DNA of 36,070 bases from Balneolaceae bacterium (lineage in GTDB: Bacteria > Bacteroidota > Rhodothermia > Balneolales > Balneolaceae). Every line of letters begins with the position of its first letter. The stretch's first letter is position 1. Shown one piece after another: positions 1 to 36,070 of the stretch. Under the pieces are notes generated by a model. It was not told the DNA's origin. It saw nothing but the letters and a program-made list of their open reading frames with translations, and made no database searches. The stretch is taken from assembly GCA_007135335.1 (NCBI GenBank), contig SLJB01000109.1, positions 1 through 36,070 on the forward strand, given 5' to 3'. The translations under genes and the position numbers were made by a program.

Positions 1-756
1 GAGCAGAATGATGCGCTTGAACAGACAGTTATCCGATCGCCGGTTAATGGAACCTTAGGCCAGCGAAATGCGGAAATAGGCATGCAGGTGAGTAATGCCA
101 CCCGGCTTTTTACTGTTGGTGATCTGAGTCGATCCAAAATTACCATAAATTTAACTGAACGAATGCTTGGATATATTCAAAGTGGTAACACCGCGAGAGT
201 TTTCTCTGAGAACATTCAGGATACGGTGATAACCGGAGAAATTTCACGAATCTCTCCTTTTTTGGGCGCAGGGAGTTTTAGCACTGAAGCAGAAATTGAT
301 ATTGATAATGAACAGGGTCTGCTACTTCCCGGTATGTTTGTTACAGTAGATGTTCTCTACGGAGAAAGCGAGCAGGTTACAATTATACCACTCAGCGCTA
401 TTTACAGAAACCCGCAATCGGGAGAAACCGGAGTATTTGTTGCTACCAGTTTTGGTATTGAAGCCGATCTGCTCGAAGAACTTGAAGCAGGTGAATCGAT
501 GCCGGGTTTAAGCAATCCAACAGATGTGGAGTTTGTCCCTATTGAAATCATAGCCCGGGGTCGCGATGCGGCCGGGGTGGCAGGTATTCGCAGTGGAGAT
601 TGGGTGGTAACCGTTGGGCAGAATCTCATTTTCAGAGATAACAGCCCGCAGGCAAGGGTCCGGCCTGTAAGCTGGAACAACATTATGGAGATGCAAAGGC
701 TGCAGCCGCAGGATCTTCTTCGTGAAATTATGAACGGAAACGTGGCCGAACGATAG
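1..756 (+). CDS. RND efflux system periplasmic adaptor (HlyD/MFP family), 5' truncated by window edge
   Basis: Frame 1 is open from base 1 (EQNDALEQTVIRSPVNGTLGQRNAEIGMQV...), upstream of the listed ATG at 82. RSPVNGTLG is barrel-sandwich-like and the gene sits directly before an AcrB-type pump. Confidence 0.9.
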   Translation, partial: EQNDALEQTVIRSPVNGTLGQRNAEIGMQVSNATRLFTVGDLSRSKITINLTERMLGYIQSGNTARVFSENIQDTVITGEISRISPFLGAGSFSTEAEIDIDNEQGLLLPGMFVTVDVLYGESEQVTIIPLSAIYRNPQSGETGVFVATSFGIEADLLEELEAGESMPGLSNPTDVEFVPIEIIARGRDAAGVAGIRSGDWVVTVGQNLIFRDNSPQARVRPVSWNNIMEMQRLQPQDLLREIMNGNVAER

Positions 757-787
757 AGAAGCCTTTTAAAATATAAAGTGAATAAAA

Positions 788-3700
788 ATGGGTTTAACTG
801 ATACTTCCGTAAAACGTCCGATTGCAACCACAATGGTTTATCTCATTGTGATTGTGCTTGGAATTGTTGGCTTCAGGTATTTGCCTGTTGATTTGTTGCC
901 GCCAATTGAATTTCCGAGGCTATCCATTTCGGTTGATTACCCGAATGTTGGGCCTGAGGAAATAGAGGTAATTATAACCGATCAGATTGAAAATGCTATT
1001 GCCGGGGTTGCCAATATCGATGAGGTTACCTCACGTTCAGAAGAAGGACGAAGCAATGTAACACTGAATTTTGCGCAAAATACAAATTTGGATGAGGCTG
1101 CTAACGATGTTCGTGCAGCATTAGACCGGGTTCGCCGAAGTCTGCCTGAAGAAGCAGAAGCTCCCCGTGTTCGAAAATTCGATCCCAACGAATCGCCCAT
1201 TGTTATTCTCGGAGCTCAATCAACCCGGGCGCTGGATGAATTGACTCGCCTGCTTGAAAGAGATATATCAAAACGCCTGGAACAAATTCCCGGTGTGGGC
1301 TCTATCGATGTATGGGGAGGGGTGTATCGCGAAATTCTGGTAAACCTGAAACGAGACCGGATGATGGCCAGCGGTTTAACAGCTACAGACGTTCGAAATG
1401 CCATTGTAGCTGAAAATTCAACGTTGCCGGGAGGGAATGTTAAGGATGGTTTTACCCAGCTTTATGTCCGAACTCTTGGGGAGTTCACATCCATAGATCA
1501 GATTGCAGAAACTATTATTACCAGGATTGATGACCGGCCTGTACGTGTACGCGATGTGGCCACCGTTGAAGATGCATATGCAGAAATCGGGCGTGTGGTA
1601 GAGGTGAATGATGTGCCGATGATTCGAATGGGTATCCGTAAACAGTCCGGTGCAAATACTGTTGAAGTATCGCGGGGAATACAACGGGAAATAGAAAGAA
1701 TCAACAGTGAACGCGACGATCTGAACCTGCTTGTTGTAACAGATCAAAGTGATTTTATTCAAAACTCCATCGATAACGTGCAGCAGTCGGCCATGTGGGG
1801 GGCATTGCTTGCTATTTTTATTCTTTACCTGTTTTTGCGGAATGGCTCTACAACGTTTATCATCTCTCTGGCTATCCCGGTCTCCATTATTGCAACATTT
1901 GGGCTTCTGTTTTTCTCTGGATTAACCCTGAATCAAATGAGTTTCGGGGGGCTCGCTCTTGGTGTAGGTCTCATTGTTGATAACGCCATTGTGGTACTCG
2001 AGAATATTGTGAGGCTTCGAAGTAACGGCAAGTCTCTGACGGAGGCGTCTCTTGTGGGTACACGGGAAGTGGCCGGCGCTATTGTGGCATCAACCATTAC
2101 TACCTCGGTAATTTTCCTTCCGGTTGTCTTTATGCAGACCATTACAGGAACCATGTTTCAGGAGCTTGCCCTGGTTGTAGTTTTTGCACTGGTTTGTTCA
2201 CTGTTTATTGCTCTGACACTTGTACCGATGCTTGCGAGTAAGTTCATGACAATCAAACCGGAAACTGAGCTTACAGCTAAAGATAAAGGCCGTTTCCAGA
2301 TTTTCTTTGAGAAGTTTGAAAACAGTTACAGCGGCTTTCTTCGTAAAGCCATCAACAGAAAATATGTTGTTTTTGGTGTTGCAACCGTCTTAATTGGTAT
2401 CTCTGTTTACGGTGCCGGATTCATTGACACTGAACTTGCGCCCGAGACTGAAGCCGATGAAATTCGAATCGATTTTATTCTTGAAGATGGTATGAACATT
2501 GCCGTTTCAAACCGATATCTGACAGAGCTAAAAGAGAAAGTAACTGCCATTGTTCCAATGGATCAGGTTAAATATATCTCGACCGATGTGCGGAATGGCC
2601 GTGCACAGGTTGAGCTGAATCTGGTTGATGTGAGCCAAAGAACAGTAAGTTCCTCGGAGCTGGCCGATCAGATTCGTGATGAGATTGAAGGAAGTATTCC
2701 CGGTGGATTTTTTAGAGTACGTGCTCAGAGTGGATTATGGATTCTGCGCCGAATTTTTGGATCGGGCGGCGATGAAGCCGTGCAGATTCAGCTTCGGGGT
2801 TATGACATTGAAACAGCAAGTGAACTGGCTGATGAAATTCGCCGCAGAATGGAGCGTATTCCGGAAGTTCGCGGTGTACGTTCAGACCGCGAGGAAGGCC
2901 GTCCCGAGCAAAACATTATTTTTGACCGTGAAAAAATTGCCCAGCTTGGGTTAACAGCCCGCGAAGTTGCACAGGCAGTGCAGGCAAACGTTGGCGGTAC
3001 CCGTGCGGGTGTCTTCAGGGATGGCGGCGATGAGTACCCCATTACCGTTCGTCTGCAGGAGCAGGACAGAATGAGCACACTCGATATTGAAAATATATCT
3101 GTTCGCTCAGCCATGGGCGATATAATCCCCATCTCAACCGTGATTGACCAGCAAGCTTCCCGGGGCCCGGTATCAATAAATCGAATTAACGGGCAGCGGG
3201 TAACTTTCATTACAGCTAATCTGCAGAGTGGAGTGCCGCTGGGTCAGGCAGTGCAGAAAATACAGGCTGAACTATCTGATCTACCCATGCCAACAGGATT
3301 TTCCGTTGTTTACGGCGGCGAGTACGAGGAGCAGCAGCGCGCCCAGACAGACTTTATCATCTCTATTTTGATGGCTCTTGCGCTGATTTATATGGTGATG
3401 GCAGCTCAGTTCGAACGTTTTCTTGATCCGCTAATCGTTATGTTTGCCGTACCGGTGGCTATTGTTGGGATAATACCAACCATGCTCCTTACCAACACCA
3501 CTTTCAACATGCAAAGCATTATGGGGGTAATAATGCTGGTTGGCATTGTGGTGAACAATGCAATTGTGCTGGTTGATTATATAAATCTGATGAGGCGTGA
3601 GCGTAATCTGAGTGTTATCGAAGCGGTGATTGAGTCTGGCAGACTGCGCTTACGGCCGATTTTGATGACCACACTGACCACAGTTCTCGGTTTACTTCCG

Positions 3701-3910
3701 CTCTCTTTTGGATGGGGTGCCGGTGGTGAAATACAGGCAGCACTAGCACGTGTTGTAATTGGCGGACTCACTGCATCTACATTGATTACTCTTGTGCTGA
3801 TTCCCGTGGTTTACATCACAGCGAATGGAATTAAAGAGTATATAATTGAGAAAAAAGCCGCGTTCATAGAATCGCGTGAAGCAATTGCAGCTCAGCCCGG
3901 CCAGGCCTAA
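788..3910 (+). CDS. Efflux RND transporter permease (AcrB/HAE1-like)
   Basis: 1040 aa. N-terminus SVKRPIATTMVYLIVIVLG, GGLALGVGLIVDNAIVVLENI, and repeated MGVIMLVGIVVNNAIVLVDYIN motifs typical of RND pumps. Confidence 0.96.
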   Translation: MGLTDTSVKRPIATTMVYLIVIVLGIVGFRYLPVDLLPPIEFPRLSISVDYPNVGPEEIEVIITDQIENAIAGVANIDEVTSRSEEGRSNVTLNFAQNTNLDEAANDVRAALDRVRRSLPEEAEAPRVRKFDPNESPIVILGAQSTRALDELTRLLERDISKRLEQIPGVGSIDVWGGVYREILVNLKRDRMMASGLTATDVRNAIVAENSTLPGGNVKDGFTQLYVRTLGEFTSIDQIAETIITRIDDRPVRVRDVATVEDAYAEIGRVVEVNDVPMIRMGIRKQSGANTVEVSRGIQREIERINSERDDLNLLVVTDQSDFIQNSIDNVQQSAMWGALLAIFILYLFLRNGSTTFIISLAIPVSIIATFGLLFFSGLTLNQMSFGGLALGVGLIVDNAIVVLENIVRLRSNGKSLTEASLVGTREVAGAIVASTITTSVIFLPVVFMQTITGTMFQELALVVVFALVCSLFIALTLVPMLASKFMTIKPETELTAKDKGRFQIFFEKFENSYSGFLRKAINRKYVVFGVATVLIGISVYGAGFIDTELAPETEADEIRIDFILEDGMNIAVSNRYLTELKEKVTAIVPMDQVKYISTDVRNGRAQVELNLVDVSQRTVSSSELADQIRDEIEGSIPGGFFRVRAQSGLWILRRIFGSGGDEAVQIQLRGYDIETASELADEIRRRMERIPEVRGVRSDREEGRPEQNIIFDREKIAQLGLTAREVAQAVQANVGGTRAGVFRDGGDEYPITVRLQEQDRMSTLDIENISVRSAMGDIIPISTVIDQQASRGPVSINRINGQRVTFITANLQSGVPLGQAVQKIQAELSDLPMPTGFSVVYGGEYEEQQRAQTDFIISILMALALIYMVMAAQFERFLDPLIVMFAVPVAIVGIIPTMLLTNTTFNMQSIMGVIMLVGIVVNNAIVLVDYINLMRRERNLSVIEAVIESGRLRLRPILMTTLTTVLGLLPLSFGWGAGGEIQAALARVVIGGLTASTLITLVLIPVVYITANGIKEYIIEKKAAFIESREAIAAQPGQA

Positions 3911-3938
3911 GAATATTCTCTGATACACCTTGGCGTAT

Positions 3939-3968
3939 TGCCGGCGGCTCTTCCCATAGTCGCCGGCA
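3939..3968. terminator. Strong GC hairpin downstream of RND pump gene (no clear U tract)
   Basis: TGCCGGCG (3939-3946) / CGCCGGCA (3961-3968), perfect 8-bp arms with 14-nt loop, about 30 nt after the stop codon. Confidence 0.5.
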
Positions 3969-4071
3969 TTTGATATAAATTGGATTAATACGCTCCATGA
4001 AGTTGTAAAGTCTCAAAAAATTGAGATATTAGAAGGCATTTGAACTTCGCCTGATAATTGAATTACATTTC

Positions 4072-5394
4072 ATGGGTATTTTTATTTCGTTACTGATTGT
4101 AGTTGGCCTTATTGTTTTATTAACGGTTCGGTTTAATCTTCACCCATTTCTCGCCCTGCTTTTTGGTGCCATTCTGATGGGTTTTTTGGGGAGCCTCGAA
4201 GCGGTTGTACTGGTTGGTGCACTTGCAGATGGTTTTGGAGCCACCTTGCGAAGTATAGGTATCGTGATTGCCGCCGGTGCAATTATTGGCGAATATCTTG
4301 ACAGAAGCGGGGGCGCAAAAGTGCTTGCGAACAAAATTCTGGATAAGGTTGGTGAAAAAAATTCACCGCTATCCATGAGTCTCACAGGTTACATAGTCTC
4401 CATTCCCGTTTTTTGTGATTCAGGTTTTATAGTTCTTTCAGCACTTAACAAAGCCATTGCTAAACGTGCGAAGATATCACTTGCCGTACTTGCAGTTGCA
4501 CTCTCATCCGGCTTATATGCAACGCATGTTTTTGTACCTCCCACACCGGGTCCGCTTGCCGCGGCAGCTACACTGGGAGCTGATGTTGGCTGGGTTTTAA
4601 TTTTAGGACTCATTGTTTCACTACCTGTATTGATGGCTTCTCTGGCCTGGGCTACACTCTTTTGTAAGAGATATAACATAGAATTTGAACTATCTGAATT
4701 AGAGAGCGAGAAACCCAAAATTCCGCCCTCATTCAAGCTTGCGGTACTGCCCATTCTTACACCTATCTTTTTGATTGCTATAAAATCCATCGCTGAACTG
4801 CCCTCCGCTCCGTTTGGTGATGGCTGGGCCTTCTCATTTTTTCAATTTGTGGGCGACCCGATTATTGCACTGCTGATAGGCGCTGTACTCTCTTTTTTAA
4901 TGGTTCGTGGCGGGGGTAAAAAAATTCAGAATGTCTGGCTTGAAGAGGCCTTGAAAAAAGCAGGCATCATTATTCTGATAACCGGTGCAGGCGGGGCTTT
5001 TGGAGCTGTGCTTCGGGAAACAGATCTTGGTGAGTTTGCATCACAGTTTGCAGAAATTGGGGGCCTGGGTGTCTTGATACCTTTTTTAATTGCCGCTTTT
5101 CTGAAAACAGCTCAGGGATCATCAACCGTAGCCATTATCACTGCCGCAGCCATAACTGCCCCCCTTCTTGCGCCGCTTGGATTTGATTCCACAATTGGTG
5201 CGGCACTGGTTGTGCTGGCAATCGGTGCCGGCTCATTAACCGTTTCGCACGTTAACGACAGCTACTTCTGGGTGGTGGCTAAATTTTCAGAAATGGATAC
5301 ATCAACAGCACTTAAAACGCACACTATATCAACGCTGATTATGGGAATTACCGGGCTGATTACGGTGCAGGTACTTGCATGGATTTTACTTTGA
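4072..5394 (+). CDS. GntP-family permease (gluconate/glycerate-type H+ symporter)
   Basis: 440 aa polytopic protein with HVFVPPTPGPLAAA, KTAQGSSTVAIITAAAI and SHVNDSYFWVV motifs. Confidence 0.92.
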   Translation: MGIFISLLIVVGLIVLLTVRFNLHPFLALLFGAILMGFLGSLEAVVLVGALADGFGATLRSIGIVIAAGAIIGEYLDRSGGAKVLANKILDKVGEKNSPLSMSLTGYIVSIPVFCDSGFIVLSALNKAIAKRAKISLAVLAVALSSGLYATHVFVPPTPGPLAAAATLGADVGWVLILGLIVSLPVLMASLAWATLFCKRYNIEFELSELESEKPKIPPSFKLAVLPILTPIFLIAIKSIAELPSAPFGDGWAFSFFQFVGDPIIALLIGAVLSFLMVRGGGKKIQNVWLEEALKKAGIIILITGAGGAFGAVLRETDLGEFASQFAEIGGLGVLIPFLIAAFLKTAQGSSTVAIITAAAITAPLLAPLGFDSTIGAALVVLAIGAGSLTVSHVNDSYFWVVAKFSEMDTSTALKTHTISTLIMGITGLITVQVLAWILL

Positions 5395-5402
5395 TTCAAA
5401 AA

Positions 5403-5426
5403 CTCAGTTCGTCTGAGATTGTTTTT
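5403..5426 (+). terminator. Candidate terminator after GntP permease
   Basis: CTCAG-TTCGT-CTGAG followed by ATTGTTTTT, right after the stop codon at 5394. Confidence 0.5.
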
Positions 5427-5702
5427 CTACAGAGTCAATAAAACCGCTCTTTCTCGGGGTGTGAAAAAAATCCTTTTAAAATAATTAAGGCCATGTTTTT
5501 TTTAACGGCCATGGGCGCAGAGAACCACAAAGGTTATTTAGTTATGTTCTTTGCGTTATATTAGCGGCGTTGGCGGTTTATTTTTTAGGTTGTCATTATT
5601 TTATATAATTTTTCTCTTACTCCTTTACACAGGATAGGAGTCCTTTTCCCTGATTTAGAATCGTGTTCAGGTTTAAAGAAATCACCAGAAACCAATTTTA
5701 AA

Positions 5703-6743
5703 ATGCTTCATAAAGACCGGATACCGGCGCTGCTTCTCATTTTTCTATTATTCTTCGCATGCAAAACTGAGGAGAGCGGCCATCCAATCATGACGGTAAA
5801 TGGCGCCGTATTTTCTTCAGATTTGGGCGTTACACTCACGCATGAACATGTAATGGTAGACTGGATCGGAGCTGATAGTACGGGGTATCATCGATGGGAG
5901 CGCGAAGAAGTGATTGAACGAGCCCTGCCCTATTTTCTGGAGGCAAGCGGCCGCGGTATTGATACGTTTATTGATTGTACACCGGCATACCTTGGACGCG
6001 ATCCGTTTGTTCTTGCGGAGTTATCGAGAAGGTCTGGGGTGATGATTCTTACAAATACCGGATTTTATGGAGCCGTGGATAATCGTTTTGTACCGGATTA
6101 TGCACACCACGAAACGGCCGAAGAGATTGCCGAACGCTGGATTGATGAATTTGAGAATGGTATCGACGGGAGCGAAATCAGGCCGGGATTTATAAAAATG
6201 TCTGTAGCAGAGGAACAGCCTTTAACGGAGCTTCATCGAAAACTGGTGGAAGCGGCAGCTATTACACACCACCGGACAGGGCTAACGATTTTGTCTCACA
6301 CAATCGGGGATCTGCCCGCGATAGAACAAATCGAATTGCTGAGGAGCTCAGGGGTTCGGCCTGAAGCCTGGGTGTGGACTCACGCTCAATCAGGTTCGCT
6401 TGAGGGAAATCTTGAGGCTGCAAACCTGGGAGCATGGATAGCGTTAGATAATGTACAATTCAGCCCGGAACATGAGGATGGAGAACACGGCAGTATAGAT
6501 TGGTATGCTAATCGGATTATGCGCCTGAAAGAAGCCGGGTTCTTGAACCAATTATTAATTTCGCATGATGCCGGCTGGTATGATGTTGGCGAGGAAAAGG
6601 GCGGAAGTTTTCGCGGATATTCCGATCTGTTCGATTTTCTTGTTCCTGAACTGGCAGATCGCGGATTTAACGACGAGGAGATCATGCAGTTGCTTATTTC
6701 AAATCCCAAAAATGCGTTTGGAATCCGGGTACGGGCTGATTAA
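5703..6743 (+). CDS. Phosphotriesterase-family metal-dependent hydrolase, putative lipoprotein
   Basis: Lipobox-like LLLIFLLFFAC; metal-site motifs TLTHEHVMVDW, IKMSV, LSHTIGD, WTHAQSG, LLISHDAGWYD. Confidence 0.88.
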   Translation: MLHKDRIPALLLIFLLFFACKTEESGHPIMTVNGAVFSSDLGVTLTHEHVMVDWIGADSTGYHRWEREEVIERALPYFLEASGRGIDTFIDCTPAYLGRDPFVLAELSRRSGVMILTNTGFYGAVDNRFVPDYAHHETAEEIAERWIDEFENGIDGSEIRPGFIKMSVAEEQPLTELHRKLVEAAAITHHRTGLTILSHTIGDLPAIEQIELLRSSGVRPEAWVWTHAQSGSLEGNLEAANLGAWIALDNVQFSPEHEDGEHGSIDWYANRIMRLKEAGFLNQLLISHDAGWYDVGEEKGGSFRGYSDLFDFLVPELADRGFNDEEIMQLLISNPKNAFGIRVRAD

Positions 6744-6890
6744 TGGTTATATGGCTTTACAAAAATAAAGCTTCTTCATTTTGATATTGAAATCAACACG
6801 ATAAAGCTTGCATATGAAGCAAGGAAAAACTCAAAACTATCGTAGTATTTAGTTCCTGAAAATTAAACTCTGTCTTCTAAAGGAAAAATA

Positions 6891-7448
6891 ATGCCAGCCA
6901 AAGGACAAATACTAATCGACAAACGTAGCGGAGATACAATTGAGTTTATTGAAACCTCTTCAGACACGAACGGAGAAAGAGTTACTGTAAAAGTGACCTT
7001 AAAAAGTAAAGGTAAAGCTGTAGATGACCACATTCATATCTTACAGGAAGAGTCTTTTAAAGTAATCTCAGGGAGACTGACCTGCCTTATAGACGGGGAG
7101 CAGAAGTACATTAGTGCCGGAGAATTAGTTGTTTTACCAAAAAATAAACCTCATAACCATTACAATACTTCCGATGTACCGGCTGAATTTATCCAAACGA
7201 TAACACCGGGAATAGATGTAGATTTATTTCTCGAAAACCTGTTTGGGATGATAAATGATGGCAAAGTTAAAGAGGGAAAATTACCCTTTTTACAGGCAAT
7301 GGTAACAGCAAGATATTTGGAGAGCCCGTCAAGGCTTGCAGCCATTCCTATGGGTCTACAAAATGTACTAATAAATTCTATTGGGCCTTTAGCAAGATTA
7401 TTTGGATACAGAGCTATTTACAAAAAATACACAGGGATTGAAAAATGA
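6891..7448 (+). CDS. Cupin-domain protein
   Basis: DDHIHILQEESFKVISGRLTCLIDGEQKYISAGELVVLPKNKPHNHYN matches cupin motif 1/2 layout. Confidence 0.85.
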   Translation: MPAKGQILIDKRSGDTIEFIETSSDTNGERVTVKVTLKSKGKAVDDHIHILQEESFKVISGRLTCLIDGEQKYISAGELVVLPKNKPHNHYNTSDVPAEFIQTITPGIDVDLFLENLFGMINDGKVKEGKLPFLQAMVTARYLESPSRLAAIPMGLQNVLINSIGPLARLFGYRAIYKKYTGIEK

Positions 7449-7551
7449 CTATTTACAACAATCAATCTGCGATTAGATGAACCAAAAGTCCCAAGTTTCT
7501 TAGCCGCTAAACGAAAAATAATCTATAATTCTGATATAAAGTATCAGCCCG

Positions 7552-10500
7552 TTACCTCCCCTGTAATATAAAAGCCGCCCAGTTAACAGGTGCGGCATAC
7601 TCCGGGTGATTCACAAGCTCCAGTTTGGCGCGTTGCAACGCTTCACTATACGAGTGGCCATTTCTGATATACTCATAAAAATGAATCATCAATTTAGAAG
7701 TAGGCTGGTCGTTAACCCTCCACTTCGATACCACCAGATTTGAAGCCCCGGCGTAGATAAATGCCCGTGTAAACCCGATGATTCCCTCGCCTCTGTACAT
7801 GGTTCCAAGCCCGGTTTCACACGCTCCGAGAACTACTAAATCAGCATTCAGATTGAGATTGTAAATATCGGATACATAGACAATTCCATTGTCAGATTCT
7901 TCATCATCCCCCCAAAGAGCAATACCCGAAAACTGTGGATTAGATTCATTTATAAAAGCGTGGGTTGCAAAATGGATGAAGGCATACTGTTGCAACCCAA
8001 CAGATTCCAGACGGCTTTTTGATGCCTCACGGTCAAGAAAGACATCAGCATTTTCAGGAAAGAAAAAGTCCATAAATCCTCTGCGCTGACGAAAGAGGCC
8101 GGCAATTTGAGTTGTTTCGTACCGTGTTAGGGGTAATGGTGATAAGGTTCCGGCGTAGCGCTGAATACCGTCAGACAGGATATAATCATCAATGGAGTTA
8201 TTGAAAGGAGCCATAGCAAGAAAATTCCTTGGATTATCGGGTTTTCGATCCGCCATGTGTTGCAGCATTGAAACAGAAGGTGCGTAAGAAACCTGATAAT
8301 CATTAATCAGAAAAGGCATCTGGTGAAATCGGTTTTGCGGTTTATTTTCCGATGTGAGGAGCAGTTCAAACGGTAAAAAATGCAGAGCATGATCCGGGAC
8401 AACAATGAGCTTTTCAGTCGATAAATTACTGCGTAGTGGTTCAACCAGTGTTTGATATAATTGATAAGCAAGTTCTGAATACTCACGGGACGAACTGCTA
8501 ATGACGGCCCCCCGAAGGGTTTCAATCTGTTCCGGAAGAGATGATGCGTCACCTAAATTTACAATTGAATAGTTATCCCGGTCTATGAGTAGTGCTAAAA
8601 GGTTATCTTCAGTAAAGATGTAACTGATCAAGGTCTCATCTTCACTTAAAAGTGCCTGTGCCTGCTGTAAGGTTGCCGGTTTCGTATTGTATTTCAGGAA
8701 ATGGTAGGATGGGTAGTTCTTTTCTAGTGACTGTGTGAACTCCTGTAATTCTTGCTTGGCATAAAAAAGGGAGTCTTTGAACGCAGAGATTAGTTGTTCA
8801 TCGGCTTCAAACCCGTTCTCCTGTTCTATGTGTATACGTCGGTAATAATGGGTGATGGCCCGGCTCAGTTCTTCTTCGCTCTGTAAGATATCATGAGGAA
8901 CTCCGGCAAAATTCCGGGCATTCACATTTTGCAGTAACTCAAGCGCAAGGCGAGCCCGCATGCGTTCGCTCCATTCAAAAATTTGATCAGCCCATTCCCG
9001 GTGTCCGGTTTCACTGTATTGATGGTAAAAAACTTCAATAGCGTTACTGAAGATTACATAGTTTTCTTCCAAAAGACTTAATTTTGATGCTTCACTTTGA
9101 TAGCGTGTTTGCAGATACTCTACAAGTTCTGCAGCATTATCGTAGTAATTTTGCGCAGTATTGAGATAATCCTGATTACCAACCGCACGGTACTTCATCA
9201 GGTTTGCATTAGCCATTCCCCGCAGGGCATTAAGCAACTCAAGAGGATGTGAAATGGTATCAAACTCAATAGCTTCATTCAGTTGTAAACCGCTGTTTTC
9301 TCTGATTTGCTCAATGGCTGACCGAAAGTATTTTACAGCTTCTGAATAGAGACCCTGATCCAGGTACACAGATCCGATTTTTCGGGTAATATCCCAGACA
9401 TCAGGATGGTTGCTGCCCAATCGGGACTCAGCGATATCGAGGGCTTTCCGGAATTGCTCCCTGGCGAGATCAACCTCTCCAATTTGCCTGTAAAAATCTC
9501 CGAATTGTATAATAGGGGATACAAGACTAGGATGATTTTCACCAAAATGAGCAATATATACTGAGATAGCCAGCTCATAGTTTCTATGCGCATCATTGAA
9601 CTTTTCATTTTGATAATAAATATATGCAAGATTAAGATACCCTACTGCAGTTTCAAGATGATTAAGCCCCAAGTTGGTTTCTTTAAGTCGCTGTGCCCGT
9701 TCCAATACATTTGTTGCTGTGGTGAGGTCGCCCATGCGGATATATGAAATGCCCGCATTATTCAGAGCTGCGAGATACAGTGAGCTGTTTTCCCCTAAAT
9801 TTGTACGGGAAATAGAGGCTGAACGCTCAAAATAATTTGCGGCTGTTGCAAGATCACCTATAGTGTAGTAAACCGTGCCAATACTGTTATAGGCATAACC
9901 CAATTCTTGATGATTCTCTCCAAAGGTTTCCCGAACAAGTGCAAGGTTGGTTTGAAAGTGCTCCATTGCCATATTTATACTACCAAGCCTGCGGTAGCTT
10001 ATTCCGATGTTGTTGTGAAGCACAGTAAGCATGACGCTCACCTCAAGCGTGCGCTCTGAGGAATCCAGAATCTGTTGGGCAGTCGTGTAATCTGCAATGG
10101 CTTCGTTAAAATTACCGTCTTCGTGATGAAGTCTACCGCGAAGAAGAAATATTCCTGCTCTTTCCGGTCCTGCTACATCTTGCTCTTCAGCGAGTATGAG
10201 TGCCCGTTCAGCCAAGGTAAAAGCATCTTGTATATTGTAGATAGCTGATAAGAGAAAAGAATTTTGCACAAACAATTTGATGGTGGTGCCGGGAGTTACA
10301 TTTTCGGATTCATCTATTTTTAAAAGTGCCCGGTTTATCACGTCTTCGGCTGCATCATATTCAGCCTTGCGTATGTAGATACTTGATTGAATGGTTTTAA
10401 TTTGTACACACAGATCTGCCGTTTCAGAGGATTTACAGGCTTCTTGAGATATATGGGAAAGGATACTATAAGCTTCGTCAAATTCATTCAGATAAAAATG

Positions 10501-10653
10501 CTGCCGAGCTTTGTCAAATGCGTCAGACAGGTTAGGATTAGCCGTTGAAAGATGTGGGGTAAAAATCCATAAAAAACAGACAATGCCCATTAAAACGCAC
10601 TTATGGCGAATGCAGGTATCCCCCGGATGAAATTGTGTTGTAGCTGAGAACAT
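7552..10653 (-). CDS. TPR-repeat protein with C-terminal CHAT (caspase-HetF-associated) domain; true start may be Met22 (about 10590)
   Basis: Many TPR units (ALNNAGISYIRMGDLTTATNVLERAQRLKETNLG, etc.). CHAT motifs FIHFATHAFINESNPQFSGIAL and ADLVVLGACETGLGTMYRGEGIIGFTRAFIYAGASNLVVSKWRV, with the catalytic His and Cys present. Hydrophobic signal-like N-terminus. Confidence 0.92.
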   Translation of the reverse strand: MFSATTQFHPGDTCIRHKCVLMGIVCFLWIFTPHLSTANPNLSDAFDKARQHFYLNEFDEAYSILSHISQEACKSSETADLCVQIKTIQSSIYIRKAEYDAAEDVINRALLKIDESENVTPGTTIKLFVQNSFLLSAIYNIQDAFTLAERALILAEEQDVAGPERAGIFLLRGRLHHEDGNFNEAIADYTTAQQILDSSERTLEVSVMLTVLHNNIGISYRRLGSINMAMEHFQTNLALVRETFGENHQELGYAYNSIGTVYYTIGDLATAANYFERSASISRTNLGENSSLYLAALNNAGISYIRMGDLTTATNVLERAQRLKETNLGLNHLETAVGYLNLAYIYYQNEKFNDAHRNYELAISVYIAHFGENHPSLVSPIIQFGDFYRQIGEVDLAREQFRKALDIAESRLGSNHPDVWDITRKIGSVYLDQGLYSEAVKYFRSAIEQIRENSGLQLNEAIEFDTISHPLELLNALRGMANANLMKYRAVGNQDYLNTAQNYYDNAAELVEYLQTRYQSEASKLSLLEENYVIFSNAIEVFYHQYSETGHREWADQIFEWSERMRARLALELLQNVNARNFAGVPHDILQSEEELSRAITHYYRRIHIEQENGFEADEQLISAFKDSLFYAKQELQEFTQSLEKNYPSYHFLKYNTKPATLQQAQALLSEDETLISYIFTEDNLLALLIDRDNYSIVNLGDASSLPEQIETLRGAVISSSSREYSELAYQLYQTLVEPLRSNLSTEKLIVVPDHALHFLPFELLLTSENKPQNRFHQMPFLINDYQVSYAPSVSMLQHMADRKPDNPRNFLAMAPFNNSIDDYILSDGIQRYAGTLSPLPLTRYETTQIAGLFRQRRGFMDFFFPENADVFLDREASKSRLESVGLQQYAFIHFATHAFINESNPQFSGIALWGDDEESDNGIVYVSDIYNLNLNADLVVLGACETGLGTMYRGEGIIGFTRAFIYAGASNLVVSKWRVNDQPTSKLMIHFYEYIRNGHSYSEALQRAKLELVNHPEYAAPVNWAAFILQGR

Positions 10654-10714
10654 GCCCTTTAGTTTTTGGCATGTTAATAAACAAGAGTGATATTGTAAAG
10701 CTTAAGATTTCATA

Positions 10715-11674
10715 TTACGCAGATTCACCGAATAGCGCATTTACAAAAGTGAGGCGGTCAAATACCTGAAGATCTTCTATCTGTTCCCCAACGCCAATAT
10801 ATTTTACAGGCACGCTAAGCTCGTTGGATACGCCTATTACAATACCGCCTTTTGCGGTACCATCAAGTTTAGTGAGTACCAATCCGGTAACATCAACCAC
10901 TTCAGTAAATGCTGATGCCTGTTGTTTGGCATTTTGGCCGGTTGAAGCATCCAGTACCAGCAGAATTTCGTGGGGAGCACCGTCAACTACTTTGCCCATC
11001 ACACGTTTAATTTTACCGAGCTCTTCCATAAGCGATTTCTTGTTGTGAAGACGGCCGGCTGTATCAATAAGTGCAATATCTGCTCCTTTTGACACTGCCG
11101 ATGCAACGGTGTCGTAAGCAACAGCGGCGGGATCAGCATTTTGCCCCTGTTGTATGATGGATACACCCGCGCGTTCACTCCAGATAGTAAGCTGATCAAC
11201 GGCCGCAGCCCGGAAAGTATCGGCCGCACCAAGTACTACTTTTTTCCCGGCTTGTTTGTAGAGGTGTGCCAGCTTCCCGATTGTTGTAGTTTTGCCTACT
11301 CCGTTTACACCTACAATTAGAATCACGTGGGGCTTGTGGGAAAAATCAGCATCAAATTCTGCAGGTTTGTCTGTACTGTTTTCTATGAGAAGTGAGCCGA
11401 TTTCATCGCGCATGATCTCCTGAAGCTCACTTTGCGAAATAAATTTATCACGCGCTACCCGCTCTTCGAGCCGTCGGATAATTTCAACGGTAGTTTTTAC
11501 ACCAACATCGGAAGTGATCAGAGCATCTTCCAGATCATCGAGTGTGGCATCATCAATCTTATCTTTGCCGGCAATGCTTTTACCGATCTTATTGAGCAGT
11601 CCTTCACGACTTTTCTCAAGTCCTTTATCAAGTTTTTCTTTTTTCTTTAACCCAAGTTTATCTAACCAGCTCAT
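10715..11674 (-). CDS. ftsY: Signal recognition particle receptor FtsY
   Basis: GVNGVGKTTTIGKLAHLYKQAGKKVVLGAADTFRAAAVDQL, LIDTAGRLHNKKSLMEEL, LTKLDGTAKGG. Confidence 0.97.
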   Translation of the reverse strand: MSWLDKLGLKKKEKLDKGLEKSREGLLNKIGKSIAGKDKIDDATLDDLEDALITSDVGVKTTVEIIRRLEERVARDKFISQSELQEIMRDEIGSLLIENSTDKPAEFDADFSHKPHVILIVGVNGVGKTTTIGKLAHLYKQAGKKVVLGAADTFRAAAVDQLTIWSERAGVSIIQQGQNADPAAVAYDTVASAVSKGADIALIDTAGRLHNKKSLMEELGKIKRVMGKVVDGAPHEILLVLDASTGQNAKQQASAFTEVVDVTGLVLTKLDGTAKGGIVIGVSNELSVPVKYIGVGEQIEDLQVFDRLTFVNALFGESA

Positions 11675-11695
11675 GGAGTAATCAATCTCAAATGT

Positions 11696-12331
11696 TTAAT
11701 TAAAATCAGCGCCTTCAATAATTCGTTTATGGCGTATAGCGTATTCAACAAAGGAATATACCATTACCGCAACTGAGGTATATAACAAAAATGTGTGTAC
11801 GTCTGTGGCATCCCTGAAGAAAAAGACAGATATCCAATAAATAGCCATGATGTTTACAGATATTTTACCGGACATTACAGACATAGCCACCTTCCCTCTT
11901 CTCTTTTTTATTTGTGCGGAACCTGCCATAATCAACAGATCACGGACCACTCCTATCACAAAATACCAAACAGGGATCCACCCGATCATTACAGTGTATA
12001 GAAATAGGAAAAAAGCCATTAATTTATCGGCAACCGGATCCAGTACTTTGCCAAGTTCAGAAATCTCATTTCTCCACCTTGCAACCAGTCCGTCCAGATA
12101 ATCAGATATTACACCATACACAATAAGTGCGGCAATGATGGTTCGGAATCTCTCTTCGTCCTCAAGGTGCAGATAAATGATAGGGATTACAACAAGAACT
12201 CGGCTGAAAGAGATTAAATTAGACCAAGTGAATATGTCATCTTTTACTGATACCTTTTTACCGTCAATGTTCGAAGCTTCTCTCATGCAGGGATTGCTTT
12301 TTAATCGAAAACGTTGGCTAATAATACACAA
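11696..12331 (-). CDS. CDP-alcohol phosphatidyltransferase family protein (PgsA-like); start may be internal Met at about 12286
   Basis: CDP-alcohol phosphotransferase signature: DYLDGLVARWRNEISELGKVLDPVADK. Confidence 0.9.
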   Translation of the reverse strand: MCIISQRFRLKSNPCMREASNIDGKKVSVKDDIFTWSNLISFSRVLVVIPIIYLHLEDEERFRTIIAALIVYGVISDYLDGLVARWRNEISELGKVLDPVADKLMAFFLFLYTVMIGWIPVWYFVIGVVRDLLIMAGSAQIKKRRGKVAMSVMSGKISVNIMAIYWISVFFFRDATDVHTFLLYTSVAVMVYSFVEYAIRHKRIIEGADFN

Positions 12332-12348
12332 TTTTTAAATAGTTACTG

Positions 12349-12951
12349 ATGCAAGATAAGGAAATAGAACTAAACCGCTTACTGCACTATCTTGAAGAAA
12401 AACAGATCTCATCAAAGAAAGTGTATGAAGGCAATTTACTGCACGTGTATGAAGATGAAATAGAGCTGCCCGATAAAAAGCCCTCTGCCAGAGAGTGGAT
12501 TGAGCACCCCGGAGCAAGTGCGGTAGTTCCGGTTTTTGAAGATGGCACCATCATGCTGGTGAAACAGTACCGGTACCCCCCAAGAAAATTGTTTATTGAG
12601 GTTCCGGCGGGGAAAATTGATAAAGGAGAATCACCTCAAACAACGGCAACAAGAGAGTTGCAAGAGGAGTGCGGTATACTGTGTGAGAGACTGGAAAAAG
12701 CCGGCGATTTTTTCCCTGCAATTGGATACTCAGATGAAATTATTCATGTATATGTTGCCTGGGGGTTGAAGATGCAGGAACAAAATGTTGATGACGATGA
12801 ATTCCTGTTAAATTACAGGCTCTCTTTCTCAGAAGCTCTCAGAATGATAGAGTCGGGTGATATTGACGATGGGAAAACAATCTGCTCACTGATTCAGGCA
12901 TCACTATGGTGGAAAAAAAATGAGCCGTTCAAAGTGAAATTGGAAGGCTAA
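12349..12951 (+). CDS. NUDIX hydrolase (ADP-ribose pyrophosphatase-like)
   Basis: Complete Nudix box GKIDKGESPQTTATRELQEECGI. Confidence 0.94.
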   Translation: MQDKEIELNRLLHYLEEKQISSKKVYEGNLLHVYEDEIELPDKKPSAREWIEHPGASAVVPVFEDGTIMLVKQYRYPPRKLFIEVPAGKIDKGESPQTTATRELQEECGILCERLEKAGDFFPAIGYSDEIIHVYVAWGLKMQEQNVDDDEFLLNYRLSFSEALRMIESGDIDDGKTICSLIQASLWWKKNEPFKVKLEG

Positions 12952-13238
12952 TCCGGTTGAATGATTTTCTCTTGAATGGCAAACTCAAATAGTGATTTGT
13001 GGAGCTCATCAGGATGAATCTCTTCCCTCTCGGTTAATTCGTTGATTTCATTTTCGTCAAACATCAACAGACATCCATTTTGACGAAAATGCTGATCAAT
13101 ATTTCGGGGATCTGTAAGTTTCATTTTTTGAATGTTCAAACCATTCGGGCTTACACGGGTATCAATCAGGCAGTAGTAAATATCTTCGGCTTCATTGCCA
13201 AACTCAATTTTTTGCAGTGCTGTCTGCTCAAGTTTCAT
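12948..13238 (-). CDS. Hypothetical protein (96 aa), immediately downstream of HTH gene
   Basis: Intact ORF 5 nt after the HTH ORF on the same strand; no family recognised. Confidence 0.65.
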   Translation of the reverse strand: MKLEQTALQKIEFGNEAEDIYYCLIDTRVSPNGLNIQKMKLTDPRNIDQHFRQNGCLLMFDENEINELTEREEIHPDELHKSLFEFAIQEKIIQPD

Positions 13239-13243
13239 AGTAT

Positions 13244-13657
13244 TTATTGATTTGAGTAGCGATCGATAAAATCGCGGGCTTTTATAATTTCAATGATTTC
13301 ATCTGATTCTGTATCGGTAATCTGTACCTGAAACAAGCTAATGATCGCCTGGCTATGGAGGCACTCAAGTGTTTCGGAAATGGTAGAACATACTTCCGTT
13401 TCACTCACCAGATCGTTCACTCCCTGAACTACATACTTAATTATTTTCTGAGGCTCCTCCTTTTGCTCTTTAGCCTCTACATCTTCATTAAAATAATTGC
13501 TGATAGCTTCCTCGGTAACAAACCATTGAACCCCGAGTTTCCTTCCCTTCAGACGTCCCTCACGAAGGTATGCGCGAAGAGTCATTTTACTGATTCCCAG
13601 CAATTCATGCAGATCATCTATGGAGTAAAGGGTGATGGAGCCGATTTTTTTAGGCAT
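13244..13657 (-). CDS. Helix-turn-helix (excisionase/MerR-like) DNA-binding protein
   Basis: LYSIDDLHELLGISKMTLRAYLREGRLKGRKLGVQWFVTEEAISNYF is the excisionase-type HTH pattern. Confidence 0.85.
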   Translation of the reverse strand: MPKKIGSITLYSIDDLHELLGISKMTLRAYLREGRLKGRKLGVQWFVTEEAISNYFNEDVEAKEQKEEPQKIIKYVVQGVNDLVSETEVCSTISETLECLHSQAIISLFQVQITDTESDEIIEIIKARDFIDRYSNQ

Positions 13658-13684
13658 TCTGATTTATATTAGATCTATTTTACT

Positions 13685-13706
13685 TATCATTACTTATATA
13701 ATGATA
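13685..13706. promoter_or_regulatory. Inverted repeat upstream of HTH gene (possible autoregulatory operator)
   Basis: TATCATT-ACTTATAT-AATGATA, perfect 7-bp arms, 28-49 nt upstream of the HTH start at 13657 (minus strand). Confidence 0.4.
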
Positions 13707-13964
13707 CATCATAAATATAGATTAATTACTCTTTAATTGCACAATATGAATTTCATTTGGTCGTGATACTCAAACCCTCTTATATTGAAGTAATTGATCA
13801 AAACAAAAAGCCAATCCTAATGATCAAACTGATATAATTCCTCCTCAACAATTCTCTGTTCAATCCTGAATCAGTGAGATTTACAAGACCGAATGATAGG
13901 TTCTGATTGTTCAGAAAGTACGTATCAAATTAGATGAATGAGATAAAAAAAAGATACCGGCCTG

Positions 13965-14240
13965 TTACTTTTTGGTAACCAGCCCGAGCTTTACCATTTC
14001 ATCGAGAAGCTTCGACACCTCATTATTACAGGTATCAGGGTCTACATTGTATTCTGTAAGCAGCGCATTACAAATTTCAGACTGTGTGCGGGGCTCCTCA
14101 ATGATTTCCCAAACACGTGTGGCCACCTTGTTTAAAGAGAAATATTTACCCTTTTTAATGTCCATCATAACCAGTTCATCATCGAGCAGGCCACTCACGG
14201 AGTTTGATAATCTTTTATATGTAACGTTGGCTTGATGCAT
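13965..14240 (-). CDS. PqqD-family protein (RRE-like peptide recognition domain)
   Basis: 91 aa; LLDDELVMMDIKKGKYFSLNKVATRVWEIIEEPRTQSEICNALLTEYNVDPDTCNNEVSKLLDEMVKLGLV matches PqqD layout. Confidence 0.85.
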   Translation of the reverse strand: MHQANVTYKRLSNSVSGLLDDELVMMDIKKGKYFSLNKVATRVWEIIEEPRTQSEICNALLTEYNVDPDTCNNEVSKLLDEMVKLGLVTKK

Positions 14241-14463
14241 AGATCGCGGGTCAGAATATTATCAGATCAGGAAAGTGTTGTGACGCGCAGAGGATTAAAG
14301 GAAAGGCGGGAAAATATTCCTCATGTTTCAGGAGAATGAATTCCGGCTTTTGCCACACTTTTATTTTGATTTCTTTTTCTGCTGCTTATTTCCTTTCATT
14401 ATGGTTGATTTTAAATATGAGATAATAATAAAAGAAGAGCAATTCAATACAGATTAGATTTGT

Positions 14464-15324
14464 TTAATACCGGTGAGAGATACCCGGTAAATACTCAGCT
14501 AAAATTGTATGCATTTCTATTATTGAAATATCAGATGGCCTGTGTACAGTTATAATATTACAGTGGTTACAGATATCAACTATCTTTTTAAGGTAACTGT
14601 TTTTGGCCTCCTGCATGTAATTCAGGTACTCAAGTCTGTAGATTTCATCATGCAGAGCTGAAAAAGCGCTGACTTTGTGTACGGGTTCAAATTCCGGCTC
14701 TCCAGATTCCTTCACTTTTATTAACAACACAGTATGCAAAGGGTGAGTATCCCTCTCACTCTGTTCAAGCGGCATGTAATACTTTTCATCTTCAGGCCGG
14801 ATTTTAGTTAACTCTTGTTTATTCCTTGATAGCTGATTAAGACTGTTCTCCCATAACTTAATTCTGTCGGAGCGGGGAATAATGAGCGGCCGGTTATTCT
14901 CAAACTGAAAAGGGGTTACATCATCCGTGAGAAACTCTGCTCCATTCAGACAAAATGCGGCTGTAATTGATGATTTCCCCGCACCGGATTCACCGCAGAT
15001 CATAACTCCTTTTCCATCGAAGATGAAGGAGCTGCCATGAATGGGAAGAATTCGTCGCTGATGAAGTATTGCGCCATAAACAGACCCATTCAGATAAAGC
15101 TCAAGTGATGATGGTGATGCCTCCGGCACAGATGAGTACTCAACCTCTGAACCGAAACCGGCGTAAAAGGTGCCTACATGATTAACGGTCATCCGAAACT
15201 CGTCTTCACTGATGCTCATCCAGCTATTCGTGAACAGAGGTGTTCCAATTTCTTTAGGCGTATCTGTACGCCGGATGTTCACATTGTCAAGCGGAAAGTG
15301 CAGATTTTCAGGGATTGTATTCAT
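14464..15324 (-). CDS. HPr kinase/phosphorylase-like P-loop protein
   Basis: Walker A GESGAGKSS, then AAFCLNGAEFLTDDVTPF; HprK-type fold pattern; near a PqqD gene on the same strand. Confidence 0.8.
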   Translation of the reverse strand: MNTIPENLHFPLDNVNIRRTDTPKEIGTPLFTNSWMSISEDEFRMTVNHVGTFYAGFGSEVEYSSVPEASPSSLELYLNGSVYGAILHQRRILPIHGSSFIFDGKGVMICGESGAGKSSITAAFCLNGAEFLTDDVTPFQFENNRPLIIPRSDRIKLWENSLNQLSRNKQELTKIRPEDEKYYMPLEQSERDTHPLHTVLLIKVKESGEPEFEPVHKVSAFSALHDEIYRLEYLNYMQEAKNSYLKKIVDICNHCNIITVHRPSDISIIEMHTILAEYLPGISHRY

Positions 15325-15339
15325 GCCGGCTGTTTTAAC

Positions 15340-17028
15340 TTACCGGGGTATTCTGCCGGTGATATCGATAAACTCCTGATTATCAGCTTGCGGCCTGGAT
15401 GCGCTGTTCGCAACTTTTACAGAAGAGGTGTAAATAAGCTGAACAACACGGCTGTATTTATCAAATTCAATTTTATCAACTGTATCTGATGGCCGGTGAT
15501 AATCAGCATGCAGACCTGTGAAAAAGAACACAAACGGCACACCGAAGCGCCCGAAATTCCAATGATCGCTTCTTCGGTAAATTTGACTCGGATCAGAAAG
15601 GTCGTTATATCTGCGGTTCAGCTGCATGTTTACGCTTCGTTTGTTTGCTGCAACAACAATGCTATCCAGTTCGGATGAAATGATATCACCGCCAATCAGA
15701 TACACATAATCCGTATCCCCTGCTTCTGTTTGTTCCGGATCACTGCGGCCAATCATATCGGCATTAAAATTTGCTATCGTATTTTCAATTGGAATTACGG
15801 GGTGATCTGAATAGTATCTTGAACCGAGAAGTCCTGCTTCCTCACCTGAAACATGTAAGAACAGAATGCTTCGCTTAGGTTTGAAACCACTTTGTCGGGC
15901 TTCGTTCAAAGCATTTGCAATAGCCATTAATGCTACCGTACCGCTTCCGTTATCATCTGCGCCATTGTAAATCATATCACCGGACGCATCCGGTTCCCCT
16001 ATTCCCATGTGATCGTAGTGTGCCAATAACACAACTACTTCATCCTTTAAATCGGGGTCGGTTCCTTCCAGGTAGGCAAGTACATTTTTTGATTCGATGG
16101 CGCCTGCGCGAGAGTATGGAGTGTAGTCGAGATAAAAACCGGTTTTATGAGCCCTGAACTTTGTGATATTCTGAATGAGCCCATCTCTTAGGGATTCAAG
16201 CTCTGAAGGATCGCTTAAACCAAGGATTTCGGCAGCCAGCTCAGGGTGTACATTCTTAAAACCAACGGGGAAACCACTACGGCTTTGGCCGCTGTCAAGA
16301 TATTCGAGTGTGAGATTTTCAGGAGTCCCTACAATTTTAGATTGCATGCGGGCAAGAATTGTGTACTCCTCTTCAATCTGTTCTGATATGAATAGGATTC
16401 CCCTGGCATTGGATTCCCGGAGAATCAGGCTGAGACGATCATTCGAATTGATTTGCGGGTTGATGAGTGTGTCGCCATCTACAATATGAGGGATATCTTC
16501 AAAGAGAAGAACCCAGTTACCCGAAATATCGGCACTATCAAGATTGAGAACTCCCCGGCTTGGATCATTAACTCCAAAACCGGCAAATACAATATCAGCG
16601 GCAATAGGGGCAGATCCGCCAAACAAACGGTAATACTCTCCATAAGATTCTATCGACTCTACGCTGTGGTTAACCCTAAGTGTATCCGTTCCTTCAATCC
16701 GGTAGGTTGTATAAACCAGGCTATCTGTTATGGAGGCGTTCAGTGTATAGTGCTGAAACCAGCTTCCATCATCACCTTTTGGCGTGAACTGTAATTCTTC
16801 ATAAAAATCAGCGATATAAGATGCAGCCTTTTCAATGCCCTGCGTACCCGTTCCGCGTCCTTCAAGACTATCATGTGCAATTACTTCCAGATGTTTTCTT
16901 AAAAAATCGGTTTCAATAAAGCTGCTGAATGAAAGAAGATCGTCGGTTGAGGTATTATACGTGATTGATTTTGTGCCTGCACAACCTGCAAACAGGAGTA
17001 GTATGGGTATGTATATAAAGATCTTCAT
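15340..17028 (-). CDS. M28-family metallopeptidase, putative lipoprotein
   Basis: Lipobox LLLFAGCAG; VVLLAHYDHMGIG, NGADDNGSGTVALMAIA, FLHVSGEEAGLLGSRYY. Confidence 0.92.
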   Translation of the reverse strand: MKIFIYIPILLLFAGCAGTKSITYNTSTDDLLSFSSFIETDFLRKHLEVIAHDSLEGRGTGTQGIEKAASYIADFYEELQFTPKGDDGSWFQHYTLNASITDSLVYTTYRIEGTDTLRVNHSVESIESYGEYYRLFGGSAPIAADIVFAGFGVNDPSRGVLNLDSADISGNWVLLFEDIPHIVDGDTLINPQINSNDRLSLILRESNARGILFISEQIEEEYTILARMQSKIVGTPENLTLEYLDSGQSRSGFPVGFKNVHPELAAEILGLSDPSELESLRDGLIQNITKFRAHKTGFYLDYTPYSRAGAIESKNVLAYLEGTDPDLKDEVVVLLAHYDHMGIGEPDASGDMIYNGADDNGSGTVALMAIANALNEARQSGFKPKRSILFLHVSGEEAGLLGSRYYSDHPVIPIENTIANFNADMIGRSDPEQTEAGDTDYVYLIGGDIISSELDSIVVAANKRSVNMQLNRRYNDLSDPSQIYRRSDHWNFGRFGVPFVFFFTGLHADYHRPSDTVDKIEFDKYSRVVQLIYTSSVKVANSASRPQADNQEFIDITGRIPR

Positions 17029-17822
17029 GACAGAGAGGTCTCTTTGTTTGGTGATCCTATAATTTCGTCCACAGGTTTAAGATCTATGAAGAAATCGGTG
17101 GGATCATTGTTTTCGATGAACAGATTTATTTGTTGCTCTTTCAGCATTTCGAGTATGGCCAGAAACGTGACCACAACCGCGAGGCGGTTATTCAATTCTC
17201 TGCAAAACTGAGTGAATGCTGTTCTTCCACGCTTTTGCAATGATTGCAGAATAAATTCAGCTTGTTGCTCCACAGTGAGTTTTACCTTCTCTACACTGTG
17301 GTAGGATGTCTGGCGCCGCATATCGGCCAGCACTTTTCTGAACGCTCCGATCAAATCGAAGAGGGTTACATCTTTCAGCGCTTCACCGGTGGCCTGTTTG
17401 TCCACATCGTCAGCATCCAAATAGCCGCGATAGTATTTTTTTTGTGTCTCTTCATCAATTATGGTCAGCTTTTCTGCCATCTCTTTGTAGCGCTTATACT
17501 CCAGCAGTTTTTGCACCAGTTCGTAGCGCGGATCGCTTTCATCAAGCTCTTCGGCTTCTTCATTATCCAGCGGAAGCATCATCCGTGCTTTGATCGACAT
17601 CAGCATACTTGCCATGTAGATAAACTCACTGGCCACATCGAGATCAAGCTCTTCCATCAGCCGTATATAAACAAGAAATTCTTTTGTGATGTGAGAGATG
17701 GGAATATCATAAATATTGAGCTCATCCCTTTTGATGAAAAAGAGAAGCAGATCAAGCGGGCCTTCGAAATTATTTAGCTGAACTCTATACATAAAAGATG
17801 ATTGAAAATGTAAGATCGGCAA
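17025..17822 (-). CDS. scpA: Segregation and condensation protein A
   Basis: FEGPLDLLLFFIKRDELNIYDIPISHITKEFLVYI signature; stop overlaps the M28 start by 4 nt. Confidence 0.95.
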   Translation of the reverse strand: MPILHFQSSFMYRVQLNNFEGPLDLLLFFIKRDELNIYDIPISHITKEFLVYIRLMEELDLDVASEFIYMASMLMSIKARMMLPLDNEEAEELDESDPRYELVQKLLEYKRYKEMAEKLTIIDEETQKKYYRGYLDADDVDKQATGEALKDVTLFDLIGAFRKVLADMRRQTSYHSVEKVKLTVEQQAEFILQSLQKRGRTAFTQFCRELNNRLAVVVTFLAILEMLKEQQINLFIENNDPTDFFIDLKPVDEIIGSPNKETSLS

Positions 17823-17926
17823 TAAGGGGTTAAATCGAAATTGTATTCTAAAGAATAAATACTACTGAAGCAGGTAAACTTTCTTTTTTGTAGACGATTG
17901 AATTCTTCAGTATAATTTTTTATTTA

Positions 17927-17938
17927 TTGTATATACAA
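17927..17938. promoter_or_regulatory. Perfect 12-bp palindrome TTGTATATACAA upstream of marR-like gene
   Basis: TTGTAT/ATACAA ends 13 nt before the MarR ATG (17952); fits the MarR-type TTG-N6-CAA pattern. Confidence 0.5.
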
Positions 17939-17951
17939 AATCCATGATCTT

Positions 17952-18350
17952 ATGCACGCAATAACGAACTCATTCAGTCGCGAAATTACCAGCCATTTTG
18001 ATACCTATTTCAAAAGGCATAAACTAGCCACCTCTTATGTGGAACTGATCTTGCTGGTTTATAATAAAACTGAGATTACCCAAAAGAGTTTGGCGGAAGA
18101 GATGAATCTTGCACCCTCTACCATTACCCGGTTTGTCCAGAAACTGGTGAAAAAGGATCTTTTGGAAAAAAATAAGACCGGGCGTATTGCAACTATACAG
18201 CTTACTTTAAAAGCTGAAAAACTGGCTCAGGAATTAACCATAAGTTACAATAAAGCTGTGGCAGATCTTGAAGAGAAACTGGGCGAAAAGTTTGTTCACA
18301 CAACGGAGCAGCTTCTGCAGCATGGCACAACTCTTCTGTCTCAGGAGTGA
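17952..18350 (+). CDS. MarR-family transcriptional regulator
   Basis: Winged-HTH EITQKSLAEEMNLAPSTITRFVQKLVKKDLLEKNKTGR. Confidence 0.9.
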   Translation: MHAITNSFSREITSHFDTYFKRHKLATSYVELILLVYNKTEITQKSLAEEMNLAPSTITRFVQKLVKKDLLEKNKTGRIATIQLTLKAEKLAQELTISYNKAVADLEEKLGEKFVHTTEQLLQHGTTLLSQE

Positions 18351-18362
18351 ACGGGCAGAAAC

Positions 18363-19480
18363 TTATTTGATGCCGAATAACTCCATAACCTCTCTGTTTA
18401 TATTTGGGTTAATGGATATGGCCAGAAGGATAGACACCAACAAACCGATTCCGGCATAAAGCATATCTCTGCGAATTAGTTTGAGAGCTTTTTTCATCGG
18501 CTTTCCATGGCCGTCATGATCCATAATGCTCATGGCTAATTCGCGGCCTGCAAGAAGGCCAATAAAAACCCAGGTTGTACTCATGGGTATATTACTTAGC
18601 TCCTTGAAAAAGAAAAGCAGAATGGCGTATATAAAGTCGATGATTGTTGCTGAACGAACATCCGTGATATACGACTTTTCAGTTACAATTTGCTGAATTT
18701 TATCACCCCTCAGATAAAACAGCACACCAAGCCCAAAGAAGATGAAGAGGGCAAATGCAATAAACTGTCCGCCGTTTAAACTTCTGGGCAGGTAAACGGC
18801 AACGTTTGCTATATCCTGCATCACCCATACCGACCACAAACAGCCCGAAGTGATCCATTGAAGAACCCTCCAGTAAGGTTTAGCCTCACCGGTAAAATTT
18901 TTTGTGATCCAGCGTGAAACTGCTCCCCATACAAGAATACCTACCACAAACGCTGTAACATATCCGCCCATACTTTTTATCAGCATCCCGGTGATACCGG
19001 CAAGATCGGCCGCGAAACAGCTGAGTATCAAAAAAGTTGTGGATACCGGCATTCGCAGCCGGGTAATAATCAGCAGAAAAATAGGCGCTGCAATCTGAAG
19101 AAAAGAGAAACTTGTTGGAGCAACAGCAAGAGCGGAAGTTGTAAGCCTTTGATAGCTCACATCACCACTATAAGTAAACCAGCTAAAGCTAACGGTGAGT
19201 AAAAAGATGCCACCGATAAAAAGCCATAGCAAATACCAGCTCTTATCGTGGTTGGAGGCCAGAAAGGTGCCTATTGTTTGGATACTGTCATTTGCAATTG
19301 CGGAATATGCGGCAAACATAAAACCAACCTACATTGCAATTCGGGCATATTCATATGAAAATCCTGCTAAAAAAAAGCTTGCCCAATAATGATGAGAAAA
19401 ACGCGCTCTTCTTTTATGAGCTCTAGAAATTGAGAGTAAGTGGTTAAAAGGGATTTTTTAACCTTAAAATTTGCAGCCAT
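18363..19480 (-). pseudogene. PiT-like (inorganic phosphate transporter-related) membrane permease with disrupted N-terminus; 318-aa ORF 18363-19319 remains open
   Basis: ORF contains AIANDSIQTIGTFLASN, similar to the PiT (G)xND signature. Upstream N-terminus reads MAANFKVKKSLLTTYSQFLELIKEERVFLIIIGQAFF in one frame (ATG 19480), then LAGFSYEYARIAM*VGFMFAAYSAIAND in another. The frame break is at a T8 tract (A8 at 19369-19376 on +), and the amber is at 19331-19329. Confidence 0.65.
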
Positions 19481-19580
19481 TCAGGCTCCGGTGAATTCTG
19501 CAAAATAAGATGCATCAGCTAAAATTATGAAGAAGGCGGAAAATGGGTGTAAAGAAACTATTAATTTTTTAACAGTTTCT

Positions 19581-21314
19581 TTATCGGCCAACCAGCATTT
19601 CTGAATGAGTTTTTAACTTCTTGCCTGCTAGTGCTTCCTGTACGTTGAAGATGTGATCGCCGATTTTTTCAAGCCGGGTGATATAGTCCAAGAAAATCAC
19701 GCCAGCCTGCGATGTGTACACACCCTGTTCCAATCTGCGATAGTGGGCTTCTTTCATCTGATCGCGTGTGGCATTAATCTCATTTTCAAGCTCAATTGCT
19801 TTTGCAAGATCTGTGGCTCCATTACTCTCCCGCATGTTATCACGCATCAGTTTTATAGCCTTCAGTATTACATCAAGATAACTGCTTACTTCCAGTACGG
19901 CCTCTTTAGGAAGGGCCACTTCGAGCTCCATCATATCTTCAAATGTTTTAGACATCTGGTAGTAGAGATCGCCAACCCGTTCAAGATCGTTGATAATGCT
20001 GTGCATGGAGCGGATCTTACGGGTTGCCACTTGCGAGAGATTTGATGATGAGATTTGGGTGAGATACTCCGATATCTCCAGCTCAATATTGTCAGTTATC
20101 TGCTCACGTTTTTCAATTTTCTTTAGAAATTTCTCCTGTTTTTTCTGTTTTTTGAAAAACAATCCTGAGAAGCTATAGTGCATTTTTTCAATCAGCTTGC
20201 CAAACAGTTCAATCTCTTTGTGTGCCTGCGCGATGGAGAGTTCAGCTGAAGACATCAGGCCTCCCGAAATATACTGAAGGCGAAAAGCCGTATCTGTGTC
20301 TTTATCTTTTTGAATGCGCTCAACAAACCTGATTATGGCAGGCACAAATGCAAAGAGCAGTAGCACATTCAGCACATTAAATGTGGTGTGGAACAGTGAA
20401 ATTCCCAAAGTGGCGGCGGCGCGTGCTTCGGGTGTTGCATCGAACATAGAGCCAACATCAGGAACAAAATATTGCATGATATTGTCAATGCCTATCAAAA
20501 AAGGATTGATGAGGAACAACATCCAGGTAACCCCAACCAGATTAAAAATCAGGTGAAATCTCGCAGCTCGTTTGGCATGTACATTTCCGATAATGGCGGC
20601 GATATTTGCCGTAACAGTGGTACCGATATTTTCACCCAAAATCATTGCGGCGGCAATCGGGAAATCAATCCACCCCTGAAATAGCATAACAAGCGTGATG
20701 GCTGTAGCTGCTGATGAAGATTGCGTGAGAAGTGTTAAAAGTGTACCGACAAATACAAACAGCAACATCGATGCAAATCCGAAACCGGTAAAGGAGTCGA
20801 GAGCGGCAAACATTTCGGGATTTTCCTGAATGTTCGGCACGGCATCTTTAATAAATTCAAGACCGATAAAGAGGATACCAAAACCGATCATTGCCTCGGC
20901 AAGGTTTCTTAGCTTCTCCCTGCCAAAAAACAGAAATGGAAAGAACAGGCCGATAAGGCTTACGGCAACGGGTGTGATTTGCATCTGAAACCCAAAAATA
21001 GAAACCATCCACGCGGTTACGGTGGTTCCAATATTGGCCCCCATGATAACCCCGGTTGATTCGATGAAGGTGATCAAACCTGCATTCACAAAACTTACCA
21101 CCATAACGGTAGTGGTGGTGGATGATTGGGTGATGGTTGTTGCCCCAAAGCCGGTTAAAATTCCACGAAAGCGGCTGGTGGTCATGCCCTTCAGAATAGA
21201 GCGAAGTTTTGAACCGGCAACTTTTTGCAATCCATCACTGAAAATTTTCATACCGAAAATGAAAATTCCCAAAGAACCTATAAGCTGTAAAAAATCAAAA
21301 AATGTATAACTCAT
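19581..21314 (-). CDS. Na/Pi cotransporter (NptA/PNaS family) with C-terminal PhoU-like domain
   Basis: FGATTITQSSTTTTVMVVSFVNAG, TLLTQSSSAATAITLVML, GENIGTTVTA repeats; C-terminal helical PhoU-like region. Confidence 0.94.
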   Translation of the reverse strand: MSYTFFDFLQLIGSLGIFIFGMKIFSDGLQKVAGSKLRSILKGMTTSRFRGILTGFGATTITQSSTTTTVMVVSFVNAGLITFIESTGVIMGANIGTTVTAWMVSIFGFQMQITPVAVSLIGLFFPFLFFGREKLRNLAEAMIGFGILFIGLEFIKDAVPNIQENPEMFAALDSFTGFGFASMLLFVFVGTLLTLLTQSSSAATAITLVMLFQGWIDFPIAAAMILGENIGTTVTANIAAIIGNVHAKRAARFHLIFNLVGVTWMLFLINPFLIGIDNIMQYFVPDVGSMFDATPEARAAATLGISLFHTTFNVLNVLLLFAFVPAIIRFVERIQKDKDTDTAFRLQYISGGLMSSAELSIAQAHKEIELFGKLIEKMHYSFSGLFFKKQKKQEKFLKKIEKREQITDNIELEISEYLTQISSSNLSQVATRKIRSMHSIINDLERVGDLYYQMSKTFEDMMELEVALPKEAVLEVSSYLDVILKAIKLMRDNMRESNGATDLAKAIELENEINATRDQMKEAHYRRLEQGVYTSQAGVIFLDYITRLEKIGDHIFNVQEALAGKKLKTHSEMLVGR

Positions 21315-21396
21315 CTAAAAGACAATCCAATAAAGACGGGCAACATAACGGCTAATTATTTATTTCTAAAAAGTAAGTAAAATATAGACAATTTCC

Positions 21397-22914
21397 TTAT
21401 TTGAGATGTACATCATAGAGATCTGTTCGGCGGTCTTTTAGTGTTCGCACACTGCCTTGTTCGTGCAGTTCCTTCAGCAGGTCAAGATCCACATCAACAA
21501 TCAATATCATTTCGGTATTGGGAGTGGCCTCAGCTTTGATGCCATTTGTGGGAAAGGAAAAATCGCACGGTGTAAACACTACTGATTGTGCAAAAGAGAT
21601 ATCCATATTGTGTACTTTGGGCAGGTTGCCTACACTTCCGGCCACAGCAACATAGCACTCATTTTCAATGGCACGGGCCATGGCGCAATTGCGAACACGG
21701 GAGTAGCCGTTTTGGGTATCGGTTAGAAAAGGCACAAACAAAATATCCATTCCTTCAAGAGCAAGAAGCCGGCTGAGCTCGGGAAATTCCACATCATAAC
21801 AGATCAGAATCCCAATTTTACCCGAATCCGTATCAAATGTTTTAATTTGCGTGCCGCCGCTCATTCCCCACACCTTTACTTCATCGGGGGTAGCGTGTAT
21901 TTTTTCGTAGCGTTCTATTTCGCCGTTGCGTTTACAGAGGTACCCCACGTTCAGAAGCTTATCATCTATAAATTCCGGCATGCTGCCGGTAATAATGTTG
22001 GTGTTATAGGTGATAGCAAATTCGGCAAAAACATCACGCATACGGTCGGTATATCCCGCCAGTTTCCGGATGGCATCGGGCTCGGACAGATGGTTGAACT
22101 CTGCCATCAGCGGGGCGTTGATGTATTCAGGGAAAAGGGCAAAATCGGCCCGATAGCCCGATACGGCATCCACGAAATATTCGATCTGCTCGGTGAGATC
22201 TTCAAAATTCTTATACGGGCGCATTCCCCACTGCACCAGGCCAAGCCGTACTACCGACTTTTCAGGTTTATAAACCTTGGTGGGTTTGCTGTAGTAGATG
22301 TTGGCCCATTCCAGAAGGGCGGCGTACGATTCGGATGCCTCATCTTCAGGAAGATAATTTTTCACCACCCGTTTTACGTGAAAATCATTGGAGAGCTGGA
22401 AATTGAGAACAGGGTCGTGAATCTCTTTTCGTTTCACTTTCTCGATGTACTCTTTTGCTGTGATGTCATCAAACTTATGAAAGTTCGGCAGACGGCCGCC
22501 AAATACAACACTCTTCAGGTTTAGCTCTTCGCAGAGCTCTTTACGATAATCATAGAGCCGGCGCCCCAGCCGAAGCCCGCGATAGTCGGGGTGCACCATC
22601 AAATCGAGCCCGTAGAGAGTGTCTCCATCCGCGGTGTGAGTGTTGAAGGTGTCGTTTCCGGTTATATCAAGATATTTATGTTTATCATCAAACAGCTTGT
22701 ATTGAATGATGATTGAGAGGGCACAAGCCACAATTTTACCGTCAACTTTTATCACAACCTGCCCGTCGGGAAAGATTGCTGTAAGTTTTTTAAGCTCTTT
22801 ATGGCTCCATGTGGGATCCTGAATTTTCGGGTAGCATTTTTTCATCAGCTCCCGAACATCGTCATGGTCAGCCGGTTTTATTCTCTCAAGTGTAATCTTA
22901 TCGATTGATTTCAT
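21397..22914 (-). CDS. Bifunctional GNAT N-acetyltransferase / carbon-nitrogen hydrolase
   Basis: N-terminal GNAT (LMVHPDYRGLRLGRRLYDYRKELCEE) fused to nitrilase (FALFPEYINAP, YEKIHATPDE, ILICYDVEFPELSRLLALEGMDILFVPF). Confidence 0.92.
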   Translation of the reverse strand: MKSIDKITLERIKPADHDDVRELMKKCYPKIQDPTWSHKELKKLTAIFPDGQVVIKVDGKIVACALSIIIQYKLFDDKHKYLDITGNDTFNTHTADGDTLYGLDLMVHPDYRGLRLGRRLYDYRKELCEELNLKSVVFGGRLPNFHKFDDITAKEYIEKVKRKEIHDPVLNFQLSNDFHVKRVVKNYLPEDEASESYAALLEWANIYYSKPTKVYKPEKSVVRLGLVQWGMRPYKNFEDLTEQIEYFVDAVSGYRADFALFPEYINAPLMAEFNHLSEPDAIRKLAGYTDRMRDVFAEFAITYNTNIITGSMPEFIDDKLLNVGYLCKRNGEIERYEKIHATPDEVKVWGMSGGTQIKTFDTDSGKIGILICYDVEFPELSRLLALEGMDILFVPFLTDTQNGYSRVRNCAMARAIENECYVAVAGSVGNLPKVHNMDISFAQSVVFTPCDFSFPTNGIKAEATPNTEMILIVDVDLDLLKELHEQGSVRTLKDRRTDLYDVHLK

Positions 22915-23628
22915 TTATTCCTCTTCTTTGGATACAAGTTTTGTCATGGCTGACGCAATGAGGCCTGTAGGCACGGAGATGAGTCCAAGGCCAACCATTA
23001 GCATTAAAAAAGTAAAAATTCTGCCGCCAACTGTTATTGGGTATACGTCACCATAACCCACAGTAGTGAGCGTGGCTACTGCCCACCATAAGCTATGGAA
23101 AACAGATTTAAACGCTTCTGGTTGAACCGGATTTTCGAAATAGTATATGCCCAGCGCGGATAGATAAAGAACAAATAGTATGATGATGAAAAAGATGCTG
23201 AGTTCCGATTGGATCGACCGGAAAGCTTCACCCATACGATTAAAAGCAGCATTGTAACGGGTAAATTTCAAAATACGAACCAGCCGCAACAGGCGGAATG
23301 CCCGTAACGAACGAAGATCAAAGCCAAGTGTCAGGTAAAAAGGCAGGATAGCTAAAAGATCTATTATACCGTAAAAACTGAATATAAATTTCAGTTTTTT
23401 ATCTGCTGCATAGATTCTTGCAATATACTCTATCGTAAAAACGGCAACACTGAACAGCTCAAACAGATAGAGACGTCTGATAAACTCAGGTCTCATGTCG
23501 GGCAGGGTTTCCAGCGAAATACTGATCATTGACAAAATGATCAGCACTTTGATGGAGAGATTGAAGATGCGGCCTTTACCCTCTACCTCATTTTCAACCA
23601 AATCTTTAACAAACTGCCTGAATGCCAT
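22915..23628 (-). CDS. Ion transporter / voltage-gated-type potassium channel
   Basis: Selectivity filter WWAVATLTTVGYGDVYP; S4-like LRSLRAFRLLRLVRILKFTR. Confidence 0.93.
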   Translation of the reverse strand: MAFRQFVKDLVENEVEGKGRIFNLSIKVLIILSMISISLETLPDMRPEFIRRLYLFELFSVAVFTIEYIARIYAADKKLKFIFSFYGIIDLLAILPFYLTLGFDLRSLRAFRLLRLVRILKFTRYNAAFNRMGEAFRSIQSELSIFFIIILFVLYLSALGIYYFENPVQPEAFKSVFHSLWWAVATLTTVGYGDVYPITVGGRIFTFLMLMVGLGLISVPTGLIASAMTKLVSKEEE

Positions 23629-23667
23629 AACCGTTGGAATTTATGTATGTATTAATGTGAAATTTGC

Positions 23668-24666
23668 TTACTCATCTTCCCAGATCATCACAACCCGGTT
23701 GCCATTCGAGTCAATCGATCCGCGGTACATGCCGGCTGTGTTCATCTTCATGGAGATGTTACCGTAGGCATCTACAGCAATGAATCCTGCATCTCCGGGA
23801 TTGAGCCGTTGGGTAAGAACAAAGTCGATGGCTTCATCGAGCGAAGCTCCGTTAAATTCCATATAGTTGGCAATGGTTGTTGCAGAAACATTTCTCATAA
23901 TCTGCTCGCCCCAGCCGGTGGCAGAGATGGCAGCAACATGATTGGCATAGGTGCCTGAACCAATGATGGGTACATCGCCCACGCGCCCAAACTGTTTGTT
24001 GGTCATACCCCCGGTGGAGGTTGCGGCGGCAAGATTGCCGTTTATATCGAGAGCAACCGCGCCAACAGTTCCAAAATAGTCGCCCTCAGTCCACGCCGCT
24101 TTTGGATAGTTATTTGCTTCACCGGTTTGAGCCCGCTGCCACTGCTGGTACCGGGTTTCCGTAAAAAAGTGGTCGTTTTCTACGCGTTCCACATCGGTTT
24201 GATTGGCAAACTCCTCGGCGCCAACTCCGGAGAAAAAAATATGGGGCGACTCTTCCATCACTATTCTTGCCAGTGAGATCGGGTTTTTAACCGTGGTGAG
24301 GCCGGTAAGTGCTCCCGCTCCAAGGGTGCTTCCGTCCATAATAGCTGCATCCAGTTCGTGTTTGCCTTCAGCGGTAAATACTGCACCTTTACCTGCGTTA
24401 AAAAGCGGGTTGTCTTCCAGATTTCGCACCACATACTCCACAGCATCGAGCGCTGAACCACCCTCCCGAAGAATAATTTCACCGGTGCGCAGAGCCTGAC
24501 GAAGTCCGTCATAATACTGCTGTTTTAGCGTATCAGGGATATCTTTTGAGATGGTTCCGGCGCCTCCATGCAGGGCAAGCGCCCATTCCGTGCGTTCTGT
24601 TTCCGGTTGATTACAACCAGTTAAAAGCAGTACTGCAAGTAGTAACGTGGTAGCTAAATATTTCAT
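23668..24666 (-). CDS. Isoaspartyl peptidase/L-asparaginase (Ntn hydrolase), putative lipoprotein; start set at MKYLATTLLLAVLLLTGC
   Basis: LHGGAGTI, FNAGKGAVFT, ELDAAIMDGS, GTVGAVALDINGNLAAATSTGG (nucleophile Thr). The longer ORF start at 24714 lacks a sensible signal peptide. Confidence 0.93.
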   Translation of the reverse strand: MKYLATTLLLAVLLLTGCNQPETERTEWALALHGGAGTISKDIPDTLKQQYYDGLRQALRTGEIILREGGSALDAVEYVVRNLEDNPLFNAGKGAVFTAEGKHELDAAIMDGSTLGAGALTGLTTVKNPISLARIVMEESPHIFFSGVGAEEFANQTDVERVENDHFFTETRYQQWQRAQTGEANNYPKAAWTEGDYFGTVGAVALDINGNLAAATSTGGMTNKQFGRVGDVPIIGSGTYANHVAAISATGWGEQIMRNVSATTIANYMEFNGASLDEAIDFVLTQRLNPGDAGFIAVDAYGNISMKMNTAGMYRGSIDSNGNRVVMIWEDE

Positions 24667-24717
24667 GATAGTATGATTATTTGGTGTCAGAATGATGCAG
24701 GAATTCCGGTTCAAAAT

Positions 24718-24752
24718 AAAAAACCCGATCCAAGAATTGAACCGGGTTTTTT
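24718..24752 (-). terminator. Rho-independent terminator (reads in both directions) after slipin gene
   Basis: AAAAAACCCG-ATCCAAGAATTGAAC-CGGGTTTTTT. Confidence 0.75.
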
Positions 24753-24801
24753 AGCTGAGCCATATTTGTTACTTATTGTCTGTTTAATTCAGCAAACAGG
24801 T

Positions 24802-25584
24802 TTACTCTTTATCCTCTTTTTTGCCCCTGAATGATTCAATAAAATCCATAGGCATAGGTATAAAGGTAAACGTTGAGTTTTCAGCACTAAGCTCTACCAT
24901 GGTTTGCAGATATCTAAGCTGCAGTGCAGTAGGAGTTTTCTCAATCATCTTACCGGCTTCAACAAGTTTAGTGGCCGCTTCAAATTCACCCTGAGCATTA
25001 ATAATTTTAGCACGTCTGTCCCGCTCACTTTCCGCCTGTCGGGCCATGGCGCGTTTCATCGATTCGGGCAGAATTACATCTTTCACTTCTACAGAAACTA
25101 CTTTAATTCCCCATGGATCAGTGTGGCGGTCAATAATATCCTGAATCTGCTTGTTGATTTTGTCTCGTTCGGCAAGCAGCTCATCCAGTTCAAACTGTCC
25201 AAGAACACTTCTGAGGGTTGTTTGCGCAAACATGGATGTGGCAGCTATATAACGCTCAACCTGAATTACGGCACGCTCTGCGTCCACAACGCGGAAGAAG
25301 GTTATCGCATCCACATTAACGGTTACGTTATCTTTGGTGATGACTTCCTGGCGCTCCACATTAATAGTGAGTACACGAAGATCAACTCGTTCAATTTTAT
25401 CAATAAACGGGATCAAAATGATAAGACCCGGTCCTTTTGTGGCTTGAAATTTACCCAGACGAAATACAACACCACGTTCGTATTCCCTCATAATTTTAAA
25501 CATTTGCGGCAAAAATACCGACAGGAATATTACAATCGTAATAACCCAAACTAACATGTTGGTAATCGCTCCTGGATCATCCAT
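24802..25584 (-). CDS. Slipin (SPFH/stomatin-family) membrane protein
   Basis: EYERGVVFRLGKFQATKGPGLIILIPFIDKIERVDLRVLTINVERQEVITKDNVTVNVDAI. Confidence 0.95.
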   Translation of the reverse strand: MDDPGAITNMLVWVITIVIFLSVFLPQMFKIMREYERGVVFRLGKFQATKGPGLIILIPFIDKIERVDLRVLTINVERQEVITKDNVTVNVDAITFFRVVDAERAVIQVERYIAATSMFAQTTLRSVLGQFELDELLAERDKINKQIQDIIDRHTDPWGIKVVSVEVKDVILPESMKRAMARQAESERDRRAKIINAQGEFEAATKLVEAGKMIEKTPTALQLRYLQTMVELSAENSTFTFIPMPMDFIESFRGKKEDKE

Positions 25585-25681
25585 AGAATTTGCTCCGTTA
25601 TTTTATTAAAAGTGAATCTTTCTGAATTATATTGGTTGAATATATGATAAAAGCGGGTTGTGTGTGTGGAATATTCGCTTT

Positions 25682-27046
25682 TTAAACCGATGTTTCAGGG
25701 CTGTTTTGATTGATGGCTTTCTGCGATACGGGTCTGACTTTTACCCGCAACCCTTTATACTCCACAATTTCGCTGATGTCACCTTCATTTAGCGGGGAAT
25801 CGCTTTCAGCACTCCAGTATTCGCCATCGAAGAAAACACGACCGGTTTGTCCGGGCAGAATAGCATCTGTCACTTCAGCCGTTTTGCCGATTGTAGATTC
25901 GAGGCCGCTGCGAGCCGGATTGAAAAGCGATTTGATTCCGTAGGTTACAATCCACCCAAAAAATATTGCTGTGAGGAGTGTGGCGGGAATCAGCCAAAAG
26001 AGTGAGAGCTGCATTTCATCTGGCAGATCCTGAAATAACATTAATGCACCTAAAAAGAAAGCCACGGCTCCTCCTGTAATTAAAAGTCCGAATGCGGGCG
26101 TAAATGCTTCCGCCACAAACAATATAATGGCAAGCCCGATCAATATAAATCCTGCAATGTTAATTGGCATTGCCGCTACTCCGTAAAGCAGTAAAATCAA
26201 AGCAATGACTCCGGCTACACCCGGCACAATGCCACCGGGATTGGTAACCTCGCCAATGATACCGTAAATAGCAACGAGTGTTAAAATCAACATAACTTCG
26301 GGACGCAGAATGAAGCTGAAGAAAATTTCGGCAAGAGTTTGAGGAATTCGGTTTGTATCTGCACCTCTTGTGCGAAGTGTTTTCCCTTCGATTTCCATCC
26401 CATCGAGCTGTTCAAGAAGATCTTGGAGGTCATCAGCAATGATGTCGATCACATTAATTTCGAGTGCTTCACCGGCGGTTATAGACGCACCATCTCTAAC
26501 GGCAGACTTTGCCCACTCTGTATTTTTGCCTCTCTGCTCAGCAATAGACTCTATATAACTTTCGGAATAGTTGAAGATTTTTTGCTGTGATACACTATCA
26601 ATCTCACCCCCACCCATTGACACGGGTGATGCCGCACCTATATTTGTAGCAGGTGCCATTGCCGCAACGTGAGCTGCCAGCGTAATGAAAGTTCCGGCAC
26701 TGCCTGCATTCGCGCCGCGAGGAGAAACATACACCACAGTCGGATGGTCTGTTCCCAGCAGGGCTTGCACAATATCCTGAGTTGAATCCAACAGGCCGCC
26801 CGGAGTATCCAGTTCAATAATCAGGGCTTCATCACCCAGTTCAATCGACTTTCTAAGCCCTCTTTCAATATACTGTGTACTTGTTGGGCCAATGATTCCT
26901 TCAACACGTATGATGCTCACAGTTGCCGGGTTGTTTGTGCTTTCGCGAACAGATATTGTGTCTGTTTCAGATACAGTTTCCTGAAATGCTAATGCAGCTC
27001 CGGCAAGTAAAAGCAGAGAAGCGAGTAAAATATTTTTGTTTGTCAT
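25682..27046 (-). CDS. NfeD-family membrane-bound serine protease (ClpP class)
   Basis: LIIELDTPGGLLDSTQDIVQALLGTDHPTVVYVSPRGANAGSAGTFITLAAHVAAMAPATNIGAASPV; C-terminal NfeD OB-fold. Confidence 0.94.
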   Translation of the reverse strand: MTNKNILLASLLLLAGAALAFQETVSETDTISVRESTNNPATVSIIRVEGIIGPTSTQYIERGLRKSIELGDEALIIELDTPGGLLDSTQDIVQALLGTDHPTVVYVSPRGANAGSAGTFITLAAHVAAMAPATNIGAASPVSMGGGEIDSVSQQKIFNYSESYIESIAEQRGKNTEWAKSAVRDGASITAGEALEINVIDIIADDLQDLLEQLDGMEIEGKTLRTRGADTNRIPQTLAEIFFSFILRPEVMLILTLVAIYGIIGEVTNPGGIVPGVAGVIALILLLYGVAAMPINIAGFILIGLAIILFVAEAFTPAFGLLITGGAVAFFLGALMLFQDLPDEMQLSLFWLIPATLLTAIFFGWIVTYGIKSLFNPARSGLESTIGKTAEVTDAILPGQTGRVFFDGEYWSAESDSPLNEGDISEIVEYKGLRVKVRPVSQKAINQNSPETSV

Positions 27047-27234
27047 GATGCAATAAAGAATTTAAATAATGCCCGAATGGTTCCAATTGATGATATTTTG
27101 AAGCAGGCAGTACATTAAGAATAGTACCACTTTTTACGCACAATAGGCACCGTTGATCTATCCGTATTATCGTGCAGCAGATATCATTAAAAAAATAGTT
27201 GCGATTCATTTTAAATAGAACGAATTTTATACCA

Positions 27235-27297
27235 ATGAATTACAGCACAGAACATACTTTCTCAACTCTTCGCCGTCGCCGCCCTTGGGGCGCGTGA
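27235..27297 (+). CDS. Arginine leader peptide (MNYSTEHTFSTLRRRRPWGA), below the length cutoff of the ORF track
   Basis: ATG AAT TAC AGC ACA GAA CAT ACT TTC TCA ACT CTT CGC CGT CGC CGC CCT TGG GGC GCG TGA TGA. Four consecutive Arg codons and tandem stops, followed by a terminator upstream of argF. Confidence 0.8.
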   Translation: MNYSTEHTFSTLRRRRPWGA

Positions 27298-27372
27298 TGA
27301 ATCTGTGTAGTTAATTCTACAAAAGGACTTATTCGCAGCCCGCTCAATTCAAACTGAGCGGGTTTTTTTTTG
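27280..27372 (+). promoter_or_regulatory. Transcription attenuator for argFGH: competing hairpins and terminator
   Basis: 1:2 CGCCC(27280-27284)/GGGCG(27288-27292). 2:3 GGGCGCG(27288-27294)/CGCAGCCC(27335-27342, one bulged A). 3:4 terminator CCCGCTCA(27340-27347)/TGAGCGGG(27356-27363) plus T9 (27364-27372). Confidence 0.78.
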
Positions 27373-27467
27373 GGCTGATTAAAAAGCTGCCCGAAAGAAC
27401 AATAGCGGCTGCAGTTCTTTCTCTCTCCAAAGTCTCAACAACCCTGCAACAATAATTTTTTATAATC

Positions 27468-28454
27468 ATGAACCACTTATTAACCATTGGAGAACTCGAA
27501 CCCGTCCAGATTCAGCAACTTCTGGATCTGAGCGCTGAGCTTGAATCTACAGGCGAACAGGTTTTACAAGGCAAAAACATAGGCTTCGTTTTCGAAAAAC
27601 CTTCGTTACGAACAAAAATAGGAACCGAAGTAGCCATCAACCAGCTTGGCGGTAATGCAGTGCAGATCGAAGCCGACCTGTTACTTGCAAACGGAAAGGC
27701 TGTTCCGTTTACCTGCCGGGAATCGCTTTATGATGCCATGATGAACGTTTCGCAGTGGTGCGATGCCATTTTTGCAAGAGTTTACTCTCACAATACACTC
27801 GTAAAAATGAAAGAGTATGGCACCATCCCCGTGGTGAACGCACTTTGCAATATGCATCATCCCATGCAGGCACTTGCCGACATGCTCACTATACAGCAGA
27901 AATTCGGGAAGGAGAAAAAACTGAACATCGCTTTTGTTGGGGATGCCAACAACGTGGCTTTTTCGTTGTTTGAAACTGCCCTGCAAATGGGCCACAGCGT
28001 AGCATTCGCCGGGCCAAAACAGTACAGTTGGGATGAAGATAAGCTGAACTATTTTTCGCTTCTCTCTGTGCAGTTTGGTGGAGGTTTCAACTGTACAACC
28101 AATCCGGCTGAGGCGGTCAGTAATGCCGATGTTATCTATACGGATACATTTGTATCGATGGGAGAAGAGCATTTTTTTGAAGAGAAAATCAAACACTTTC
28201 AGCCTTATCAGGTAAACGAGAAACTCTTTTCTCAGGCAAAACCTGAAACCGGCTTTATGCACTGTCTGCCCGCTCACCGGGGTATAGAAGTAACCGATGA
28301 AGTGATGGATCATCCCAACTCGTGGGTTTATCAGCAGGCGAAAAACAGGAAAGTGGTATCAAAAGGGGTTTTTACTGCTCTTTTGTGCGATGAATACAGG
28401 TCCCTTTTCAAACCTCAAGGTAAACCTGAACTCGCAGCATCACTCAGTAACTAA
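27468..28454 (+). CDS. argF: Ornithine carbamoyltransferase (or acylated-ornithine variant)
   Basis: FEKPSLRTKIGTEVAINQLGG, HHPMQALADMLTI, FMHCLPAHRGIEVTDEV; followed by argG and argH. Confidence 0.9.
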   Translation: MNHLLTIGELEPVQIQQLLDLSAELESTGEQVLQGKNIGFVFEKPSLRTKIGTEVAINQLGGNAVQIEADLLLANGKAVPFTCRESLYDAMMNVSQWCDAIFARVYSHNTLVKMKEYGTIPVVNALCNMHHPMQALADMLTIQQKFGKEKKLNIAFVGDANNVAFSLFETALQMGHSVAFAGPKQYSWDEDKLNYFSLLSVQFGGGFNCTTNPAEAVSNADVIYTDTFVSMGEEHFFEEKIKHFQPYQVNEKLFSQAKPETGFMHCLPAHRGIEVTDEVMDHPNSWVYQQAKNRKVVSKGVFTALLCDEYRSLFKPQGKPELAASLSN

Positions 28455-28497
28455 AATATTATCTGCAGAAACTCATAACCACACATTAAATAAAATC

Positions 28498-29766
28498 ATG
28501 GAACACGTAACAACCTATAAAAAAGTAGCTTCTCACGAAGCCGAAAAAGGATCTTTCAACACCTGCCTGCTGCTCTACTCGGGAGGACTCGATACAAGCG
28601 TTATGCTCAAATGGATACGAGAGGAGTATGAGTGCGAAGTCATTGCGCTGACAATCAACATCGGGCAAACAGCAGACAACCTGGAAGCGATCAAAGAAAA
28701 GGCACTGAAACTTGGTGCGAAAGAGGCCATTATTTATGATGCCAAAGACGAATTTGCCCAGCTTTGTATGGAGGCGGTAAAAGCAAATGCCGATTATCAG
28801 GGTGGCTATGCGCTCGGCTGCCCGCTTGGAAGAGTGATGATTTCGGAACTGGCTGTGCAATTTGCCGCAGAGTTTGGCTGCGAAGTGATTGCACACGGCT
28901 GTACCGGAAAAGGAAATGATCAGGTTCGGTTTGAAAGTTATATCACCACACTTAACCCAAAATTGAAAATTATTGCCCCGGTTAGAGAGTGGGGAATGGG
29001 ACGGGAAGAGGAAATTGCCTACGCCATTAAAAACGGAATTCCCGTAGAGCAGACGAAAAAAAGCCCCTACTCATACGACGAAAACATGTGGGCCAACACG
29101 GGCGAGGGTGGTGAAATTGAAAACCCGTCACTGATCCCCCCTCTCGAAAATATCCTGAAATGGTGCAACACTCCGCAGAATGCGCCTGACCAGGAAGAGC
29201 TGGTAAAAATCGGTTTTGAAAAAGGCGAGCCGGTAAGCCTGAATGGTGTTGAGTATGATAAAAAAGAGATCATCCTGCTTCTTAATGAAATAGGCGGCAA
29301 ACACGGAGTGGGCTTCTTTCACCTGATTGAAGACAGGGTAGTTGGCCTGAAGGTAAGAGGGGTTTATGAAAATCCTGCAGCACATATTTTGATCCAATCC
29401 CACAAAAACCTCGAACAGCTTGTATCCACCCGGGAGGAGAACGAGCTGAAGACGCTGATGGATCAAAAATGGGCATACCTTATATATGGCGCCAAATATT
29501 ATGAGCCGGTGATGGATAATATCAGGGCTTACATCAATGAGCAGAATAAAAAGGTAACCGGTGATGTAACCGTGCGGCTCTACAAAGGTAATTGCGAAGT
29601 TGTTGCGCTGAATTCACCCTATTCACTGTTTGATGAGAACCTGGCAACTTTCAACAAATCGGCTGCTTTCAATCAAAATGCCTCATCCGGATTTATTGAG
29701 CTTTGGAATCTGCCGCAAAAAACGGCCTATCAGCTGAAAAAGACCGTTAATAAGGAACCGGTTTAA
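28498..29766 (+). CDS. argG: Argininosuccinate synthase (start chosen at MEHVTTYKKVA rather than ORF start 28390)
   Basis: LLYSGGLDTSVMLKWI, AHGCTGKGNDQVRFE, TKKSPYSYDENMWANTGEGGEIE. The ORF start at 28390 would overlap argF by 65 bp. Confidence 0.95.
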   Translation: MEHVTTYKKVASHEAEKGSFNTCLLLYSGGLDTSVMLKWIREEYECEVIALTINIGQTADNLEAIKEKALKLGAKEAIIYDAKDEFAQLCMEAVKANADYQGGYALGCPLGRVMISELAVQFAAEFGCEVIAHGCTGKGNDQVRFESYITTLNPKLKIIAPVREWGMGREEEIAYAIKNGIPVEQTKKSPYSYDENMWANTGEGGEIENPSLIPPLENILKWCNTPQNAPDQEELVKIGFEKGEPVSLNGVEYDKKEIILLLNEIGGKHGVGFFHLIEDRVVGLKVRGVYENPAAHILIQSHKNLEQLVSTREENELKTLMDQKWAYLIYGAKYYEPVMDNIRAYINEQNKKVTGDVTVRLYKGNCEVVALNSPYSLFDENLATFNKSAAFNQNASSGFIELWNLPQKTAYQLKKTVNKEPV

Positions 29767-29789
29767 AACCGGGTTTCTTTTATATTTTG

Positions 29790-29837
29790 AAAACGGGTGG
29801 TTAAGGTGGCAAAACCCTGCTTAAACACCCGTTTTTT
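29790..29837 (+). terminator. Hairpin with U tract between argG and argH
   Basis: AAAACGGGTGGTTAAG (29790-29805) / CTTAAACACCCGTTTT (29820-29835), one internal mismatch, then more T residues. Confidence 0.65.
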
Positions 29838-29869
29838 ATCATTTAAATATCAACTCCACGCACAAATAG

Positions 29870-31180
29870 ATGTCTAAACTCTGGCAAAACCCCACTGATC
29901 AATCAAAAACGGATACTGCAAAAAAAGTTGAGGCATTTACCGTGGGCAATGATTATCTGCTCGACCGGCAGCTGGTTCCCTTTGATATACAGGCCTCAAA
30001 AGTTCATGCAAAAGCCATATACAAAGCCGGTGTTCTTACTGAAAAAGAGCTGAATGATCTGCTCGAAGGGCTGTCTGAAATTGAAAAAGCCTGGGAGCAG
30101 GGAACCTTTGAAATCACTCTTGCAGATGAAGACATGCATACCGCTATTGAAAATGCACTGGTTGAGAAACTGGGAGAGTCCGGAAAAAAAATCCATACCG
30201 CGCGTTCAAGAAATGATCAGGTACTAACGGCTGTCCGGCTATTCGAAAAGAAGGCACTCGAGACCGTTCTTTTTGGAATTAAAAAAACTGCAGAACTCCT
30301 GATCAGCCTGGGTGAAGAGCACGAAAATGTGCCCATGCCGGGTTTCACACATACCCGAAAAGCCATGCTGAGCAGTGTAGGGCTCTGGGCCGGTGGTTTT
30401 GCTGAATTGCTGATCATGCAGCTGGAAGCCTCATCAGGAATCAAAAGTCTGATTAGCCGATCTCCCTTAGGCACAGCGGCAGGTTTTGGCACCACGTTTG
30501 ATATTGACCGGGAATTTGAAGCAAAGGAACTGGGCTTCGAGGTGCCGCTATTCTGCTCAACAACCGCACAGCTTTCACGGGGTTGGGTTGAGATGCAATT
30601 TGTTCAATATCTTGCATCGGTTACGGTGATATTAAGCAGATTAGCTGCGGATGTGATTCAGATGAGCAGTGAGTCAACCCCCTATTTTCTGCTGGATAGC
30701 GTAGTGTGTACGGGCTCTTCTATCATGCCGCAGAAAAAGAATCCCGATCTTGCCGAACTGATTCGCGGCCGGCACGCACAGGTAGCAGGGCAGGCTGCAA
30801 CGCTGCAGTCCCTGATTATTAATTTGGGCAGCGGCTATCACAGGGATTTACAGCTTACAAAAGAGCCTGTGATAAAGGCAGTGTCGGATACACTTGAAAT
30901 GCTGGAAGCTTCACAGATGCTTATCCGTCATATTGAGCCAAACAGGAATGAAATGGAAGCCGCTTGTACCAGTGAGTTGTTTGCAGCGGAAGCAGCTAAT
31001 AAGCTTGTAAAAGAAGAGGGAATATCATTCAGGGAAGCTTATCACATCGTAAAAACAGATCCTGAAATTTCTAAGATGCTGCATTGGAGTGAAATGATAA
31101 ACAAATATACCCACCTTGGATCTCCGGGAAATCCCGGAATAAAAGAATTAAAAAACAAATTGCATCAATTAGAGAGCTGA
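29870..31180 (+). CDS. argH: Argininosuccinate lyase
   Basis: DEDMHTAIENAL, HTARSRNDQVLTAVRLF, GSSIMPQKKNPDLAELIRGR. Confidence 0.97.
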   Translation: MSKLWQNPTDQSKTDTAKKVEAFTVGNDYLLDRQLVPFDIQASKVHAKAIYKAGVLTEKELNDLLEGLSEIEKAWEQGTFEITLADEDMHTAIENALVEKLGESGKKIHTARSRNDQVLTAVRLFEKKALETVLFGIKKTAELLISLGEEHENVPMPGFTHTRKAMLSSVGLWAGGFAELLIMQLEASSGIKSLISRSPLGTAAGFGTTFDIDREFEAKELGFEVPLFCSTTAQLSRGWVEMQFVQYLASVTVILSRLAADVIQMSSESTPYFLLDSVVCTGSSIMPQKKNPDLAELIRGRHAQVAGQAATLQSLIINLGSGYHRDLQLTKEPVIKAVSDTLEMLEASQMLIRHIEPNRNEMEAACTSELFAAEAANKLVKEEGISFREAYHIVKTDPEISKMLHWSEMINKYTHLGSPGNPGIKELKNKLHQLES

Positions 31181-31251
31181 AACCGCTTTAGTTATAAATT
31201 TAGCGCCTAATAAATTTTCATCAGAAGCAATTAAAATTAAAAAAAAATATC

Positions 31252-31265
31252 TAAAAGCGCTTTTA
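31252..31265. promoter_or_regulatory. Perfect 14-bp palindrome TAAAAGCGCTTTTA upstream of susC-like gene (LacI-family-type operator)
   Basis: Self-complementary; AAAGCGCTTT core resembles LacI/CcpA-family operators; lies in the 317-nt argH-susC gap. Confidence 0.5.
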
Positions 31266-31497
31266 AGTATAATTATTTTAATTTTTGTCAAACCATTATT
31301 GCATTTCTTAGAAAATAGCACTATCCATGGTGTTCAATATTGAGTACCAATCAATTCGTGCCTCTGCTTAAAGGCTACTTAATAAGTAAACTAAGCAGAT
31401 AATTCCACTTACATAATTCAACCAGCTTTATCCTTTAATAATAACCTGTACATTTTATTTGTACCTAATCAATTACTCATTAACCAAAACAATTTCT

Positions 31498-34400
31498 ATG
31501 AAAAGTAAACTTTACATACTCTTTCTTGCTCTGTTTTGCTTTGCTGCATCAGAGGCTTATAGTCAGGGTTACACAGTTTCCGGAACGGTAACAGATGCAA
31601 CAACAGGCGAAGCTTTGCCTGGCACAACCGTAACTGTTCCGGCTCTAAACAGAGGTGGTGTAACTGACATTGATGGAAACTATTCTTTTAATTTGCCGCC
31701 CGGTGAGCATCAGGTGGTCATATCTTTTGTTGGCTATCAAAGATTCAGCCGCAACATAACGATCACAGATGCTGATGTAACACTAAACATTGAGCTCCGG
31801 CTTGATGTTGTTGGATTAGATCAGGTTGTGGTTGTTGGATACGGTGAAATTTCCCGCAGGGAGGTAACAGGCGCAATTGCATCGGTACGTGGTGAGGATT
31901 TTCAATTTGCCCCGGTTAACACGGTGGAGAATGCAATGCAAGGCCGAACCGCCGGAGTATTTATTCAGCAAGATGGCGGGAAGCTGGGTCAGGGTATTCA
32001 AATGAGAATCAGGGGTGCGTCTTCCGTATCTGCAAGTAATCAGCCTCTTTATGTTATTGATGGCGTTCCCATTGTGATGGACAATTTTTCCGTGAGTGCC
32101 GCAGCTACAAACCCACTTGCACAGTTTAATTTTAATGATGTGGAATCCATTCAGGTACTTAAAGATGCTTCCGCAGCTGCTATTTACGGTTCGAGGGCTG
32201 CGAATGGTGTAGTGTTGATTACAACCCGGCAGGGTCGCCCGGGCCAAACACAGTTCAATTATTCATTTCAGCAGGGTTTCAGTGAACCAACCAACACTGT
32301 TGATATGATGAATGCCCAGGATTACATTAACTATATGTATCAGGCCGCTGTTAACGGGGATCGTGTTGCCGGGAGTGATTGGCGGGTACCTGAAATCGAA
32401 TGGGTACTTGATACCTATTCTTTGGGTACAGACTGGAGAAGATGTCTTGATACACAATTTGGCGGTCAAGGCCTCGATTGCCCGGTTGATACCGACTGGC
32501 AAAGTGAAGCTTTTCAGGATGCCAGCATGTTTACACACGATCTTTCTGCTTCAGGCGGTAACGAATCAACTCGCTTTTATGTAAGCGGACACTATAGCGA
32601 TCAGGATGGAATTCTTATCAACGACCGTTTCCAGAGAATTTCTGCTCGTATAAATCTGGATCATACAGCGTCTGAAAAGCTAAACCTTGGAATGAATCTT
32701 ACAACCGGGCGTAGTTTCCACAACAGGCTCTCAACAGATAACGCATTTTCAACTCCTATTCAGTTGATTGCGCTCATGCCAATAAGCCCGCTTTATTATC
32801 CTGAAGCCGGTTCACTTCCGAATTATGTTCCAACCGATATATTAAATGACGATACATTTTACTATAACGGTGTAATCCACAGAGATTTTACCAAGTATGA
32901 AGTTACTACCATGAGAACTACAGGTAATTTCCACCTGGGATATAGTGTAAGGCCCGATCTTGAATGGAGATCTGAATTTTCCGCTGATATTGTAACCGGT
33001 AAAGATGATCAATGGTATAGCCCGCGTGTGGCTCGCGGGTTTGCTACTGCTGCAAATGGCGGATATGCATCTGTTGCATGGCAGCAGACAGCTTCTTATA
33101 CAACATCACATTTCCTGTCGTTTAATTCAGATATTTCTCAAAATTCAACCCTGAATGCAACAGCCGGCCTTAGCTATCAGTATAATGACTATAACTATAG
33201 CTTCACTGCAGGTTCCGGTTTTCCTAACGATTCATTTCAGAGGCTGACAAGTGCGGCGAACGTACTTTCCGGCTCTACAACCGGATCGGAATATAGTTTC
33301 CTCTCCTATTTTGCAAGAGCAAACTACTCATTACTCGACCGTTACCTCCTCTCAGTTAGCGGGCGAGTGGATGGTTCATCACGTTTCGGGCGGGATAACC
33401 GTTATGGATTTTTCCCGGCTGCTTCACTCGGTTGGATTCTGACTGATGAAGATTTCGCCGAACCAATACTTGATATCCTTACATATCTGAAGATTCGAAC
33501 CAGTTATGGAATTACCGGTAATGCTGCCATCAGTAACTTCGGCTCACTGGGGCTTTGGGGGGGTACTTCCTATGCAGGACTTTCAGGTACCAATCCATCA
33601 CAGATTCCAAACCCAAACCTAACCTGGGAAACTACAAGGCAGTTTAACATCGGTTTCGACTACGGTTTCTTCAATAACAGAATTAGTGGTGAATTTGACT
33701 ACTATGTTAAGAATACTGAAGATTTGCTACTTAGTGTTCAGATTCCTTCAAGCTCCGGTTTCAGCACAACGCTTAGAAACGTAGGTAACATGGAGAATAA
33801 AGGGTGGGAACTGGTTGTGAATACCATCAACGTAGATGGAAGACTGAGCTGGACAAGTAATTTCAATATTTCCTCGAACAGAAATAAGATTACAAATCTT
33901 GATGGTCAGGTAATCACTGCAGGCCTTGCCAATCTCAATCGGGCGATGGAAGGTTATTCAATTGGTGTTTTCTATGCTCCTGAATTCTACGGAGTAGATG
34001 CTGAAAATGGGGATGCTCTTTTCAGTATTTATGAAGATGAAACTTCTTGCAATAACTTCGTGGAGACCACAACCAGCTATAATGCTGCAACACGTTGTGT
34101 AATTGGTAACCCTAATCCAAAATTTGTTGGTGGAATTGGAAATTCAATACGCTATCGTGGTTTTGACCTGAATGTACTCTTCCAGTTCGTTTATGGAAAT
34201 GATGCCTACATTGGGGGGCATGGAAGATGGAGCCGTGGTAACGGTATTTTTGAGGACAACTCCACAATAGATCAGCTCAACAGCTGGACTCCGCAAAACC
34301 GGGATACCAATGTACCTGAGGCCCGATACATCATTACAAATGGGAATCAGCACTCTTCAAGATATATTTCTGATGCATCATATATGCGCCTGAAAAATGT

Positions 34401-34623
34401 AACACTTGGTTATGAACTCCCTGTTAACATAATACGCCAACTCGGTTTAAATAAAGTTCGTTTCTATGCAACCGGTGTGAACCTGCTCACCTGGACAAGC
34501 TATGAAGGATGGGATCCGGAAATGAATACAGACTTCCTGGCAGATAACATTTCACAGGGAACAGACTTCTACACTGCTCCGCAGGCCCGTACCATTACTT
34601 TCGGGATTGACATTGGTTTTTAA
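31498..34623 (+). CDS. SusC/RagA-family TonB-linked outer membrane receptor
   Basis: Signal peptide MKSKLYILFLALFCFAASEAYSQ; YTVSGTVTDATTGEALPGTTVTV carboxypeptidase-like domain; VVVGYGEISRREVTGAI; MRIRGASSVSASNQPLYVIDGVP; DASAAAIYGSRAANGVVLITT. Confidence 0.97.
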   Translation: MKSKLYILFLALFCFAASEAYSQGYTVSGTVTDATTGEALPGTTVTVPALNRGGVTDIDGNYSFNLPPGEHQVVISFVGYQRFSRNITITDADVTLNIELRLDVVGLDQVVVVGYGEISRREVTGAIASVRGEDFQFAPVNTVENAMQGRTAGVFIQQDGGKLGQGIQMRIRGASSVSASNQPLYVIDGVPIVMDNFSVSAAATNPLAQFNFNDVESIQVLKDASAAAIYGSRAANGVVLITTRQGRPGQTQFNYSFQQGFSEPTNTVDMMNAQDYINYMYQAAVNGDRVAGSDWRVPEIEWVLDTYSLGTDWRRCLDTQFGGQGLDCPVDTDWQSEAFQDASMFTHDLSASGGNESTRFYVSGHYSDQDGILINDRFQRISARINLDHTASEKLNLGMNLTTGRSFHNRLSTDNAFSTPIQLIALMPISPLYYPEAGSLPNYVPTDILNDDTFYYNGVIHRDFTKYEVTTMRTTGNFHLGYSVRPDLEWRSEFSADIVTGKDDQWYSPRVARGFATAANGGYASVAWQQTASYTTSHFLSFNSDISQNSTLNATAGLSYQYNDYNYSFTAGSGFPNDSFQRLTSAANVLSGSTTGSEYSFLSYFARANYSLLDRYLLSVSGRVDGSSRFGRDNRYGFFPAASLGWILTDEDFAEPILDILTYLKIRTSYGITGNAAISNFGSLGLWGGTSYAGLSGTNPSQIPNPNLTWETTRQFNIGFDYGFFNNRISGEFDYYVKNTEDLLLSVQIPSSSGFSTTLRNVGNMENKGWELVVNTINVDGRLSWTSNFNISSNRNKITNLDGQVITAGLANLNRAMEGYSIGVFYAPEFYGVDAENGDALFSIYEDETSCNNFVETTTSYNAATRCVIGNPNPKFVGGIGNSIRYRGFDLNVLFQFVYGNDAYIGGHGRWSRGNGIFEDNSTIDQLNSWTPQNRDTNVPEARYIITNGNQHSSRYISDASYMRLKNVTLGYELPVNIIRQLGLNKVRFYATGVNLLTWTSYEGWDPEMNTDFLADNISQGTDFYTAPQARTITFGIDIGF

Positions 34624-34663
34624 ACAGGAGTTTGTAAACAAGAACATCACGATATAATTCATT

Positions 34664-36064
34664 ATGAAAATATATAAACACTTATTTTTAATACTCATCC
34701 TCGGTGTTACTTTCTCAGGATGTGGAGATCTCCTTGATCTGGAGCCTCAGGCATCAATCTCGGATGAAATTGCACTTTCAAACCCCGATAACGTAGAAAC
34801 CGCTCTTGTGGGGGGGTACGCTGCGCTGGGCGGTGCTAATGCTTACGGAGGTCATTACATATTTCTGACCGACATCTTTGCAGCCCCGGCAGATGAGATA
34901 TTCTTCAATGGAACATTTACCCAGCCAAGGGAAGTTAATGCGAAATCCATTCTCATTGATAACAGTTATATGGCCGGGTATTGGGCAACAAGCTTCAACA
35001 TCATCAACAGAGCAAATAATGTTCTGGAAGCACTTGATGTATTTGGAACTGATACTGAACGGCGTATCCGCGTAGAAGCCGAAGCCCGGTTTTTACGGGG
35101 AACAGCTTTCTACAATCTTGTAGTTGCATACGGTAAGGCGTACAACGATGGGAATCCACAGAGTAATCCGGGAGTGCCATTAATCCTTACACCTACAAGA
35201 GCTGCCGATGAAACACTTGAGGTTGAAAGAGCCTCTGTTGCTGAAGTTTATGATCTTGTACTTTCGGATCTTTCCTTTGCAATGGAGAATCTTCCCACTT
35301 CAAACGGATTTTTGGCAGATACATACGTAGCAAGTGCAATGCTTGCCAGGGTGTATCTGAGTATGGGCAACTTTGAGCAGTCAGGGGCACATGCCCAGCG
35401 GGTTATAGGATCAGGAAATTACGCTCTGTATGCTGATATCAGTGACAATTATGTGCGAGTTCAGAATGGATCTGAAACCATTTTTGCCATTCAAAATACT
35501 GAAACAACATTCAGTAATGATATGGCAGTATTCTATGCACCTACCTCCTCTTTCGGCCGTGCCGATGTTCAGGTTAGAGATCCGCATCTCGAGAATTATG
35601 AACCGGGTGATGCCCGCGCAGATTTGTTTGTGGAAACAACAAGGGGTCGCATGACATTGAAATATGCCTCCCTTGATCCATCCGTTGACCCACGACGAAG
35701 AAACATTACTGTTCTGAGGTTAGCTGAGATGCACCTGATTCGTGCAGAAGTAAATGTAAGGCTTACAGGTTCCGGAAATGCCGGAATTGGGAGTGCCACT
35801 CCCGAAGATGACATCAATGCAATTCGAGCCAGAGTTGGCCTCGACCCACTTGCCGGCGTTACTCTTGCACAAGTTTTACAGGAAAGACGAAATGAGCTGA
35901 TGTTTGAAGGCCAGTTGCTTAACGATCTGAAAAGATTGGAAAGCTTTACAATAGATCTGAACGATCAGCAGGTTCCGTGGAACGCCGACAGGATGGTATT
36001 TCCTATTCCTGAACGCGAATTGAATGTGAATTCAAGACTTGTTCAGAATCCCGGTTATAACTAA
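34664..36064 (+). CDS. SusD/RagB-family nutrient-binding outer membrane lipoprotein
   Basis: Lipobox LILGVTFSGCGDLLDLEPQ; RVEAEARFLRGTAFYNLVVAYG; RRNELMFEGQLLNDLKRL; C-terminal MVFPIPERELNVNSRLVQNPGYN. Confidence 0.97.
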   Translation: MKIYKHLFLILILGVTFSGCGDLLDLEPQASISDEIALSNPDNVETALVGGYAALGGANAYGGHYIFLTDIFAAPADEIFFNGTFTQPREVNAKSILIDNSYMAGYWATSFNIINRANNVLEALDVFGTDTERRIRVEAEARFLRGTAFYNLVVAYGKAYNDGNPQSNPGVPLILTPTRAADETLEVERASVAEVYDLVLSDLSFAMENLPTSNGFLADTYVASAMLARVYLSMGNFEQSGAHAQRVIGSGNYALYADISDNYVRVQNGSETIFAIQNTETTFSNDMAVFYAPTSSFGRADVQVRDPHLENYEPGDARADLFVETTRGRMTLKYASLDPSVDPRRRNITVLRLAEMHLIRAEVNVRLTGSGNAGIGSATPEDDINAIRARVGLDPLAGVTLAQVLQERRNELMFEGQLLNDLKRLESFTIDLNDQQVPWNADRMVFPIPERELNVNSRLVQNPGYN

Positions 36065-36070
36065 CCACTA

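Follow-up and report, generated by a model that had tools for sequence, protein, structure and literature searches.

Arginine operons are textbook targets of the repressor ArgR. In fungi, the arginine attenuator peptide (CPA1 and arg-2) is an upstream peptide that makes an arginine biosynthesis gene arginine responsive through nascent-peptide arrest acting on translation. The trp, his, leu, and thr attenuators of Proteobacteria combine a short leader carrying a run of product codons with the alternative RNA pairings 1:2, 2:3, and 3:4. In Actinobacteria and Firmicutes, leader attenuators were predicted by comparative genomics for Trp, Leu, Ile/Val, Cys, and His (PMC1262725, PMC2965389), and neither study reported a leader for arginine biosynthesis. 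The nearest bacterial arginine-codon sensor found in the literature is Salmonella speF ORF34, in which consecutive Arg codons sense arginine by ribosome pausing and mRNA refolding (PMC6386406). No bacterial leader peptide for arginine biosynthesis was found in the openly readable literature; an earlier prediction may exist, for example, in the survey of Proteobacteria that Vitreschak and colleagues published in 2004.

The window examined here, which is the whole analyzed stretch of 36,070 nucleotides from a Balneolaceae MAG, contains such a candidate upstream of argF. An earlier note on the letters of this window had described a 20-codon ORF with CGC CGT CGC CGC, a tandem TGA, and a T9 hairpin ahead of argF-argG-argH. 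All of these parts were present, and the three genes matched their family profiles above the cut-offs. The leader ORF reads MNYSTEHTFSTL-RRRR-PWGA. The genes and leader parts are located as follows.

27199 to 27229, forward strand: putative Bacteroidota-type promoter, with TTG at 27199-27201 (-36 from the ATG) and a CGAATTTTA box at 27221-27229
27235 to 27297, forward strand: leader ORF MNYSTEHTFSTLRRRRPWGA, 20 codons, ATG at 27235, stop TGA at 27295-27297 and a second TGA at 27298-27300
27271 to 27282, forward strand: regulatory Arg codons CGC CGT CGC CGC (codons 13-16), a run or cluster shared by the argF leaders of the order
27468 to 28454, forward strand: argF, ornithine carbamoyltransferase (TIGR00658, 305.6 bits, cut-off 280.85)
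28561 to 29766, forward strand: argG, argininosuccinate synthase (TIGR00032, above cut-off)
29870 to 31180, forward strand: argH, argininosuccinate lyase (TIGR00838, 293.2 bits, cut-off 279.5)

The argG ORF opens at 28390, and its TIGR00032 family match starts at about 28561. CGC and CGT together account for 182 of the 470 Arg codons in the genes of the window; thus, these codons are not rare, which points to tRNA-Arg charging. No second leader was seen before the argB-D-C-J operon; in the window's own genome, the contig begins 38 nt before argB.

Relatives of argF were found in 39 of the 135 genomes of the order. Most of the genomes compared were MAGs, and the close argF relatives with named records were mostly Balneolaceae MAGs. 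Nearly all argF relatives whose upstream region was present carried a leader at the same place, mostly of 19 to 21 codons, and the T-run of the terminator started 51 to 84 nt past the leader stop. Covariation was examined in 31 of these sequences by calculating, for each pairing, the duplex energy between the two arms of the same sequence and setting it against the energies obtained after the arms had been permuted. The RNA elements of the window and the results for their arms are as follows.

27237 to 27258, forward strand: 5' arm of an outer stem, in leader codons 1-8, pairing with 27293-27317 (z = -5.6, 0 of 5,000 permutations)
27293 to 27317, forward strand: 3' arm of the outer stem, covering the stop and the segment behind it (cross-pairing test)
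27274 to 27298, forward strand: protector hairpin 1:2, which shares bases with the last Arg codons (minimum-energy fold; cross-pairing z = -4.7, 0 of 5,000)
27287 to 27301, forward strand: region 2 of the antiterminator, including the stop codon and pairing with 27329-27341 (z = -6.9, 0 of 5,000)
27329 to 27341, forward strand: antiterminator region 3, which shares bases with the 5' arm of the terminator
27337 to 27371, forward strand: intrinsic terminator 3:4 with T9 (consensus scan; 5 of 9 pairs changed on both sides)
27321 to 27330, forward strand: 5' arm of a clamp stem, AAAAGGACUU, covarying with a segment past the terminator (z = -3.5, 3 of 10,000)
27412 to 27421, forward strand: 3' arm of the clamp stem, CAGUUCUUUC, which exists solely in read-through RNA

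The fold of the leader RNA was more stable than those of 198 out of 200 dinucleotide shuffles (z = -3.0), and its terminator consists of a hairpin at 27337-27364 followed by nine T at 27363-27371. In the antiterminator, GGGGCGCGUGAUGAA pairs with UUAUUCGCAGCCC at -14.8 kcal/mol. The cells of this duplex were paired in 92% of cases in a MAFFT alignment versus 31 to 52% when slid, and both the sliding and the permutation controls leave shared ancestry in. In genus g18, where the terminator base changes from GCCC to GCCT, region 2 changes along with it, replacing a GC with an AU pair. The Arg run, the stop position, and all three competing pairings expected by the earlier note were conserved and covarying in the relatives. 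The antiterminator that it had drawn is a real and covarying pairing but was too short, and its hairpin 1:2, also real and covarying, forms just the apex of a larger structure that the outer stem encloses. The outer stem, which that description did not contain, pairs leader codons 2-8 with the segment at and past the stop and thereby folds the leader ORF into one long hairpin that has the Arg codons close to its end; it is predicted to take part in the switch. In the clamp, a segment just 5' of region 3 is complementary to a segment 8 to 44 nt beyond the T-tract, so that the stem surrounds the terminator and is available only to transcripts that have read past it. Covariation of the clamp was limited to this genus and one neighboring genus and was absent from the other sequences.

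The structural switch was reproduced in silico by folding the leader around a ribosome whose edge was set, by assumption, 12 nt beyond the start of the codon in the A site. The mean probability that the terminator 5' arm was sequestered upstream was 0.83 with the ribosome at Arg1, 0.83 at Arg2, and 0.71 at Arg3, compared with 0.25 at the stop and 0.45 in the untranslated leader. Sequestration at Arg1 exceeded that at the stop in 31 of 32 sequences. With the ribosome on the first Arg codons, the antiterminator formed in all 32 sequences, and with the ribosome at the stop it was usually blocked. Between Arg3 and Arg4, the probability dropped sharply from 0.71 to 0.19. The earlier proposal that a stall on the Arg codons favors pairing 2:3 was therefore borne out by the model for Arg1 to Arg3 but not for Arg4, where the ribosome already covers region 2. 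The companion proposal, that a ribosome at the UGA covers region 2 and favors the terminator, agreed with the usual outcome of the model. Stalls at codons preceding the Arg run likewise favored antitermination (approximately 0.75), indicating that the structure itself is not arginine specific and that specificity must stem from the codon content. The predictions for the outer stem and the untranslated state were moderate and differed from sequence to sequence.

Of 30 relatives, 25 carried a TTG 35 to 37 nt upstream of the leader ATG, and many also had a GAAnTTT-like box some 14 nt 5' of this start codon. The known geometry of Bacteroidota promoters was used to place the transcription start, and together with the TTG spacing it predicts a start within a few nucleotides of the leader ATG. 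The leader mRNA would then be nearly leaderless, a reading drawn from promoter spacing. In Bacteroides, 5' UTRs shorter than 10 nt are rare (3.7%; PMC7366714).

The element before argFGH very probably works as a ribosome-mediated transcription attenuator of the classical type that is specific for arginine, a reading built on the leader anatomy, the covarying arms, and the fold model. For its operation, we infer the transcription start, translation, stalling, and arginine response as follows. Transcription would start a few nucleotides 5' of the ATG, and a ribosome would translate the 20-codon leader behind RNA polymerase. When charged tRNA-Arg is scarce, the ribosome would stall at Arg codons 1 to 3 and open the protector 1:2; region 2 could then pair with region 3, no terminator would form, and argFGH would be transcribed. 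When arginine is plentiful, the ribosome would reach the UGA and cover region 2, so that 3:4 would form and transcription would stop before argF. In an untranslated leader, the outer stem and 1:2 would tend to keep region 2 occupied, resulting in partial termination by default, and in the read-through RNA of this genus the clamp stem would close around the terminator. The scheme predicts a near-leaderless leader, read-through on arginine limitation, and a ribosome stall at codons 13 to 15.

This arrangement resembles the trp, his, leu, and thr attenuators of Proteobacteria in its short leader with a run of product codons and its pairings 1:2, 2:3, and 3:4. It differs from them in being Arg specific, in belonging to another phylum, in scoring below the Rfam thresholds, and in having an outer stem around the ORF, a predicted near-leaderless transcript, and, in the genus, a clamp stem. 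The leader attenuators of Actinobacteria and Firmicutes have the same parts and likewise come from comparative genomics. In contrast to speF ORF34, which controls ornithine decarboxylase via Rho, RNase G, and translation (PMC6386406), the leader described here precedes an intrinsic terminator and arginine biosynthesis genes. The class of mechanism is already known; for its arginine specificity and its occurrence in this lineage no report was found within the openly readable literature. Arginine would thereby join the amino acids sensed by classical attenuators, and leader peptides are documented in a phylum where they have barely been described.

A sensor based on the nascent peptide was considered as another explanation. 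In such a sensor, RRRRP-x-G in the exit tunnel, perhaps together with free arginine, would arrest the ribosome, and the arrest would drive the RNA switch. Arginine-sensing arrest peptides exist in fungi, and the C-terminal P-x-G-V/A is nearly constant in the genus, where the leaders end in L-RRRR-P-x-G-V/A. However, these constant residues coincide with the bases required by stems 1:2 and 2:3. Leaders elsewhere end in RRRRRSGV, RRRRPRA, RNRRRPC, or RRRCRTG, and while the residues after the Arg run vary outside the genus (RSGV, PRA, PC, CRTG, PYGRNT), the stems persist; the residues before the run vary freely. Unlike the CPA1 and arg-2 peptide, what is conserved here is the codon run and the RNA structure rather than the peptide sequence. 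In addition, peptide arrest at high arginine would lead to antitermination, which is the wrong sign for a biosynthetic operon, and we regard this explanation as very unlikely. At L052-L054, the argF leaders are longer and have ..SASPLAI..SVVLRRRC.. in common. Several of the differences among them are apparently synonymous, which suggests conservation of the peptide itself in these genomes.

Even less probable is that a terminator in the intergenic region or 5' UTR acts constitutively and sets only a basal level, with an incidental ORF, or that another repressor acts at the promoter, although the promoter region is conserved as well. The nfeD-type gene upstream of the leader lies divergently on the opposite strand; therefore, the terminator can act only on transcripts running into argF, and there is no upstream gene for a constitutive terminator to end. 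A plain terminator also requires neither mutually exclusive, covarying upstream arms nor an in-frame Arg run. Against these readings also stands a strict scan that required an ATG ORF of 15 to 45 codons, at least 4 Arg in 7 residues, and a stable hairpin with a T-run within 170 nt. The scan was positive in 33 of 35 argF upstream regions, and its controls were essentially empty: shuffled sequences gave 0 on average, the reverse strand gave 1 of 35, and none of 12 other amino acids exceeded 1 of 35.

Sequence-family searches of the leader gave no Rfam family at the gathering threshold (the best weak match was Trp_leader, RF00513, at 20.9 bits versus 41), no match to the T-box model in Rfam, and no matching family in NCBIfam. 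Although arginine T-boxes occur in Firmicutes (PMC1262725), direct sensing of arginine or tRNA-Arg by a riboswitch or T-box has a negligible probability, given the lack of an Rfam family at threshold, the little space left for an aptamer by a structured part lying in and just after the ORF, and the retention of the reading frame and Arg run amid otherwise changing sequence.

ArgR, the usual alternative to such a leader, was sought with TIGR01529. The window's own genome showed no ArgR match at E <= 1, and matches exceeded the cut-off in 0/135 and 0/115 genomes of the class (0/250), with working controls. The sole convincing ArgR, which scored below the cut-off, was found in genome G160 (L253, 1150-1900; E 1.9e-30), where a complete ArgR-like gene immediately precedes argG. 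The sequence before this gene showed no Arg leader and holds ATGCGCAT-type repeats, which could be operators. This one case suggests that repressor and leader replace each other and offers a natural experiment on the mutual replacement of repressor and RNA control. The lineage appears to govern its arginine operons by codon-sensing attenuation in place of ArgR.

The argG gene in four families of the order (f2 with genus g27, f3, f4, and f5) was preceded by a different, longer Arg leader and a terminator in 24 of 26 cases by the strict scan, and the sister order showed an Arg leader and terminator before argG in 20 of 30. The loci with these longer leaders are L097-L099, L101, L112-L138, and L223-L252. 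Although unrelated to the argF leaders, they repeat the same logic, which supports the attenuator reading. Their conserved tails (for example, CEDCV) look RNA driven because the antiterminator arm is encoded there. In the fold model, some argG leaders showed a difference between stall and stop (for example, L112-L115, L128, and L138), and L117-L122, L129, and L130 showed none; an attenuation mechanism for the argG leaders is thus less well supported by the modeling.

Directly before argG in other Balneolaceae genera, the strict scan found no leader (0 of 28). This was first read as loss, a reading that was rejected since another gene precedes argG there and most of these genes have an Arg leader of their own; the result follows from operon order. 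This third type of leader (L148, L150-L156, L158, L159, L161, and L163-L166) has 21 to 25 codons and ends in RIPRRR-stop or similar, often in CCGCGGCGGCGGTAA, with a hairpin just past the stop, no U-tract, and a TTG about 36 nt before the ATG. It lies 86 to 120 nt before the gene preceding argG and approximately 800 to 960 nt upstream of argG. Its architecture points to a read-out of another kind, perhaps dependent on Rho or on translation.

On balance, it is more likely than not that the class has largely lost ArgR and runs arginine synthesis through Arg leaders that head an arginine operon. These would come in at least three architectures: RRRR with a terminator at argF, a longer RRRRxRRR type with a terminator at argG, and leaders of 21 to 25 codons with the Arg run at the stop and a post-stop hairpin without a U-tract ahead of a gene-argG operon. 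The element gains interest from its occurrence throughout the class alongside the loss of ArgR, and from the third type, which lacks a U-tract.

The covariance model of the element also found a WWW leader before trpE in genus g27 (L089 and L090; TIGR00564 above cut-off), and a leader before hisG of another Bacteroidota family, which was read by eye as MRNQNTHHHFYTCPQAS, with HHH (L110). WWW at trpE and HHH at hisG in the same architecture indicate that the codon follows the pathway, and these leaders suggest that leader-peptide attenuation may be widespread in Bacteroidota. The covariance-model search of 398 genomes across the phylum gave no new Arg leader outside the class, and argG upstream regions of another Bacteroidota class were negative in the strict scan (0 of 30); a phylum-wide spread is thus not claimed. 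Of the two distant matches of the search, one was the His leader at L110 and the other, without a leader ORF (L108), is probably due to chance. The weak matches at L091-L096, L100, and L102-L105, none of them a leader ahead of arginine genes, were likewise taken as chance.

In addition, a SusC-like receptor gene lies directly 3' of argH (window 31459-36064), and no terminator was found in the argH-SusC gap of the window. A SusC-like gene, usually with SusD, directly follows argH in 5 of the 10 relatives examined (L185, L186, L188, L189, and L192). Genome G045 (L088), in which the search gave no close argF or argG, carries an Arg leader and terminator 341 nt 5' of a SusC-like gene. The SusC/SusD outer-membrane importer may also be under arginine control in some members.
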